This document shows, one piece after another, positions 1 to 64,000 of a DNA stretch of 64,000 bases. The notes under the pieces were generated by a model. The model searched no databases. It saw nothing but the letters and a program-made list of their open reading frames with translations, and was not told the DNA's origin. Every line of letters starts with the position of its first letter. Positions within the stretch are counted from its first letter, which is position 1. This stretch comes from Terriglobales bacterium. Its GTDB lineage: Bacteria > Acidobacteriota > Terriglobia > Terriglobales > Acidobacteriaceae. Location: assembly GCA_016185365.1 (NCBI GenBank), contig JACPNP010000018.1, forward strand, positions 43,848-107,847. The letters are read 5' to 3'. The translations under genes and the position numbers were made by a program.

Positions 1-1211
1 TTTTCGACCTTCTTCACGGCCTGATGGAATGCTTCCGGCGAGATGCGGCTGTGTTCCGAGAGGAGTGATTCCACCCGCTTGCGCTCCACCTTCGTCGCCA
101 GGGCGTTCTTGAGTTGTTGGGCGTTGATGGGCGGAGAGTACTGATTGAGGATGGGGCCCACTTCATACGCCGCCACCACGCGGTCCATCACTTCTTCTTT
201 TTCCAGCGCGTCCAGCCAGCCGCTCAGCAGCGCCTTTTGCGCTTTGCCTTTGGGCGTGGATTCATCGGCCGCGCCTCCGGCCACCAATTCCTGAGCGTTT
301 TCCGGGACATTGAGCACGGTGTCCAGGGCCTTGTCATCGTCGCCGTGCATGCCCGGGAGATTGAGCGACTTGAGATAGGCGATGGCGATGTCCTGAATGT
401 GCTGGAAGCGGTCCGGGTCGCGTTCGTAGCTGCCGAGCATCACGTACTGCTCGGCGTTCAGGTAATCGTCATTGCCGTCCGCGGTGAAGAGCAGGCGATT
501 GAGGAACAAGTCATAGGCCGCGCCGGCCTGGTCGCCCAGCAGGGAGCGGCGGAGCTTGGAAAGGGTCTCTTTTTCGATCTCGCGCAGGACCTCGAAGACG
601 TCCTGCCCCGTCTTGCGCATCACGATCTTCTTGGTGACCTGCAGCCGGGCAAATCCTTCCCGCATCTCCACGGCTTTTCCGCCCATGTGGCCGCGCGCGC
701 CGTCGAAACTCTTGAGCCGGATACGGCAGCGCTCCGTCAACTGCGCGAACTGTTGGCCGATCTCGACACGCAGAAACTTGAGGACCGAGAGCCGCGCCAG
801 CAGATCCAGGTTGACGTTCTCATCATTCTTGGCGCGGTTCAAAGCGACGACATGCAGGTCCGTGAGCGCCTTCTTGAAGTCCGCCGGTTCCACCGGCTTC
901 GCGGGCGCCACCGGCTGGCCCTTGGCGGCCGGCGAACCGGCGTAACCGCCGGGGCGCGGCTGTGCCGCAGGATTCGGGCGGGAGAATGGGTCCTCTTTCA
1001 CGAAGTCTTCCACGCCGCCGTACTTGACCAGGAGTTTCAGCAGGTGCTGGCGGGCGACGTCGACAAACCGGGGGCTGAGAAAGACATCCACGCGGATGTT
1101 GTCCACGCCGGTGGCCAGGCCTTGCACGCTGATCTCAGGAGAATAAAACGACAATTGCATCTGGCGCGCGTGCTCAGAGAGGTTTCCGCGTTGGAGGAAC
1201 GAGAAGGGCAC
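1..1211 (-). CDS. Unrecognised protein, C-terminus cut by window edge
   Basis: The ORF track misses this gene because its stop lies beyond base 1. Reading the minus strand by hand gives an open frame from an upstream stop near 1257 down to base 1, about 400 codons. Possible starts are GTG at 1211 or ATG at 1160; neither has a clear ribosome binding site. The N-terminal third is beta-like (motif 'DVFLSPRFVDVARQHLL'). A Pro/Ala/Gly-rich linker follows ('PNPAAQPRPGGYAG'), then a long charged, probably helical region. No signal peptide or membrane segment is visible. The plus-strand 374-aa ORF over the same bases is a shadow. I do not recognise the family; it could be a large cytoplasmic or structural protein. 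Confidence 0.6.
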   Translation of the reverse strand, partial: MPFSFLQRGNLSEHARQMQLSFYSPEISVQGLATGVDNIRVDVFLSPRFVDVARQHLLKLLVKYGGVEDFVKEDPFSRPNPAAQPRPGGYAGSPAAKGQPVAPAKPVEPADFKKALTDLHVVALNRAKNDENVNLDLLARLSVLKFLRVEIGQQFAQLTERCRIRLKSFDGARGHMGGKAVEMREGFARLQVTKKIVMRKTGQDVFEVLREIEKETLSKLRRSLLGDQAGAAYDLFLNRLLFTADGNDDYLNAEQYVMLGSYERDPDRFQHIQDIAIAYLKSLNLPGMHGDDDKALDTVLNVPENAQELVAGGAADESTPKGKAQKALLSGWLDALEKEEVMDRVVAAYEVGPILNQYSPPINAQQLKNALATKVERKRVESLLSEHSRISPEAFHQAVKKVE

Positions 1212-1337
1212 AGGGTTGCGACCGCACGCGACGGCTGAAGCTGTGCGCGCAGCGTATCACCTACTTGCGCCGCGCTCAAGATGCCCGGAGTGCGGTTTTG
1301 GGAACCAACGAGACCGGTACGCCGGGTTTCAGGGACG

Positions 1338-1365
1338 AAAAAAGCGCGGGCCGGCCGGCCCGCGC
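1338..1365 (-). terminator. Rho-independent terminator after the M28 peptidase
   Basis: A perfect 22-nt G/C palindrome (1344-1365) is followed on the minus strand by six T residues (1343-1338). It sits just beyond the stop codon of the minus-strand M28 peptidase at 1379, where an intrinsic terminator is expected. It also separates that transcript from the unrecognised gene downstream. Confidence 0.85.
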
Positions 1366-1378
1366 CCGGGGTTCGAGG

Positions 1379-3028
1379 CTATTTCCGGCTGGCCTTGCGG
1401 GCGGCTTCGAACTCGTCACCCGGATGCCACTCGATCAGCCGGGGCGCGTCCGCGGCCTGCCAGGCCAGCGCGATCCCGAAGCGCGCCAACTTGGCGTTGC
1501 CGTCGAAGATCATGTCCGGCGAATATTCGTCACTGGGCTGGTGATAGCGGTGCTCGTTGTAATCCTTCGACTGGGCCTGGCCCCACTCGAGCGGGTGTCC
1601 CTGCCACTTCTCCCCGGGATTCACCGAGAATGACGGGATGCCCACGCGGGAAAAGCTGAAATGGTCGGAACGATAGTAGTGTCCGGCCTCGGGATGAGGG
1701 TCTCCTTTAATGGTCAGTCCGAAGGCCTTGGCCGTGGACTGTACGACCGGGAAAAATGTATTGCGCTCGGCTCCAACGAGTACCGTCTCCTCCGGGATGC
1801 CGATGGGCGCGATGCCATCGAAGTTCAGCCCCAGTGTGATCTTGCCCGCCGGGAATGGCGGGTTCCTTCCCAAGAACTCTGAACCGCGCAAGCCCTGCTC
1901 CTCGGCGGTGACGGTGGCGAAGATCAAGGTGCGTTTGGGGCGTTTCGGCTGCGACGCGATGGCGCGGGCCATTTCCAGCACCATGGCGGTGCCGGTCGCG
2001 TTGTCGGCGGCGCCGTTGAAGATGTTGTCACCGGTCATGTCCGCGCGGATGCCGAGGTGGTCATGATGCGCGCTGAAGATGACGGCTTCGTCTTTGAGCT
2101 TGGGATCGGAGCCAGGCAGGATGCCGATGACGTTGCTGGACTGCACGTCGCGCACTTTGCTGAGGATCGCGGCCTGAAGCTTCGCGCCCAGCGCGCGCGG
2201 ATGGAAGTCGCGGGATTGCGCGTCCTTGAAGGCCTGATCGACATCGATGCCGCTGTCCGCAAGCAGCTTGCGCGCGACCTCCAATTGGATCCAGCCGGCG
2301 GACTTCACGTGCGGATTCTTGTCACGGAGGAACGAGCGCTCGGCGGAGTTTGAATTGCGTACCACCTCCCATCCGTAGCTGGCCAGGTCGGTACGGTGGA
2401 TGAGGATGCAGGCCACGGCGCCCATGCGCGCCGCCTGCTCGTACTTGTAGGTCCAGCGGCCGTAATAGGTGAGCGCGCGGCCCTTGAAGAACTTCTCGTC
2501 ATTCGAGACCGGCTCATTGACAAACATCAGCACGGCCTTGCCGCGCACGTCCACGCCTTTGTAGTCGTCCCAGCCATATTCCGGCGCCTGGATGCCGTAG
2601 CCGACAAAGACGATGTCCGTATCGATGTCCGCGCGGTCGGTCAGGGTCTCGTTATTGGCGACGTAATCATCCTTGAATTTGAGCGTGAGCGGCTCGCCCT
2701 TTGCGGTGACCAGGGTGAATTTCGTTTCCGGCAGGGTTGTGAGCCCGACGAGCGGGACTTTTTGCAGGTAGGTGCCGTTATCGCCGCCGGGCTTGAGGCC
2801 ATAGATGGCGAACTGCGTGGCGATATACTCGGCGGCCAGGTCCCCGCCGCGCTGTCCCGTGCCGCGCCCTTCAAAGAGATCGCTGGAGATGAACTTGTCC
2901 TGTTGCCGGATGTTCTCCACATTCACGGCTTTCATCGCCGCATCGTATGGTTTGCCGGTGGTGGGTCTGGCTTGCGAGAAAAGAAGAGAAGTACAAAGAA
3001 AGAAGCAGAGCAGGAACAGCTTTCGCAT
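1379..3028 (-). CDS. Secreted M28-family metallopeptidase with PA domain
   Basis: Probable exported zinc aminopeptidase or carboxypeptidase of the M28 family. I place the start at the internal ATG at 3028 (MRKLFLLCFFLCTSLL), which begins a clear signal peptide; the longer ORF in the track adds 11 unlikely residues. Residues ~130-280 look like a protease-associated (PA) insert ('YGWDDYKGVDVRGKAVLMF'). The M28 metal ligands follow in the usual order: 'AHHDHLG' (His), 'GAADNATGTA' (bridging Asp), 'TAEEQGLRGS' (catalytic and ligand Glu), 'NFDG' (Asp), and a late His near 'YRSDHFSF'. The length of about 549 aa suits PA-containing M28 enzymes. It is monocistronic, followed by a strong terminator. 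Confidence 0.9.
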   Translation of the reverse strand: MRKLFLLCFFLCTSLLFSQARPTTGKPYDAAMKAVNVENIRQQDKFISSDLFEGRGTGQRGGDLAAEYIATQFAIYGLKPGGDNGTYLQKVPLVGLTTLPETKFTLVTAKGEPLTLKFKDDYVANNETLTDRADIDTDIVFVGYGIQAPEYGWDDYKGVDVRGKAVLMFVNEPVSNDEKFFKGRALTYYGRWTYKYEQAARMGAVACILIHRTDLASYGWEVVRNSNSAERSFLRDKNPHVKSAGWIQLEVARKLLADSGIDVDQAFKDAQSRDFHPRALGAKLQAAILSKVRDVQSSNVIGILPGSDPKLKDEAVIFSAHHDHLGIRADMTGDNIFNGAADNATGTAMVLEMARAIASQPKRPKRTLIFATVTAEEQGLRGSEFLGRNPPFPAGKITLGLNFDGIAPIGIPEETVLVGAERNTFFPVVQSTAKAFGLTIKGDPHPEAGHYYRSDHFSFSRVGIPSFSVNPGEKWQGHPLEWGQAQSKDYNEHRYHQPSDEYSPDMIFDGNAKLARFGIALAWQAADAPRLIEWHPGDEFEAARKASRK

Positions 3029-3103
3029 CGGTCGAGGCTCCCTGGATTCGGTCACGAACACTCAATTGTAAGGGATGCGAGTCTCGCGCGCAGCCGTCTG
3101 TAC

Positions 3104-4681
3104 CTACTGTTTTCTAGCCTCCCGTTCTTTCTTGGTCGCTTCCTCCTTGGCTTTGTCCTCGCGCGCTTTGTCGATCTTCTGCTGTGCCAGTGTTGGATGA
3201 CGCAGCGGCACACCGGGGCGCGCGCCGGTGACTTTGCCTTCCAGGACCACCCAGACGCCGTTCACCATCACGTCAGGAATTCCCACTGGTGGCGCCAGCG
3301 GCTCGGCGATGGTCGAGCGATCGGCCACGGTCTTTGGATCGAAGAGCACCAGGTCCGCCTTGTAGCCCGCGGCGATACGTCCGCGGTCTTTCAGCTTGAG
3401 CTGCATCGCCGCCAATAGTGTGGCCTTGCGGATGGCCTGCGCCAACGGAAGCGCGTTCTCGTCCCGCACGTACTTGCCGAGGATCCGGGGAAACGCGCCC
3501 GCACCGCGCGGATGCTTCCCCTGCAGCGCGCCGTCCGTGCTGAACAAAGTGCGCGGATAGGCGATGAACCAGCGCACGTCGTCCTCAGACATGGATTCGC
3601 CCAGGACGTCGGCGTCCTCCCCGGCTTCCTGGCCCTGCTTCACGATGCGCATGAAGGCCTCGGACGCATCGGTGTTCCACAGGGCAGCGATCTCCGCGAG
3701 CGATCTGTCCTCGATGGTGGGATCGGGCTTGAATCGGGTGATGCGGATATGACTCGCGCCGCCATTCTCCTCGATGTTCTTCTCCACATTGGCTTTGTCG
3801 AAGTAATTGCGGTCGGGCACCACCACCCGCAGGTTCGAACTCCAGTAGGTGTATGGGTAGACGTCCCCTCGCAGATCCACGCCCGCGCGCGCGGCCGCGG
3901 TGAACATCTCGGGGATCCGGCGGCCCGTAAGATGCCAGACCGGTTTTGTTCCCAGCTTGATGTGCGTGATCTCGACGGGGATCTTGGCCTGGCGACCGAT
4001 CTCGACCGCCTCCTGGAACGCTTCCAGGACTTTGTTGCCCTCATCGCGGACGTGGGAGATATAGAAGCCGCTGTTGGCGGAAGCGATCTTGGCCAGATGC
4101 ACCAACTCGTCTGTAGTCGAGAATTTTCCGGCATCATATTCGAGACCACTGGAGAGGCCCTTGGCGCCGTTCTCCATCTCGTCATGCAGCAGCGCGGACA
4201 TCTTAGCGACCTCGTCCGGCGTGGCGGCACGCAACAGGTCTTTCCCCATCACCTGCGCGCGCAGAGTGGCATGACCTGACAAGCTGGCCACGTTCATCGC
4301 GGGCGGCTCCGTCTCGAGGCGAGAGAAAAAATCCTTGAGCGGATAGACGCTCTCGCCATCCTGCCCGACCAGCACGGTGGTGATGCCCTGGCGGATGACG
4401 GCATCATGCGGAAGCTCGAAGATGCCGGTGTCGGCATGGCTGTGCATGTCGATGAAGCCTGGGGACAGTGCCAGGCCATTGCCGTCCTGCACGATCTCAT
4501 CCTTTTTCGGACTGAGCTTCGCCGCCACGCCGGTGATGGTATTGCCCTCCACGCGCACTTCGCCGGAATAAGCCGGCGCGCCCGTTCCGTCATAGATCAT
4601 GACATTGGTGATGCGCAGAGATTGGGCGTAGAGATCTGGCGCAAGGAGCAGAACGCAGGCGGCGAAGATAAGTCGTCTCAT
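3104..4681 (-). CDS. D-aminoacylase / N-acyl-D-amino-acid deacylase family amidohydrolase, exported
   Basis: Predicted metal-dependent amidohydrolase acting on N-acyl-D-amino acids or related amides. The start is taken as ATG 4681 (MRRLIFAACVLLLAP), which has a signal peptide and an upstream GGAGG; the 61 extra residues in the track are read-through. Residues ~21-70 form the small beta domain ('ITNVMIYDGTGAPAYSG'). 'HSHADTG' is the HxH metal motif of the TIM barrel. Further barrel elements include 'ISHVRDEG', 'EITHIKLG' and 'FSTDGALQGKHPRG', the last resembling the D-aminoacylase metal/substrate loop. The last ~30 residues are a charged Lys/Glu tail. It lies 75 bp from the M28 peptidase, so the two may share a role in peptide scavenging or peptidoglycan turnover. 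Confidence 0.85.
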   Translation of the reverse strand: MRRLIFAACVLLLAPDLYAQSLRITNVMIYDGTGAPAYSGEVRVEGNTITGVAAKLSPKKDEIVQDGNGLALSPGFIDMHSHADTGIFELPHDAVIRQGITTVLVGQDGESVYPLKDFFSRLETEPPAMNVASLSGHATLRAQVMGKDLLRAATPDEVAKMSALLHDEMENGAKGLSSGLEYDAGKFSTTDELVHLAKIASANSGFYISHVRDEGNKVLEAFQEAVEIGRQAKIPVEITHIKLGTKPVWHLTGRRIPEMFTAAARAGVDLRGDVYPYTYWSSNLRVVVPDRNYFDKANVEKNIEENGGASHIRITRFKPDPTIEDRSLAEIAALWNTDASEAFMRIVKQGQEAGEDADVLGESMSEDDVRWFIAYPRTLFSTDGALQGKHPRGAGAFPRILGKYVRDENALPLAQAIRKATLLAAMQLKLKDRGRIAAGYKADLVLFDPKTVADRSTIAEPLAPPVGIPDVMVNGVWVVLEGKVTGARPGVPLRHPTLAQQKIDKAREDKAKEEATKKEREARKQ

Positions 4682-4730
4682 CCGGATCGTCCTCCGAAAG
4701 AAGGCGGCGAAATGCTGAGGCAACATTGGA

Positions 4731-4760
4731 ACACAAAACAAAAGAGGGGCAAAATGCCCC
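4731..4760 (-). terminator. Rho-independent terminator after the redoxin gene
   Basis: On the minus strand a GGGGC-ATTTT-GCCCC hairpin is followed by a T-rich run (TCTTTTGTTTT). It lies 40 bp past the stop of the redoxin gene at 4803 and upstream of the amidohydrolase start, so it separates two minus-strand transcripts. Confidence 0.75.
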
Positions 4761-4802
4761 CCTGATCCTTGATCCGCACCCGGCGGATCAGTTGAGCGCT
4801 CC

Positions 4803-5303
4803 TCAACCGGCTTTGAAGTCCAAAACTTGCTCGCCCGGGTGGAAGAGCACAGCGGGCGTGACACCCGCGGTCTTGGCCACGCGCTGGTTCAACTGCTCAA
4901 ACTCCTCTTTCAGCCAGCCGATGAAGTCTTGCTGGATCTTGCCGTCCGGGGCGACAAGAAAGACGGACGGAACGCTGACTAGGCCGTAGGCATTCGAGGC
5001 GGCATACGACTTCTTGTCATCCAGCGCGATGGGGAAGGTGACCCCGAAGGTTTTCGCGAACTCCACAGTTTCCTTTGCATCGTTCTGGGAGATGCCGATG
5101 ACCTTGAGCTTGCTTGCCGGATACGCCTTGTACATGCGTTCCAGGAAGGGGAACGTGTACTGGCAGGTGGGGCAGTCGACCTTGAAGAAAGCCGCAATGA
5201 CGGGTACGGAGGACTTCAGCGTTTCCGTCGATGAAAATATCCCGCCGCCGGCCACGGCCAGGTTGATCGCCGGCGCGGATTGCCCGGCGCTGAGGGTCGC
5301 CAT
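4803..5303 (-). CDS. Thioredoxin-fold peroxiredoxin/TlpA-like protein
   Basis: A 166-aa redoxin. The start is ATG 5303 (MATLSAGQSAP), 9-10 nt after GGAGG; the 65 N-terminal residues in the ORF track lie upstream of that site. It has the AhpC/TSA-TlpA fold order: an N-terminal 'SAGQSAPAINL' strand, the redox motif 'DCPTCQYTFPFLERMY' with a CxxC, 'VIGISQNDAKET', a cis-Pro region ('SVPSVFLVAPDGKI') and a C-terminal helix. No signal peptide is present, so it is probably cytoplasmic. It may act as a thiol peroxidase or disulfide reductase. CxxC proteins of this type have Sec-containing relatives, but this copy encodes Cys at both positions. Confidence 0.85.
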   Translation of the reverse strand: MATLSAGQSAPAINLAVAGGGIFSSTETLKSSVPVIAAFFKVDCPTCQYTFPFLERMYKAYPASKLKVIGISQNDAKETVEFAKTFGVTFPIALDDKKSYAASNAYGLVSVPSVFLVAPDGKIQQDFIGWLKEEFEQLNQRVAKTAGVTPAVLFHPGEQVLDFKAG

Positions 5304-5367
5304 CTTGTACCTCCGAAAGAATGAGAACAGTCTCATGGAGCTAGATGATTCTACTCCGCCATCCGAT

Positions 5368-6336
5368 TCACAGAAGCCCAACGCGGCGCAGGATCTTGCG
5401 TGTAAGGCCGGTGAGTGGCAGATCCACAGCGTCCGCGGCCCGCACCCACTTGCCGCGGCTTGATCTTGCCGGGCGCGCGCGAAAAACCGACACGGCAATG
5501 TCCGTGTTCGTGATCGAGTGCTTCAGACGCAGGCAGGGCTCGCCCCTCGCCACCGTCTCGGGCAGCTCCCACATCCCGGCCATCAACGAATGGTCGTACG
5601 GCCGCTGCACAAGCCAGACCCGGTCCTTGCGCTGGGCGAGCGCATACGCGGCGACGATTCTTCGCCGGCTCTCTTTTCGCTGGGCACGATGCTCTCCGCG
5701 TGTCGCGCACCAACGGAACAGCGGACATTCCTTACACGCGGGTGATTTCGGAGTGCACACCAGTGCTCCCAGTTCCATCATGGACTGGTTGAAATCGCCC
5801 GGCCGCCTGGGGGCAAGCAGGTCATTGGCCGCCTTCCATAATCCTTCGGGACGAAAACGCTTGCCCGTCAGCCGATGCAGGACACGCTCCACATTGCCAT
5901 CCACAACAGCCGTCCGGGCATGGAGACAGATACTGGCAATGGCCGCCGCGGTGTAGCGCCCGATGCCGGGCAATGCTCGCCATTGTCCTTCGTTTTGCGG
6001 GAGCCGTCCGCCGTGGTCATTTACGATCGTACTTGCGGCTGCGTGCAACATGCGCGCGCGGCGGTAGTAACCCAGACCGCTCCACACGGCCAGCACATCG
6101 GCTTCGGAGGCGCGCGCCAGCGCGCGGACGCTGGAAAACTTCTTCAAGAAGCGACGGTAATGATCCAGCGCGGCCGCCACTCGCGTCTGTTGCAGCATGA
6201 TCTCGCTGATCCACACGTGGTAGGCGTTGGCGGGCGTCCTACGCCAGGGCAACGGACGTTGGTGTGCGTCATACCAGCGCAGCAGCGCGCGCCGGATGGC
6301 GGGTGCTTGCTCCCGGACTGGCGATCGTGCGCTCAT
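5368..6336 (-). CDS. mutY: A/G-specific adenine glycosylase MutY
   Basis: DNA repair glycosylase that removes adenine mispaired with 8-oxoguanine. The start is set at ATG 6336 (MSARSPVREQ), giving 322 aa. The N-terminal domain has 'LPWRRTPANAYHVWISEIMLQQTRV', the helix-hairpin-helix 'LPGIGRYTAAAI' and the catalytic Asp in 'AVVDGNVERVLHR'. The 4Fe-4S cluster loop is intact with C-x6-C-x2-C-x5-C spacing ('CTPKSPACKECPLFRWC'). The C-terminal Nudix-like 8-oxoG recognition domain is short but present ('VWLVQRPYDHSLMAGMWELPE'). It is transcribed divergently from the ABC exporter across a 91-bp gap. Confidence 0.95.
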   Translation of the reverse strand: MSARSPVREQAPAIRRALLRWYDAHQRPLPWRRTPANAYHVWISEIMLQQTRVAAALDHYRRFLKKFSSVRALARASEADVLAVWSGLGYYRRARMLHAAASTIVNDHGGRLPQNEGQWRALPGIGRYTAAAIASICLHARTAVVDGNVERVLHRLTGKRFRPEGLWKAANDLLAPRRPGDFNQSMMELGALVCTPKSPACKECPLFRWCATRGEHRAQRKESRRRIVAAYALAQRKDRVWLVQRPYDHSLMAGMWELPETVARGEPCLRLKHSITNTDIAVSVFRARPARSSRGKWVRAADAVDLPLTGLTRKILRRVGLL

Positions 6337-6427
6337 AGTCCCGATGAAGATTACATCATGGTCGGCGGCGGCCCGGTTTCCGTGCTGACGCGGCCCATGG
6401 CTCCGCTTACAATGGTGCAACCACGCC

Positions 6428-8260
6428 ATGCCAACCAGCCCGCTTATCCGGATCCTGCGCTACGTGGTCCCGTACGGACTGCAGGTCGCGGCGTCCGTCA
6501 TCCTGCTGGCCATGGTGGGACTGCTGGACGCGTTCCGCGTCCTGCTCATCGGGCCGATCTTCGATCGCGTGCTCAATCCCACCACGCATGCGCCCGGCAT
6601 CACGCTGTTCACGCTGCCAAGCACCGGCCTCGCGTTCAATCTGCATGATTTTGTGCCCGCCCATTTTCAGAATGATTGGACCGTGGTCGCATTCGCGCTG
6701 GTCGTCTCCACGCTGCTCAAGGGCGTGTGCGATTACACGGGAACGTACCTGGTGAATTACGCCGGCTTCGGCATGATCACCGATCTGCGCAATGACCTCT
6801 ACAACGCCATCCTGCGCCGTTCGGTGGCGTTCTTCCACCGGCACACCACGGGCACGCTGCTCTCCACCATCATCAATGACGTGGAGAAAGTGCAGTTCGC
6901 CATGTCCAACGTCCTGGGTGAATTTTTGCAGCAATTATTCACTCTGCTGTTCACGGCGGTTGTCGTTGTGTTGCTTGGCGGCAAGCTGGCGTGGGTGCTG
7001 GTGGCATTTATCCCATTCGTGGTGTTTTCCTCGCGCAAGATCGGCGGACGCGTGCGCACCACCACGCGCAAGGGCCAGGACAAGCTCGCCGACATCCAGA
7101 ACATCCTGCAGGAGACCATCAGCGGCAACCGCATCGTGAAGGCGTTCGGCATGGAGGCCTGGGAGATCGCGCGCTTCCGCGAAGCGGCGCGCAAGTTGTT
7201 CCGCGCCAACCTGCGCTGGGTGCGCGCCCATGCCATCAGCTCGCCGCTGATGGACGCCATCGGCGCCATCGCCATCGCTTTCCTGCTCCTGCTGGGACGC
7301 GACCAGATCAAGGCCGGGGCCTTCACCGCGGGCACATTCCTCACCTTCATCATCGCGGTGTTCAAGCTTTACGACCCGGTGCGCAAATTCGCGCAATTCA
7401 ACAACAGTTTCCAGCAGGCCATCGGCGCCAGCAGTGAGATCTTCCGCTTCATGGAATCGGAAGACGACGTGAAGCAGAAACCGAGCGCGGCGGCGCTCAA
7501 GGACTTCTCCAAGAACGTGCACTTTGAGAATGTCGGCTTCTCGTATTTGAACGGGAACGGGGAGGACAAGACCATCCTGCGCGACATCAACCTTGACGCG
7601 CGCGCCGGAGAGGTCATCGCGTTCGTGGGGTCCAGTGGCGCCGGCAAGACCACGCTGGTGAACCTCATCCCGCGATTCTTTGACGTGGACAGCGGGCGGC
7701 TGCTCATCGACGGCCACGACGTCCGCGACCTGACCATCGCTTCACTGCGCTCGCAGATCGGCATCGTCACGCAGGAAACGATCCTGTTCAATGACACCGT
7801 GCGCAACAACATCGCCTACGGCCAGCCAGACGTGACCGACGACAAAGTGGTCGCGGCGGCCCAGGCCGCATTGGCGCATGACTTCATCCTGCGCATGCCC
7901 CAGGGCTATGACACGGTGATCGGCGAACGGGGCGTGTTCCTCTCCGGCGGCGAGCGCCAGCGCATCGCCATCGCCCGCGCCATCCTGAAGGACGCGCCCA
8001 TCCTTATCCTCGACGAAGCCACCTCGTCACTCGATTCGGAATCGGAAGCGCTGGTGCAATCGGCGCTGGGCAATCTCATGTCCGGGCGCACGGTGTTCGT
8101 GATCGCGCACAGGCTTAATACCGTGCGCCGCGCCGACCGCATCGTGGTGCTGGAGAACGGCACCATCGCCGAGATCGGCACGCATGACGGCCTGCTCCAG
8201 GGTGAGGGCCTGTACAAACGCCTGTATGATCTTCAATTCGTGGATGCGGAGGCCCGCTGA
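6428..8260 (+). CDS. ABC exporter, MsbA/lipid A-type fused permease-ATPase
   Basis: A 610-aa half-transporter with an N-terminal transmembrane domain (residues ~1-330, about six hydrophobic helices) and a C-terminal ATPase. ATPase motifs are complete: Walker A 'GSSGAGKTTL', Q-loop 'IGIVTQETILFNDTV', signature 'LSGGERQRIA', Walker B 'ILILDEATSSLDSESEAL', and the H-loop 'VIAHRLNTV'. The architecture fits homodimeric lipid or multidrug exporters of the MsbA group; the substrate cannot be read from sequence. It starts a plus-strand run whose next gene (yicC) begins only 2 bp after its stop. Confidence 0.9.
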   Translation: MPTSPLIRILRYVVPYGLQVAASVILLAMVGLLDAFRVLLIGPIFDRVLNPTTHAPGITLFTLPSTGLAFNLHDFVPAHFQNDWTVVAFALVVSTLLKGVCDYTGTYLVNYAGFGMITDLRNDLYNAILRRSVAFFHRHTTGTLLSTIINDVEKVQFAMSNVLGEFLQQLFTLLFTAVVVVLLGGKLAWVLVAFIPFVVFSSRKIGGRVRTTTRKGQDKLADIQNILQETISGNRIVKAFGMEAWEIARFREAARKLFRANLRWVRAHAISSPLMDAIGAIAIAFLLLLGRDQIKAGAFTAGTFLTFIIAVFKLYDPVRKFAQFNNSFQQAIGASSEIFRFMESEDDVKQKPSAAALKDFSKNVHFENVGFSYLNGNGEDKTILRDINLDARAGEVIAFVGSSGAGKTTLVNLIPRFFDVDSGRLLIDGHDVRDLTIASLRSQIGIVTQETILFNDTVRNNIAYGQPDVTDDKVVAAAQAALAHDFILRMPQGYDTVIGERGVFLSGGERQRIAIARAILKDAPILILDEATSSLDSESEALVQSALGNLMSGRTVFVIAHRLNTVRRADRIVVLENGTIAEIGTHDGLLQGEGLYKRLYDLQFVDAEAR

Positions 8261-8262
8261 CC

Positions 8263-9147
8263 ATGTCCGTCCATTCCATGACCGGCTTCGCCCAGGTCCG
8301 CTGGCAGAGCGGGACGCAAGGGTTCGTGCTCGCGCTTAAGTCAGTGAACCACCGGTATCTCGATCTGCAATTCCGGCTGCCGTCTGACTGCGACGCGCTG
8401 GAGATGAAACTGCGCCGCTTGCTCAAAGAAAAGCTGATCCGCGGCCATGTGGACGTCACCTTTTCGCTCGATCGCGGCGCTTCCACGGAGTTCCAGTTGA
8501 ATCGCGAATTGGTAAAGGCTTATGTCGCCGCTTTCCGTGCGGCCGCAACCGAGACGGGTCTCACCTCCGAGCCGGACCTGAACGCGGTGCTCAAATTGCC
8601 GGGCGCGCTCAACAGCGGCGTCGGCGCGGTGGATGAAGCGTTCGAGTCCGTGGCCATGGCCCACGCGGAGGAGTGCATCGCCAAGCTCAATGAGATGCGC
8701 GCGGAAGAAGGACGCGGCATCGAACACGAACTGCGCCGCAGCATGGCACGCCTCGCGGCCTCGACCGACGAGGTGGAACAGATGCGCGTGGCCATCTCCC
8801 GCGCCTGCCTGGACAAAGTCCACGCGCGCATGAATGAGTTGATCAGCGGCAAGGCCGACCAGGACCGCATCCTCCAGGAAGCCGCCATGCTCGCCGAACG
8901 CAGCGACATCGAAGAGGAGATCGTCCGGCTCAAGGCCCATATCAAGCATTTCATCGGACTGCTCTCCGGGAGCGGGGAGATCGGCAAGAAGCTGGATTTC
9001 CTGTTGCAGGAGCTGAATCGCGAGGCCAACACCATGCTCTCGAAGACCAGCGGCATCGCCGGCGACGGCCTGCGCATCACCGAACTCGGCCTGGCCATGA
9101 AAGCGGAGATCGAGAAGGCCCGCGAACAGGTGCAGAACATCGAGTGA
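8263..9147 (+). CDS. yicC: YicC/YloC family endoribonuclease
   Basis: A 294-aa member of the YicC family, reported as an RNase in well-studied bacteria. The N-terminal family block 'MTGFAQVRWQSG' and 'SVNHRYLDLQFRLP' are present. The C-terminal DUF1732 block is also intact ('SDIEEEIVRLKAHIKHF', then 'GKKLDFLLQELNREANTM'). It is followed by gmk after a 190-bp gap. The yicC-gmk-rpoZ-coaBC order is the common arrangement, which supports the call. Confidence 0.93.
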   Translation: MSVHSMTGFAQVRWQSGTQGFVLALKSVNHRYLDLQFRLPSDCDALEMKLRRLLKEKLIRGHVDVTFSLDRGASTEFQLNRELVKAYVAAFRAAATETGLTSEPDLNAVLKLPGALNSGVGAVDEAFESVAMAHAEECIAKLNEMRAEEGRGIEHELRRSMARLAASTDEVEQMRVAISRACLDKVHARMNELISGKADQDRILQEAAMLAERSDIEEEIVRLKAHIKHFIGLLSGSGEIGKKLDFLLQELNREANTMLSKTSGIAGDGLRITELGLAMKAEIEKAREQVQNIE

Positions 9148-9298
9148 TGGTGCACGGGTAGGGTCATTGGGATTCCGCCCTTTCCTGGCGGTTGGAAACC
9201 GGGAAGTCGTCCTCAGACCATGCCATTGGTAACTAACTGCACCGGCCCGGAGGCACTATACTTGTTGGTGCAGACTCCCAGTCGCCGCCTTGGCGCTT

Positions 9299-9334
9299 GC
9301 AAACGGCTAAAGGCCGACGGCTAACGGCTGCTTT
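9299..9334. repeat. Short degenerate ACGGCTAA-type direct repeats
   Basis: Upstream of gmk the spacer contains several close copies of a CGGCTAA/CGACGGCTAA-like unit. This looks like a simple degenerate repeat in an otherwise plain spacer (9148-9337). I see no convincing promoter or terminator in the rest of that spacer. Confidence 0.4.
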
Positions 9335-9337
9335 TCC

Positions 9338-10039
9338 ATGGCTGGCATCCTGTTCATCATCTCCGCGCCCTCCGGCTCCGGCAAATCCACGCTGGTGAAT
9401 GAACTCTTGCGCCTGGTCAAAGGCTTGGAGTTCTCGGTGAGCTACACCACGCGCGGACTGCGGGGCAGCGAGCGGGAAGGCCGGGAGTATCACTTCGTCA
9501 CGCGCGAGAGATTTGAGGCCATGATCGCCGCGGGTGAGTTTTTGGAACACGCGGAGGTGTACGGACATTACTACGGCACGGCAGCGCACACACTGGAGGA
9601 CGCGGCCACGCGTGGCTGCGATCTCTTGCTCGACATCGACGTGCAGGGCGCGGTGCAGGTCAAGGAGAAGCGGCCGGGATCCGTCAGCATCTTCATCCTG
9701 CCGCCCTCGCGCCAGGTCCTGGAGAAGCGGCTGCGCAACCGCAGCATGAGCGAAGGCGCGGTGGATGACAAAGTGATCGAGCTGCGCCTGCAGGAAGCCC
9801 GCAAGGAGATTGAGAATTCGCCCGTTTACGACTATAGTCTGGTGAACGACCGGCTCGACGATTCGGTGGACCATCTGTCGTCCATCGTGCTCGCCGAACG
9901 TGCCCTGCGTTCCGGGGGAGCGCTGTCCCCGGAAGAGCAGCGCGCAGTCGCCATCGCCAAGATCTGTTCCCAGCGCAGTGGGCCGAACCGGAAGTTACGA
10001 GCGATCCTGGACACGTTCGGCCAGGCAGTCGCGAATTAA
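9338..10039 (+). CDS. gmk: Guanylate kinase
   Basis: Phosphorylates GMP to GDP for nucleotide synthesis. The P-loop 'SAPSGSGKSTL' begins at residue ~9. The GMP-binding segments 'SYTTRGLRGSEREGREYHF' and the Asp-rich 'LLLDIDVQGAVQVK' follow, then the lid region 'RLRNRSMSE'. The length of 233 aa is slightly above the usual ~205, with an extra C-terminal tail (about residues 205-233). It lies 30 bp before rpoZ. Confidence 0.96.
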   Translation: MAGILFIISAPSGSGKSTLVNELLRLVKGLEFSVSYTTRGLRGSEREGREYHFVTRERFEAMIAAGEFLEHAEVYGHYYGTAAHTLEDAATRGCDLLLDIDVQGAVQVKEKRPGSVSIFILPPSRQVLEKRLRNRSMSEGAVDDKVIELRLQEARKEIENSPVYDYSLVNDRLDDSVDHLSSIVLAERALRSGGALSPEEQRAVAIAKICSQRSGPNRKLRAILDTFGQAVAN

Positions 10040-10069
10040 GGAAAGTTCCCCAAGTAGAGGACCCGCACT

Positions 10070-10297
10070 ATGAAGATTGACGGTTTCGACAGCAAGTATC
10101 GTTACATCCACGTGGCCGCGCGCCGCGCCCGGCAGTTGCAGTCGGGAGCGCCCGCGCTGGTCAAGACCGAGTCCCGCAAGGCCAGCAAAGTGGCCCAGGA
10201 TGAGATCGATGCGGGCCTGGTGAACTTCACGGCGGAAGAGAAGCCGGCAACGCCGCTCACGCCGGCAGAGACGCATTTCGACGGCGGCAGCCACTAG
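10070..10297 (+). CDS. rpoZ: RNA polymerase omega subunit
   Basis: A 75-aa omega subunit that helps assemble RNA polymerase. It carries the family pattern 'SKYRYIHVAARRARQL', then an Ala/Lys-rich helix ('KASKVAQDEIDAGLVNF'). The position between gmk and coaBC is the standard one. The short length and the final acidic region fit the family. Confidence 0.92.
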   Translation: MKIDGFDSKYRYIHVAARRARQLQSGAPALVKTESRKASKVAQDEIDAGLVNFTAEEKPATPLTPAETHFDGGSH

Positions 10298-10329
10298 GCT
10301 TGCCACCGGAACCCCCTCCCGGGCATCCA

Positions 10330-11556
10330 ATGGACATGAAGATCGCGCTCGGCGTCACCGGCGGCATCGCGGCTTACAAGGCCGCGGAGGTCACCCGTAT
10401 GCTGCAGGATCTCGGGGTGCAGGTGCAGGTGGTGATGACCCGCTCGGCGCAGGAGTTCGTCCGCCCGCTCACCTTCGCCTCGCTCACCGGACGCAAAGTC
10501 ATTACCGGCCTGTTCGCGCCGGAAGGCGCGGAGTCAACGCCCAACGTAGAGAGCGCCATCGAGCACATCGCCGTGGCCCAGGAGATCGAGGCGCTGCTGG
10601 TCGCTCCGGCCACGGCGGACGTCATCGCCAAGTTTGCCCAGGGCGTGGCCGATGATTTCCTGACCACACTCTATCTCGCGACCAAAGCCCCTGTGGTCGT
10701 GGCGCCGGCCATGAATGTGAATATGTGGGAACATCCGGCGACCCAGGAGAACCTGCGCATCCTCCGGGAGCGCGGGGTGCGCATCGTGGAGCCGGACAGC
10801 GGCTACCTGGCTTGCGGCATGATCGGAGCCGGACGATTGGCCGCGAATGAAAGCATCGTGAACGCCGTGATGGAAACGCTGGAAGGCGCGCGCGACCTTG
10901 CCGGCGAGACCGTCTTGGTCACCGCCGGGCCCACACGCGAGCCCATCGATCCGGTGCGTTTCATCGGCAACCGCTCCAGCGGCAAGATGGGATATGCCAT
11001 CGCGGAGGCGGCGCAGCGCCTGGGCGCGCGCGTCATCCTCATCAGCGGGCCCACCGCGCTCACCCCGCCGGGCAAGGTGGAGTTTGTGGGCGTGGAGACG
11101 GCGGAGCAGATGCGCAGCGCGGTCCTGGCGCGGATGGACGAGGCCACCATCATCATCAAGACCGCGGCGGTCGCGGATTACCGCCCGAAACAGGTGGTGG
11201 TGCAGAAGATCAAGCGTAAAGGCGAGATGAATCTGGAACTCGAAGCCACCATGGACATCCTGGCCGAGATCGCCAAGAAACGCGCGCAACAGATCATGAT
11301 CGGATTTGCCGCCGAGACGGAGAACGTGGTGGAGAACGCGCGCGGCAAACTGGACCGGAAGTCGCTGGACGCGATCGTGGTGAATGACGTGTCCCAACCC
11401 GGCATCGGCTTCGACTCGGACCGAAACAAAGTCACCGTCCTCACCCGCGACGAACAGATCGAGCTGGCCGAGGCGCCGAAAAGCACGATCGCGCGGCAGA
11501 TCCTGAAGTTTGTGGCCACGCTCAAGCACAAACGCGCTTCGGCTGTCGCCAATTAG
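10330..11556 (+). CDS. coaBC: Bifunctional phosphopantothenoylcysteine decarboxylase / phosphopantothenate-cysteine ligase
   Basis: Carries out two steps of coenzyme A synthesis. I use ATG 10330 (MDMKIALGVTGG) rather than the TTG at 10300 in the track. The N-terminal flavin domain has 'GVTGGIAAYKA', the His in 'AIEHIAVAQ', 'APAMNVNMWEHP' and the Cys loop 'GYLACGMIGAGRLA'. The C-terminal ligase begins near residue 180 with 'VLVTAGPTREPIDPVRFI', then 'SSGKMGYAIAEAA' and 'KTAAVADYRP'. The length of 408 aa is typical. Confidence 0.96.
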   Translation: MDMKIALGVTGGIAAYKAAEVTRMLQDLGVQVQVVMTRSAQEFVRPLTFASLTGRKVITGLFAPEGAESTPNVESAIEHIAVAQEIEALLVAPATADVIAKFAQGVADDFLTTLYLATKAPVVVAPAMNVNMWEHPATQENLRILRERGVRIVEPDSGYLACGMIGAGRLAANESIVNAVMETLEGARDLAGETVLVTAGPTREPIDPVRFIGNRSSGKMGYAIAEAAQRLGARVILISGPTALTPPGKVEFVGVETAEQMRSAVLARMDEATIIIKTAAVADYRPKQVVVQKIKRKGEMNLELEATMDILAEIAKKRAQQIMIGFAAETENVVENARGKLDRKSLDAIVVNDVSQPGIGFDSDRNKVTVLTRDEQIELAEAPKSTIARQILKFVATLKHKRASAVAN

Positions 11557-11614
11557 CCGCCAGTCACATCCTGATCCCTTCGCAAAATGAGAGTCGGTTA
11601 GACTAGGTAAGCCC

Positions 11615-12352
11615 ATGCCCCTCGACTCAGAGTCCAAGCGTCGACTTGCTACGCATTTGGAGTACTACCGCGAACTTGGTATCCATGATTTCTATCGCCG
11701 CGGCGACGCGCCGCCGGCTGAGGTCATCCCCGTGTTAACGGCGGTCGCCGAGCCGCCGCAGCCCGGTGGTGACAAGCGCGAAGCCTTGGCGGCCATCCGC
11801 GCCGAGATCGGGGATTGCACCCGCTGCCGGTTGCATCAAGGGCGCAAGAACATCGTGTTCGGCGTGGGCAACGTGGATTGCGAGATCATGTTCGTGGGCG
11901 AAGGCCCGGGCGCGGACGAGGACCAGCAGGGTGAACCCTTCGTGGGCCGCGCGGGACAGCTGCTCAACAACATGATCCAGGCCATGGGCCTGCGGCGCGA
12001 ACAGGTGTACATCGCGAATGTGGTGAAGTGCCGTCCGCCGGGCAACCGCACGCCGGAACGCGACGAGTGCGACACCTGCGGCCCGTTCCTGATGCGGCAG
12101 GTGGAGACCATCCAGCCAAGGATCATCGTGGCGCTGGGCGCGACCGCCGCGAAATACCTGCTGGGAGTGAATGATTCCATGAGCAACCTGCGCGGCCGCA
12201 TCTATGATTTCCGTTCGACCAGGCTCGCCGTGACCTACCATCCCGCGTTCCTGCTTCGCGACCCGCGCCAGAAGGCCGAAGCGTGGAAAGACCTGCAGAT
12301 GGTGATGAAGTTTCTGGGCATGGCGGTGCCTGGGAAGAAGAAAGAAGAGTGA
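11615..12352 (+). CDS. Family 4/5-type uracil-DNA glycosylase with 4Fe-4S cluster
   Basis: Removes uracil from DNA. Cluster-binding Cys pairs are visible: '[10 protein letters not shown]' near residue 70, and '[20 protein letters not shown]' further on. The active-site region '[18 protein letters not shown]' resembles motif A of type 4 UDGs (GEAPG...G.PF.G). The C-terminal '[15 protein letters not shown]' carries the HP(A/S) motif. A ~55-aa N-terminal extension ('[17 protein letters not shown]') precedes the core, as is common in DNA polymerase-related UDGs. It lies between coaBC and priA. Confidence 0.9.
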
Positions 12353-12403
12353 TGTCTCCCGGCCTGTTCAAACTTCTCCGCACCCTTGTGTTGAAATAAG
12401 GTT

Positions 12404-14932
12404 GTGCCCGCATTCTGCGACGTCGCCCTGCCCGTCCCCCTGGAGATAGCCTTTACCTACGCCGTGGGCGAAACCGCGCCGGTCGTGGGCGGGCGGGTGC
12501 TGGTGCCCTTCCGCGCCAAGCGATTGGTGGGCATCGTCACGCGGCTGCATGACACCGCGCCCAGCGTAAAAGCCAAACCCATCCTCACGGTGATGGACAC
12601 CGCGCCGGTACTCGACGACGGCCTGCTCGGGCTTGGACAGTGGATCGCGGATTACTATCTTGCGCCGCCCGGGGAGGTTTTCCGCTCGATGCTGCCCCTG
12701 GTGGCGGAGGTGAAGCGGGGGACCGCGTACTCGATCACAGAGACAGGCCTTGCGGCGCTGCATGACTCGGCCAACATCGGCTCCTCCCGCCGCTCCAAGC
12801 GGAGCGCGGAAGAACAGACGCTTGAGTATGAAGCGCTCGACTTCCTCGCCAATCACGAGGACGGCGCGGTGCGTGGATCGAAGCTTCGCTCCGCCACCGG
12901 CATCGCGCGCGCTCTCCTCGAAGGCATGGTGCGCAAGAAATGGATCACCCGCGAGGATGTGTCCGCGGTCCGTGACGCCTCGCGCACGGTGCGCGTCGCG
13001 GTCCTGGTCGAGGCAGCGGCCGGATCATCCAAAGATTTGTCATCCCGAGCGAGGCGCGAAGCGCCGAGTCGAGGGACCCCTTTGGTGACCACGGAAGATG
13101 AAGTCAAAGGGAAGAAGTTGAATGCCAACCAGCAAACACTCCTCTCTTCTCTCGCCATCGCCGGTGGCCGCCAACGAGTCGATGAACTCAATCAGCTGGC
13201 CGTGCCGCGCAGCACCCTGCAGACGCTGGTCAAGCGCGGCCTGGTCGAGATCGTGGAGGAGCCGGCGGATTTCAAGGTCGCAAGCATCACCACGCGCTCG
13301 CCGCTCGAATTCGAACTTACTGCTGCGCAGCGTACTGCGCTGGATACGATCGAAGCGGCCATCCATGCGCGTAAATTTTCCGTCTCGCTCATCCACGGGG
13401 TGACCGGCTCGGGCAAAACGGCTGTCTATCTCAGCGCGATGCGGCAGGTGCTGGCCGAGGGCCGCTCCGCCATCATGCTGGTGCCGGAGATCGGCCTGAC
13501 GCCGGCCGCGGCCGCGCACCTGCACACGGTCTTCGGCGAGGAAGTCGCGATCCTGCACTCTGGCCTTACCGACCCGGAGCGCGCCGAGCAATGGCACCGC
13601 ATCCATCGTGGCGAGGCACGGATCGTGGTGGGCACGCGCTCCGCGGTCTTCGCGCCGGTGAAGGACCTGGCCTTGATCGTGGTGGATGAGGAACACGACC
13701 ATTCCTACAAGCAGGAGGAGACGCCGCGCTATCACGCGCGTGACGTGGCGGTGATGCGCGGCAAGTCAAGCGGCGCGGCTGTGGTGCTGGGTTCGGCCAC
13801 GCCGTCGCTGGAGTCGTTCCACAACGCGCAAAAAGGGAAGTACGCGCTGATCGAGTTGAAAGACCGCGTGGCCGACCGTCCGCTGCCGGAGGTGGAGATC
13901 GTGGATCTGCGCCGCGAGTTCCAGGAGACCGGCGAAGACCAACTGTTTTCGCGACGTCTGATCGAAGAGGTGCAACAGCGCGTCCAGGCGGGTGAGCAAG
14001 CCATCATCCTGATGAACCGCCGCGGATACTCCGCCGTGGTCCTCTGCCGCGCCTGCGGACAGACCGTGCAGTGCAAGAACTGCGCCATCGCGCTGACGCA
14101 CCACAAAGGGTCGGCGCGGCTGGAATGCCATTACTGCGGATTCCGCGCGGCGGTGCCGAAGAAGTGCCCGCAGTGTGAGAGCGAGTATGTCTATTTCCTC
14201 GGCAGCGGCACGGAGAAAGTGGAAGAGCGGCTGCACGCGGCATTCCCCACGGCGCGCATCGGTCGCCTGGACCGCGACACCGTGCGTGGGCGTTATGACT
14301 TCGAGCGCATGCTCAATCAGCTCGACTCCGGCGAGATCGATCTATTGGTGGGCACGCAGATGGTGGCCAAGGGGCATGATATCCACGGCGTCACCCTGGT
14401 GGGCGTGGTGGGCGCGGACTTCGCGCTCGGTTTCCCGGACTTCCGCGCCGCCGAGCGCACCTTTCAGTTGCTCACGCAGGTGGCCGGACGCGCGGGCCGC
14501 GGCAAGATCCCGGGAAAAGTGGTCTTGCAGACCTACTACCCCGACCACTACGCCATCCAGTTCGCGCAACAGCATGACTTCACCGGATTCGCGGCCAAAG
14601 AGCTGCAGTTCCGCAAGTGGATGCATTATCCGCCGTACACGGCCGTGGCCAACGTGCTGGTGCGGAGTGACGATCTGCAACACGCGCTGCGCTATTCGGG
14701 GGAGCTCGGTCAATGGTTCAAGCACACGAGCATGGAAGGCGTGCGCGTGATGGGCCCGGCGGCCGCGCCCATCGTGCGACTCAAACGTGACTACCGCTAT
14801 CACTTCGTGTTGAAGGCCGCGAGCCGGGAAAAGCTGAATGGCGTCCTGCGCGCGATGCTGCGCTTCGCGGACGAACGCAAGATCCCACGCACGAACGTCA
14901 TCGTGGACATGGACGCGGTGAGCCTGATGTAG
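12404..14932 (+). CDS. priA: Primosomal replication restart helicase PriA, with an in-frame repeat insertion
   Basis: Restarts stalled replication forks. It starts at GTG 12404. The N-terminal DNA-binding region ('PLEIAFTYAVGE') covers roughly residues 1-100, followed by a winged-helix region. Helicase motifs are intact: Walker A 'GVTGSGKTAVYL', DExH 'IVVDEEHDHSYKQ', 'LGSATPSLES' and the late 'QVAGRAGRGKIPG'. The zinc region is complete ('CRACGQTVQCKNC', 'CHYCGFRAAVPKKCPQC'). At 842 aa it is about 110 longer than E. coli PriA. Part of the excess, residues ~205-230 ('SSRARREAPSRGTPL'), is encoded by a copy of an interspersed DNA repeat and looks like a tolerated insertion in a linker. Confidence 0.95.
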   Translation: MPAFCDVALPVPLEIAFTYAVGETAPVVGGRVLVPFRAKRLVGIVTRLHDTAPSVKAKPILTVMDTAPVLDDGLLGLGQWIADYYLAPPGEVFRSMLPLVAEVKRGTAYSITETGLAALHDSANIGSSRRSKRSAEEQTLEYEALDFLANHEDGAVRGSKLRSATGIARALLEGMVRKKWITREDVSAVRDASRTVRVAVLVEAAAGSSKDLSSRARREAPSRGTPLVTTEDEVKGKKLNANQQTLLSSLAIAGGRQRVDELNQLAVPRSTLQTLVKRGLVEIVEEPADFKVASITTRSPLEFELTAAQRTALDTIEAAIHARKFSVSLIHGVTGSGKTAVYLSAMRQVLAEGRSAIMLVPEIGLTPAAAAHLHTVFGEEVAILHSGLTDPERAEQWHRIHRGEARIVVGTRSAVFAPVKDLALIVVDEEHDHSYKQEETPRYHARDVAVMRGKSSGAAVVLGSATPSLESFHNAQKGKYALIELKDRVADRPLPEVEIVDLRREFQETGEDQLFSRRLIEEVQQRVQAGEQAIILMNRRGYSAVVLCRACGQTVQCKNCAIALTHHKGSARLECHYCGFRAAVPKKCPQCESEYVYFLGSGTEKVEERLHAAFPTARIGRLDRDTVRGRYDFERMLNQLDSGEIDLLVGTQMVAKGHDIHGVTLVGVVGADFALGFPDFRAAERTFQLLTQVAGRAGRGKIPGKVVLQTYYPDHYAIQFAQQHDFTGFAAKELQFRKWMHYPPYTAVANVLVRSDDLQHALRYSGELGQWFKHTSMEGVRVMGPAAAPIVRLKRDYRYHFVLKAASREKLNGVLRAMLRFADERKIPRTNVIVDMDAVSLM
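13039..13079. repeat. Interspersed REP-like repeat inserted in frame in priA
   Basis: A 41-bp block of the type GTCATCCCGAGCGAGG...GTCGAGGGACC, with an inner palindrome GGCGC-GAA-GCGCC, sits inside priA. The same repeat in reverse orientation and diverged form recurs in the tRNA-Cys array at 38.2-38.6 kb (GGTCCTTCGACTCGG...CCTCGCTCAGGAT). The frame of priA is kept through it. Confidence 0.75.
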
Positions 14933-15408
14933 TCAGCTTCGGGCGAGGATCTCGCGGACCAGTCCGAGCAGACTGCCGCCGGCCAGCGGCATGGGCGTGA
15001 AGCTCAGTAGAAAGATGACGGCGGCCGCGACCGCCAGCCGGCGGCGATCCGCGGGCAACGGCTGCTGGTTCTCCACCGGCGGATGCCGCATCATGAAGCG
15101 CAGCGCGATCAACCACACCAGCCATCCGCTCCAGAAGAACAAAGCCAGAGGCGCCATGAGGACGATCACCAGCAGCGTGATGCGCCGGTGCGCGCGCGGA
15201 TCCAGCGCATAGATCAGATGCCCGCCGTCGAGTTGTCCGCCGGGAATGAGGTTCAGTGCCGTGGCCAACATGCCGGTCCACGCCGCCACCGCCATCGGGT
15301 GCAGATAGAGTCCAACGTCGCCCGCCGCGCTCTGTCCGTAAGCGCCGAATGTCTCCAGCAAATAAAATACGATGTGAAACGCCGGTGGATATCCAACGCT
15401 GGTCACTA
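14933..15408 (-). pseudogene. Site-2 protease (M50) family membrane protein, 5' part missing
   Basis: The C-terminal part of an M50 membrane metalloprotease. The family motif 'ALNLIPGGQLDGGHLIYAL' (the LDG ligand region) is intact, followed by two or three hydrophobic helices. Homologous-looking sequence begins abruptly at the IS boundary near 15405; residues before 'SVGYPPAFHIVFY' in the ORF come from the IS. The N-terminal half, including the HExxH motif, is absent from the window. It therefore cannot be an active protease in this form. Its stop abuts the priA stop on the opposite strand. Confidence 0.85.
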
Positions 15409-16115
15409 GGGCGTATCGACATATGGCTTCAGCAAAATCATGGAACAAGCAAGGGCGACAAAAGCGTGAAAGCAATTCTTGTTTTTGTCGTAGCGTGTGG
15501 CCAGCCGGCGGAAGTGTTTGAGTCGGGCAAACGTGCGTTCGATGCTCACCACCTGGCCTCCGTTGCTTTCGATGTGCTGCACAATGGCATCGGAGTCATA
15601 GCCTCTGTCCGCGATCACCACCCTGGTCCGACGTTCCCCCAGCAGCGTCTGGGCTTGAGTGGCATCATGGACCTGTCCGGCGGTCAGCTGGAAATCGACT
15701 GGTTCCCCCGACTGATTGCAGAGCAGGTGAATCTTGGTCGTCAATCCTCCTCGGCTACGCCCCAGAGCCTGGTCGCCGCCCCCTTTTTGCGGCCCGTGGC
15801 CGCCTGCTGGTGGGCCTTGACAATAGTTGAATCCAGCATCAGGTACTGGTTGCGACGATCCTTCACCAGAGCCGCGAATACACGCTCCCACACCCCGCTA
15901 CGCGCCCAGCGCACGAAGCGCTTATGCACGCTCTTGTACTTGCCATAACGCTCCGGCAGATCCTCCCAGCGTGCCCCGGAGCGCAGCATCCACAGCACGC
16001 CATTGACAAACACACGGTTATCGACCGCCGTCCGCCCCACCGTCTCTTTCCGCCCAGGCAGCAAGTCCTTGATCCGATCCCACTGTGCTTCTGTCAGTTC
16101 GTAGCGGCTCGCCAT
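15406..16115 (-). CDS. IS5-family DDE transposase made by -1 frameshift (OrfA-OrfB), with a probable internal deletion
   Basis: OrfA (15741-16115) begins 'MASRYELTEAQWDRIKDLLPG', the usual DUF4096 start, and holds the first catalytic Asp in 'LMLDSTIVKAHQQA'. OrfB is in the -1 frame and continues with 'LGRSRGGLTTKIHLL', the second Asp in 'VIADRGYDSDA' and the Glu in 'IERTFARLKHFRRLATRYD'. The frames overlap at the slippery heptamer C AAA AAG (15789-15783), typical of programmed -1 frameshifting. Only about 23 residues separate the second Asp from the Glu, roughly 20 fewer than I expect for the group, so this copy probably has an in-frame deletion and may be inactive. The OrfB stop is supplied by the flanking CTAG. 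Confidence 0.85.
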
Positions 16116-16169
16116 ACCGCTATTTCACCCCCAGCCCGCAGATTGGCCAAGTCTATATGTCGATACGCC
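15410..16169 (-). mobile_element. IS5-family insertion sequence (IS427-like layout)
   Basis: A 760-bp element bounded by perfect 15-bp terminal inverted repeats (GGCGTATCGACATAT at each end). CTAG flanks it on both sides (15406-15409 and 16170-16173), matching the YTAR target preference known for IS5-group elements. It encodes one transposase split over two minus-strand frames. The sequences on the two sides belong to different truncated genes (lolD and an M50 protease), so this is not a simple insertion. Confidence 0.9.
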
Positions 16170-16785
16170 CTAGGTGGGTGACGATGATCGAAGTAAGTCC
16201 GAGTTGCCGGTGCAGTTGCTCGATCAGGCCGAAGACGCGTTGCGCGGTCGCGGTATCGAGATCGCCTGTGGGCTCGTCCGCCAGCAGGAGCCTGGGGCCG
16301 GTGATCAGGGCGCGAGCCAGGGCCACGCGCTGCTGCTCGCCGCCGGAGAGTTCCCCGGTGCGATGGTCGGCGCGGTCGGAAAGTCCGACCTTGTCCAGCC
16401 ACTCCCCGGCGGACTGCAAGGCGGCCTGCTTCGCGCCATTGCGCATCAGCAGCGGCATGGCCACGTTCTCCTGCGCGGTGAATTCAGGAAGCAAGTAGTG
16501 AAACTGCCAGACGTAACCGATCCGCCGGCTGCGAAAATCGCTGGCGGCGTCACCGTGCAAGCCGTGAACGGCGGTGTCCTCGAAATGGATCTCACCGGCC
16601 GTGGGATGGTCCAGCGCGCCGAGCAGGTGCAGCAGCGTGCTCTTGCCACAGCCGGATTCGCCGATGATGGCCAGCATCTCTCCGGCGGGGACTTGGAATG
16701 AGAGATCGTCGAACAGCACAAGCTCCTGCCGGCCAGTGCGGAAGACCTTTTTTAGATGACTGACGCTAAGCAGAGGTGAGGTCAT
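16153..16785 (-). pseudogene. lolD: LolD-type ABC ATPase, 3' end replaced by IS sequence
   Basis: ATPase of the lipoprotein-releasing LolCDE system, which moves lipoproteins from the inner membrane. It starts at ATG 16785, overlapping the tag stop codon by ATGA. Walker A 'GESGCGKSTLLHLL', signature 'LSGGEQQRVALARAL', and Walker B 'LLLADEPTGDLD' are intact. The frame then reads 'SIIVTH' and runs into the IS inverted repeat, ending 'LGRIDI'. The final 15-20 residues are missing. Since the core is complete it might still fold. LolE lies 1.2 kb away on the same strand, separated by tag and a toxin-antitoxin pair. Confidence 0.85.
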
Positions 16786-17333
16786 CGGCGGCCTCCACTC
16801 GCCTGCATCCACGGCGGACGCTTTTTCGCAACTCTTGCGAACACCGGGCAGGATTCCTTGTGGGCGCCGGACAGGTAGCCGGTGCTCAAAAGGAATTCAC
16901 CCGTGATCTCACCGCCGGTGAAACGAAACGTCTGTTGAAAAAGCTTGACCCAATTCTCTTTCGGGAGCGGATGCTGCGCGTCCAGCCACTTGGCGAAAGA
17001 GCCGTTCTGATCGCGCAGATCGAGGATGCGGCGGGCGTTCTCGATGGCGGCATCCACCTTGAGCCGGTTGCGGATGATGCCGGAGTCCGCCAGCAGACGG
17101 GCGTGGTCGCGCGCGCCGTAACCGGCCACGCGTTCCAGGGAAAAGTCATGGTAGGCGCGGCGAAAGTTCTCGCGCTTGGCCAGGATGGTGAGCCAGCTGA
17201 GCCCGGCTTGATTGATCTCCAGCACGAGGCGCTCGAATAGCTCGTCATCCCCGCGCAGCGGGAAGCCGTATTCCCGGTCGTGATAAGGGCCGTGGAGCGG
17301 GTGGCCGCGGGCGACATCGCAATAGGAACTCAT
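16782..17333 (-). CDS. tag: DNA-3-methyladenine glycosylase I
   Basis: Excises 3-methyladenine from alkylated DNA. The 183-aa protein follows the Tag pattern: an N-terminal 'PYHDREYGFPLRGDDELFERL', then 'LEINQAGLSWLTILAKRENFRRAY', 'IIRNRLKVDAAIENARRIL', and 'FLLSTGYLSGAHKESCPVF', whose His and Cys are zinc ligands. It is coupled to lolD by an ATGA overlap, and is divergent from the AbrB antitoxin. Confidence 0.92.
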   Translation of the reverse strand: MSSYCDVARGHPLHGPYHDREYGFPLRGDDELFERLVLEINQAGLSWLTILAKRENFRRAYHDFSLERVAGYGARDHARLLADSGIIRNRLKVDAAIENARRILDLRDQNGSFAKWLDAQHPLPKENWVKLFQQTFRFTGGEITGEFLLSTGYLSGAHKESCPVFARVAKKRPPWMQASGGRR

Positions 17334-17361
17334 CTCAGGTTACATCGTATAATGCGGCAGT

Positions 17362-17589
17362 ATGATCAGGCATCTCACAAAGCTCGGGGATGATTGGGCG
17401 TTAGTATTTGACCGGGAAATGTTGCGCCGGCTTAACGTGAGCGGAGAAACCCCTCTTGAAGTGACGGAGGAAGGCCGCTTCGTGCTGATCGCTCCGGCGG
17501 AGAGCGGCAGCGAGGGGGCGAGATTCCGCGAGGCCTTCGCGCGCGTGAAGGAAAAGTATGCTGAGGCGCTTGAGCGGCTTGCGAAGTGA
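17362..17589 (+). CDS. AbrB/MazE-type antitoxin
   Basis: A 75-aa swapped-hairpin AbrB-like DNA-binding antitoxin. The N-terminal half ('LTKLGDDWALVFDREML', 'EVTEEGRFVLIAPA') gives the AbrB fold. The C-terminal helix ('FREAFARVKEKYAEALERL') would bind the toxin. Its TGA overlaps the GTG start of the Doc-like toxin, a standard toxin-antitoxin arrangement. The pair sits between tag and lolE, splitting the usual lol neighbourhood, so it may be an insertion. Confidence 0.85.
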   Translation: MIRHLTKLGDDWALVFDREMLRRLNVSGETPLEVTEEGRFVLIAPAESGSEGARFREAFARVKEKYAEALERLAK

Positions 17590-17980
17590 CGCCAGAGCCG
17601 ATCTTTCTCAGTCTCAGTCAGGTGATGGAGATCCATAGTGATCTGATCGCCACATTCGGGGGCATGTCGGGTCTGCGAGACTCCGCGCTCCTTCTTTCCG
17701 CGCTTGCCATGCCGATGGCGACCTACGAAGGGGCCTATCTTCATTCCGATAGTCCCGAAATGGCTACGGCTATCTTTTTCATATCGTAAAGAACCACCCC
17801 TTTCTTGACGGGAACAAGAGGACGGCCGCGGCTACCGCACTTACCTTTCTACTGCTGAATGGATGGGAATCCACATTCACGAACCAACAAGTGGAAGAGG
17901 TCGTGCTCAAAGTTGCGGAAGGAAGCATATCCAAGAGTGACTTGATCTCCATCGTGCGCGCTCACCTGAGATCGATCTGA
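17586..17980 (+). pseudogene. Doc/Fic-type death-on-curing toxin, frameshifted
   Basis: Fic-fold toxin partner of the upstream antitoxin. It reads 'FLSLSQVMEIHSDLI' and 'GLRDSALLLSALAMP' from GTG 17586, then loses frame near 17768-17775 and stops at 17789. In the next frame (from 17768) it continues 'AYLFHIVKNHPFLDGNKRT', which contains the complete Fic motif HPFxDGNKR, and ends at TGA 17980. One missing T in a GCT-TAT context would explain the shift. It is therefore either a disabled toxin or a single-base sequence error. Confidence 0.85.
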
Positions 17981-17981
17981 A

Positions 17982-19259
17982 TCATTCATAGCGCAAAGCC
18001 TCCGCCGGCAGGACCTTCGCGGCCGAATACGAGGGATAGATGGTTGCCAGGAACGAGATGACCAGCGCCACGGCCGAGACCACAAGTCCATCGAGCAAGC
18101 GCGGCGCGAAGGGCACGTAGTCGATGGAGTAGACCTCGGCGGAAAGTGTGATCAATTTGTAATGTCCCCCGGCCCAGGCGCCCAGATAGCCCAGCCCGAG
18201 TCCCAGCAGGGTCCCCACCACCCCGATGAGCAGGCCCTGCGCGATGAAGATATTCCGCACCTGCGCTTGGCGCGCGCCCATCGACATCAGTACAGCGATG
18301 TCGCGAGTCTTTTCCATCACCATCATGATGAGTGAGATCAAAATATTCAGCGCGGCCACCATCACGATCAATCCGATGGTGATGAGCGTGACCACGCGTT
18401 CCAGCCGCAGCGCGCGGAACAGCGCCTGGTTCTGGTCCATCCAGCTGGTGGACTGGAAGCCGGGACCGGCCCTGGCCTCTAACTGGCGGCCGATCTCGCC
18501 GGCAAGGTATAGGTCATCGAGTTTGAATTCGAGCACACTGACCACGTCACCCAGGCCGAATAGCCGTTGCGCGTCGGAGAGCCGGGTGAAGGCCCAGGCG
18601 GTGTCGTAATCGTAGAAACCGCTTTGAAAGATTCCAACCACCTTGAACCGCACATACTTCGGCACTAGGCCGAACGGAGTCAACTCGCCTTGCGGGCTGG
18701 TGACCAGCACCACCGAGCCGACGGTGGCGCCCAACTCCTGGGCCAGGTCCTTGCCGAGTACGATCGGCGCCAGCGCCGGCGCGGGAGCATCGGATGAGGA
18801 GCCTTCGAGCGGTTGCAGCATGGTCTCCGCGGGAGCGCGCAGCGGATCAGCCGATCCGAAACGGATGGTGTTGAGCAAACCGCTCACACGGTCTTCCATC
18901 TCCGGGAGGACGCCTTTGAGCACCACACCCCGGGCCCGCGCGCCACGCGAGACCAAGACCTGTTCGTAGATCGCGGGCGCGGCCGCCAGCACATGGGGTC
19001 CGTGCTGCAGGGCCGCCAATCTCTCGCGCCAGTCTTTAATGCCGTTGTTCTCCACCTTGAGCAGGCTGACGTGGGGCGTGGAGCCGAGAAGCCGCTGTTG
19101 CAGGTCCTGGCGGAACCCGTTGTTGATGGCCAGGGCGATGATCAGGGAAGCCACGCCTGCCGCCACGCCAATGACCGAGATGCCGGTGATGACGCCGATG
19201 ACGGCTTGCCGCCGTTTCGCGCGGAGATACCGTGCGGCGATGAAGAGTTCGAAGCGCAC
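17982..19259 (-). CDS. lolE: Lipoprotein-releasing ABC permease, LolC/LolE family
   Basis: A 425-aa FtsX-type permease that would work with LolD. It starts at GTG 19259 ('RFELFIAARYLRAKRRQA'). The first membrane helix is at residues ~20-45, a large periplasmic MacB-like domain spans ~45-270, and three helices follow in the FtsX domain. The segment 'MVMEKTRDIAVLMSMGARQAQVRNIFIAQG' is the typical ATPase-coupling loop. The start lies inside a perfect 72-bp tandem duplication that repeats this junction. Confidence 0.92.
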   Translation of the reverse strand: MRFELFIAARYLRAKRRQAVIGVITGISVIGVAAGVASLIIALAINNGFRQDLQQRLLGSTPHVSLLKVENNGIKDWRERLAALQHGPHVLAAAPAIYEQVLVSRGARARGVVLKGVLPEMEDRVSGLLNTIRFGSADPLRAPAETMLQPLEGSSSDAPAPALAPIVLGKDLAQELGATVGSVVLVTSPQGELTPFGLVPKYVRFKVVGIFQSGFYDYDTAWAFTRLSDAQRLFGLGDVVSVLEFKLDDLYLAGEIGRQLEARAGPGFQSTSWMDQNQALFRALRLERVVTLITIGLIVMVAALNILISLIMMVMEKTRDIAVLMSMGARQAQVRNIFIAQGLLIGVVGTLLGLGLGYLGAWAGGHYKLITLSAEVYSIDYVPFAPRLLDGLVVSAVALVISFLATIYPSYSAAKVLPAEALRYE

Positions 19260-19399
19260 CGCTAGCAGGATAAATCAGAAGCGGGGAAAGATGGCCGGAA
19301 CAGTATGCTGATATTCACGGTAGGCGTGCACCGCTAGCAGGATAAATCAGAAGCGGGGAAAGATGGCCGGAACAGTATGCTGATATTCACGGTAGGCGT
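19256..19399. repeat. Perfect 72-bp tandem duplication
   Basis: Bases 19256-19327 and 19328-19399 are identical, starting GCACCGCTAGCAGG. The unit spans the last codons and stop of the ICMT-like gene plus the sequence just upstream of, and including, the lolE GTG. The duplicate therefore leaves a spare tail of the upstream gene in the spacer. Perfect identity suggests a recent slippage event. Confidence 0.95.
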
Positions 19400-19922
19400 C
19401 GCCGAATCTCTGGACCAACTCTTTTTCCTCAAAATGGACCATGAGTGCGCCTGTGATGATGCCAAAGGACCAGAGCGCGTAGTGGGCGAGTGTTCCGCCG
19501 GCCGCGGTCCATGCGGTCATCATCAAGAAATGTCCTGAATAAATAGGATGGCGCACCTTCTGGCGCAAGCCGGTGGTGACCAGCACCTGAGGATGCTCCT
19601 CCGGTCTGACTTCCGCCTGGCCGATGAGTTGCGCGCGCGTGAATCCGGGACGCGTCTGCCGATAGATGTAGAGACCGGGAATCGCCATCACCAAAGCTGC
19701 CAGCGACGACCAAGGCGTGGCATACACCAGCCGATCGAGCAAGGGCCACGTAGCCAGCGCCGCAAGGACCACGGAGCCCAGCCAGATCGATCCGAGCATC
19801 GGCATCACCGCGCCCTTGCGTCCCCGCCAAAAACCGGGAAACGGATGGATCACCAGCCAGTAGACGGGAATGGTCGCGTACACCGCGACGAACAGCCATG
19901 AAACGCCCCGCAGGATGTTCAC
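19347..19922 (-). CDS. ICMT/NnrU-like integral membrane methyltransferase
   Basis: A 191-aa membrane protein with about five hydrophobic segments. The C-terminal signature 'TTGLRQKVRHPIYSGHF' and 'EEKELVQRFGDAYREYQ' matches the isoprenylcysteine carboxyl methyltransferase and phospholipid methyltransferase group, which binds S-adenosylmethionine at the membrane. The substrate is unknown. It starts at GTG 19922. Its final codons are duplicated in the 72-bp tandem repeat. It lies 6 bp after the propeller-protein stop, so an operon is likely. Confidence 0.82.
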   Translation of the reverse strand: MNILRGVSWLFVAVYATIPVYWLVIHPFPGFWRGRKGAVMPMLGSIWLGSVVLAALATWPLLDRLVYATPWSSLAALVMAIPGLYIYRQTRPGFTRAQLIGQAEVRPEEHPQVLVTTGLRQKVRHPIYSGHFLMMTAWTAAGGTLAHYALWSFGIITGALMVHFEEKELVQRFGDAYREYQHTVPAIFPRF

Positions 19923-19928
19923 GGCCCT

Positions 19929-22178
19929 CTATTTCACCACCACTTTGGCAGTGCCCACATTGTCGAAACGGTCAAGCACGCGGACCACGATGGTGTGCTC
20001 GGTACTGAGTTCCGCATCGCCACCCGTTGGCGGGGCAGGGGGCAGGGGAGCGGTGAAGTCGTAATCTTCGGCCGGATGGTCGGAGATCTGGCCGACCGGC
20101 TCGACGAATTGCCACTCGCCGGCGTCGATCGAGTATTCCGCGCGCTGGATGCTGGAGAACGAATCGGACGCTGTGAAACGGATGCGCAGCTTGCCACCCT
20201 CGATCCGTGCGGCGAGGCCGTCGACCCGGGGCGCCGTGGTGTCGACCTCGAAGCGCGCGCTCTCGCGGGAATTACTCAGCGCATCCTCAAGCGTGTGCGA
20301 AGGCGCATCCGAGGCGATGATCTTGATGACATAGCCGCCGTCAGGCAGGAGCCCGGCGTCGAACGAGTAGAGGCGTTCAGCGAGCTTGTCGCGCAACAGC
20401 TTCCAGCGGGTCTCATCGTCGCCGCGGTAATAGAGCGCATAGAGCAGGTCATCCTCGTTGTCATCATGCGCGGCCCAGCGCACGGTGACGGACCCACGGT
20501 CTTTCTGCGCGGCCACCGGCGCCTCAAAACGCTGGGGCTGCGGCTGTGGCTGGCCGCTGGTGAGGTTGATGCTCACGGTCTCCAGCGGGGGACGCGGCAC
20601 GTTGGCCGGGTTCACGCGCGCGCCGGTCTGCACCACGACCTCGTCCACCACCGGCGCCACATTCTTCGAGCGATAGAAGATGCGGAGGCTGTCCACGCTC
20701 GGGACGGAGGCTGACTTGACCTCCGGCCGCAGGACGACCTTCCATTGCAGGAAACGCGAGGCGGGTGCATCCACCACGGATTGTTTCGCCAGATCGACCT
20801 TTTTCCAGGGGCCCCAATTGCGGTCCGGGTTGTCGACGTTGCCGCTGCGCGCGAACAGTTCCACATTTCCGGCGCTGCGCAGCTCTACCCGGCCCCAGCG
20901 AGAAAATACACGGGCGTCAAACACGTCGCTTTCGAACGAGCCTTCATTCTCGGGTATGGCCGCGATACGGAACACTTTGCCCAGATTGCTGGTTGCGGCA
21001 TAAAGCCCGCGATTGGGAGCGGGCGCAAAGGCCGTGACCTGCGCCGCGCTGGCCTTGACCAGATCGGTGAAATCGCCGTTCCGTGCGATGGACACCACAC
21101 GTCCCTTGTTCCCCATGCCGGCGATCAGCCGCCCACCGGCATCGAAGGCCAGCGCGTACACGATGTCATCCTTGGAAGTCCACAAACGACGGGGCGCACC
21201 GTCCGCGGAGATCACATAGATATCCGATCCGCCGGTCGCCGAGAACGGGACCATCATGATCGGTTGCGCCGGCTGTATGCCCACCGCCGAGGTCATTGCG
21301 GGTTGGGGGAATTGTTGCATCGGTTGCGGCATCGAGGTTGCGCCGGTGCGCTTCTCGCCCACACCGGCCGCGAACACATTGCCGACATCATCCACGGCCA
21401 GCGCAGTGATCTCCTTCTTGGGCGCGCTATAGAGCACAAATCCCTCACCGTTCACGGAGATCCGGTAGACCAAGCCACTGCCATCCGAGCCGGCGTAGAG
21501 ATTTCCCTTGCTGTCGAATGCCAGTGTGCGTACGTGAGTCTCATCGCTCTTGAAGAAGACGGCTCCCTCGCCGCTCCGGGTCACGCGGAAGATCTCGCCC
21601 TTGTCCCCGGTGGCGACATAAAGATTGCCCGCGGCGTCGAACGTCATCGCCCAGATGTACTTGGTGCCGGGCTCGTAATAGACCGTGGCCGTGTAATTCG
21701 AGTCGGTGGGAACGTCCTGCGCGCTTTGCGCGGCCTCGGAGTCTTTCTTTGGGTCCGCGGGCTTCATCGTCACATTTCCTGTGCGTTCGATGCGATACAC
21801 CTTGCCATCGGGAGAGGTCGCGGCATAGACCACGCCGCCGCGAATGGCCAGCGACTGGACCTGAAGCTCCTTCGGCTCGAAGATCACCGTGGCGTTGCCA
21901 TCCGGCGTGATCTTGTAGATCCGCGCGGGAGCTCCGGTGCCGAGATAGACATTGCCATCGGCATCCGACACCGCCGCCCAGACGAACGTGGAAGGCGACG
22001 CGAAGATCTGTGTGAAGGCCGGCGCAAGTTCCAGAGTGCCATCACTGCGCAGGGCCACGCCTTTGGCCGTGCCCCGGGAAAATTCATCGTAGCGGCTCTG
22101 GGACCACGTGCTGGTGCCTTCCGCCGATACAAGAGATGTAAGCAGCAACAGGACAGCCATCGTTCGAAGAGTCTTCAT
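19929..22178 (-). CDS. Exported beta-propeller protein
   Basis: A 749-aa protein with a signal peptide (MKTLRTMAVLLLLTSLVSAE). Residues ~50-420 contain repeated blade-like segments ('VWAAVSDADGNVYLGTG', 'NLYVATGDKGEIFRV', 'NLYAGSDGSGLVYRI', 'GNVFAAGVGEKRTG'), typical of a seven-bladed NHL/two-component-regulator propeller. The C-terminal half has Ig/fibronectin-like beta segments ('APRVDGLAARIEGGKLRIR'). No catalytic motif is visible. The long plus-strand ORFs over it are shadows. It may bind extracellular polymers or partner proteins. Confidence 0.75.
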   Translation of the reverse strand: MKTLRTMAVLLLLTSLVSAEGTSTWSQSRYDEFSRGTAKGVALRSDGTLELAPAFTQIFASPSTFVWAAVSDADGNVYLGTGAPARIYKITPDGNATVIFEPKELQVQSLAIRGGVVYAATSPDGKVYRIERTGNVTMKPADPKKDSEAAQSAQDVPTDSNYTATVYYEPGTKYIWAMTFDAAGNLYVATGDKGEIFRVTRSGEGAVFFKSDETHVRTLAFDSKGNLYAGSDGSGLVYRISVNGEGFVLYSAPKKEITALAVDDVGNVFAAGVGEKRTGATSMPQPMQQFPQPAMTSAVGIQPAQPIMMVPFSATGGSDIYVISADGAPRRLWTSKDDIVYALAFDAGGRLIAGMGNKGRVVSIARNGDFTDLVKASAAQVTAFAPAPNRGLYAATSNLGKVFRIAAIPENEGSFESDVFDARVFSRWGRVELRSAGNVELFARSGNVDNPDRNWGPWKKVDLAKQSVVDAPASRFLQWKVVLRPEVKSASVPSVDSLRIFYRSKNVAPVVDEVVVQTGARVNPANVPRPPLETVSINLTSGQPQPQPQRFEAPVAAQKDRGSVTVRWAAHDDNEDDLLYALYYRGDDETRWKLLRDKLAERLYSFDAGLLPDGGYVIKIIASDAPSHTLEDALSNSRESARFEVDTTAPRVDGLAARIEGGKLRIRFTASDSFSSIQRAEYSIDAGEWQFVEPVGQISDHPAEDYDFTAPLPPAPPTGGDAELSTEHTIVVRVLDRFDNVGTAKVVVK

Positions 22179-22222
22179 TCTTTAGTTCGCCTAGTGGACT
22201 GGGATTGTTGGAGTGGAGCGTC

Positions 22223-23737
22223 TCATTTGATGGTGATGGTGATGACTTGCGCGCCGGAGACCACGAAATCCAGGGCCACGCTCGACTCCTGCACCGCGGA
22301 CTCATTCAACACCACCATGTCCTGCGTTCCGCGCAGGCCGTCCATCACGTTCATCACGGAAAGCGGCAGCGTGGGCAACACTTTGTCTTCGACCAGGGCT
22401 TGCGGGTTCTGGTCGAGAAGCGAGACGTACAGCCGGCTGTTGGTGCGGTCTTTATTGAGTGCGGCGATGGTGGCGGCCAGATCGAGCTTGCGGTTCAGGG
22501 CCGGCGCCTTGCGCACGCGGTCGAGCGTGTCGCCGTCGCTCACCAGGATGCGAAGTGTTCCTCGCGCCGCGGACATCGGGATGCGCACCGGGATGCGGCG
22601 CACCACACGCTCGCCGCGGTACGGCCGGAGCACGGCTTCAATGGTCACCAGATCACCGGGCCGGGCCTCGACCACGCTGGTGCGCGCCAGCTCCAGGTTG
22701 GCCACGCGCCGGTCCTGGATCTGCTCGAAATTCATCTCCACGCCGTCGATCTGCGGCTCCTGATAAAGGTTGTTATAGATGCGGCTGAATTTTTCTCCGA
22801 TGCCGAGCGCCGCCAGGAAAGGCGTCGGGATGGCGTCCGCCGAGGCATACATATTCTGCATGGTCACTTTGGGGAAGCCCTTCACCGTGATCGCACCATT
22901 CAGGCGATAGCTCACATTCTCGCCATGTTCGTTCAGGGATTGCAGCGCGTTGAACACGGTGATCATCATCACCAGCGGCGTCAGGCGCGGGCTATTGAGC
23001 ATCTCGTAATGGAATTGCCGGTCTTTGGCGCCGCCACGGAAGTTGACCGTGCCGACCGACGAGCCCGGCTCGATGGGCTCGGGCTGCTTGGCGTCACTGG
23101 TTGTGCCGATGCCCATCACCGGCAGGAGTCCGGCGGACGCGATCTGCGGACCGAAACGGCGCAGAGTCTCTTCTGAGAACCCGTTGAAAACCAGTGGCGC
23201 GCCGATCGGAGTCAAGGTGCGGGCATAGCTTTCAAACGCGGGCGGCGCAGTGCCGGCGCCGCTCATCGAATCTTTGGCGTTGGTGTCATTCCGGTCGGCG
23301 GCGGTGATCGCCGGCAGAGTTCGGTCCAGTTCGTTGATCTCCAGCATCTGTTCGATCGGCGTCACCCCGGCGATCGGTTCCTTGGTGAACACCCCGATGC
23401 GATACGACAATGCCCCAAGCAGCTTACCGTCCACATACACCGGACTGCCACTCATCCCCGCGACAACGCCGGTGTAATCGGGTTTCTCTCCCTGTAGCCG
23501 GATCAGGATCAGGTCGTTCTTCGGGCCGAGCGCGTTGCGCAGTATCCCGAGGACTTCAAGAGCCATCGGCTCCGGCTTGGTGCCTTGGAACACCGTATAG
23601 GCCACGCCCTGCATGCCGGGCCGGACCTGGCTCAAAGGCAGGATCTCCGTCCTGGAAGGCGCGCCCTGGGCGAAGGACTGGAACGAAAATAGGAAAATGA
23701 GGAACGAGATGGAACGAACCGCGCGATCGAATCGCAT
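22223..23737 (-). CDS. Exported SpoIVB (S55)-type serine peptidase domain protein
   Basis: A 504-aa protein with a signal peptide (ISFLIFLFSFQSFAQG). The N-terminal domain has 'VRPGMQGVAYTVFQGTKPE' and 'VAGMSGSPVYVDGKLLGAL', the GMSGSP nucleophile motif of S55 peptidases. The C-terminal ~250 residues ('GDLVTIEAVLRPYRGERVV') form beta-rich modules without a known active site. S55 proteins of this architecture are frequent in acidobacteria; their function is not established. It lies 44 bp before the propeller gene and may be co-transcribed with it. Confidence 0.88.
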   Translation of the reverse strand: MRFDRAVRSISFLIFLFSFQSFAQGAPSRTEILPLSQVRPGMQGVAYTVFQGTKPEPMALEVLGILRNALGPKNDLILIRLQGEKPDYTGVVAGMSGSPVYVDGKLLGALSYRIGVFTKEPIAGVTPIEQMLEINELDRTLPAITAADRNDTNAKDSMSGAGTAPPAFESYARTLTPIGAPLVFNGFSEETLRRFGPQIASAGLLPVMGIGTTSDAKQPEPIEPGSSVGTVNFRGGAKDRQFHYEMLNSPRLTPLVMMITVFNALQSLNEHGENVSYRLNGAITVKGFPKVTMQNMYASADAIPTPFLAALGIGEKFSRIYNNLYQEPQIDGVEMNFEQIQDRRVANLELARTSVVEARPGDLVTIEAVLRPYRGERVVRRIPVRIPMSAARGTLRILVSDGDTLDRVRKAPALNRKLDLAATIAALNKDRTNSRLYVSLLDQNPQALVEDKVLPTLPLSVMNVMDGLRGTQDMVVLNESAVQESSVALDFVVSGAQVITITIK

Positions 23738-23912
23738 AGACCCCTGCTCCCTGACGATGCCGGGGGAGGATGGCAGACAGCCGTTTCCGGACCTGGAACC
23801 GGATTAGACGCCGGGCGATGCCCCGGCGTTATCCTGGCCGCAAAAATCGCACTAAACGGCCACTTCTCGCATCTATAGTAGCATAAGGAAAATACTCATT
23901 CAGGCGGTCCTC

Positions 23913-25097
23913 ATGCGGTCTCTTGCTCGTTATCCCCGGTTTTTGTCCCTGGTTTTGATCGCGATCGCCATGCTCGGCGGCGCGCCCCAAGTCGTGGCGC
24001 AGAGCCAGCCGCCCGATACCCCTGCCGCGGGTGGGCCGCAGGGCCAGAGCGGCCCCATCATCCTCCCCAAGAAGAAGACGGAAGAGGAAAAGCCGGCGCC
24101 GAAGCCGGAGAAGATCAAGAATCCGGAAGGGCTGGGAGACTTTTCCATCCGCACCACCACCAACCTGGTGACCGTGGACGCCAATGTGATCACCAAGGAC
24201 GGCCAGTTCATTCCCGGGCTGAAGAAAGAGAATTTCAAGATCACCGAAGACGGCGTGCCGCAGTCCGTCCAGAAGCTGGAACAGGGGGAAGCGCCGATCA
24301 CCGCCGTCATGCTGCTGGAATTCGCGCAACCGAATCCGGGCGTGAACCGACAGGGCATCGGCGGCATCGGAGGACCACGTACGTATAGCTTCATTTATGA
24401 CATGCTGAACGCATCTTACATTTTTGCTTCGCAGTTGAAGCGCGAAGACTGGGTGGCCGTCGTCAGTTACGACATCAAGCCCACCATGCTGCAGGACTTC
24501 ACCCAGGACAAGCGCCAGGTGCGATCCGCCCTCAGCCGGTTGCGCCAACCTGCATTCTGGGAGACCAACATGTTTGACGCGCTCTATGACACCCTTGACC
24601 GGTTGGAAGGGATCGAAGGGCGAAAATATGTGGTGTTGATCTGTAGCGGCATCGACACGTTCAGCAAACTTACCTTGAGCAAGATCCTGGACAAAGTGAA
24701 GGCCACGCGCGATATCACCATCTATGCCGTGGGGACCGGAGGCGCGTTTCGCGCGCAATATGACCAATACTTTGGCCCGATCCAGTCCCTGGACCTCCTG
24801 CAGGCCGACAACCAATTGAAGACGTTTGCCGGCATGACCGGAGGGCGGGCCTACTTCCCGCGATTCGTGGGCGAGATGCCGGACGTGTTCCGGGAGATCG
24901 CGCAGTCCATCCGCAACCAGTATCTGATCACGTACAGTCCCACGAACAAGGCGCAGGACGGCAGCTATCGCAAGATCAAGGTGGAACTACAGGGTGAGAA
25001 CGGCGGACCGCTGCTGGTCCAGGACCAGAAGGGCAAGAAACTGAAGTATCAGGTGATCCACCGCGACGGCTATCGCGCCAAGCCGGTGGTGCAGTAA
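23913..25097 (+). CDS. Exported VWFA-related domain protein (acidobacterial type)
   Basis: A 394-aa secreted protein with a signal peptide ('FLSLVLIAIAMLGGAPQVVAQ') and a Pro/Lys-rich linker. Residues ~80-125 carry the acidobacterial VWFA lead-in 'LVTVDANVITKDGQFIPGL' and 'FKITEDGVPQSVQKLEQ'. The von Willebrand fold follows. The MIDAS position reads 'MLLEFAQ' rather than DxSxS, so metal-dependent adhesion is doubtful. It is transcribed away from the S55 gene across a 175-bp gap. The role is unknown. Confidence 0.85.
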   Translation: MRSLARYPRFLSLVLIAIAMLGGAPQVVAQSQPPDTPAAGGPQGQSGPIILPKKKTEEEKPAPKPEKIKNPEGLGDFSIRTTTNLVTVDANVITKDGQFIPGLKKENFKITEDGVPQSVQKLEQGEAPITAVMLLEFAQPNPGVNRQGIGGIGGPRTYSFIYDMLNASYIFASQLKREDWVAVVSYDIKPTMLQDFTQDKRQVRSALSRLRQPAFWETNMFDALYDTLDRLEGIEGRKYVVLICSGIDTFSKLTLSKILDKVKATRDITIYAVGTGGAFRAQYDQYFGPIQSLDLLQADNQLKTFAGMTGGRAYFPRFVGEMPDVFREIAQSIRNQYLITYSPTNKAQDGSYRKIKVELQGENGGPLLVQDQKGKKLKYQVIHRDGYRAKPVVQ

Positions 25098-25151
25098 CAA
25101 GTCCCGGTCACATCCGCTACGGAGTGGGCATACTCTTTGCCGTCCCAACCA

Positions 25152-25661
25152 ATGTCGCTGTGGCCACTGCTTCGAGCGGCGTTTTTTGCCAGCACCTTCA
25201 TGGCGTTCACCCTGTACTGGCTGCCGCATCAGATCGTGCGCAACGCGGGCCGCACGCTGGAGTTCTCCTACTCCGATCCTGTCCAGACCGCCGGACTGGC
25301 GCTGCTTTCGGCCGGGCTCGCCATTGGGACCGCGTGCGCTTTCGAGTTTGCCTGGACGGGTCAGGGCACGCCTGCGCCCTTCGATCCGCCGCGATTCTTG
25401 GTCACGAACCGCTTGTATGTGTACGTCCGCAATCCCATGTACATCGGAGCGTTGATGGTCCTGTTCGGCCAGGTGTTGATCTACCGGCCATTCATTCCCG
25501 GACTGCTTTGGTATGCGCTGGGTTTTTGGGCGGTAGTCCACTTTCTAGTGCTGCTGTATGAGGAGCCGACTCTGCGAAAAAAATTCGGCAAGGATTACGA
25601 AGAGTATTGCCTGCAGGTGCCGCGGTGGATACCGCGTCTGAAGAGAATCTCCGCCGGCTAG
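25152..25661 (+). CDS. ICMT/NnrU-like membrane methyltransferase
   Basis: A second small membrane methyltransferase of the type seen at 19347. I use ATG 25152 (MSLWPLLRAAFF). Four or five hydrophobic helices are present. The SAM-binding end has 'RLYVYVRNPMYIGALMVL' and 'YEEPTLRKKFGKDYEEYCLQV', which match the RNPMY...EE...Y pattern of the family. The two copies are not close in sequence. The substrate is unknown. Confidence 0.82.
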   Translation: MSLWPLLRAAFFASTFMAFTLYWLPHQIVRNAGRTLEFSYSDPVQTAGLALLSAGLAIGTACAFEFAWTGQGTPAPFDPPRFLVTNRLYVYVRNPMYIGALMVLFGQVLIYRPFIPGLLWYALGFWAVVHFLVLLYEEPTLRKKFGKDYEEYCLQVPRWIPRLKRISAG

Positions 25662-26389
25662 ACGCCCTTGAACAGGGTGTCCAGCACGAACAACAGCGCT
25701 ACACCCACAAACACCAGAAGCGGCATCTTCACGCCGTGTTCCTTGTTCACTTCGGGAAGCAAGTCGGTGGCGGCCACATAGAGCGTGACCCCGGCCGAAA
25801 GTGGCAGTCCCACATTCACGTATTGCTGCAGCAGGCCCATGGTGAGCACGCCGGCAAGGGTCGCCGCTCCGAGCAATGCAGAGGCCGTGAAGGCCACGCG
25901 ACGGCTGGCGCCGCTGGCCAGCATCACGCTGGCGACGGTGAATCCTTCCGGCATCTTGTGCAGAAACACCGCCAGGAACACCACCCAGCCCAGCCAGTTC
26001 GAGACCAGGAATCCGCTGGCGATGGCGATCCCGTCAAAGAACGTGTGGATCAGCAATCCGAAGAGCACGCGGTAACTGGTGTGCGCGTGGAGGAATTGGT
26101 CGGCGTGCGTCTCCTAGCCAAAATGGAAGTGTGAGGTCACGATATGTTCGGAGAAATGGACCAGCAAATACCCGGCAAGGATATAGAGCGGCGTGCGCTC
26201 GCCTGCCAGGCGGGCGCTCTCCGGGATCATCTCCAGGATGGCCGCGGCCAGCATGAACCCGGAGCCCAGCGCGATGAAATATTTGAGATAGCTGCGGTCC
26301 CAGTGTTTCTGCACGATAAGGAATCCGCCGAAGCCATTGGCCGCGGCGGCGGTAAGACCGAGCAATACGCTGAGCAGGATGGGATTCAT
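25658..26389 (-). pseudogene. ZIP-family metal transporter interrupted by one in-frame amber codon
   Basis: The ORF track splits one gene into 98-aa and 136-aa pieces. Both pieces are in the same frame, separated by TAG at 26114-26116. Read through, the protein is about 243 aa: 'NGFGGFLIVQKHWDR', 'ALGSGFMLAAAILEMIPE', a His-rich loop 'HIVTSHFHFG-stop-ETHADQFLHAHTSY', and then 'FGLLIHTFFDGIAIASG' and 'FLAVFLHKMPEGFTVASV'. The last two are the HxxxDG and HxxPEG metal-transport motifs of ZIP proteins. The most likely change is GAG to TAG in the loop. The gene may be recently disabled, read through at low level, or affected by a base error. Confidence 0.85.
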
Positions 26390-26461
26390 CAGGCTAGGCA
26401 AGCATAACAAATGGCACAGCTAGGGACGGCCTTGCCACTTGATACAGATGCAGGGACAGCC

Positions 26462-27481
26462 CTACCGGTCGCCGCCGATGATGTCTCCCAACCCGCCGAG
26501 GATCGAGCCTTCGCCCACGCGAGAACCGCCGGCGCGCGGCGCGGACGCGATGATGCGGTCGGCCAGCCGGCTGAATGGCAAAGATTGCAGCCAGACGCGG
26601 CCGGGGCCGGTGAGCGTGGCAAAGAACAGTCCCTCGCCACCGAATAACGTGTTCTTGAAGCCGCCGACAAACTGGATGTCATAGCTCACCGTGGGCTGGA
26701 AGGCGACCAGGCATCCGGTGTCCACTTTCAGGTGTTCACCCGGGCCGAGCGACTTCTCCACGATGGTGCCGCCGGCGTGAACGAACGCCAGGCCGTCTCC
26801 CATGAGGCTTTGCAGGATGAAGCCCTCCCCGCCGAACAGGCCCACACCGATCTTGCGCGTGAACTCGATGCCGATCTGCGTGCCCTTGGCGGCGCAGAGG
26901 AAGCTTTGCTTCTGGCAGATCATCTTGCCGCCCATCTGGGCCAGGTCCAGCGGCACGATCTTGCCGGGATAGGGCGCCGCGAACGCGACTTTCTCGCGGC
27001 GCGCCCCGCGCGCGGTGAAGGTGGTCATGAACAGGCTTTCGCCGGTGATCACGCGCTTGCCCGCGGCAAAGACCTTGTCCATGAAACCGCCGGACGCGCC
27101 GCTGGCATCGCCGAACTCGGTGGTCATCTCGATACCCTGGGTCATGAACATCATGGATCCGGCCTCGGCCACCACCGTCTCATTCGGGTCGAGCGTGATC
27201 TCCACGAACTGCAGGTCGTCGCCGAAGATCTCGAAATCCACCTCGTGACTGGTGCGGCGCATGCTGCCCGCCACCGGTACCGGCGGAGGCATGGCCCCAT
27301 CACTGGTGTGAAGGAAGGAGTGGAACTCGGGCACCAGTTCGAGCGGCGTCCATCCGGACATGCCGCGGGTGAAGCACAGCGTGGCGCCGTTCACTTTGCC
27401 GTCGCGGATCATCTGCACGACTTGCTCTGAAGGGAAGGGACCGGCTTGTTGTCCGTTGAGGGCGAGGTAGTAGTAGTTCAT
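26462..27481 (-). CDS. TIGR00266/AIM24-like protein with N-terminal GYF_2 domain
   Basis: A 339-aa protein starting at ATG 27481, preceded by GAAGGAG. Residues 1-50 ('[20 protein letters not shown]', 'GWTPLEL') form a GYF_2-type domain. The remainder is an AIM24-like beta sandwich ('[20 protein letters not shown]', '[19 protein letters not shown]', '[19 protein letters not shown]'). No transmembrane helix is present. The family has no firm bacterial function. Confidence 0.88.
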
Positions 27482-27667
27482 CTTTGCTCCTTCGATACTG
27501 TTTACAACTCTTGGCGGCCAACGCTCGACCGCGCGTTCCTGCGTTTCGTGAAGCAAGGAATAAATTACGATGTTCGTGGCACAAATGTTTCAATGGACCT
27601 AGCGCCGATTATCGCAATCCGCAAAGCCTCGTGGCTCGATGCTCAAGGCTCAGTGCTCGGGGCTGCC

Positions 27668-28750
27668 TTACCCGCTGTGGCGGATGTGCATCACGTCGCC
27701 GTCCTGCACGATGTAGTCCTTGCCCTCGAGGCGCATCCAGCCTTTGGATTTCGCGTTCGCTTCCGAGCCCGCCTCCAGAAGCTTGTCCCAGTGAATGACC
27801 TCGGCGCGGATGAAATGCTTGGAGAGGTCGGTGTGGATCACGCCGGCCGCATCCTGAGCGCGCGAGTTGCGCTCCGTGGTCCAGGCGCGGCACTCGTCCT
27901 CGCCCACAGTGAAGAATGAGATGAGCCCGAGCAGCTCGTAGCTCTTGCGGATCAATCGGGTGAGGCCGCTCTCCGTCAGACCGTATCCGGCCAGGAATTC
28001 GGAGGCGTCTTCGTCCGGCATGGAGGCCAGCTCCGCCTCGACCTTGCCGCAGATGGCGGTGGCGCCGGCGTTGTGCCGTGAGGCCACGTCAGAAAGGTTG
28101 AACTTGCTCACCGCGCTTTCCAGATCCGCTCCCAGCGTGCTGCTCTCACTGATGTTCAACACATAGAGGATCGGTTTCTGGCTAAGGAACATGAAGCCGC
28201 GGATGCGCTTGATGTCGTCCTTGTCGATCACCATCTCGCGCAGAGGCTTTTCCGTCTCCAGATGTGTCTTGCAGCGGAGCAACAGGTCGTTCTCCTTCTC
28301 CAGCTCCGTGGTCTTTTGCTTCTTCAGGTCCTTTTGCAGGCGCTCCAGGCGCTTTTCCACCTGGCCGAGATCGCTCAAGATCATGTCGAAGTCCACATTC
28401 TTGATGTCGCGCAGCGGATCGAGCTCACCCACGTGCGGGATCGAGGGATCATCGAACGCGCGGACCACGTGGGCGATGGCATCCACCTGGCGCAGGCTGG
28501 CGAGATAGTTGGTGTCCTTGAGCGCTTCCTGGCCGATGGCGGCCACGTCGGCATATTCCACGGCGGCGTGGACGAGCTTTTTCGGGTTGTAGAGAGCGGC
28601 CAGTCGGTCGAGGCGGTCGTCGGGCACGCGGGCGATGCCCAAGTGGGCCTCGCGGGGGTTGTGCGTGGCCGCGTGGATCTCCACCTTGGTCAGGATCTGG
28701 AACAACGAGGTCTTGCCCACCTGGGGCAGGCCGATGATTCCGGTCTTCAT
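27668..28750 (-). CDS. ychF: Ribosome-associated ATPase YchF
   Basis: A 360-aa Obg-family ATPase linked to ribosomes and oxidative stress. The P-loop reads 'GLPQVGKTSLFQIL'. A coiled-coil insert follows ('EKRLERLQKDLKKQKTTELE'), and the C-terminal TGS domain ends 'YIVQDGDVMHIRHSG'. The P-loop has Gln-Val and Thr where most YchF proteins have Asn-Val and Ser. The NKxE-type specificity site is replaced by 'LYVLNISE', as expected for ATP-preferring YchF. It is upstream of the AIM24-like gene on the same strand. Confidence 0.93.
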   Translation of the reverse strand: MKTGIIGLPQVGKTSLFQILTKVEIHAATHNPREAHLGIARVPDDRLDRLAALYNPKKLVHAAVEYADVAAIGQEALKDTNYLASLRQVDAIAHVVRAFDDPSIPHVGELDPLRDIKNVDFDMILSDLGQVEKRLERLQKDLKKQKTTELEKENDLLLRCKTHLETEKPLREMVIDKDDIKRIRGFMFLSQKPILYVLNISESSTLGADLESAVSKFNLSDVASRHNAGATAICGKVEAELASMPDEDASEFLAGYGLTESGLTRLIRKSYELLGLISFFTVGEDECRAWTTERNSRAQDAAGVIHTDLSKHFIRAEVIHWDKLLEAGSEANAKSKGWMRLEGKDYIVQDGDVMHIRHSG

Positions 28751-28796
28751 GGGGTCCGTTCAGTAAGGATCAGGTAGCTAGGGGCAAAGGAATATT

Positions 28797-29282
28797 CTAA
28801 CCGACCGCGTCCGGATCGCGCGGGTTCACCAGCCGCCAGAGCACGACCAGACCGCACACGAACACCACGATCTCCAGCGCCGCCGAGGAACCGTGCAGCG
28901 CGGAAAACAGCCCGTGGCGAGGGTCATCGGCGGGAAGTGCGCTGATCACGATGGCGCCCTGCTCCGTCAATGCGTAGATGCGGGCAGCGATCCAGAACTG
29001 CGCGCCGGTCAACGCCAGCATAAAAAGTGTCAACAAGTTTTCAGTTGCATTGACTCTATGAGTGAGCACCAAATGTGTGGCTAGAAAAACACCGCCGCAG
29101 ATCAAGGCGAGAATGTGTAACTGGAGCAGCGTTTGGCCGGCGAGAACTCCGGCAAGCGCACGCAGGCCGCGCGGAGAGAGGACACCAAAGATATTGGGTG
29201 CGACAGCGGCTGCAAAATAGAAAATGCCCCCAAGCCAAAGAACGAGGGAAAGAAGACGAAGTAATCTTATGAACGAGATCAC
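28797..29282 (-). CDS. DUF4149-like four-helix membrane protein
   Basis: A 161-aa integral membrane protein starting at GTG 29282 ('ISFIRLLRLLSLVLWLGG'). Four hydrophobic segments are visible. The pattern 'LWLGGIFYFAAAVAPNIF' resembles DUF4149 proteins. The function is unknown. It lies 46 bp upstream of ychF on the same strand. Confidence 0.7.
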   Translation of the reverse strand: MISFIRLLRLLSLVLWLGGIFYFAAAVAPNIFGVLSPRGLRALAGVLAGQTLLQLHILALICGGVFLATHLVLTHRVNATENLLTLFMLALTGAQFWIAARIYALTEQGAIVISALPADDPRHGLFSALHGSSAALEIVVFVCGLVVLWRLVNPRDPDAVG

Positions 29283-29385
29283 CGGGCCACGCTCGAACGA
29301 AGGAAAGGCATTGGCGCCACGGTTTTCATGCGACTGTTGTCCAGAGGTTCAAACCTTGGGCTTGGCGACGTTTGCTGCAATGGGT

Positions 29386-30429
29386 CTATTTCTTGAGTTT
29401 CAGGTCTTCCATCGTAACGCCCTGGTCCTTCAACGTGGCGTCGCGATTGGCTTCCATCTGGGACTGGATCGATGCGAGGTTCTTCCGTAAATCCTCATAG
29501 CGTGCACTCTTTTGATTGAACACCTGGCGGACATTCTCATCACGGATAACCAGCCGGCCATTGTGCGCCGCAAAGGACCGCGAATTCTTAAGAGCAAATC
29601 CATACAGATCGAGCGCCGCTTCGGCCCACAACTTCTCTACCTTGTCTTGATTTGTGATATTTCGCAGAGGGCCGGCTGAGCTTTCATCGAACCCCCGAAG
29701 GAATGCCTCCTTCTCGGCTGCCGGCCAGTCCTTGGCTGCTACTTCGGCTCGTACGGCGGAATAGCGTTTGAGGATCTCGGCAAAGTAGGCCGAATCCGAT
29801 TCGGTACATTCGCGAAACCCATTGGCTGTGTTTTGCATCGCGCCGGGCGATGCGAAGGACTCCGCGGACATCAGGCCTTCGAGTATCGGTCCGCACTTGC
29901 CAACCGTTTCTTGATGTTCCCGCGTAAGCTGCAGGATATCGCCGAGGAACTTCAAGCCATATTTCTTACTTTCGCTTGCGTCCGGATCCACTTCACGATT
30001 TGCGGCCTGCTGTATCAGCGATTTCGCCGTTGTGTCATCCGGGTCGGCCGGTTGATTCCGCGCCCCGGACAGCGAAAGAATTGAGACGACCACTCCGCCC
30101 CAGAATAGCCACTTGGAAAAGCTATTCCAATCGCGCAGCCCAGAACGCCGGGATACAAAAAAAGCAATGATCGCGGGGATCAAAAGCATGCCAATGACCG
30201 AGCCGATGATATAGGCGGACGACTTGCGCAGATTGGTCAGGTAGGCGAACAGTGCCATCAGAAGAACGATCCCGACGGTCCGGACCACGCTGGTCGTAGT
30301 CAATTTGTCGGGGGCCGTCGCAACCGATGACGTGGTCTGCGACAAAGGCAGGAGGGTCGCAGCGCTTGAGGGACAATTCTTGCAGACACCGTCCGGTTGA
30401 GTCGGACTTCCGCACTGCGGGCAAAACAT
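29386..30429 (-). CDS. Membrane protein with N-terminal zinc ribbon, function unknown
   Basis: A 347-aa protein that begins with a zinc ribbon ('MFCPQCGSPTQPDGVCKNC'). Two or three hydrophobic helices follow (residues ~47-125: 'VGIVLLMALFAYLTNL', 'IIGSVIGMLLIPAIIAFF'). The C-terminal ~200 residues are helical, with coiled-coil-like segments ('YEDLRKNLASIQSQMEANRD'). I do not recognise the soluble domain. It may sense or scaffold at the membrane. Confidence 0.75.
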   Translation of the reverse strand: MFCPQCGSPTQPDGVCKNCPSSAATLLPLSQTTSSVATAPDKLTTTSVVRTVGIVLLMALFAYLTNLRKSSAYIIGSVIGMLLIPAIIAFFVSRRSGLRDWNSFSKWLFWGGVVVSILSLSGARNQPADPDDTTAKSLIQQAANREVDPDASESKKYGLKFLGDILQLTREHQETVGKCGPILEGLMSAESFASPGAMQNTANGFRECTESDSAYFAEILKRYSAVRAEVAAKDWPAAEKEAFLRGFDESSAGPLRNITNQDKVEKLWAEAALDLYGFALKNSRSFAAHNGRLVIRDENVRQVFNQKSARYEDLRKNLASIQSQMEANRDATLKDQGVTMEDLKLKK

Positions 30430-30497
30430 ACGTCGTTACTCCTATTCAAAGCTCTTCGCTCAAGCTTGCCGGTTCGATGACGAGCGCAAGCGACCGA

Positions 30498-31454
30498 TCA
30501 TACCGGCACGGGCACGCCGTCGACCATCTCCGTCATCAGTTGGTCGGCGTGGTCGGTCTTCTTCAGCGTCGAAGAATAGCGCGGATCCACCACCACGCGA
30601 TGGGCGAATACGGGAACGGCCAGGGTCTTGAAGTCGGAAGGCGTGGCGAAATCGCGGCCGGAAAGATAGGCCATGGCCTGCGCGGCACGGAACAGCATGA
30701 GCGAACCGCGGGGTGAGACGCCAAGGTTGAAGTACTCGGTATCACGGGTGCGCTTGACGATCTCCAGCGCGTAGTCCACCAGCGACTCATCCACGCGCAC
30801 CCTGGTCACTTCCTGCTGCATCGCCAGCACGTCGGCGCCTGTGAGCACTGGCCGCATCTCATCCAGTCGCGCGGCGCCGGCCTCCGAACGCAGGATCTGC
30901 TTCTCGCTGGCGGCCTCGGGATACGTCATCTTCACTCGCATCAGAAAACGGTCGAGTTGCGACTCCGGCAGCGGATACGTTCCATGGTGCTCCACCGGGT
31001 TCTGCGTCGCGATGACAAGAAAAGGTTGCGGCAGCGGGTGCGCGCGGCCATCCACGGTGACCTGGCCTTCGCTCATGGATTCCAGCAGCGCCGATTGTGT
31101 CTTCGGCGTGGTGCGGTTGATCTCATCGGCGAGCAAGACGTTGGTGAACACCGGGCCAGGCTTGAATTCGAATCTCTGCTCCAGCGCCGAATAGATGGAT
31201 ATGCCGAGTACGTCACTGGGCAGCAGGTCGCTGGTGAACTGGATGCGATTGAATGTGCAATCGATGGCCCGCGAGAGCGCATGGCCGAGCGTGGTCTTGC
31301 CCACGCCGGGGACGCCTTCGATCAGCAGGTGCCCGCGCGCCAACACGGTGACGATGGCCAGCCGGACCACATCATCCTTGCCGCGGATGATGGTGCGGAG
31401 CGCCTGCTCGAGCAGGGCGGCGCGGTTCGCGGTCTGGGCCACGGGCGGGGTCAT
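30498..31454 (-). CDS. MoxR-family AAA+ ATPase
   Basis: A 318-aa chaperone-like ATPase. Walker A is 'GVPGVGKTTLGHAL' and Walker B 'NVLLADEINRTTPKTQSALL'. Sensor 1 'LVIATQNPVEHHGTYPLPE' and sensor 2 'GVSPRGSLMLFRAAQAMA' follow. MoxR proteins usually activate a VWA or DUF58 partner, which is not adjacent here. It is transcribed divergently from ccmF. Confidence 0.92.
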   Translation of the reverse strand: MTPPVAQTANRAALLEQALRTIIRGKDDVVRLAIVTVLARGHLLIEGVPGVGKTTLGHALSRAIDCTFNRIQFTSDLLPSDVLGISIYSALEQRFEFKPGPVFTNVLLADEINRTTPKTQSALLESMSEGQVTVDGRAHPLPQPFLVIATQNPVEHHGTYPLPESQLDRFLMRVKMTYPEAASEKQILRSEAGAARLDEMRPVLTGADVLAMQQEVTRVRVDESLVDYALEIVKRTRDTEYFNLGVSPRGSLMLFRAAQAMAYLSGRDFATPSDFKTLAVPVFAHRVVVDPRYSSTLKKTDHADQLMTEMVDGVPVPV

Positions 31455-31592
31455 GTCCGGCGATTTTACAGGAGGCGGTGGGCCGCTGCCAGCCGCGCGC
31501 AGGCGTGATTCAGGTCACAGACTCCGCCGCCCGGACACGTAGAATTGCAAGCAGATACGCAGTCTGCAACAATGTAAGTTCCACCACCGACT

Positions 31593-33659
31593 ATGGCCGT
31601 TTTTGGCAGTTTTGCCCTGATGCTGGCGCTGGTCCTGAGCTTTTATGCTCTGTTCGCCGGCGGGTTCGCGCTCTATCGCGGCGCCCACACCACGGGTCTG
31701 GGTGCGGCCTCTCCCTTCGACCGCTTAAGCGAGACGGCCCGGCGCGCCGGTATCGCCACATTTTTCAGCGTGAGCGCGGCGGCGGTGGCGCTGGTCATCA
31801 GCGTGATGCGCGACGATTTTTCGCTGGCCTACATCCGTGACCATTCCAATATCGCCCTGCCCGCGGCGTACAAGTTCGCGGCCCTGTGGTCCGGACAGGA
31901 AGGCTCGCTGCTGTTCTGGGCGTTGCTGCTTTCCTGCTACGCATTCGTGGTCCGCATCCGGCATAAGGTCGACGTAAAGCTCTCCGCATACGCCGGCGTG
32001 GTCCTCGCGGCCATCCAGTTCTTCTTTCTCCTGCTGGTGAACTTCGCAGCCCGGCCGTTCTCGCTGGTGGTGGGTGAGGTGCCACCTGACGGCAACGGAT
32101 TGAACCCCCTGCTGCAATATCCGGAGATGGTCATTCATCCGCCGATGCTGTACCTCGGCTACGTGGGCATGTCCGTGCCCTTCGCCTTCGCGCTGGGTGC
32201 GCTGATCATGAAGTATCCGGGGGAGAAGTGGATCCACATCACCCGGCGCTGGACCATGGTGGCCTGGCTGTTCCTCACCCTGGGCATTTTCCTCGGAGCG
32301 CACTGGGCCTACTCGGTGCTGGGTTGGGGCGGCTACTGGGGCTGGGACCCGGTGGAGAACGCCTCGTTCCTGCCCTGGCTCTCCGGCACCGCGTTTCTGC
32401 ATTCGGTGATGATGCAGGAGAAACGCGGCATGATGAAGGTGTGGAACGTATGGCTGATCTTTGTCACCTTCCTGCTCTCCATCTTCGGCACGTTCCTGAC
32501 GCGCAGCGGCGTGGTCAGCTCGGTGCACGCCTTCGCGCAATCGAACATCGGCATCTGGTTCATGATCTTTCTTGGTGTGACCCTGGCCACCTGCTTGTTT
32601 TTCTATCTGATGAATCACGCCCACTTGCGCAGCGAGAACAAGCTGGAGTCGCTGGTCTCGCGCGAGTCGAGCTTCTTGTTCAACAATCTGGTCTTGCTGG
32701 CGGCTTGTTTCGCCGTGCTCTGGGGCACGATCTTCCCCATCCTGAGTGAATGGGTGCAGGGACACAAGATCACGGTCGGCCCGCCGTTCTTCAACAAGGT
32801 GTTGATACCCATCGGACTGTTCCTGCTGATGCTGACGGCACTAGGTCCGTTGCTGGCCTGGCGCAGCACGTCACTCGCGGCCGTTAAGCGCAACTTCCTG
32901 GTCCCAGGAGTCCTGTCGCTCGCCTCCGGCGTGGCGATGCTGGTCGGCGGGATGCGTCCCTGGGACGACATCGCCAAGCTCTATTCGCTGGTCACCATCA
33001 TGCTCAGCGTGCTGGTCACGGCCACCATCGCCAGCGAGTACCTGCGCGGCGGGCGCGTCATCGCAGCACACACCGGGCGGGGCATCGTGCCCGGCATGTG
33101 GCTGCTCACAAGGCGCAACACGCGGCGCTACGGCGGATACATCGTGCACTTCGGTGTGGTGCTGGTGTGCATCGGTTTCGCCGGCGCGGCGTTTAACCAG
33201 ACCAACGAGCAGGAACTGGGTTTCCGCGAGTCCATGAACCTCGGGCCATACACGCTGGTGTGCCAAAAGTACACGCAGGACGATTATCCGAACTATGGCT
33301 CCGAGCTGGCGATCATCGATGTATACAAGGGCGGGCAGCTTGTGACCACGCTGTTTCCCGAGCGCCGCTTCTACAAGTCGAGCCAGCAGCCGTCTACGAT
33401 GGTCGCGCTGCGCAGCACCCTGCGCGAAGACCTCTATCTGGTCTATGCCGGAAAGAATCTGGAGAATGACAAGCCGATCATCAAGGCCCACCTGAATCCG
33501 CTGGTCATTTGGATCTGGATCGGCGTGGTGGTCATGACCATCGGAACATTGGCCGCCCTAGTGCCGAACCTGCCGGCTGCGGCCGTCGCAACGGTTGCGC
33601 CGCGCAGGGAAGTGGCGAAGAAAGAGCCGGAACCTGAGCCGGCGGGAGTGGGGGACTGA
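31593..33659 (+). CDS. ccmF: Cytochrome c maturation heme lyase subunit CcmF
   Basis: A 688-aa multi-pass protein that delivers heme to apocytochrome c in system I. The tryptophan-rich WWD-type motif is present ('WGGYWGWDPVENASFLPWL'). It also has the conserved 'EGSLLFWALLLSCYA' and 'HPPMLYLGYVGMSVPFAFAL' segments. About 14 hydrophobic helices are visible. The next gene, ccmH, starts within the stop of this one. Dihaem-type cytochrome genes such as the one at 56414 need this system. Confidence 0.94.
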   Translation: MAVFGSFALMLALVLSFYALFAGGFALYRGAHTTGLGAASPFDRLSETARRAGIATFFSVSAAAVALVISVMRDDFSLAYIRDHSNIALPAAYKFAALWSGQEGSLLFWALLLSCYAFVVRIRHKVDVKLSAYAGVVLAAIQFFFLLLVNFAARPFSLVVGEVPPDGNGLNPLLQYPEMVIHPPMLYLGYVGMSVPFAFALGALIMKYPGEKWIHITRRWTMVAWLFLTLGIFLGAHWAYSVLGWGGYWGWDPVENASFLPWLSGTAFLHSVMMQEKRGMMKVWNVWLIFVTFLLSIFGTFLTRSGVVSSVHAFAQSNIGIWFMIFLGVTLATCLFFYLMNHAHLRSENKLESLVSRESSFLFNNLVLLAACFAVLWGTIFPILSEWVQGHKITVGPPFFNKVLIPIGLFLLMLTALGPLLAWRSTSLAAVKRNFLVPGVLSLASGVAMLVGGMRPWDDIAKLYSLVTIMLSVLVTATIASEYLRGGRVIAAHTGRGIVPGMWLLTRRNTRRYGGYIVHFGVVLVCIGFAGAAFNQTNEQELGFRESMNLGPYTLVCQKYTQDDYPNYGSELAIIDVYKGGQLVTTLFPERRFYKSSQQPSTMVALRSTLREDLYLVYAGKNLENDKPIIKAHLNPLVIWIWIGVVVMTIGTLAALVPNLPAAAVATVAPRREVAKKEPEPEPAGVGD

Positions 33660-34048
33660 TGCGCAAACGAGTCACTTCACTCTTCGCGGTGGCGCTGATC
33701 GCACTGGTCACGCTCGGCGCCGATACCGATCAGGCGCGCTTCGAGAAACTCGGCCATGAGATGGTCTGTACCTGCGGATGCAATCAGATCCTGCTGGAAT
33801 GCAATCACGTGGGATGTCCGTCCTCAGAGAAGATGCGGCAGGAATTGATCGCCGGCATGAAGGAAGGCAAGGGCGATAAAGAGATTCTGGCGATGTTCGT
33901 CGCCAAGTATGGCCCGACCGTCCTGGCCGCGCCGACAGCCACGGGATTCAATCTGACGGCCTGGGTCACGCCGTTCGCGATCTTCATCGCCGGCCTACTC
34001 ACCGTGATGCTGGTGGTCCGCAATTGGCGCTTTAAGAGACGCGTTTGA
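33659..34048 (+). CDS. ccmH: Cytochrome c maturation protein CcmH/NrfF
   Basis: A 129-aa thiol-disulfide protein with an N-terminal signal anchor and a C-terminal membrane helix ('FAIFIAGLLTVMLVV'). The redox motif reads 'MVCTCGCNQILLECNH' instead of the more usual LRCxxCQ, with extra Cys residues. It starts at ATG 33659, overlapping the ccmF stop by one base. Confidence 0.88.
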   Translation: MRKRVTSLFAVALIALVTLGADTDQARFEKLGHEMVCTCGCNQILLECNHVGCPSSEKMRQELIAGMKEGKGDKEILAMFVAKYGPTVLAAPTATGFNLTAWVTPFAIFIAGLLTVMLVVRNWRFKRRV

Positions 34049-34242
34049 CCTTTTTGCGCGAGCGCAAGGAAGTGGTCTATGAGAACCTGCGCGATCTGAA
34101 CTTCGAACACAAAGCCGGCAAGTTCCCCGAACAGGATTTTCTGGCCATGCGCGCCGGTCTGGAAAGCGAGGCCGCGGCGATCCTGGCGGAGATTGAAGAC
34201 CTGGAACAAGGCAAGCGCCCGCGGACATCGTCCAGCCACTGA
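34045..34242 (+). CDS. Short CcmI/SHOCT-like protein of the ccm operon
   Basis: A 65-aa helical protein starting at TTG 34045, overlapping the ccmH stop. The sequence 'KEVVYENLRDLNFEHKAGKF' and 'EDFLAMRA...' pattern looks like the short helical module found at CcmI N-termini. No membrane helix is present. It is probably part of the cytochrome c maturation operon. Confidence 0.65.
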   Translation: MTFLRERKEVVYENLRDLNFEHKAGKFPEQDFLAMRAGLESEAAAILAEIEDLEQGKRPRTSSSH

Positions 34243-34289
34243 TCAGAGAAATAACTGTTCGTAATCCCAGCGTCGATCAAGGAGAAAGC

Positions 34290-35468
34290 GTGATTCGAAA
34301 CACGATCGCATGGTTCCTGTTGTGCGGGGCGTCGTTCGCCGCGGACCTTACCGGCACGGTGACCAACAAGACTGTTGGCAAGCCTGCCGCGGGCGACACC
34401 GTGACCCTGCTCAAGTTGGAACAGGGCATGAACGAGGTTGGCTCCACCAAGACGGATACCCAGGGCCGCTTCAAATTCTCCGCGGTGGAGGATACAGCCA
34501 GCCACCTCATCCGCGTGAACCATCACAACGTGAATTACTTCCGCCCGGCCCCGGCCGGCACTGGCTCCGTCGAGGTGGATGTGTTCGACGTAGCGGAGAA
34601 AGTGGAAGGCGTGAAGCTTTCCCTGGATGTGAACCGGATCGAGGCTGACGGCGGTTCGATGCGGGTGATCCAGTTCTATGAGGTGATGAATGAATCGAAG
34701 CCGCCGCGCACGATGATGTCGGCCAAGGGGTTCGAGTTCGTCTTGCCGGAGGGCGCGCAGATCCAGGAGTCACTGGCGGCCGGGCCAGGCGGAATGCCGG
34801 TGACCACGGCGCCTGTGCCGACCGGAGAAAAAAATCACTATGCGTTCCTGTTCCCGGTGCGTCCGGGCGCGACGCGCTTCCAGGTCGCCTACACACTCGC
34901 GTACAGCGGCAGCGCGACAGTTACTCCGGTCCTGCTGCGCCCGACGGAAGATTTCGCCGTCAGTGTTCCCAAGTCCATGCAGCTGACACCGGCCACGGGA
35001 TCGCCTCTGGCGCGGAAGGGTGAAGAGGGCGGGCTGGACGTCTTTGTCGCCAATAATGTGGGGCCGGGGAGCAATGTCGGCTTTTCCGTCAGCGGCACCG
35101 GCGTGGCCCCTGCCACCGAACGGGGCGGAGGCAGTCAAGGCGCTCCGGCTGGCGGCGACAACAGCGGGCGACCCGGCGGTGGTTTGGGCGCGCCGGTCAA
35201 CTCGCCCGATCCTCTCTCGAAATATCAGTGGTGGATCATCGGCGGCATCGCCATCGCCCTGGTGGCCGGGGCTGGATGGATGATGAGCAAGACACCCGTG
35301 CCTGCGATCGCAGGGGCGCGCCCGGGGTCACTGATGGAGACCCTGAAACAGGAATTGTTTGAGTTGGAATCCGAGCGGTTGCAGAAGAAGATCTCAGACG
35401 ACGAATACGCCAAACAAAAATCCGCGCTGGAGATCATGATCAAGCGCGCGCTGGAAAAGCAAGGTTAG
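34290..35468 (+). CDS. Exported carboxypeptidase-regulatory-like protein with C-terminal membrane helix
   Basis: A 392-aa protein starting at GTG 34290 with a signal peptide ('TIAWFLLCGASFAADL'). An Ig-like/carboxypeptidase regulatory domain follows ('LTGTVTNKTVGKPAAGDTV'). Residues ~260-305 are Gly/Pro-rich. A hydrophobic helix ('WWIIGGIAIALVAGAGWMM') precedes a cytoplasmic helical tail of SHOCT-like type ('ELESERLQKKISDDEYAK'). It continues the ccm plus-strand run and ends at a strong terminator. It may support envelope assembly, but no specific role is visible. Confidence 0.75.
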   Translation: MIRNTIAWFLLCGASFAADLTGTVTNKTVGKPAAGDTVTLLKLEQGMNEVGSTKTDTQGRFKFSAVEDTASHLIRVNHHNVNYFRPAPAGTGSVEVDVFDVAEKVEGVKLSLDVNRIEADGGSMRVIQFYEVMNESKPPRTMMSAKGFEFVLPEGAQIQESLAAGPGGMPVTTAPVPTGEKNHYAFLFPVRPGATRFQVAYTLAYSGSATVTPVLLRPTEDFAVSVPKSMQLTPATGSPLARKGEEGGLDVFVANNVGPGSNVGFSVSGTGVAPATERGGGSQGAPAGGDNSGRPGGGLGAPVNSPDPLSKYQWWIIGGIAIALVAGAGWMMSKTPVPAIAGARPGSLMETLKQELFELESERLQKKISDDEYAKQKSALEIMIKRALEKQG

Positions 35469-35486
35469 GGACGGCGTTCAAGACGA

Positions 35487-35519
35487 ACGGCGGAGACCTT
35501 GGTCTCCGCCGTAGTTTTT
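35487..35519 (+). terminator. Rho-independent terminator at the end of the ccm run
   Basis: A perfect 12-bp stem (ACGGCGGAGACC / GGTCTCCGCCGT) is followed by AGTTTTT. It lies 18 bp beyond the plus-strand gene that ends at 35468 and just before the convergent aminotransferase. Confidence 0.92.
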
Positions 35520-35539
35520 AGGACAGAAGTCGTCGGGAA

Positions 35540-36715
35540 TTACAGACTTTTCTTCATTGCATCCAGCCCCGCCTGGATGATCTCCGGCGCGGTCGAGAAG
35601 GAGAAACGGCAGTGCCCTTCGCCGGCGTCGCCAAAAACGATGCCCGGAACCGTTGCCACTTGTGCCGCGTCCAACAACGTCGCCGCGGCGGCGCGACTCT
35701 CCTTATGGATGCGGGAGACATTCGGGAAGGCATAGAAGGCGCCCGCGGGCATTTCGCAGGTGAGTCCCAATGCATTCAACCCGTTGACCAGCAGATCGCG
35801 CCGATATTGATATTGCTCGAGAACGTCCGCGAGAAATGCAGTCGGCGTATTGATCGCGGCCAGCGCGGCCCACTGCGACGGCGTGGAAACACCATTCGTG
35901 GAATAAAGCGTGGTCTTGCGCAGGCCGGTCATCCACGGTTCCTTGGCGATCACATAACCCAAGCGCCAGCCGGTCATGGCATAAGACTTGGAGAACGTGA
36001 AGCTGGTGATGGTGCGCTCCATCATGTCCGGCAGCGAGGCGATGGAGACGTGTTCCTGGTCAAAGACCAGGTCCTCATACGCTTCATCCGCCAGCACGAT
36101 CAAGTCGTGTTCCTTGGCGAACCCGGCAACGATCTCGGCCTCGGACCGGTTGAACACAACACCACCCGGGTTCTGCGGCGTGTTGTAATAGATGGCTTTG
36201 GTGCGCGGTGTGAGCGATTGCTTCAAGGTCTCGCGCAATCCCCGGGCGCGGGCTTCCTTCGTCGAAACGAAGACCGGCGTTGCCTGACTATAGGCGACCA
36301 GGTCCTTGATCGGTGTCCAGAAGGGCGAGAACATCAGGCATTCATCGCCGGGATCAAGCACGCACTGAAACGCTCCGAACAGGCCTTGCATGCCGCCGTT
36401 GACCACGATCACGTCGTCCACCGTGGCGGGGATGCGATTGCGCTCGTTGACTTTGCCGGCGATGGCGGCGCGCAGCTCCGCGATGCCGGACGAGGGCGCG
36501 TAGCGCGTCTTGTTCGCGGCCAGCGCCTGCGTCATCGCATCCTTTATATGTTGCGGAGTGGGCAGGAAGGGCTCGCCGCCTTCGAACTGGTGGACGGACC
36601 GCCCCTGGGCGCGCAATTCCATGACCTTATTGCGGATCTGAACGATGTCGGAGAAGCCGACCCGCTCCAGGCGGTTGGCCAGCCTAAATCGGGCGGGGAC
36701 AGAGGTTGTGCGCAA
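35540..36715 (-). CDS. Class I/II PLP-dependent aminotransferase
   Basis: A 391-aa fold-type I aminotransferase. The substrate/cofactor segments include 'YAPSSGIAELRAAIAGKV', 'YYNTPQNPGGVVFNRSEAE', 'VLADEAYEDLVFD' and the PLP-lysine motif 'TFSKSYAMTGWRLGY'. The last Arg region reads 'ALGLTCEMPAGAFYAF' and 'GHCRFSFS'. It resembles aspartate or aromatic aminotransferases; the specificity is not determined. The start at TTG 36715 is uncertain. Confidence 0.9.
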   Translation of the reverse strand: MRTTSVPARFRLANRLERVGFSDIVQIRNKVMELRAQGRSVHQFEGGEPFLPTPQHIKDAMTQALAANKTRYAPSSGIAELRAAIAGKVNERNRIPATVDDVIVVNGGMQGLFGAFQCVLDPGDECLMFSPFWTPIKDLVAYSQATPVFVSTKEARARGLRETLKQSLTPRTKAIYYNTPQNPGGVVFNRSEAEIVAGFAKEHDLIVLADEAYEDLVFDQEHVSIASLPDMMERTITSFTFSKSYAMTGWRLGYVIAKEPWMTGLRKTTLYSTNGVSTPSQWAALAAINTPTAFLADVLEQYQYRRDLLVNGLNALGLTCEMPAGAFYAFPNVSRIHKESRAAAATLLDAAQVATVPGIVFGDAGEGHCRFSFSTAPEIIQAGLDAMKKSL

Positions 36716-36836
36716 GCCGATTCGAGGTCCTTTGATTGGATTTTGTGGGCGGACTAATGAGTATATCGGGAAATGTCAGGGGACGAAAGCCACTGAACGC
36801 GTACAATGCTGCGAACGGATCAGGGAGGTTAGGAAC

Positions 36837-37229
36837 ATGAAGCGTGTGACCGGACTCGGCGGGTTGTTCTTCAAGGCGGACGACCCCAAAGCTCTTTACG
36901 CATGGTATGAAAAACATCTGGGACTCCCGCTGACACCCGATGGCTCGTGTGTGGTCCTGCCCTGGCGATACGCGGATGATCCGCAGCGCGAGGGCATGAC
37001 CGTTTGGTCCATCTTTCCCAAGAGCACCAAGTACCTTGAGCCGAGCCAGGCGTCGTTCATGATGAATTTTTGCGTGGATGATCTCGAAGCTGTTTTGACT
37101 GAGCTCAAGAAAGAAGGAGTGACCATCGATCCGAAGCGGGATGATTCAGAATTCGGGCGCTTCGCCTGGATCATGGATCCGGAAGGGAACAAGATCGAGC
37201 TGTGGGAGCCTCCGAAGAGCGCACATTAG
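36837..37229 (+). CDS. VOC (glyoxalase/dioxygenase-fold) family protein
   Basis: A 130-aa single-module VOC protein starting at ATG 36837, with AGGAAC just upstream; the longer ORF in the track includes 64 spurious residues. The pattern 'GLGGLFFKADDPKALYAWYE', 'MMNFCVDDLEAVLTELKKEG', and 'FAWIMDPEGNKIELWEPP' is typical. The terminal Glu is a likely metal ligand. The substrate is unknown. Confidence 0.85.
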   Translation: MKRVTGLGGLFFKADDPKALYAWYEKHLGLPLTPDGSCVVLPWRYADDPQREGMTVWSIFPKSTKYLEPSQASFMMNFCVDDLEAVLTELKKEGVTIDPKRDDSEFGRFAWIMDPEGNKIELWEPPKSAH

Positions 37230-37299
37230 CGTTTGTCGCTAAACGGCCAACGCCAGCCGCCTGGTTTATACTGACGCGGCAAGCCGGAGAGGACAGACT

Positions 37300-37917
37300 A
37301 TGAGCTTCTGCACGTCGTGTGGAGCGCAGGCCGATCCATCAGCAGCGTTTTGCCCAAAGTGCGGCGCCGGTCTGGCGCCGGTCCCGCCTCCGATCCCCGC
37401 GCCGGGCTCCACGGTGCAACGTCCCAGCAGCGGGTTGAAGATCCTGCTGATGGTCCTCGGCGGTATTTTCCTGCTTGTGGTGTTGATCATCGGTGGAGCG
37501 GTCTTTTTTGTGAAAAAGACGATCGACCGCAGTTCGATGGAGACCAGCGACGACGGCAAGCAAGTGAAGGTGGAAACGCCCTTTGGCTCCATCGAGACCA
37601 CCAAGGACACGGAAAAGATCCTGGAGAAGATGGGCGTGGAAGCGTATCCGGGCGCGGAACCGGCCGAGCATGGCGCCTCCAGCATGACCATGAACAACGT
37701 GGAAGTGATGAACGCGATGTTCGATACCGAGGACACGGCCGACCAGGTGCTTGCGTTCTATCGCGGAAAATTCCCGAGTGCTGAGGTCTTTGACACACCT
37801 GAGAATAAGACACTGATGGAAGGCGACAAGAGCAAGAGTTCGCTGTTGATCGCCATCCATGAGGCCGACGGCCGCACCCGCATCACCATCACGAAGACCA
37901 CCAAGCTGGAAAAGTGA
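37300..37917 (+). CDS. Zinc-ribbon membrane protein, function unknown
   Basis: A 205-aa protein with an N-terminal zinc ribbon ('FCTSCGAQADPSAAFCPKC'), a Pro-rich linker, one membrane helix ('ILLMVLGGIFLLVVLIIGGAVFF') and a C-terminal soluble domain of about 130 residues. That domain includes 'PYGSIE'-like beta segments and a helical 'DTADQVLAFYRGKFPSAEVF'. The architecture suggests a membrane-anchored sensor or scaffold. I do not recognise the soluble domain. Confidence 0.75.
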   Translation: MSFCTSCGAQADPSAAFCPKCGAGLAPVPPPIPAPGSTVQRPSSGLKILLMVLGGIFLLVVLIIGGAVFFVKKTIDRSSMETSDDGKQVKVETPFGSIETTKDTEKILEKMGVEAYPGAEPAEHGASSMTMNNVEVMNAMFDTEDTADQVLAFYRGKFPSAEVFDTPENKTLMEGDKSKSSLLIAIHEADGRTRITITKTTKLEK

Positions 37918-37931
37918 CGCCAGGGCCGGGT

Positions 37932-37961
37932 TTGACCGGGTTTCCGCAGGTCGAATATAAT
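37932..37961 (+). promoter_or_regulatory. Sigma-70-type promoter of tRNA-Gly
   Basis: TTGACC (37932-37937) and TATAAT (37956-37961) are separated by 18 bp. The tRNA-Gly gene starts 17 bp after the -10 box. Both boxes are near consensus, as expected for a stable RNA promoter. Confidence 0.85.
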
Positions 37962-37977
37962 CAAGAGGTTGCAGTGG

Positions 37978-38052
<75 letters not shown>

Positions 38053-38059
38053 TACCTTG

Positions 38060-38081
38060 CCTCGCCAATGGCGGGGTTTTT
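38060..38081 (+). terminator. Terminator-like hairpin between tRNA-Gly and tRNA-Cys
   Basis: CCTCGCC-AAT-GGCGGGG followed by TTTTT. Its form is that of an intrinsic terminator, but tRNA-Cys starts only 7 bp later with no room for its own promoter. It may allow partial read-through or mark processing between the two tRNAs. Confidence 0.6.
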
Positions 38082-38088
38082 GTTTCTG

Positions 38089-38140
<52 letters not shown>

Positions 38141-38163
<23 letters not shown>

Positions 38164-38640
38164 GCATTTTCCTCGACTGAAGCCGTTCACGAGGTCCTTC
38201 GACTCGGTCGCAATGCGGCCTCGCTCAGGATTTCGGCAGCAGGCTCCCGCTGCGCTCACGCCTGCTGAGCGCCTCAAGTTCGATTCCGGCCCGCGCCTCC
38301 AGCATCTTCCTCGACTGAAGCTGTTCACGAGGTCCTTCGACTCGGCCTGCGGCCTCGCTCAGGATTTCGGCTGAAGGCTCCCGCTCACCTCCGGTTCGCT
38401 CACGCCTTCAAGACGCCTCAAGTTCGATTCCGGCCCGCGCCTCCAATATCTTCCCCGACTGAAGCCGTTCACCAGGTCCTTCGACTCGGTCGCAATGCGG
38501 CCTCGCTCAGGATTTCGGCTGAAGGCTCCCGCTCACCTCCGGTTCGCTCACGCCTTCAAGACGCCTCAAGTTCGATTCCGACCCGCGCCTCCAATATCTT
38601 CCCCGACTGAAGCCGTTCACGAGGTCCTTCGACTCGTGCG
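38141..38640 (+). repeat. Tandem array of ~140-bp units each starting with the tRNA-Cys 3' end
   Basis: The segment TTCGATTCCGGCCCGCGCCTCCA occurs at 38141 (inside tRNA-Cys), 38279, 38423 and 38571 (one G-to-A change). Spacings are 138, 144 and 148 bp. Between copies each unit carries a GGTCCTTCGACTCGG...CCTCGCTCAGGAT block, which is the interspersed repeat also found in priA. A last partial unit ends near 38640. The interval 38164-38744 holds no believable gene; minus ORFs at 37339-38328 and 38507-38857 are shadows. Confidence 0.9.
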
Positions 38641-38744
38641 CTTCATGCGCATGGGCTTGAAGCTGACCTTCTGATCGTTCGACCACACACAAATGGGTCT
38701 GCGCTGACCGGCGCGGGCCTTTCTCTTTTCGAGGACTCGACTTT

Positions 38745-39719
38745 TTAGGACGGCTGCCACCGATCGCCCCACTCGGCCTTTCGCGCGCGGCGGTAGGCAT
38801 CTTTTTTCGACTTGCCGACCGTGATCCGGCTGAGCCCATGCGTGTCACAGAGTTCAAGCTGCACGTGTCCTCCGTGGATCCGGGGGTGACGCACGACCCG
38901 AGCCTGCGCGGGCTGGGCCGGCGTTCTGCTGAAGATCAGGTACGAGAATTTCTCGTCCTCGTAGCCAAGGCTCGCATCCTTCAGCCGGCGATGCGCGGCT
39001 GTCCGTTCCAATCTCGCCGAGAAGTGGCACCAAGCCTGCGTGCCTCTCATCGGGCATGTCTTTGCATGTGGGCAAGGCGCGACCAGTGGCGCACCCTGGT
39101 CGGCCAGCCACTGTCTTGCCTCGAGGATGCGGGAAAACGCCGATGGCGTACCCGGTTCCACAATGACCAGGATCTGTTTCGTTTCCTGCCACGCCTTCTC
39201 CAACACCGGCTCGATCGCAGAATGCTTCAGTTCACCCAGCGCATACGAAAGCATCACAAGATCGGCAGAGCCCATCGCCGCTGACGACGCAAGGTCTGCC
39301 GTGCGCCATTGTGCGTTCCGCACCGCATCGTTCGGCGAGCCCATGGCCAAACATTGGCCGATCCGCACCGTGTCCGCATCGCGTTCGACCAGAGTGGCGG
39401 CGTCTAACGAAGGGAATAGGTCAGCGGCGGCCCACATCGCCGTGCCCGGGCCCGCGCCAAGATCCAAGAGGGATTGCGGCGCAAAGGCAGGCAAATGCTC
39501 GGAGATCCGTTGCAGGACTTTGCGGCAAGCCGCATAGGTTGCCGGTACGCGGATCGCCAGGTACGCCGCCCGATGCGCCGCCGATCTCAGGACCGGCGCG
39601 GAGAAATCCCCTCGCTTGTAGTGTTCGGTGATCTCGGCGGCGGCGCGGGACAACTCGGCCGCGGGAATGGAAGCGATCTCGCGTTCGATCGCGGTGCGCA
39701 GTTCATCCGGCAAACGCAT
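38745..39719 (-). CDS. Rsm22-family (mitochondrial-ribosome-assembly-like) SAM methyltransferase
   Basis: A 324-aa protein related to Rsm22/METTL17, proteins linked to small-subunit ribosome assembly. The SAM-binding strand 'SLLDLGAGPGTAMWAAADLF' is clear. The Cys cluster typical of the family is visible: 'CPHAKTCPM' and 'WCHFSARLERTAAHRRLK'. 'YEDEKFSYLIFSR' follows. Metal or Fe-S binding by these Cys is known for relatives. The gene stands alone. Confidence 0.88.
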   Translation of the reverse strand: MRLPDELRTAIEREIASIPAAELSRAAAEITEHYKRGDFSAPVLRSAAHRAAYLAIRVPATYAACRKVLQRISEHLPAFAPQSLLDLGAGPGTAMWAAADLFPSLDAATLVERDADTVRIGQCLAMGSPNDAVRNAQWRTADLASSAAMGSADLVMLSYALGELKHSAIEPVLEKAWQETKQILVIVEPGTPSAFSRILEARQWLADQGAPLVAPCPHAKTCPMRGTQAWCHFSARLERTAAHRRLKDASLGYEDEKFSYLIFSRTPAQPAQARVVRHPRIHGGHVQLELCDTHGLSRITVGKSKKDAYRRARKAEWGDRWQPS

Positions 39720-39817
39720 GCCAGCCAGTCTAATCGAACAGGGAATCGGCCTTAGGGGACAGGGACCAAGGGAAGGGGGTCGGAGACGAAGGAAAGTAGG
39801 AAGACCCGCCCGACGTG

Positions 39818-40063
39818 CTACTTCAGATCGCCGAGGTGGGCCGCGAGTTTTTTATAGAGGTTCCGGCTGAAATTTGCGGGCAGAGTGAACGTGCGCCCAT
39901 CGCCGACCAGGGTGATCACATTCTTGGCCCCGTCCAGGATCGCGCTGCAATGATGGCAGGTGGCAAAATGCGCCTCCATCCGCGCGCGCAACTCCGGATC
40001 GACCTCTTTGTCGATAAAGTTCGAAATCTCCCGCATGACCTCGCGGCAGCTAATCTCCAGCAT
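39818..40063 (-). CDS. Anti-sigma factor with zinc-binding HC2 motif
   Basis: An 81-aa ZAS-type protein starting at ATG 40063 (MLEISCREVMREIS), overlapping the sigma-factor stop by 14 bp. The motif 'HFATCHHC' gives the HxxxCxxC zinc site, with the upstream Cys in 'ISCREV'. No membrane helix is present, so it is probably a soluble, redox- or stress-responsive regulator of the adjacent sigma factor. Confidence 0.88.
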   Translation of the reverse strand: MLEISCREVMREISNFIDKEVDPELRARMEAHFATCHHCSAILDGAKNVITLVGDGRTFTLPANFSRNLYKKLAAHLGDLK

Positions 40064-40745
40064 GGGCCCTCTTTTTCTCCGGTTCCTTGGCTGGACCTTC
40101 CATCCATCCGGCGCCCCATCCCGGGGCAAGTTTGTCCCGCATCTGCAACCGCGCCCGCAACAGCCGGGTCTTAACGGTGGACTGCGTGACGCCGAGCGCC
40201 TCCGCCGTCTCCTCGATGCTCAGGTTCTGCACGTCCCGCAGCACGAAGACCTCGCGATAGATGGGCGAGAGCGACGCCAACGCGTTGGCGATGGCCCTGC
40301 GCACTTCGTTCCGTTCCAGAGTCTCGGCCGGGATCTCGCGCCAGTCCTGATAATCCTTGGGCAAGTACTGCCCGTCGTCATCCTGCAGGCCGGCGTCGGT
40401 CGATTCGTACAAGTGGCGCCGGTCCTTGCGCAACTTCATCCGGGCCTCATTGATCGTGATCTGGATGACCCAAGTGCTGAACTTTGACTCCGCGCGGAAT
40501 GTCTTGAGATGCATGAAGGCCTTGAGGACCGCCTCCTGGGCCACATCTTCGGCATCCGCCTCGTTCTGCAGGACCGAATACGCCGCCATATAGATGCTGC
40601 GCTCGTAGGGCCGCACCAGCTCGTAATAGGCCTCGTTCTGCCCTTGCTTCACGCGCTCGATCAGGCCGGCTTCGTCGCGACCGGGTTGGAATTTGCTCGT
40701 GGCCACAAGTCCCATCACCAGGAACAACACCTGGGCTGTGCTCAT
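40050..40745 (-). CDS. ECF-type RNA polymerase sigma factor
   Basis: About 230 aa. Region 2 is 'YYELVRPYERSIYMAAYSVL', 'NEADAEDVAQEAVLKAF' and 'FSTWVIQITINEARMKLRKDR'; region 4 is 'LASLSPIYREVFVLRDVQNL' and 'TAEALGVTQSTVKTRLLRAR'. I place the start at ATG 40745 (MSTAQVLF) or ATG 40715 (MGLVATSK); neither has a strong ribosome binding site. A TATAAT lies upstream at 40822-40827. Upstream the frame stays open into the debranching enzyme, giving one long ORF. It is coupled to the anti-sigma gene by overlap. Confidence 0.9.
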   Translation of the reverse strand: MSTAQVLFLVMGLVATSKFQPGRDEAGLIERVKQGQNEAYYELVRPYERSIYMAAYSVLQNEADAEDVAQEAVLKAFMHLKTFRAESKFSTWVIQITINEARMKLRKDRRHLYESTDAGLQDDDGQYLPKDYQDWREIPAETLERNEVRRAIANALASLSPIYREVFVLRDVQNLSIEETAEALGVTQSTVKTRLLRARLQMRDKLAPGWGAGWMEGPAKEPEKKRAHAGD

Positions 40746-43001
40746 CACCGCCAGCGATTGTCCGCAAAACCAGTGAGCCATCGACTCCGGACTTTCCCTG
40801 GCACTGTCTTGAAAACAACCCATTATAGGGCAGCGTGCGATCAGCCAGTCTGCAAAGATCCCGGGCGTGAACACACGGATACCACGCCCGTCACAGGTAA
40901 GATTCGCTGCTCCGGAAAAAGTTACAAGGCGACACGGCCAAACCCAGGGCTTGACCACGACCGCCGCCTTCCGCGAAGTGCTTTTCTTTGAAGACTTTAC
41001 AGGCTCCTGCCCGAGCTCATCCAGAAGGCATCTCAGCACTTCGGCCACGCTCCATGCCTGCGCGATACAGCCACCGGGATGCTGCGGAGCATCACCGTCG
41101 AAGACTTCGGAGATGTGTCCCAGTCCTGCTTCGGTCAGATGTTCAAGCAACGGGCGCAGGAATCCGGCGGCATCCTTGCGCGAATCTTCCGAGTAGCCAT
41201 GCACGCGAAGATAAGCGGTGAGGAAGGGTCCGATCAGCCACGGCCAGACCGTGCCCTGGTGATACGCCGAGTCGCGGCTGACCACGCCGCCTTGATACTT
41301 TCCGACATAACCGCTGCAATGCGGCGAGAGCGAGCGCAGACCATAAGGCGTTAGTAGCTGTTCCTGTACTACTGCCACTATTTTCCGGGCTTGCTCACCT
41401 TCGATCAGCGGATGCGGCAGGCTGACGGCAAAGATCTGGTTCGGACGAATGGCGGCGTCCTTCTGATCGAACTCGATCACGTCATAGAGGCACCCGGCTT
41501 CCGCATTCCAGAACTTCTCCTGGAAGCCGGTTTTGGCTTTCTCCGCCATGGCCCGGTAGAGGATGGCATCGGAGGTGTGGCCGAATTCCTCTGACCAATC
41601 TTCCATCACGCGCAGCGCGTTGTACCAGAGCGCTTGGATCTCAACCGGCTTGCCGCGACGGGGTGTGACCACCCAGTCCCCGATGCGGGCGTCCATCCAG
41701 GTCAACTGCTGATGTTCGGCGCCGCCGGCGAGCAGGCCGTCTGCGTCTACCTTGATGTTGTGCCGCGTGCCTTTCACGTGCCACTCGATGATGTCCTGCA
41801 AGACCGGGTAAAGACGCTTTAGCACGAAGTCGCGGTCGCCACTGCGTTTTCCGTACTGGTGCGCGGCGTGAAAGAACCACAGGGTGGCGTCAATGGTGTT
41901 GAATTCGGGCGCTTCGTCGAAGTCGGGAAAGCGGTTGGGCAGCATCCCCTGGCTGACACTCTCGGCGAAGGTCTCAAGTACGTCCTTGGCGACCTCGTAG
42001 CGGCCTGTGGAAAGCGTGAGGCCCGGCAGTGAGATCATCGTGTCGCGGCCCCAGTCGCTGAACCAATGGTAGCCGGCGATGATGGTCTCATGTTCCCCAC
42101 GGGCCACGATGTACTGTTCGGCGGCCACACGCAAAATGCCGGCGTTGTTCATCAGGTCAGGGAAGCGGGTGTTCACCGGCGGCGCGCCCATGATGCGCTT
42201 CCGGCGCTGGACCTCATTCTTGCGCATCGCCGGGACTTGAGACACCTCGCGCGGTTCGAGTGACGCCACGACTGTGGCTTCGGGTGTTTTCGCGGAGAGC
42301 CCGAAATGCAGAGCAAAGGGACTGTAAAGGTCCTCGCTGAAGTCGAGGCCGCGATCGCGTTCCGCGGCATACTCAAAATTGTTGTACCAGAAGCCCTCCT
42401 GGTCCAGTGTCTGCGCGTTGTGGGCAAAGTGCAGCGCGGGCAGATTCGAGTACGGCCGGATGCTGACCCGGCCCTCGCTATCATTCAGGATCGCCTGTAC
42501 GTTGCCATTTGCCTGCGCCAGGGAGTGATAGTCACGGAAGGCGATCAGCGGCCTCAATTCCAGGCGGCAGTCTGATACCGGTGTTCCACCGTGTTCCCAG
42601 TCCGTCACTTTGTACTGCGCCACCACGGTATTTTCGCCGTGCGGCATGAAGACGGATTTCTCGATCTCGACCCCGCCGACGTGAAACGTGAAGACGGGAA
42701 ATGGCTCCAGACGAAAGCGCCGCAGGAACTGGAACCCGAGAGGATGGATCGCGCCCGGATACTGATTGGTGGAGAGTTCAAACCGCTCACCCTGGACGAT
42801 GACCGCTTCTTCGAACTTGGAGAGCAGCACCGTACGCAGCACCGGCGGGTGCAGGGAGGCGACCAGCAGGCCGTGGTAGCGGCGCGTGTTCGCGCCCAGG
42901 ATCGACGACGAGGCGTATCCGCCGAGGCCGTTGGTCTCCATCCATTCTCTACCGAGCGCTGTGGGCATGTCGGTGCAGATCTTCCAGCCGAGTTCGATCA
43001 T
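40050..43001 (-). CDS. Glycogen debranching enzyme (amylo-alpha-1,6-glucosidase), frame continues into the sigma factor
   Basis: The enzyme domain covers about residues 1-680 (down to ~40960). It starts at ATG 43001 (MIELGWKICTDMP), with AGGAG upstream. The N-terminal domain has 'ETNGLGGYASSSILGANTRRYHGLLV'. The C-terminal (alpha/alpha)6 barrel has the diagnostic 'YHWFSDWGRDTMISLPGL' and 'NRFPDFDEAPEFNTIDATLWFF'. It removes alpha-1,6 branch points of glycogen. After 'LLDELGQEPVKSSKKSTS' there is no stop codon; about 70 codons of linker-like sequence lead into the ECF sigma factor in the same frame. I infer two proteins with a lost stop, but a translational fusion cannot be excluded. Confidence 0.85.
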   Translation of the reverse strand: MIELGWKICTDMPTALGREWMETNGLGGYASSSILGANTRRYHGLLVASLHPPVLRTVLLSKFEEAVIVQGERFELSTNQYPGAIHPLGFQFLRRFRLEPFPVFTFHVGGVEIEKSVFMPHGENTVVAQYKVTDWEHGGTPVSDCRLELRPLIAFRDYHSLAQANGNVQAILNDSEGRVSIRPYSNLPALHFAHNAQTLDQEGFWYNNFEYAAERDRGLDFSEDLYSPFALHFGLSAKTPEATVVASLEPREVSQVPAMRKNEVQRRKRIMGAPPVNTRFPDLMNNAGILRVAAEQYIVARGEHETIIAGYHWFSDWGRDTMISLPGLTLSTGRYEVAKDVLETFAESVSQGMLPNRFPDFDEAPEFNTIDATLWFFHAAHQYGKRSGDRDFVLKRLYPVLQDIIEWHVKGTRHNIKVDADGLLAGGAEHQQLTWMDARIGDWVVTPRRGKPVEIQALWYNALRVMEDWSEEFGHTSDAILYRAMAEKAKTGFQEKFWNAEAGCLYDVIEFDQKDAAIRPNQIFAVSLPHPLIEGEQARKIVAVVQEQLLTPYGLRSLSPHCSGYVGKYQGGVVSRDSAYHQGTVWPWLIGPFLTAYLRVHGYSEDSRKDAAGFLRPLLEHLTEAGLGHISEVFDGDAPQHPGGCIAQAWSVAEVLRCLLDELGQEPVKSSKKSTSRKAAVVVKPWVWPCRLVTFSGAANLTCDGRGIRVFTPGIFADWLIARCPIMGCFQDSARESPESMAHWFCGQSLAVMSTAQVLFLVMGLVATSKFQPGRDEAGLIERVKQGQNEAYYELVRPYERSIYMAAYSVLQNEADAEDVAQEAVLKAFMHLKTFRAESKFSTWVIQITINEARMKLRKDRRHLYESTDAGLQDDDGQYLPKDYQDWREIPAETLERNEVRRAIANALASLSPIYREVFVLRDVQNLSIEETAEALGVTQSTVKTRLLRARLQMRDKLAPGWGAGWMEGPAKEPEKKRAHAGD
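40822..40827 (-). promoter_or_regulatory. Candidate -10 box for the ECF sigma gene
   Basis: On the minus strand TATAAT sits 77 bp upstream of ATG 40745. A matching -35 box is not convincing (GACTGG at 17-bp spacing). It supports separate transcription of the sigma gene within the long fused frame. Confidence 0.4.
40862..40890. other. Palindrome between debranching-enzyme and sigma-factor domains
   Basis: An 8-bp inverted repeat, CGGGCGTG / CACGCCCG, with a 13-nt loop. It is not followed by a T-run on either strand, so a terminator role is weak; an operator or weak attenuator is possible. Confidence 0.4.
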
Positions 43002-43077
43002 GGTTCGGCTCCTGTCCTGCGATGTATCGCAGCGGAAAAGGTTTCGTGGTTCGCGCATTACCGAAGCGCGAAAAATG

Positions 43078-43101
43078 GCGAGGGACGCTCCGGTCCCTCG
43101 C
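43078..43101 (-). terminator. Rho-independent terminator after the SDR gene
   Basis: A 9-bp stem GCGAGGGAC / GTCCCTCGC, followed on the minus strand by CATTTTT. It lies 20 bp after the SDR stop at 43121 and before the debranching-enzyme start, so the two minus-strand genes are separate transcripts. Confidence 0.82.
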
Positions 43102-43120
43102 GCGCCAAAAAATGGGCCGC

Positions 43121-43924
43121 CTAGCCGCCGGTGGCGAAGCCCGGATAGAGCGTCATACCGCCGTCCACGAACAGCGTGGTGCCGGTGACATACTCGGATT
43201 CATCGGAGGCGAGCCAAACGGCCGCATTGCCGATGTCCGATGGCTCGCCCACACGCTCATACGGGATGAGCGTCAGCAGCGACTTGAGCGCTTCGGGTGA
43301 TTCCCAGGCCGACCGGTTGATCGGTGTCTTGATGGCGCCGGGCCCGATGCTGTTCACCCGTATCTTCATCGGCGCCAGTTCCTGCGCGATGCTCTTCATG
43401 AACAGCATTACGCCGCCCTTGGAGGCCGCATAGTTCACATGGCCGGCCCACGGGATCACTTCATGCACGGAACTCATGCAGATGATCTTGCCCAGGGACT
43501 TGGAGTACGGCTGGAAGCCGCGGCGCAGGAATTCGCGCACCGCCTCCCGCGCGCACAGGAATTGCCCGGTCAGGTTCACGTCGAGCACGAACTTCCATTG
43601 CTCCAGCGTCATGTCCTTGAAAGCGGCATCGCGCTGCAACCCGGCGTTGTTCACCAGCACGTCGATGGTGCCGAACTGCTTGACCATCTCGGCGAACATG
43701 GCCTGCACTTCATTCTCCTTGCTGACGTCGGCCTGCAGCGCGATCGCAGTGCCGCCATCGTTGTTGATCTCATTCACCACGGCGTCCGCGTCCTTCGCGG
43801 TCACCGCCACGGGATGATTGACCACGACCTTGGCGCCTTCCCGCGCCAGGGCGATGGCCGTCGCCTTGCCGATGCCGGAGCTTGCGCCCGTCACCAGAGC
43901 GGCCTGTCCTTTGAGTCGGTCCAT
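43121..43924 (-). CDS. Short-chain dehydrogenase, glucose 1-dehydrogenase-like
   Basis: A 267-aa classical SDR. The NAD(P)-binding motif is 'VTGASSGIGKATAIALA', with 'LVNNAG' in strand 4. The catalytic set is Ser in 'ICMSSVHEVIPW' and Tyr-x3-Lys in 'NYAASKGG'. The C-terminus 'VTGTTLFVDGGMTLYPGF' is the usual glucose-dehydrogenase-like end. It lies downstream of the GH63-like glucosidase by 21 bp, so an oxidative glucose pathway is plausible. Confidence 0.9.
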   Translation of the reverse strand: MDRLKGQAALVTGASSGIGKATAIALAREGAKVVVNHPVAVTAKDADAVVNEINNDGGTAIALQADVSKENEVQAMFAEMVKQFGTIDVLVNNAGLQRDAAFKDMTLEQWKFVLDVNLTGQFLCAREAVREFLRRGFQPYSKSLGKIICMSSVHEVIPWAGHVNYAASKGGVMLFMKSIAQELAPMKIRVNSIGPGAIKTPINRSAWESPEALKSLLTLIPYERVGEPSDIGNAAVWLASDESEYVTGTTLFVDGGMTLYPGFATGG

Positions 43925-43945
43925 GATGGTATGTGTCCTTCTTCC

Positions 43946-46741
43946 TTATGATTTGCGTCCTGCCGTCGCCGGCCGGCGCGCGGATTTCTTCTTCAGGTCC
44001 TTGGCCGTCTCCGCTTTTGCCGGAGCCTTGCTGATCGATTCCAGTTCGGCCTCGATCACCGCATACGGATCACCGGACTGCTGCAACAGTTTCGCGACCA
44101 CGCCGGTCCAGCCGGTCTGATGGCTGGCGCCGACGCCGCGCCCCGTGTCGCCGTGGAAATACTCGTAGAACAGCACCAGGTCCTGCCAATGCGGATCGTT
44201 CTGCAACAGGGTATGGTCGCCGTTGACCGGGCGCCTGCCCCCGCGGTCGCGCAGGAAGAGCATAGAGAGCCGTTGTGACAACTCCTTCGCCACCTCCCAC
44301 AGCGTCATCATGTTGCCGGAGCCGGTCGGGCACTCGACACGGAAATCCGGGCCGAGGTAGTAATCGAACCGTTGCAACGACTCGATGAGCAGATAATTCA
44401 CCGGCATCCAGATCGGACCGCGCCAGTTGGAGTTGCCCCCGAACAGACCGGTCGAGGATTCGCCCGGCTCATAGTCCACGCGGAACTCCTCGCCATGCAC
44501 TTGGAAGCGGTATGGATCGTCCTTGTGGCGGCGCGAGATGGCGCGGATGCCATACGGCGAGAGGAACTCATTCTCGTCCAGCATGATCTTGAGCACACGG
44601 CGCAACTGGTCCGGATTCACGATGGACATCAAACGCCGCTCTCGCGCTCCCTGCGTCTTCATGCAGGCGATGTTCTTGGTCAACTCCGGCCGGTTCTTGA
44701 TGAACCACTCCATCCGGCGCTTGAATCCGGGCAAGCGGTCGAGCAAGGCATTGTCCAGCGTCTCCACCGCATAGAGCGGGATCAATCCGACCATGGAGCG
44801 GACCTTGAGCGGGATGTGATGGCCATCGGTGAGATGGAGCACGTCGTAGAAAAAGCCGTCTTCTTCATCCCAGAGACTGGTGCCGTCAGCGCCGCGATGG
44901 TTCATCGCGTCCGCGATATAGAGGAAGTGCTCCCAGAACTTGCTGGCCACGTCCTCATAGGCAGGATTTTCGGATGCCAGCTCCAGCGCGATGGCCAGCA
45001 GATTAAGGCAGTACATGGCCATCCAGCTGGTTCCGTCCGATTGTTCGATGAACCCGCCCGTGGGCAGCGGCCGCGACCGATCAAACACCCCGATGTTGTC
45101 CAGCCCGAGGAAACCGCCCTCAAAAATGTTGTTGCCTTCCGTGTCCTTGCGGTTCACCCACCAGGTGAAGTTCAGCATCAATTTGTGGAAGACCTTCTCC
45201 AGAAAAGCGCGATCGCCCTTGCCAAAACGCTTCTTTTCGATCTGATAGACGCGCAGTGAGGCCCAGGCATGCACGGGAGGATTCACGTCGCCGAAGGCCC
45301 ACTCATACGCCGGGATCTGCCCGTTGGGGTGCATGTACCATTCGCGCACCATGAGCATGAGCTGTTCCTTGGCGAAATCGGAATCGACCAGCGCCAGCGA
45401 GATGCAATGAAAGGCGAGGTCCCAGGCCGCAAACCACGGATACTCCCACTTGTCGGGCATGGAGAGCACATCGGCGTTGTACATGTGCGGCCAGTCGCTG
45501 TTGCGGCCCTGATCGCGCCCTTTGGGGGGAGCGGGCTGCGCCGGATCGCCTTCCAGCCAGCGTTCCGCCTCGTAGTGGTAATACTGTTTCGACCACAACA
45601 TGCCCGCCAGCGCCTGGCGCATCACGTTCTTGCCGTCCGCAGTGAGCGTGGCTGGAATCACAGTGGCATAGAACTCGTCCGCTTCCGCCTTGCGCGCCGC
45701 GAACACGGCGCTGAAATCCTTGCCCAATGGGTCCTTGTCATCATCGGACCAAAGCTCGTTGGTGAATCGCAAGCGGAACTTGCGTTCCTCGCCCGGCTTG
45801 AGGGTCATGCTGAAGCGCGCGGCGGCCTTTGTACCCTTGCGTTCCGGATTCACCGCATCGGTCTTGCCGTGGATGATGAATTCATGGAACGCATCCTTCA
45901 CATACGGTTGGGCATTCTTGCCGCCGAACAGACGCTCCGCATTGGTCTCATTCTCAGTGAATAGGAATTGGCAACGCTCCTGAGAGTACAGATAGCGCTC
46001 CCCGTAATAGAGGTCGTTCAATTCGATGAAGTCACGCAGCCCGGACTGGCCCTCGGCCTTCCGCAGGCTTGGTCGAGGTGCCGCATGGTCCCAGGACCAT
46101 GTATTGCGGAACCAGATGGTGGGTAACAGGTCAAGATAGGCTTCTTCCGGTCCGCGGTTGGCGACCGTGATCTCAATGAGGATGTCCTCCGCGGCCGCCT
46201 TGGCGTATTCCACGAGCACGTCGAAATAGCGGTTGTCCGCGAACACACCGGTGTCGATCAGTTCATACTCGCCTTCGTTCTTCGCCCGCCGGCGGTTCTC
46301 TTCCAATAGCTCCGCATAGGGAAAAGCTGCCTGGGGGTACTTGTACAGATACTTCATGTAGGAGTGCGTCGGCGTGCTGTCGAGGTAGAAGTAATATTCC
46401 TTCACGTCCTCGCCGTGATTGCCCTCGCTCCCAGTGAGGCCGAAGAGCCGCTCTTTGAGGATCGGGTCTTTGCCGTTCCACAAGGCCAGCGCGAAACAGA
46501 TGTGCTGGTGACGATCACAGATCCCGGCCAGACCGTCTTCATTCCAGCGATAGGCGCGGGAACGCGCGTGGTCATGCGGGAAATAGTCCCAGGCCGTGCC
46601 GTTGGCGCTGTAGTCCTCGCGCACCGTGCCCCAGGCGCGTTCGGCGACATACGGGCCCCAGCGCTTCCAGTGACTGATGCGGTCACTCGACTCCCGCAAC
46701 CGTTGGGATTCCTTCGTTTCCTGTACTTTCGTGAGATCCAT
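43946..46741 (-). CDS. GH63-like glucosidase (mannosylglycerate hydrolase/glucosidase type)
   Basis: A 931-aa predicted inverting glycoside hydrolase. It starts at ATG 46741, preceded by AGGAAG. The N-terminal region ('[20 protein letters not shown]', '[20 protein letters not shown]') and the barrel segments '[18 protein letters not shown]', '[19 protein letters not shown]' and '[18 protein letters not shown]' are typical of the GH63/GH-G family in bacteria. The end ('[13 protein letters not shown]') also fits. The last ~20 residues are a Lys/Arg/Ala-rich tail. It has no signal peptide, so cytoplasmic use on oligosaccharides or glucosyl compounds is likely. Confidence 0.88.
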
Positions 46742-46791
46742 GACTTCCTGTCCTGCCTGCGCGGGATTGGGGACGCGTGAACCGTGCCGCG

Positions 46792-47772
46792 TCATTGTGT
46801 CAACTTCATGGCGTGACCGTCCGGGTCACGCACGATCACTGCCCTTGCTCCGCCAACCTTGACCACATCGCTTGAAACCATCGGAGCTTTGGCGCTGCGC
46901 ACACTGGGCGCTAGCGCATCCAGTGCGGGCGCGAGCAGCGTGGTCTGCCAGTAGAGCAGATCGTTGGCCTGCAGGTCCGCCGGCGCCGGGCGCCCGTCCC
47001 GTGGAGCAAGATACTCCAAAAACTCGATCCCGGGGCCGGACTCACCGCGCACCGCCGTGATATGAAGCCGCGCGCCGAATACGTTGTTCAAGTGCTCTTG
47101 TTCCGTCCCGTGATTCTCGCTCTCCCCGGCCACGCGCAGGCCAAGCAGGTCACGATAGAACTTCAGGCTCGCCTCGGTGTCGGAGACCACGATGGCCGTG
47201 TGGTCGATGCCCAGAAAAAGTTGCGCCTTGTTTTGCCACTTCGGCTGGCCCTTGCCGGCGGGGAAGCTGAGGACCTCGAGAAAGTGTCCATCCGGGTCGC
47301 GGAAATAGAACGCTCGGACCCCGGCCGCGCCTTTGTTCCACTCCGGGATGGTCTGGGGCCCCGTGGAGGCATGTTGGACTTTGTTCTGGCGCAGCCACGC
47401 GTAGGCTTTGTCCATGTCACTTACGATGATGGCGATATGCTGGAAGGCGCGGTCGTTCGGTCTCATGTCCACCGGGATGGGACGTCCCCTGGGCGCCAGG
47501 TATTCCGTCAACTCCAGCGTCTCCTCCCCCAGCTTCAACCGCACGATGCGCGCCCGCATGCCGAATACCCCGGTGAGGTGCTCATATGCCTCGCCCGCGA
47601 CCTCATCCTCTGAGATCTTCTGGAACATGAGCACGCGAGTAAAGAAGTCCACCGAGCGGTCCATGTCGCTCACGGTGAAGCCGACGGCTTCGACACCTTT
47701 GACCTGCGCGAGTAGCCGGTTGCCGGCGACGAGCAGCAGGACGAACACCAGGATGGGGCGAAGCTTACGCAC
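46792..47772 (-). CDS. Exported two-module VOC family protein
   Basis: A 326-aa protein with a signal peptide ('[17 protein letters not shown]') starting at GTG 47772, overlapping the GMC oxidoreductase stop by 8 bp. Two VOC modules are visible: '[19 protein letters not shown]' with '[16 protein letters not shown]', and '[20 protein letters not shown]' with '[13 protein letters not shown]'. Both DPDG...E/K ends are conserved, though the second has Lys where a metal-ligand Glu is common. The overlap suggests a joint role with the oxidoreductase. Confidence 0.85.
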
Positions 47773-49366
47773 GCGCTGAGACCTCTGCCGTATTCTTTAC
47801 GCCCAAGCGTCCCAACATATGGTCGCCCACGCGCAGCGCGTTGGCCATGATGGTCAGCGCCGGATTCACCGCCGCGCTTGACGGGAAGAAGCTGCCATCC
47901 ACCACATAAAGATTGTCCAGATCATGCGCCTTGCAATTTACATCGAGAGCGGAAGACTTCGCGTCTTTGCCGAAGCGGATCGTCCCATTCTGGTGGGCGA
48001 CTCCCGCTAATGGAATGCGTTGCCCCACGAACAGGCTGCGCGACAGCAGGCCTTGATGGCACTCATGCCCATGAATGCCGCAGCTGGCCTGATTCTGCAG
48101 CAGGTGCTTGAGCTTGTTCTGCAAGCGCGCATGCGCTTCCTGGTTGTTGGGCGTGTACGCCATCACGATCTCGCCCTTCTGGTTCAGGGTGACACGATTG
48201 TCAGGATCGGGAAGGTCTTCCGAAGTGAGCCAGAAATCAAGCGAGTGATTGGCCATCATTTCCAGCGACCAGCCAGGCGCGAAGAAGGGCGCGCCCGCGC
48301 GCAGTGTCTCGCCATCGAGCTTGCCCACGAAGGAGATGTGTCCCATGGGGAACTCCCACTCTTTAGATCCAAAATAAAAATCATTCACTCCGAGCGTCTT
48401 CTGGAACACGGTGGGGTTCGGGCATTTGGAGATGGCCATCATCACCGAATTCACATGGCCCATGTAATGCCGGCCCACAACATCAGAGCGGTTGGCCAGT
48501 CCATGCGGATGTTTGTCAGTGGCGGAGCGGAGCAACAACGCCGCCGAGTTGATCGCGCCGCAGGAGGCCACGACGATGTCCGCGGTATATGTCTCAGTGT
48601 TGCCGCCGCGCGTGACCTCCACACCGGTGACGGCCGTGCCGCCGGCGTTGGTCGCAAGTTTCTCGACTTTCGCATTGGTCAGCAGTGTGACGTTGGGAAA
48701 CTTCAGGGACGGCTCGACACAGCACGTATGCGCGTCACTCTTGGCGCCGACCAGACAAGGGAAGCCGTCGCAGGTGTTGCAGCGGATGCATTTGCTGGTG
48801 CGTGGGTCCTTCTCATCCAGCATGATGCCCAGGGGCACATGGAATGGTTTTAGTCCCTGCTTTGCCAGGTCATCATGCAGCGCCTGGATGCGCGGTTCGT
48901 GCGAGACGGCTGCGTACGGATAGGCTGAAGTCGAGCCCGGGTCCGTGGGGTCTTCTCCGCGCGTGCCGTGCACGTGATAGATGCGCTCGGCTTCGGTGTA
49001 ATACGGCTCCAGGTCGTCGTAGGAGATCGGCCAGGCGGGCGAGATGCCGCCATGATGTTTGATCTCCCCAAAGTCCTGGCGGCGCAGGCGGAACAGCGCC
49101 GAGCCATAGAATTTCGTGTTCCCGCCGACGTAATAATTCGTGTGGGGATGCAGTGGCTCGTCCTTCTCCGTGCGCCACACTTCCTTGGTGTTGTACTTGG
49201 CCTCGACGTTGACGACCCGGGGGTTCCAATTGTCTTTCTCCCGCGGGACGTAGTCGCCGCGCTCCAGCACCAGGATGCGCTTGCCGCTGGGCGCCAGCTT
49301 GTACAGCAACGTGCCGCCGCCGGCGCCGGTGCCGATGATGATGATGTCGTAATGATTCTGTGCCAT
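47765..49366 (-). CDS. GMC-family FAD oxidoreductase
   Basis: A 533-aa enzyme. The FAD motif 'IIIIGTGAGGGTLLYKLA' is at the N-terminus, followed by 'NYYVGGNTKFYGSALFRLR'. A Cys-rich segment ('CIRCNTCDGFPCLVGAKSDAH') may bind a cluster, as in some sorbitol or gluconate dehydrogenase relatives. The C-terminal GMC block 'LYVVDGSFFPSSAAVNPALTI' holds the active-site region, with 'GVAHQNGTIRFG' before it. It probably oxidises an alcohol or sugar. It is cytoplasmic or TAT-independent, as no signal peptide is visible. Confidence 0.9.
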   Translation of the reverse strand: MAQNHYDIIIIGTGAGGGTLLYKLAPSGKRILVLERGDYVPREKDNWNPRVVNVEAKYNTKEVWRTEKDEPLHPHTNYYVGGNTKFYGSALFRLRRQDFGEIKHHGGISPAWPISYDDLEPYYTEAERIYHVHGTRGEDPTDPGSTSAYPYAAVSHEPRIQALHDDLAKQGLKPFHVPLGIMLDEKDPRTSKCIRCNTCDGFPCLVGAKSDAHTCCVEPSLKFPNVTLLTNAKVEKLATNAGGTAVTGVEVTRGGNTETYTADIVVASCGAINSAALLLRSATDKHPHGLANRSDVVGRHYMGHVNSVMMAISKCPNPTVFQKTLGVNDFYFGSKEWEFPMGHISFVGKLDGETLRAGAPFFAPGWSLEMMANHSLDFWLTSEDLPDPDNRVTLNQKGEIVMAYTPNNQEAHARLQNKLKHLLQNQASCGIHGHECHQGLLSRSLFVGQRIPLAGVAHQNGTIRFGKDAKSSALDVNCKAHDLDNLYVVDGSFFPSSAAVNPALTIMANALRVGDHMLGRLGVKNTAEVSARA

Positions 49367-49487
49367 CTATGCTCCTCACGGCGGCTGCGCCGGTATGCAT
49401 GGTTTGACATGTCGGGAGGGACGAACAATGTCGCCCAACGGTGGAACCGGTCTTGCCTCCCAAACTCGGGCCCGGGGAACTACAGGA

Positions 49488-50279
49488 TCATCTGGCTGTC
49501 ACTTGTTGGGATTCCTGATGTTCGCAGAAGATACAGCGTTTGTCGTTATCGTGGTGCAACTTGGCGCAGCCGGGATGCCGATCCTGGAACAAGTACAACT
49601 CAGCCGCCGCCAGCATTCCCAGGACCGGAGCGACAAAATAGATCCACGCCCCGTCCCAAACGTGGGCGACCACGGCGGAAGCCACCGTCCGCGCTGGATT
49701 CATGCTCATCCCGCTCACCGGCGATTCCAGCGTGATGTAGGTGGCGACCAGGGCAGCGGCAAACAGTCCGGTGTATCGTCCCAGCCGCGCGTGGTTCGAA
49801 ACGTGCAGGATCACGGTCATCAGGATGGCGGTGATCAGGAATTCCGCCCCGAAGGCGGCCGTCCTGCCCCACATCCCGGGTACGGTGACCACGTAATTCA
49901 CGCTGGCATAGGCCAGTTTGTCGCCCAATACGAGCTGCGCAAGCCATACTCCCAACACGCCGCCGAGGAACTGGAACAGGACGTAAAATATCAAGTCCGG
50001 CCGCGAGACTTTTCCCAGTCGAAAGAACGTGATCGTGACCGCCGGGTTGAAGTGCGCGCCGGACCTCTTCCCAATTGGCGAAAAGATGATGGTGGCCGCG
50101 GTCACGCCCATGGCCAGCCCCATCAGCAACCGCCGGAGGAAATCATCCGGGACCGAGGCCGCGACCGCCGAGGACGGGTGATACAGGATCACGCCGAAGG
50201 TACACGCCGCGACCATAAAGATCCCCAACTCGGCGGCTTCCATCAGGTATTCGGGCCAGTGTCGCATCACAGTCTTCAC
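49488..50279 (-). CDS. MIP-family aquaporin/glycerol channel with C-terminal Cys-rich tail
   Basis: About 263 aa with six membrane segments. Both NPA boxes are present: 'SGAHFNPAVTITFF' and 'SGMSMNPARTVASAVV'. I prefer GTG 50279 as start (GAGGA 4 nt upstream); ATG 50267 is possible. The C-terminal cytoplasmic tail 'CAKLHHDNDKRCIFCEH' carries a Cys and a CxxC with several His, which could bind a metal. It is upstream of the GMC gene on the same strand, 121 bp away. Confidence 0.9.
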   Translation of the reverse strand: MKTVMRHWPEYLMEAAELGIFMVAACTFGVILYHPSSAVAASVPDDFLRRLLMGLAMGVTAATIIFSPIGKRSGAHFNPAVTITFFRLGKVSRPDLIFYVLFQFLGGVLGVWLAQLVLGDKLAYASVNYVVTVPGMWGRTAAFGAEFLITAILMTVILHVSNHARLGRYTGLFAAALVATYITLESPVSGMSMNPARTVASAVVAHVWDGAWIYFVAPVLGMLAAAELYLFQDRHPGCAKLHHDNDKRCIFCEHQESQQVTAR

Positions 50280-50354
50280 GGGGTCCTCGTTACCGGTTCG
50301 ATCCGCACACGCAGACTTTCGCCGGCCTGCTGCGCGCATCGTTACAAACGGGTC

Positions 50355-51986
50355 TCACTTCTTTTCCTTAAGCGGCGGGCGGATCCCTTCCATGTTCAAC
50401 CGGATGCGATACAGCCCGGTCTGGGCCGTGAGGTAGAGGGTTTTGCCATCCGCATCGCCGAAGGCAAGGTTGTGCGGATGCTCCGGGCCCGCCAGCGTGC
50501 CCAGATGCTTCCCGGCGGGGTTGAATATCCACAGCCCGCCCGGTCCGGAGACGTAGAGGTTTCCGTTCACGTCCACCTTGATACCGTCGAGGGCATCTTC
50601 ACCCGGTGCGGGGGTCATGTCAAAAAACACTTCGCCCGCGCCTAATGTGCCATCGGCGTTCACCGGATAGCGCATCAGGTATTTCTTCTTCTCATCCCAG
50701 TTGCCGATGTAAAGGAATTTCTCGTCCGGCGAGAAGGCAATACCATTCGGTCCGGTCAATTCATTGTTGAGTAGTGTGACCTTGCCGTCTGTGCCCACCC
50801 GGTAGATCCCGCTGAATGGAGTTTCCTTGCGCGGATCATCGAATACTTTCGGCAGGCCGAAGGGCGGATCGGTGAAATACAACGACCCATCGCTCTTGTA
50901 GACCAGGTCGTTCGGACTGTTCAAACGTATACCCTGGTAGTTGTCGGCCAGAACATTTATCTTGCCCGTACGCTCCTGCTGCACCACGCGGCGATTGCCG
51001 TGTTGGTCGAAGGTGAGCAGGCCGTCCTTGTTCAGCGTGAGCCCGTTCGAGCCGGCCTGGTGATACTCGCCTACATTGAAGCCGCTGTAACCACTCTTGG
51101 TCATGTAGATGGAGACCTGCCCATCCGGCGTCCAGCGGTAGATCCTGTTCGCGTTCGGATCGCTGAACAGCAAATAGCCATCGGGATGCCACACCGGGCC
51201 TTCGGTGAACTCGAACCCGGAAGCCAATTTCTCGATCTGCGTCCCTGGCGTGAGGATCTCGTCGAGCGCGGGGTCGAGACGGGTCACTTTGGTCTCTACC
51301 TTACGGATGCCGGAGACATTCTCCGGCTTATAGAACTCCAGTACCGCGGAACGCACCCAGATGAAGTTTCCGGGTGGATCACCCATCGGGCCATTCGCGC
51401 CGAAGACCGCGATCGTGAATTGCTCGCCAGGTCGCGCGTCACGCGCCACTATCACCCAGTTGGGCGCATTGAAGCCTTTGATCAGTCCGCCGCCGGTCTG
51501 TCCAAGTACGACCGGATTCTTGCCATTCACCCAGACTTCGGCATAATCGTCGATCACGATCTCAAACACCACGGTGGAGCCGGCAACCGGGAATCCGCCG
51601 ACTGTCTCCGGCATGGTGAACTTCAAGCGATACCAGTTGAAGCTGAAGCGTCCGTTCCCGCGCCTGTCTTCGAGGGACGGACCGCTGATGGCCTGCCACT
51701 TGGAATCGTCGAAATCCGCGGCCGAGGCCTTGGGTTCGATGTCCATGGTGCGGTTCGGCGGGCCGCTGGGCCGCAGGTCCCTGCCCACAGCATGGTGGTC
51801 TACTTCGACGAACTTCACGTCGCTATACCGCCATTGGCCCTTGACCAGCGAGACCCCGGCATCGGAACGCAGGTCCACATAGGCCTCCGGGTGGACGGCG
51901 GGAACATCGGCCGTTGTCTGGGCCGAAGCTCCCGCCGCGATCCCGTACGCGAGCAAAACGGAGGAAACGATTTGAGTCAGCTTCAT
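50355..51986 (-). CDS. Exported SMP-30/gluconolactonase-like propeller with N-terminal beta domain
   Basis: A 543-aa protein with a signal peptide ('VSSVLLAYGIAAGASAQ'). Residues ~40-240 form a galactose-binding-like domain ('WYRLKFTMPETVGGFPVAG', 'AEVWVNGKNPVVLGQTG'). The rest is a SMP-30 six-bladed propeller with the ligand set 'FTEGPVWHPDGYLLFSD', 'NSPNDLVYKSDGSLYFTDP' and 'GPNGIAFSPDEKFLYIGN' and 'DGIKVDVNGNLYVSGPGG'. It probably hydrolyses a sugar lactone outside the cytoplasm. The neighbouring dehydrogenases support a sugar-oxidation role. Confidence 0.88.
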   Translation of the reverse strand: MKLTQIVSSVLLAYGIAAGASAQTTADVPAVHPEAYVDLRSDAGVSLVKGQWRYSDVKFVEVDHHAVGRDLRPSGPPNRTMDIEPKASAADFDDSKWQAISGPSLEDRRGNGRFSFNWYRLKFTMPETVGGFPVAGSTVVFEIVIDDYAEVWVNGKNPVVLGQTGGGLIKGFNAPNWVIVARDARPGEQFTIAVFGANGPMGDPPGNFIWVRSAVLEFYKPENVSGIRKVETKVTRLDPALDEILTPGTQIEKLASGFEFTEGPVWHPDGYLLFSDPNANRIYRWTPDGQVSIYMTKSGYSGFNVGEYHQAGSNGLTLNKDGLLTFDQHGNRRVVQQERTGKINVLADNYQGIRLNSPNDLVYKSDGSLYFTDPPFGLPKVFDDPRKETPFSGIYRVGTDGKVTLLNNELTGPNGIAFSPDEKFLYIGNWDEKKKYLMRYPVNADGTLGAGEVFFDMTPAPGEDALDGIKVDVNGNLYVSGPGGLWIFNPAGKHLGTLAGPEHPHNLAFGDADGKTLYLTAQTGLYRIRLNMEGIRPPLKEKK

Positions 51987-51989
51987 GGC

Positions 51990-52862
51990 TTAGTTGACCT
52001 TCACCACGTAATAGAGGAACGGGGCCTTTACGTCCTTGAACCAGTGCGGCGTGTTCCTGGGGATCACCATCACGTCGCCTTTGACCAGCTTGTGCGTTTC
52101 GCCGCCTTCGATGGCGGCGCCACGGATCTCGTGCGGGGCGATCGTCTTCGTATCCAAAGCCCTGCCGCCGGTGACGACCGTGGCTTCGCCGCTCAACACG
52201 TAAATGAGGTCGGCATCCAGCTCATGGATCTCCGCCATCCCCGGGCCATCGCGCCGGCTGGCGTGGATCTTGTAATGCTCGCCCGCGGGCTCGAGCAGGG
52301 GCATGCCTTTGGCGAATGCTTCTGAGACTTTCGCGCTCTCCAGATATGTCACCACGGGCCCCATCGCCATCGGCATTCCGCCCTCGACGGCCTTCGCGCC
52401 TGCGATGGCCAGTTCTTCATCCTCGGCCGCGCTGGAAGCGCCGCTCACGCCCACGCCGCCCACGATCTGCCCGTCCAGCAGGATGGGGATGCCGCCGATC
52501 AGCGGGGTAAAGTCGTTCAGGGCGGTCATGGCCGTGCGGCCCTTGCCGCTGGAATTGATCAGCTCTTCGAACACACGTGTCGGCCGCTTGAACAGGGCCG
52601 CCGTGCGCGCTTTTCCGATGGAGATATTCGCGCCGGCCCCAAAGGTGCCGTCGATGCGCTCCACAGCCATCAGGTTTCCGCCGTCATCCACCACGGCGAT
52701 CACCCCGGTGGTGTTGCGCTTCTGCGCTTCGGCGACCGCCGCGGCGATCACCTGCTTCGCGCCTTCGCGCGTCAGAGTCTTCTTCTCGGCCACCTGTGCC
52801 TGCGTTGCAGCGCCCAGGGCGAGGACCGCCAGCGCGGCCAAAAGATTGCGTAGGGACTTCAT
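51990..52862 (-). CDS. Exported GlcG/HbpS-like domain fused to a cupin
   Basis: A 290-aa protein with a signal peptide ('LLAALAVLALGAATQAQ'). Residues ~30-165 are a GlcG/HbpS domain ('ITAVVDDGGNLMAVER'-type pattern here 'VIAVVDDGGNLMAVERIDG', and 'GGIPILLDGQIVGGVGVSG'). The C-terminal ~110 residues are a small cupin ('HASRRDGPGMAEIHELDADL', 'GDVMVIPRNTPHWFKDV'). Some HbpS relatives bind haem; the cupin metal site is only partly conserved. It is 3 bp upstream of the SMP-30 gene, so co-transcription is likely. Confidence 0.85.
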   Translation of the reverse strand: MKSLRNLLAALAVLALGAATQAQVAEKKTLTREGAKQVIAAAVAEAQKRNTTGVIAVVDDGGNLMAVERIDGTFGAGANISIGKARTAALFKRPTRVFEELINSSGKGRTAMTALNDFTPLIGGIPILLDGQIVGGVGVSGASSAAEDEELAIAGAKAVEGGMPMAMGPVVTYLESAKVSEAFAKGMPLLEPAGEHYKIHASRRDGPGMAEIHELDADLIYVLSGEATVVTGGRALDTKTIAPHEIRGAAIEGGETHKLVKGDVMVIPRNTPHWFKDVKAPFLYYVVKVN

Positions 52863-52889
52863 ATTGATTTCTCTTTCTGGACAGTAGAA

Positions 52890-52914
52890 ACGGCCGGCAT
52901 TTGGGGCCGGCCGT
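52890..52914 (-). terminator. Hairpin after the DM13 gene
   Basis: A 9-bp stem ACGGCCGGC / GCCGGCCGT with a 7-nt loop, followed on the minus strand by TTTCT. It sits between the DM13 stop (52933) and the GlcG-cupin start, and could be a weak terminator. Confidence 0.6.
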
Positions 52915-52932
52915 CTTCACGATCCGATCGGG

Positions 52933-53328
52933 TTACTTCACCGCGGTGCTGAACTCCGCTTCGCCCAGGTTGACCTCGGCGAACGCGCACCAGATGACGA
53001 CTTTCTTCACGTCCTTCACGTACTCCGGAAGTGTGATGGACTTGTTGTACTTGTCGTCTTTGATCTTCAGCTTCTGAAGGTTGTAGACGGTGCCCTTCGA
53101 ATCCACCACCTGCCAGTGCGGATCCGGAGTGTCGGGCACGACGAAATCGTCTGACATGGTCAGGACGCTCTTGCCGTTGACGGTGCTGTGGGTCACGGTG
53201 CCTTTGTTGGCCTTGGGGCCCTTGAATGGGCTCGAGGTATGGCCGTCCACGGCGAACGCCGCGCCGCTCAGGAGCAGCGAGACCACCAGGAGGGACAGGA
53301 CCGCGATGCGAAGACTTGACTTTTGCAT
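52933..53328 (-). CDS. Exported DM13-domain protein
   Basis: A 131-aa protein starting at ATG 53328 (MQKSSLRIAVLSLLVV), with GAGGAG upstream and a signal peptide. The remainder fits DM13: 'LTMSDDFVVPDTPDPHW' and the end 'VVIWCAFAEVNLGEAEF', which matches the conserved V-IWC--F-V--G-A-L pattern. The single Cys is the residue proposed for redox activity in DM13. It may act in electron transfer or adhesion at the envelope. Confidence 0.75.
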   Translation of the reverse strand: MQKSSLRIAVLSLLVVSLLLSGAAFAVDGHTSSPFKGPKANKGTVTHSTVNGKSVLTMSDDFVVPDTPDPHWQVVDSKGTVYNLQKLKIKDDKYNKSITLPEYVKDVKKVVIWCAFAEVNLGEAEFSTAVK

Positions 53329-53488
53329 GATGAGACTCCTCAAAGAAGTTGGTTTTGCAGAGAACCGGATCCAGGCGTCGAGCGCAGGATCCGCTTTGCA
53401 CTTCGTCTGATGGACAGGGGGCCAGAATGTTTCAGGAGTGATAAATATTTTGCGTGTAACTTCCGTAAGCTGTTCGCATCCCTGGGCG

Positions 53489-53521
53489 AAAAATTAAAGG
53501 CCGCCGGATGTTCCGCCGGCC
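53489..53521 (-). terminator. Terminator downstream of the kinase/propeller gene
   Basis: On the minus strand GGCCGGCGGA-ACA-TCCGGCGGCC (one mismatch) is followed by TTTAATTTTT. It lies about 110 bp past the stop of the kinase gene at 53631. Confidence 0.75.
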
Positions 53522-53600
53522 GTTCTCCCACCGGCTAGAGATCAGGCTGGACACGGCATTAAAGAGCCGTTCTCCTGCCGGTACAGACACCAGGCTGAAG
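53520..53600. repeat. Imperfect direct repeat, about 30 bp x 2
   Basis: CCGTTCTCC...CCGG...CAGGCTG occurs at 53520 and again at 53567, offset 47 bp. The copies differ at several bases. The stretch 53344-53630 otherwise holds only the terminator. Confidence 0.4.
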
Positions 53601-53630
53601 CTTGGATTTACCCCGATCTTTCGACTGCGA

Positions 53631-56357
53631 TCACTTCGTCGTGTCCGTCAGCAGCACCAGGTTGCGGGATTCCTGCACCTTCAAGAACAGCCACAGTTTG
53701 CCGTCCGGGGAGTAGTCGTAGCCGGCCAGTTCGACGTCGCTGAAGCGGGTCAGCGGCTTGATCACGGCGCCGGAGAAGGCGACCTGGACCAGGTTCCTGT
53801 CCTTGGGCGTGATCAGCATGGCGAGCAGGCTCTAGCTGTCCGGCGCGAAGCGGATGTTGACGAACCCCTTCGGAACAGTAAAGGAGAACGCCGTCTTCCG
53901 CGTCGCGGTCTCAAGGGCCTGGAAGACCGGTTGCGACTTGATGGCGGCATCGCCCGCGATGGCAAGCACGCCCAGCCATTTGCCGTCCGGAGACATGCGC
54001 AGCAGGCGGGCCGGGAGGTCGCTGAACGTTTCCGGCTCCCCGCCCGCCACCGCGACCCGTTGCACCGAGCGGGACTTGCCGGTATCGGCGATGTAGTACG
54101 CCCATTGGCCATCCGGCGAGCATTGCAATACCGCATCATTGCTGCCGCGCGTCAACTGGACCGGGTTGTTTCCATCGGCATCGCTGCGCCACAGATTGAT
54201 CGTGGTCGTGCCGTCGGCGGCGCGGATCCGGCGGACCACCACCAGCGCCTTCTCCCCGGCGGCGCACGCCTCGGCGGCGTCCTGCGGCAGATGCAGAGGC
54301 GTGCCTGTGCCGCTCACAGGATCGACCGCCACCACCTGGCCCGAACGCTCAAAGATCAGGATGCGGCCGGCGCGCGACCACCCCGCATTGTTGGGCACCG
54401 AGGAATATTTTTCTACCAATTGCAGCGGCGCGCCCGCCGCCAGCTCGCCGAACGGCGCCCGATAGATCTGTCCCGGCACGTCGGTGGCGATCGACATCAA
54501 GGTCTTGCCGTCGGCGGTGAGGCTGAGCGCGCGGCCGGTGTATACGCTCAGGTCGTTGGTCACGCGCTGGCTCTCTCCGGTCTGCGGGTCGAGCAGCACC
54601 AGTTGCAGGGGCGCGGCCGAAGCGGGGTCATTGGAAGCCGCCACCAGATGGCGGCCATCGGGCAGCCACTGCATGATGGGAAACACGTTCTTCTGACGGA
54701 AGGAGCGGAGTTGTTTGCCAGACTCGGCGTCGAACAGGACGATCGCACTCTCGCCCGGCTGAGGCTCGCCAAAGAACGCGATGGTCTTGCCATCCGGTGA
54801 CCATACCGGGCTGGAGGCCTGAAACCGGGAATAGGTCAAGGTGGCGAAGGTGCGCTGGTTCTGGCCGTCCGCATCGGCCATCATCACGTACATCTCCTGC
54901 TTACGCGGCTCACTGCGGGCAAAGACGATGCGCTTCCCGTCGGGCGAGAAGGAGACCACCGAGTCGCAATCCTCCAGCAGCATCTGCGGCGTGCCGCCCA
55001 GCACAGGCGCGCGATACAGGTGGCGCAGACCGGCGCGGAGCGGGCTCTCACGGACGAAGTAAAAGGTGTTGCCGTCCGGCGCGAAGCTGATGGCGAAGTA
55101 GCGCTGCTGGGCCAGCGCGATCACTTGGGTGCGGCTGTTGGTGGGCAGGTGCTTCATCCACAGCGTGGAGCCTTCGCGCGTCTCCGTGGCATAGACCACG
55201 TATTTCCCGTCCGGAGAGATCGCGGCCACGCGCACCAGGTCGCCCTCGGAGATCTTGGCCATATCAAACGTGCGGAAGGGAAGGCGTGCGCCGCGGCCCA
55301 CCAGGTTGTAGATCCCGAAGCCGGCGGCGGCGACCAGCAGTAAAACGATCCCGGCAATGACACCCGTGCCCAGCTTGTGCCGCTTCACTTCCGCCGCGAT
55401 CACGGAGGTAGTGGAAGAGACATGGCCGGCCGCGGCCGTCGCGGCCGGGCCGGAACCCGAAGCGACCGGCACCGCCGCGCTCACCGCCGCGCTGCGGCCG
55501 GAGTCGGTGTCCCGCTTCAGCCGCTTCAGGTCGGCGCGCAGTTCGGCGGCGTTCTGATAGCGAAGGTCGCGGTCCTTCTCCACCGCTTTGTTGATGATGC
55601 GCTCCAGCTCCTGCGGCACATCCGGATTCAATCGCACCGGGGCCACCGGCGCGCGGTTGAGGATGGCATCAAAGACCAGCGCCGAAGTCGCGCCCTTGAA
55701 GGGCAACGCACCGGTGGTCATCTCATAGAGTACGGCGCCGAAGCTGAACAGGTCGCTACGCGCGTCCAGGTCTTCGCCCTTGGCCTGTTCGGGCGACATG
55801 TACGCGACCGTGCCCACGGCCGTGCCCGGACTGGTGAGATGTGTGGCCGTGTTGCCGGCGCCGGCCATCGCCGGTTTATGGTCGGCGGCAAGCTTGGCCA
55901 GGCCGAAGTCCATCACCTTGGCATGGTTGCGATTGGTGACGAAGAGATTAGCCGGCTTGATGTCGCGGTGCACGATGCCTTTGGCGTGGGCCGCGTCCAG
56001 CGCGTCGGCGATCTCGATGCCGAGCTCGAGGATCAACTCCAGTCGCAGTGGTTGTCCGCTGAGCAGGCGCTTGTCCAGCGTCTCGCCCTCGAGCCGCTCC
56101 ATGGCGATGAACTGGTGGCCGTCGGCGGAGTCGATGTCATAGATGGTGCAGATGTTCGGATGGTTCAGCGCGCTGGCGGCGCGGGCCTCGCGCTGGAAGC
56201 GCTCCAGCGCGGAGGCGTCACCGGAAAGTTCGGCCGGGAGGAATTTCAACGCGACCATGCGGCCGAGCTTGAAGTCCTCCGCTTCATAGACCACACCCAT
56301 GCCGCCGCGGCCGAGTTCGCCGACGATCCGGTAATGAGAGATGGTTTGTCCGATCAT
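53631..56357 (-). pseudogene. Membrane Ser/Thr protein kinase with TolB-like propeller, interrupted by one in-frame amber codon
   Basis: The track shows an 847-aa ORF and a 62-aa ORF that lie in one frame, separated by TAG at 53832-53834. I set the start at ATG 56357 ([11 protein letters not shown]); ORF start 56375 is also possible. The kinase domain is complete: '[14 protein letters not shown]', the Lys in 'MVALKFLP', '[14 protein letters not shown]' and '[12 protein letters not shown]'. One membrane helix ('[21 protein letters not shown]') leads to a WD40/TolB-like propeller ('[16 protein letters not shown]', '[15 protein letters not shown]'). The last blade would need the sequence after the amber codon ('LLAMLITPKDRNLVQVAF', 'GYDYSPDGKLWLFLKV'). 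The kinase itself should be unaffected. Confidence 0.88.
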
Positions 56358-56413
56358 GCCAGCCTGAGAGGTCACAGCATGGTACGGGTTTCAGGAAATC
56401 CGGTCAAAGTGAT

Positions 56414-56884
56414 TCAGAGTTTCGGCGTCTCTTTAGGCTGTTCCTTGGGCGTTTCCTTCGGTTTCTCGCCAGGCGCCTGGCCGGCGGGCGGGGGCGGCGG
56501 CATAGGGGATGTGAGCGCCGGTTCCTTGGAACCGCGATGGCAGGTGTAGCAGCTGATCTCGATCGGCTCGTCAAGCCCGGCATTGGGCAGGTGCTTGGTG
56601 TTGATCTCCATCACCATGGCCAGCATCTTGCGCGCGATGGCCTTGTTCGGCTTGTCGTCGGTGGCGAAATCGAAGGTGGAAAGCGGTTTGCCTTCTTCGC
56701 CGACATGGCAGAAAGGGCAGCGCACCCCCAGGCCCATGGCGAAGCTCTTCATCTTGTCGATGAGTTGGGCGCGCTTGATGTCCTTGGGCAGGACCTGCAG
56801 ATTGGTGAACTTTTCCGGCATCTGCGCCGGCGAAGACAAAGCCAGAATGATCAAAAGTGCGGACAACCGAAGCGAGTGTCGCAT
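56414..56884 (-). CDS. Exported c-type cytochrome with two CxxCH motifs
   Basis: A 156-aa protein starting at ATG 56884 (MRHSLRLSALLII), preceded by GGAGG; the longer ORF in the track is spurious upstream. A signal peptide is followed by two haem motifs, 'RCPFCHVG' and 'SCYTCHRG'. The spacing and the 'MGLGVRCPFCH' context resemble the small reaction-centre-type (photosynthetic reaction centre cytochrome-like) family common in acidobacteria. The C-terminus is a low-complexity Pro/Lys/Glu tail. The ccm genes at 31-34 kb would mature it. Confidence 0.9.
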   Translation of the reverse strand: MRHSLRLSALLIILALSSPAQMPEKFTNLQVLPKDIKRAQLIDKMKSFAMGLGVRCPFCHVGEEGKPLSTFDFATDDKPNKAIARKMLAMVMEINTKHLPNAGLDEPIEISCYTCHRGSKEPALTSPMPPPPPAGQAPGEKPKETPKEQPKETPKL

Positions 56885-56933
56885 GAAGCCTCCGGGCGAA
56901 AAGTATAGCAGCGGTGGAATGACCAGCCGCTGC

Positions 56934-57431
56934 TCACCGTCCCAGGATCTTGCGGATCTGATCGAGGTGGTTGCGGTCGTGGCCGGCCATGTGCCGGGCA
57001 AGCTCCTGAACGGTGATGCGGCCGCGCTCGGCATGGACGCCGTGCGCCTGCCACTGCTCCGGCGTAAGCCGCTCCAGCAACCGCAGATTGGACTCGCGCA
57101 GCAGGCGGAAGAGGGTGAGTGACTCCCGCGGGTCCCAGTCGGCATAGCCGCCGAGCCGGGCCCAGAGGTCCTGATCGAATGAGGCGAACGGGCCGCCGTT
57201 GTGTTCCAGCATCTGCCGATAGCGCCACGCGGTGGCGACTTCATCGTCCGCAAGATGGGCAAGGATCTCCGCCACCGACCACTTGCCGGGAGCGGGCTTG
57301 CGACGGAGCGAATCTGCCGACGCGCCTGTGATGGCCTGCTCGAGAAGTCCAGCCATTTCGCGCTGCATGGCGAGCGGATACTTGCCTTCGGAGTAGGCCA
57401 GGATGCGGGCCTGGTAGGTCGGGTCAGCCAT
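56934..57431 (-). CDS. DinB-family four-helix metal-binding protein
   Basis: A 165-aa DinB/YfiT-like protein. Predicted metal His residues are in 'EILAHLADDEVATAW' and 'ELARHMAGHDRNHLDQI'. DinB relatives are metal-dependent thiol transferases or of unknown role. It starts 33 bp after the selenoprotein stop on the same strand, so the two may form an operon. Confidence 0.88.
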   Translation of the reverse strand: MADPTYQARILAYSEGKYPLAMQREMAGLLEQAITGASADSLRRKPAPGKWSVAEILAHLADDEVATAWRYRQMLEHNGGPFASFDQDLWARLGGYADWDPRESLTLFRLLRESNLRLLERLTPEQWQAHGVHAERGRITVQELARHMAGHDRNHLDQIRKILGR

Positions 57432-57463
57432 AGTGAAAGACTAACGCGACGCGGCGGGGAGGG

Positions 57464-58303
57464 CTAGAGCCTGCGTCCCTGCTCGGTCAGGATCCTGGCT
57501 TCCCGGCGGACATCGGCCCATTTGATCGGCAGGTCGCGAATTTCGCCGGACTGCGTCGCATTTTGCAGCAGTTCGAGCATCGCGAACAGCACCCGGCGCT
57601 GGACCTCGAAGTGGAAAGGCGCGCCGAAGTGGTGTCCCATCGGCCACGGGACAAAGACCGCGCGCGGCGCCTTGATGGCGGCGGTGGAATCCTTGGCCAC
57701 GGTGACGGAGACCGTGGGCACGCCCCGGGCTTCGATCTCACGCTGGATCAGTCCCACGGACTGATGACAGATGGGTCAGGCCGGGGCCAGCAGGGCCACG
57801 TCCGCGCGCTGTTCTTCGACCACGGCGGCGGCGATGTCACGCGCCACGATGGCCTCGAAGCGCTCCGGATCCATGTTGTAGCCGATGAAGCTGAAAAATT
57901 CCGGCGTGAGCGCGCCAATGACGGCCTCCGCCGCCAGCTCCTGCAGACGTTCGATGGGGAAGATGACGTTGATGTCGAGATCGGCGTCGTCATGCGGATA
58001 CTTGAGCTGATGGATGATCAGGTCGCCATGCTTGGCTGTGGAGGGTACGCGACGAAAGGTGAAATCGCCGAATGGGTGCGCGACTTCCATGGGCGCATCA
58101 TTTTTCAGATGCACGCCGCACGAACTCACAAAGGTCACCCGGCATTCCGACAACGGCTTGCGCAAGGCCACCAGCGGAACGAAGTCAGGCTTGGTGATCA
58201 TGGACCCGGGGTAGCGGCTGTTGATGGTGTGCCACAGTCCGGGGCGGAGCTGCGTGCCCGCCTCGCGCGGATCGGGCCCCGGCAGGCTACCGGCTGCCGT
58301 CAT
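57464..58303 (-). CDS. GrdB-like selenoprotein (glycine/betaine/D-proline reductase B family), UGA = Sec
   Basis: The ORF track splits this gene at TGA 57776-57778. Read as one frame it gives 279 aa with Sec at residue 176: 'VALLAPA-U-PICHQSVGLIQ', a UxxC redox motif. Sequence on both sides looks like one family. N-terminal blocks are 'RYPGSMITKPDFVPLV' and 'VTFVSSCGVHLKNDAPME', then 'IGALTPEFFSFIGYN'. C-terminal blocks are 'EIEARGVPTVSVTVAKD' and 'VPWPMGHHFGAPF'. As I recall, relatives have Cys or Sec here. An 8-bp perfect stem-loop follows the UGA (separate entry). It starts at ATG 58303, overlapping the upstream gene by 17 bp. The substrate is unknown; the family name does not prove a glycine reductase. 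Confidence 0.85.
57743..57770 (-). promoter_or_regulatory. Candidate bacterial SECIS of the GrdB-like gene
   Basis: On the minus strand ATCAGTCC-GTG-GGACTGAT forms a perfect 8-bp stem with a 3-nt loop; a further CTG/CAG pairing extends it. The apical loop begins 19 nt after UGA (18 nt between). A G opens the loop. Position, stem length and loop G meet the published bSECIS rules as I know them (loop 16-37 nt downstream, G in the first two loop bases). Confidence 0.8.
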
Positions 58304-58532
58304 GGACCCATGCCCCGGATCTGCGGATGAGATGGAAATGCAGGCGGTAATAAAGCAGCGCCAGGGTGGAGTCGTCCGCCTTCAGCACCCGGTCGAGGAA
58401 TTCACGGTCCACGGGCTCATACCGCAACAGGACCCGGGTAGCCTCGATCCAGCTCTTCTCGATCTCTTTGCGGCCCACTTCTTCGTTGCCATCGCCCAGG
58501 TGCAGGCGCACGAACCGGATGACTTTTTCCAA
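58287..58532 (-). CDS. Small helical protein upstream of the GrdB-like selenoprotein, probably 5'-truncated
   Basis: An 81-aa ORF starting at TTG 58532. 'EKVIRFVRLHLGDGNEEVG' and 'ADDSTLALLYYRLHFHLIRR' are helical and look real. The frame is open a further nine codons upstream ('GLSAIPPE...') and then meets a TGA inside the REP palindrome at 58554-58573. The REP/RAYT element therefore seems to have replaced its 5' end. It overlaps the selenoprotein start. I do not recognise the family. Confidence 0.6.
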   Translation of the reverse strand: MEKVIRFVRLHLGDGNEEVGRKEIEKSWIEATRVLLRYEPVDREFLDRVLKADDSTLALLYYRLHFHLIRRSGAWVHDGSR

Positions 58533-58548
58533 CTCGGGCGGTATAGCA

Positions 58549-59215
58549 GATAGCCCCGCACGTCAGTGCGGGGTGTGCGGCGCATCAAAATGTGAGTCCG
58601 CTTCAGCGGACGCCATACCTACTCGAATCCATCCTCAGACATCGTCACCCCATTCAATCGCAATAATTCGCGCAATTCCTCCTCGAAGGTCCGTTTGTGA
58701 TGGTGCTCCTTCTGACCGGCGATATAGGCGATGGTCTTTGGAGCCACGGATTGACTCACGCTGAACGCCGCGTACTTCCCTGCCATTCGAACCCAGTCAC
58801 ATTGTGTTTCATCCAGCGGGACGAATTCGCCTTGATGACTTGTACGGCTTTGGCGACTGAAAGCGCGGGTGAGGTTTCGATCAGTAGGTGGCAGTGGTCT
58901 TCCATGCCACCGGCTTTCAACAATTGGAAATCATAGTTGCGGGCCACGCCGACCATGTAAGCCCAGAGCTCCGGTTGGATCTCTTCCCGGATCAGATGCC
59001 GCCTGCCTGACGTGGCGAAAATGATATGCGATTTCAAACTGGTGAAGGAGTGGGCCATAAGAGGATTCCCGCGCTGGATGGTACGGTGCGAGCGCCGAGT
59101 GTGCGCAAAAATCGTGATCTTGTTCTGTTTTCAGAACAATCATGGTATGTCGTCCGCTGAAGCGGACTCAGGGTCATTGAGAATGCGTGACCCCGCACTG
59201 ACGTGCGGGGCTATC
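58549..59215. mobile_element. RAYT/REP element: transposase flanked by inverted pairs of palindromes
   Basis: Left pair: CCCCGCACGTCAGTGCGGGG (58554-58573) and GTCCGCTTCAGCGGAC (58596-58611). Right pair: GTCCGCTGAAGCGGAC (59152-59167) and CCCCGCACTGACGTGCGGGG (59191-59210). The right pair is the reverse complement of the left, including the outer GATAG/CTATC. Between them lies one IS200-like (RAYT) transposase. A further REP fragment, GCTGACGTGCGGGG, occurs at 59247-59260. I see nothing else in 59216-59403. Confidence 0.88.
58619..59058 (-). pseudogene. IS200-like REP-associated tyrosine transposase (RAYT), frameshifted
   Basis: Y1 transposase of the HUH class. From ATG 59058: 'SFTSLKSHIIFATSGRRHLI' and the HxH metal motif in 'GGMEDHCHLLIETSP'. 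The frame is lost after 'WMKHNVTGFEWQG' near 58775 and stops at 58756. In the next frame the protein goes on 'KYAAFSVSQSVAPKTIAYI' (with the likely catalytic Tyr) and 'GQKEHHHKRTFEEELRELL', to TAG 58619. One missing G would restore it. It is flanked by inverted REP pairs. Confidence 0.88.
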
Positions 59216-59403
59216 CGGTATGTCGCCCTGCGGGCTCTGGTGGCCGCTGACGTGCGGGGGTTGGTCGGTCTCGCGCACTGAAGGCTGGAGCGGCTGCCGC
59301 ACTTGCTTGGCAGTCCAAGCGTTCTCATAGATGGGGGCACCGACGTGAGGAAATGTAGGCTACCTGCCAGCATTGGGACAAGAAATTGGCCATCAGCCAA
59401 CCT

Positions 59404-60111
59404 TCATCTTTGCTTTAACAATTGTTCAACGGCAGCACGAACTTCCCTTAGTGCCTGAGAAACCTGGTCGTGGTTGTAATTAAATTCACCACTGTGCGCC
59501 GCATCATTGCGCATGCGTGCAAGTGCCTCTAGGCGCTTTGCCTCAAATTCATTGAGTACCTGAGCCTCTTGTGACTTTAGTCTCGTTATCAACGGAGTCA
59601 GAGTATCCTTCGGTCCTATCTCTAAGCCGATTGCTTGAGCCCGGGTTTTAAGACTTTCTTCAAGCGCTGCGCCAATTAATACCGCTGCCGCCCGAATATA
59701 CCCTTTATTCGCGAGATATTCAGCTTCATCCAAAAGTCCGTCAAATACGGCAGCAGAAACAGAAAGGTGATATTCAACCGCCAATCCTAGCGAATACTCG
59801 ACTCTTGCAGATTTCAATACACCTAACGCCGCGCCTATATTGATTTCCTTCCCATCTCCACGTGTCGCCCAGCGTTCAAACTCGTTTACGAATCTATTGC
59901 TTGAAACTGAGAGCTTATCCAAGAGGTTTAGTACGCTCGTAACCCACTGGGCAAAGCTCGACGGATCCTTGATTGTGCCATCACCACCCGCTTTATAGCG
60001 TTCCCACTGCCGTTCGCCTTCCCCAATTAGATCGTCGAGTCGCTGCTGAATTAATGCGTTCCCTCTTAACATCTCTGAAACTCCATTCTGATCAGACTTG
60101 ATGTCTTCCAC
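59404..60111 (-). CDS. Low-G+C accessory protein, HEPN/DUF4145-like C-terminal domain
   Basis: A 235-aa protein whose base composition is clearly more A+T-rich than its neighbours. The N-terminal half is helical ('NALIQQRLDDLIGEGERQWER'). The C-terminal half ('GYIRAAAVLIGAALEESLKTRA', 'LARMRNDAAHSGEFNYNHDQV') matches the HEPN/DUF4145 pattern, where the RN...H motif can be an RNase or nucleotide-binding site. It sits between the RAYT element and the DedA-rhodanese gene and is probably acquired. HEPN proteins often act in phage defence or abortive systems; I see no partner here. Confidence 0.7.
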   Translation of the reverse strand: MEDIKSDQNGVSEMLRGNALIQQRLDDLIGEGERQWERYKAGGDGTIKDPSSFAQWVTSVLNLLDKLSVSSNRFVNEFERWATRGDGKEINIGAALGVLKSARVEYSLGLAVEYHLSVSAAVFDGLLDEAEYLANKGYIRAAAVLIGAALEESLKTRAQAIGLEIGPKDTLTPLITRLKSQEAQVLNEFEAKRLEALARMRNDAAHSGEFNYNHDQVSQALREVRAAVEQLLKQR

Positions 60112-60187
60112 TTGTCATTGGACCTAAATCATGCCAGTTCACATAATCCTGTCCAGCGCTACTGTGAGTAACCATACCTGAATCTAG

Positions 60188-61141
60188 TTAGACCTTGATC
60201 TCCACCAATTCCGGCTCGGAGAGGGGGAAGCCCAATTCCTTCCAGGCCTCGAACCCTCCTGACAGCGGACGCACACGGCTTATGCCGCGTTTCCTGAGTT
60301 GCAGCGCCACACGGGCGCTGGTGGCTTCGTTGGGTCAAGTGCAGAAAAGGATGATGTCACGGTCGCGGGGGATGAGTTCATGCTTTTCCTCGATCTCATC
60401 CGGCGACATGCGCAGCGCCCCCGCGATCGACCGCGGCTCGGCGCGAAAATCCTGGGGATGGCGCAGGTCCACGATGAACACCGGCTCGCCCTCATCCATC
60501 ATCTTTTTGAGCGCCGGTGGATCCAGGCGCAAGATCCGCAGCTCGCGCAAGAAGAGTTGGCGCTTCAGGAATTTCCACCCTATGTAGATCGTAAACAGGA
60601 GCGCGAACGCCTTGGCCAGAGAACCGCTGAGGGTGAGGATGCGCTCCGCCACCAACTCCACCTGCGCGCTGAACAGATAACCAAGCATCACGAAGGAGCC
60701 GAGGTACAGCAGCGCGCCCAGGGCGTCATACGCGAGGAAGCGGGCCGTGGAGATGCCAAAGATGCCGGACAGCGGAGGCACGGCGGTGTTCAGCCCGGGC
60801 ACGAACTTGGCGATCAGAATGGAGCGCGCGCCCAGGTTGCCCCAGGCGGCCTCGGTCTTGCGCACGCAGGTATCCGGTTCGAGGGAGATGCGGCACAGCA
60901 GATTCAACACGCGCATGCCCCGCCGCCGGCCAAGGTCATACCAGAGATAGTCCGCCAACAGGCAGGCCGTCACGCTGAGGACCAGCACGGAACTCAGGTC
61001 CATGTATCCGCCCGCGATCAGCGCGCCCGCCGCCATGAGGATGGGGATGGTGGGGATAGGAAGGCCCAACTGCTCGGCCAACACCCAGACGAACAGCACC
61101 GCGTAGCCGTGTTGCAGGAGAAAATGGAAGGTGGTCCGCAT
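60188..61141 (-). CDS. DedA membrane protein fused to a rhodanese domain, UGA = Sec at the catalytic position
   Basis: The track stops this at TGA 60335-60337 (268 aa). The same frame continues 'PNEATSARVALQLRKRGI' and 'RPLSGGFEAWKELGF', the normal end of a rhodanese domain, to TAA 60188. The full protein is 317 aa with Sec at residue 269 ('DIILFCT-U-PNEATSARVA'). Residues 1-200 are a DedA/SNARE-associated membrane domain ('LPIPTIPILMAAGALIAGG', 'AKFVPGLNTAVPPLSG'). Residues ~205-317 form the rhodanese ('EPVFIVDLRHPQDFRAEPRS'). The Sec lies five residues before the position of the usual CxxxxR loop Arg, where the catalytic Cys belongs. A stem-loop follows UGA. Confidence 0.86.
60302..60320 (-). 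promoter_or_regulatory. Candidate bacterial SECIS of the DedA-rhodanese gene
   Basis: On the minus strand CAGCGCC-CGTGT-GGCGCTG forms a perfect 7-bp stem with a 5-nt loop. Twenty-one nt separate UGA from the loop. The loop has G at its second position and shares CGUG with the GrdB-like hairpin. Confidence 0.78.
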
Positions 61142-61235
61142 GACGCGTGCGACGAGCTTACTAAATGATTCAGCTCACAGTGAATAAGATTCGGCTGGGG
61201 CGGGATTTTGCCGGGCCGGTACTGTGGCCGGGGCT

Positions 61236-62471
61236 TCAGGCCTTGTTCAGGGCGCGCAGGAAGAGCAGCAGGTAACGCTTCACGTTGTGGGTGATCAGGA
61301 AGTTCTCTTTCACATGCTCATGACCGTTCTCCCCGAGCCGGCGGGCGAATTCCGGGTTGGAGAGGAGAAAACGGAGCTGATACGCCGTGCCCTCCACTGA
61401 CTGCGTGAGCACTCCGGTGATCTTGTGCAGCACTTGGGAGGGAATGCCTCCCACCGCCGACGCCACCACCGGTTTTTTCTTCCACAACGCTTCAGAGACC
61501 GTCAGTCCGAAGCCTTCGCGCAGCGATTTCTGGATGATAATGGTGGAGCCGCGTTGCAACGCGTTGATCTCTAGATGACTTGTGGGCGGAAGTTCGAGAA
61601 CATGGATGTCCGGATCCTCATTCGCGGCGTGCATGACCTCGGCCAACACCTCCGCGCCCTCCGGATCGTCGGAGGCGCCGCCTCCGGCCAGCACCAGTTG
61701 GCAATCGTGATAGCGCCGCACCATGCGGAACGCCTGGATTACGCCCACCGGGTCCTTGAGCCGGTCGAAGCGCGAGATCTGGGTCAGGATGGGGCGGGCG
61801 GGGTCGATCTGGAATCGCGCTAACACGGATTCCACGAAGCGCGGATCGAGCTCGCGGTTCTTGTCGGCGAGCGGGTCGATGGTCGGATAAAAAAGGATCT
61901 GCGGGATCAAAAGCCGTTGCGTGAATGCCGGCGCGGAAAATAGGGCCTTGTCGTACCGCTCCACCCAGGGCCGCAGGAAGTCCCAGACAGTTTTGTCAGC
62001 GTGCGAGAGGTCGATGTGGCAGCGCCAGATCCAGTATCCATGGTCTTTCTCGCGTGCGGCGATGAGCGCGGCCGGCTGCGGATCATGGATCACGGTGAAT
62101 TCGCTGTCCAGAACGATGCGCTTGCGGTTCTGCTCATTGGCGGCTAGGAACACGTCGAAGGCGTCCGGCGGCGCCAGGAACGGCGCGCCGTGCAGGGCGT
62201 TGTGCATCGCCTTGGTCACGGCGAAGAAGCGACCATCGCCGGTCATCACCTCCCACCGGGCCTGCAAACCGGTCTCATTCAACAGCGGCATGAGCCGGTT
62301 GAGGATCTCGGCGACGCCGCCGCCCACGGCGGTGGAATTGACCATGGTGAGCGTGCGTCCGGCGAGCGGCTTGGCGAAGGTGCGCAGCTCAGCGATCTCC
62401 GGCTGCCCCACGATGGCGGTGTAATCCTCGAGATGGGGCAGCGTCACCGCGGGCTGGAGTGTTGTGGTCAT
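61236..62471 (-). CDS. GT4-type glycosyltransferase, trehalose synthase TreT-like
   Basis: A 411-aa glycosyltransferase. The N-terminus ('RTLTMVNSTAVGGGVAEILN', 'HDPQPAALIAAREKDHGYWIWRCHIDLS') and the C-terminal nucleotide-sugar domain ('LTQISRFDRLKDPVGVIQAF', 'QKSLREGFGLTVSEALWKKKPVVA') match trehalose glycosyltransferring synthases. It would make or interconvert trehalose from a nucleotide-glucose and glucose. It overlaps the DUF5752-like gene by 4 bp, which in turn overlaps otsA, so they form an operon. Confidence 0.87.
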   Translation of the reverse strand: MTTTLQPAVTLPHLEDYTAIVGQPEIAELRTFAKPLAGRTLTMVNSTAVGGGVAEILNRLMPLLNETGLQARWEVMTGDGRFFAVTKAMHNALHGAPFLAPPDAFDVFLAANEQNRKRIVLDSEFTVIHDPQPAALIAAREKDHGYWIWRCHIDLSHADKTVWDFLRPWVERYDKALFSAPAFTQRLLIPQILFYPTIDPLADKNRELDPRFVESVLARFQIDPARPILTQISRFDRLKDPVGVIQAFRMVRRYHDCQLVLAGGGASDDPEGAEVLAEVMHAANEDPDIHVLELPPTSHLEINALQRGSTIIIQKSLREGFGLTVSEALWKKKPVVASAVGGIPSQVLHKITGVLTQSVEGTAYQLRFLLSNPEFARRLGENGHEHVKENFLITHNVKRYLLLFLRALNKA

Positions 62472-63130
62472 GCGTTTCCGACCTCGTACGGCGCCAGGTC
62501 GCGCAGCAGCTCTTGACGCACTCCTTCCAAAGTGTTGGTGAAGAAGTCGATGCGATTGATCTCATCCGCCAATTCCCCCAGGCCGATGCTCTGCAGCCAT
62601 ACGGAAAAGTCATTCACCATCAGCCGCGGGCGCAGGCGGGAGCTGATGAAGTGATGATGCAGCGTCTGGTGGCTGATGGCGCGGATGCCGGCGGCCAACT
62701 CGGCCACGCTCGTAGCGGTGAGGTCGAGAGGCGCGGTGACCGTTTCCAGGGTGCAATAGTGGAAGGGTTCGGCGGCGGGCCGGGCGCCGGCGTAGGGGTC
62801 CTGCTCCACATGGTCTTCGATCAGCGCGGTGAGCGCCTCGCGCACTTCCGCGATGGTGGGGAATGAGGTGAGGTCCACTGCGCCTAATCGCTCGGCAAGG
62901 CGCACATCATTGCACTCGGAGTGTACCCACTGGGCAAAGTCGTTGGAAAAAGACGTGTAGTGGTGCGCCTCCATGCTCTGGAACGTATGGAAAAAGACCG
63001 ACGCTTCCGGCACCGCGCGCAGATGTAGAAGCAGCTCATACAGGTTCCGCGCGCGTTCATGACGGATCTCCACCAGGTAGGAGGCCGCCACGAACTGGAA
63101 CGGCCCGCCGTGCTGGATAACGTTGTTCAT
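62468..63130 (-). CDS. DUF5752-like protein of the trehalose operon
   Basis: A 220-aa protein starting at ATG 63130, overlapping the otsA stop (ATGA). The start '[20 protein letters not shown]' and 'LYELLLHLRAVPEASVFFHT' look like the DUF5752 pattern, often found next to trehalose and glycogen genes. The rest is helical. No catalytic motif is visible; a regulatory or scaffold role is possible. Confidence 0.75.
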   Translation of the reverse strand: MNNVIQHGGPFQFVAASYLVEIRHERARNLYELLLHLRAVPEASVFFHTFQSMEAHHYTSFSNDFAQWVHSECNDVRLAERLGAVDLTSFPTIAEVREALTALIEDHVEQDPYAGARPAAEPFHYCTLETVTAPLDLTATSVAELAAGIRAISHQTLHHHFISSRLRPRLMVNDFSVWLQSIGLGELADEINRIDFFTNTLEGVRQELLRDLAPYEVGNA

Positions 63131-64000
63131 TGCGACTCCGCCAGGCTCGCCAGCTCCGAAGGTGGCGCGGCGCCCAGGAGGGATGCGCCGCGCCGGTCGG
63201 CCGAGGGAGCAGTGACTACGGCCGAAAGAAACTCGTCCGCCCACCAGCGGACGTCATAAAGTCTTGCCGTCTCGCGCATGCGCTGCATCCGCGCACGGCG
63301 CTCGATGGGCGGCAATTTGCAGGCGCGATACAGCGCGGTGGCGACACCTTCAAGGTCGAACGGGTTCACCAGAAAGGCGTCGTGCGCAAACTGCGCGGCC
63401 GCCCCCGCGAACTCGCTGAGCACCAGCGCGCCATTCAGGTCGACCTGCGACGCGCAATATTCCTTGGCCACCAGGTTCATGCCGTCTTTCAACGGCGTGA
63501 CCAGGGCCACGTCCGCGGCGCGGTAATAGGCGAGCAGGTCGGCCCGGTCTAGGTGGCGATACAGATAATGGATCGGCACCCATCCGGGCTGGGTGTATTT
63601 GCCATTGATCTTGCTGACCAGCCGTTCGACCTCGAGGCGCAGCTCACGATATTTCGGCAGCGCTTCGCGGCTGGGCACCGCCACCTGGACCAGCGTGACT
63701 TGCCCGCGCATCTCCGGGTACATATCGAGGAATGCACGGAAGGCAAGTAGGCGCTCCACCAGGCCCTTGGTGTAATCGAGACGGTCCACGCCCAATATCA
63801 GGAACGGTGTGCGCAGATCTTCACGCAGGACGCGGACCTTGTCCGCCATCTCCGGCGTGTCTGCCGCTTCGGAGAACTCATCGAAATCGATGGCGATCGG
63901 GAACGCGCCGGCCCGGATCATGCGCCCGCCCCGTTGGATCAGTGTGTACCCGTCATCGTCAAATGTTTCCGCGCCCGGGACCAGTTGCTCCACACACTGC
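63127..64000 (-). CDS. otsA: Trehalose-6-phosphate synthase, N-terminus beyond window
   Basis: The C-terminal ~290 residues of a GT20 enzyme that makes trehalose-6-phosphate from UDP-glucose and glucose-6-phosphate. '[20 protein letters not shown]' and '[20 protein letters not shown]' with '[13 protein letters not shown]' and '[15 protein letters not shown]' are the diagnostic donor-binding motifs. The frame is open to base 64000, so the start lies outside. The ORF ends at 63127, overlapping the next gene by ATGA. Confidence 0.94.

Follow-up and report, generated by a model that had tools for sequence, protein, structure and literature searches.

Mirror-image hairpin trios around TnpAY1 subclass 1.2-like transposase genes and their overlap with the Rfam family RF01687

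Among the closest described systems is the REPtron, in which inverted hairpin units flank the Y1 gene for TnpAREP (RAYT, class 2) and are also found dispersed at extragenic sites where the gene is missing. RAYTs carry a WQ-type motif and a Y---NP signature, and their hairpins have a short tag, GT[AG]G, at the 5' foot. A classical REPIN consists of two REPs facing each other. TnpAY1 enzymes of subclass 1.2, with WQ and Y---Q--HH, have been described as low-copy transposases without REPs, mostly from Cyanobacteria and Bacteroidetes (Quentin et al, 2018, PMC6006769). IS200/IS605 elements (IS608, ISDra2; subclass 1.1) encode HUH/Y1 enzymes with W[TS] and are bounded by hairpins. TIRYTs, which are also known in Acidobacteria, are Y1 transposases whose genes lie between long terminal inverted repeats, some of which recur in the genome (TIRtrons; Di Nocera et al, 2013, PMC3733652); 20 of 26 TIRYTs belong to subclass 2.1 and have C-terminal HTH-like domains (PMC6006769). 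Finally, RF01687, the Acido-Lenti-1 RNA, has been in Rfam since 2010 as an sRNA with no function assigned. A comparative-genomics study judged it to be a probable RNA, probably not cis-regulatory, and names it in its main text only in a table (PMC2864571).

Here, we describe an element in a 64,000-nt stretch of acidobacterial DNA (the window) that shares features with each of these systems. We read it, with a probability of about 0.8, as a degenerate REPtron-like element, in which a subclass-1.2-type HUH/Y1 gene is boxed by mirror-image hairpin trios that are the likely ssDNA substrate of the enzyme. As in REPtrons, the Y1 gene is flanked by inverted hairpin units with a short tag at the hairpin foot, here mainly TAG, and similar units are found elsewhere without a gene. 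It differs from REPtrons in its transposase and in the unit itself, which has three hairpins at fixed spacing.

Hairpin layout and transposase gene of the window element

A preliminary description of the locus reported a RAYT gene framed by a REPIN-like pair of palindromes that recur on the other side as exact complements. For the two palindromes, exactness holds: Y, CCCCGCACGTCAGTGCGGGG, lies at 58554-58573 on the plus strand and again at 59191-59210 on the minus strand, and X, AGTCCGCTTCAGCGGAC, at 58595-58611 (plus) and 59152-59168 (minus). It does not extend to the whole inverted-repeat arms, which agree at 90% over the outer 39 nt and at 96% over the inner 27 nt. At up to three mismatches, 0.02 chance matches to Y are expected in 64 kb and 0.22 to X; the mirror recurrence is far above this level, and chance palindromes were rejected as an explanation. 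The spacer between the two palindromes is not alike on the left and right sides, so the hairpins themselves are the conserved part.

The frame is not a pair, as first proposed: each side consists of one ~90-nt unit of three hairpins, X-Y-X, and reaches past the region originally delimited. Read from the outside inwards, a unit comprises X (~5-bp stem, mostly a three-base loop), 10-14 nt ending in TAG, and Y, which has a stem of ~8 bp and usually 3-4 nt in its loop; after ~20-25 nt of free sequence, a second X follows. TAG is conserved at the foot of Y, and the left and right units are mirror images when both are read inwards.

The right unit is complete (59146-59235, minus strand; covariance model R1, C54:102993-103082, 71.8 bits, E 4.6e-13). 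It contains the inner X (59152-59168), Y with its TAG foot (59191-59213) and the outer X, GCCCGCAGGGC (59225-59235), an additional hairpin that closes the box at 59235. When folded as ssDNA, this unit forms the three hairpins and one small spacer hairpin (z -3.6). In the left unit (58529-58617, plus strand; R1, C54:102376-102464, 71.1 bits, E 6.7e-13), the outer X is an eroded remnant at about 58531-58546; it is followed by Y (58551-58573, including TAG at 58551-58553, with an 8-bp stem and a GTCA loop) and the inner X (58595-58611). Both inner X hairpins were delimited by inverted-repeat and palindrome matches, both Y hairpins by sequence, palindrome match and DNA folding, and the right outer X by sequence and DNA folding.

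A further palindrome that had escaped the preliminary description, Z, TTGTTCTGTTTTCAGAACAA (59120-59139, no strand assigned), lies between the inner X and the start codon and is shared with the paralogs L004 and L005. On this upstream side, the palindrome before the start codon reads TTGTTCTGnnnnCAGAACAA or a close variant in the window copy, L004 and L005. Z also occurs solo with a GATTTTTG-like tail (L035:1501-1539 and L042:1501-1533), with no adjoining transposase in the stretch read; such solo copies could possibly be a promoter or regulatory repeat. The neighbouring genes in the window, for a GRDB-like protein (PF07355) and a DUF4145 protein at 57776-58303 and 59404-60111 (both on the minus strand), have no evident tie to the element.

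The gene between the units is a tnpA pseudogene of the Y1 (HUH) type that resembles subclass 1.2 (58619-59058, minus strand; PF01797, E 2e-20; alignment to the intact paralog L003). One base is missing at about 58779 relative to intact paralogs, of which L003 is open throughout, which bears out the loss already noted. The assignment to the RAYTs, by contrast, had to be abandoned. Enzymes of the window kind carry HUH, WQ and Y---Q--HH (YIANQKEHH-like) motifs, whereas the Y---NP of RAYTs is absent. In an alignment of 30 sequences, W92, Y112, Q116, H119 and H120 are invariant and Q93 nearly so, and all seven paralogs aligned have the three motifs in common. Against a cut-off of 80, the RAYT profile REP_Tyr_transpos gave 23-32 bits or no match for six paralogs from the same genome. 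The NCBIfam IS200/IS605 transposase profile is passed by four of six such paralogs and just missed by two; with the IS200 transposase cut-off set at 55 bits, L001, L003, L004, L005 and L046 score above it and L006, L007 and L094 slightly below. The best structural matches of an AlphaFold model (pLDDT 90) are the TnpA proteins of ISDra2 and IS608 in their DNA-bound form; the RAYT structure 4er8 ranks lower (E 4e-6).

Judged by motifs and length rather than with the original authors' HMM, the enzyme is a member of TnpAY1 subclass 1.2, with which it shares WQ, the YI.NQKEHH signature, diverged paralogs and size (143-155 aa, about 147 aa, in the source genome; about 148 aa in the published subclass). 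A TIRYT within a TIRtron was considered and rejected: that family is defined by a C-terminal HTH-like domain and a GGGGWSAS consensus in its terminal repeats, whereas the enzyme here has ~147 aa and Y---Q--HH, and the repeats are hairpin trios.

With a frameshift in the gene and erosion of the outer hairpin on the left, the window copy is probably dead in cis and does not offer the clear view of the substrate once attributed to it; intact paralogs and gene-less units elsewhere in the genome are clearer.

Paralogs and gene-less units in the source genome

A PF01797 profile search of the genome found 16 genes or fragments, nine of the window kind and seven of class 2. The other eight window-kind genes have open frames and X-Y-X boxes, with the qualification that the paralogs on contigs C32 and C33 run off contig ends, leaving one side visible, and that the start of L009 is uncertain. 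No unit boxes any of the seven class-2 tnpA genes. The window-kind paralogs are mostly diverged, at about 40% identity; their X and Y stems differ between most paralogs and match on both sides of each one. X reads CGTC on one strand, and CGTC-tagged REPs have no known transposase (PMC3733652), but here these bases lie inside the stem and are not kept in all paralogs.

The palindromes are anything but private to the window; the lack of further genomic copies that would have refuted the preliminary description is decisively contradicted. The genome holds 86 X-Y-X units (E <= 0.01) according to a covariance model built from 25 of its units, so that TAG is partly built into the counts of this model. 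Of these, 25 lie within 300 nt of a subclass-1.2 gene and 61 more than 300 nt away, which lends good support to the earlier proposal of a transposase framed by a REP-like substrate with gene-less copies elsewhere. The units are mostly extragenic: 4 of 31 fall in ORFs of at least 150 aa, although such ORFs make up 83% of the bases. Their stems covary strongly, with two-sided changes in 73 cells compared to 24 in shuffles.

Contigs C33, C32 and C9 each carry an element that is 96-98% identical to the other two; the homology stops at the outer X to within a base, and the flanks are unrelated. Each of these contigs breaks off within its element, which is what recent repeated copies would cause, since an assembler cannot join them. 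These near-identical elements at unrelated sites are the best sign that the whole box may have moved recently. Among the solo units looked at, none was a MITE with both ends joined; each corresponds to one end.

These observations bear on the possibility that the element is an ordinary insertion sequence of the IS200/IS605 family that has left MITE-like remnants, in which case its subterminal hairpins would account for the hairpins seen here. The NCBIfam assignment of several paralogs, the ISDra2 and IS608 TnpA proteins as closest solved structures, and the three near-identical whole copies would fit such an origin, and the fold, HUH/Y1 catalysis and hairpin-bounded element are indeed shared. 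However, known members of that family have no terminal inverted repeats (PMC2817692) and differ between their left and right ends, whereas the element here has long mirror-image ends and WQ in place of W[TS], and its solo units represent one end rather than both ends joined. Furthermore, the paralogs are ~40% identical, compared to 99% among subclass 1.1 IS copies (PMC6006769). We therefore regard an ordinary insertion sequence as unlikely.

Some units and their flanks carry additional repeats. In seven units, the loop of Y is interrupted at one and the same position by a foreign hairpin, CCTGCCCTGAGCGAAGYCGAAGGG (C9:17884; C34:180638 and 181165; C32:18191; C3:19526, 21975 and 22120; loci L020, L039, L212, L220 and L233). 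Most other genomic copies of CCTGCCCTGAGCGAAGYCGAAGGG that were seen form the tip of a REP with a GTGG tag, similar to repeats next to the class-2 tnpA L016. REP families appear to recombine in hairpin loops. Several solo units (L149, L152, L157 and L039) have up to ~90 nt of left flank in common; this stretch includes TTTTCACCACAGAGGCACGGAGG or similar and is an intergenic repeat in its own right, which stops at the unit boundary. In the right flanks of L167, L224, L212, L131 and L157, the unit is followed by AATTTTCAAAGAAC or a close variant, which is perhaps part of a longer unit type.

RF01687 and hairpin units across phyla

A hairpin-geometry scan that is blind to sequence was run on the flanks of subclass-1.2 genes from many phyla. 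With 79 flanks examined on each side, X-Y-X was found upstream in 22, downstream in 20 and on both sides in 15; the rate in shuffled flanks is 0.06%. Loci with units come from Acidobacteria, Planctomycetes, Verrucomicrobia, Lentisphaerae, Chlamydiales, Flavobacteriales and Segatella, among others. Because a third hairpin is found across phyla at similar spacings, a model of paired hairpins as in a REPIN was rejected. Of 36 units from other genomes, 21 have TAG at the Y foot, compared to a background of 4%; the geometry scan takes no account of TAG, and this is the only TAG count free of the training bias of the covariance model. In contrast to the four-base tag of RAYT hairpins, the base before TAG is free (ATAG, TTAG, GTAG and CTAG all occur), and several units without TAG read AAG or CAG. 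In other phyla as well, the stems covary (235 two-sided changes compared to 55 when shuffled). The subclass thus departs from its published description in having REP-like units, in reaching nine genes in the source genome, and in its occurrence in Acidobacteria, Planctomycetes, Verrucomicrobia, Lentisphaerae, Chlamydiae and others.

Comparison with Rfam showed that RF01687 is the outer X-Y half of the X-Y-X unit, read on the opposite strand. Its model typically covers the first 46 positions of the unit, outer X plus Y, and the inner X lies outside it. In the window, RF01687 matches Y and the outer X of the right unit (59191-59236, plus strand, opposite to the unit; 31.1 bits, E 5.8e-5) and, more weakly, Y and the eroded outer X on the left (58543-58573, minus strand; 26.8 bits, E 8.1e-4), both below the 37-bit gathering score. 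All 42 matches above that score in the source genome overlap X-Y-X units, and match and unit run on opposite strands in 67 of 68 overlapping cases. Mostly below the cut-off, RF01687 also marks boxes at loci from Chlamydiales, Verrucomicrobia, Lentisphaera, Gelidibacter, Segatella and Planctomycetes.

Across 119 genomes of the phylum, RF01687 and the transposase occur together in 22, the enzyme alone in 5, RF01687 alone in 7 and neither in 85 (p = 2e-13; p = 1e-12 outside the family of the window genome). Other authors built the RF01687 model, using different sequences, which makes this test independent of our own model. In the literature covered, mostly outside subscription journals, the papers on RF01687 that were read do not link it to a transposase.

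It could be argued that the unit is instead a transcribed structured RNA, the Acido-Lenti-1 sRNA or an attenuator/terminator, that is merely spread by the transposase. The entry of its outer half in Rfam as an sRNA and the intergenic position of the units speak for an RNA. Yet the Rfam call comes from comparative genomics and reads 'probably' (PMC2864571), RF01687 spans only half of the conserved unit, DNA hairpin stems would covary equally well, and RF01687 copies track the transposase across the phylum. We consider a transcribed RNA quite improbable. Since half of each trio is RF01687, mobile DNA is the more probable identity of the Acido-Lenti-1 'RNA'. We also lean, somewhat less firmly than towards our main reading, to the view that it represents half of the ssDNA substrate of an undescribed, widespread class of subclass-1.2 REPtrons, in which TAG and WQ would be the counterparts of the GTAG foot and WQ motif of RAYTs.

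Distribution among relatives and a proposed mechanism

Of 35 subclass-1.2 loci from the source genome and its relatives, 25 have mirrored units on both sides and five on one side; at one further locus the left unit is not mirrored, and four are without units. Among 61 relatives, units are present in 24 of 26 genomes with the enzyme and in 10 of 35 without it (p = 4e-7; p = 0.005 within the family alone). Many of the genomes are fragmented. Because related genomes cannot be counted as independent samples, the p-values given here and for RF01687 overstate certainty. The ten relatives with units and no detected enzyme count against our reading, as do the 5 of 119 phylum genomes with the enzyme and no RF01687 match and the four loci without units; the ten suggest that units persist without the enzyme or that another enzyme can serve them. 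In one such genome (G004), 99% complete, we found 47 X-Y-X units and no subclass-1.2 transposase; the units there may have outlived their enzyme, or another enzyme may serve them.

Gene-less units, and genomes with units but no detectable gene, might also be expected if the units were an independent repeat family into which the transposase gene inserts, much as ISPpu9 uses REPs as its targets, but insertion predicts one split unit or flanks in the same direction, whereas 25 of 26 two-sided genes are mirrored and left and right stems match paralog by paralog, which makes such a scenario very hard to sustain.

Genomes of one genus hold between 0 and 87 units, and a given orthologous site may carry an intact unit, a degraded one or none. 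At two loci compared in a 24-genome genus, one species has the unit, some show a degraded form and others lack it. As a further point against our reading, a clean empty site with an exact junction was not recovered at either locus, and the target site is unreadable because intergenic junctions are too diverged between species. Mobilisation of the units by the associated transposase would fit this presence/absence pattern and the co-occurrence of units and enzyme.

Returning to the REPtron-like reading, we propose the following mechanism. The enzyme would recognise the trio as folded ssDNA, on the lagging-strand template or during repair, and would read the TAG foot of the central hairpin Y. 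Its catalytic tyrosine would then cut near the ends of the trio, and either the trio alone, giving gene-less units, or the whole box would be copied or moved, presumably also in trans. A solo unit would thus be the minimal substrate, and a boxed gene would be two substrates around their enzyme. HUH/Y1 enzymes choose ssDNA cut sites by guide bases at the hairpin foot, a rule that is established with IS608 and has been tested on one RAYT (PMC8266576), and Q95 is among the GTAG contacts of E. coli TnpAREP (PMC6006769, PMC8266576). By analogy, TAG would act as the guide, and the WQ motif may help to read it.

A REPtron-like system with its own transposase subclass is the best reading of these data, and its mobility is the part that we infer. 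A subclass listed as lacking REPs thereby gains a candidate substrate, in phyla where REPs have been little studied. The eight further open-looking subclass-1.2 genes, most with their own stems, make the co-evolution of enzyme and hairpin testable in a single host. The orphan family RF01687 gains a concrete explanation. Acido-Lenti-1 RNAs have been suggested to regulate protease genes in Tannerella (PMC13298647); if our reading is true, 'Acido-Lenti-1 ncRNA' annotations beside genes, such as those, could mark mobile DNA rather than regulators.
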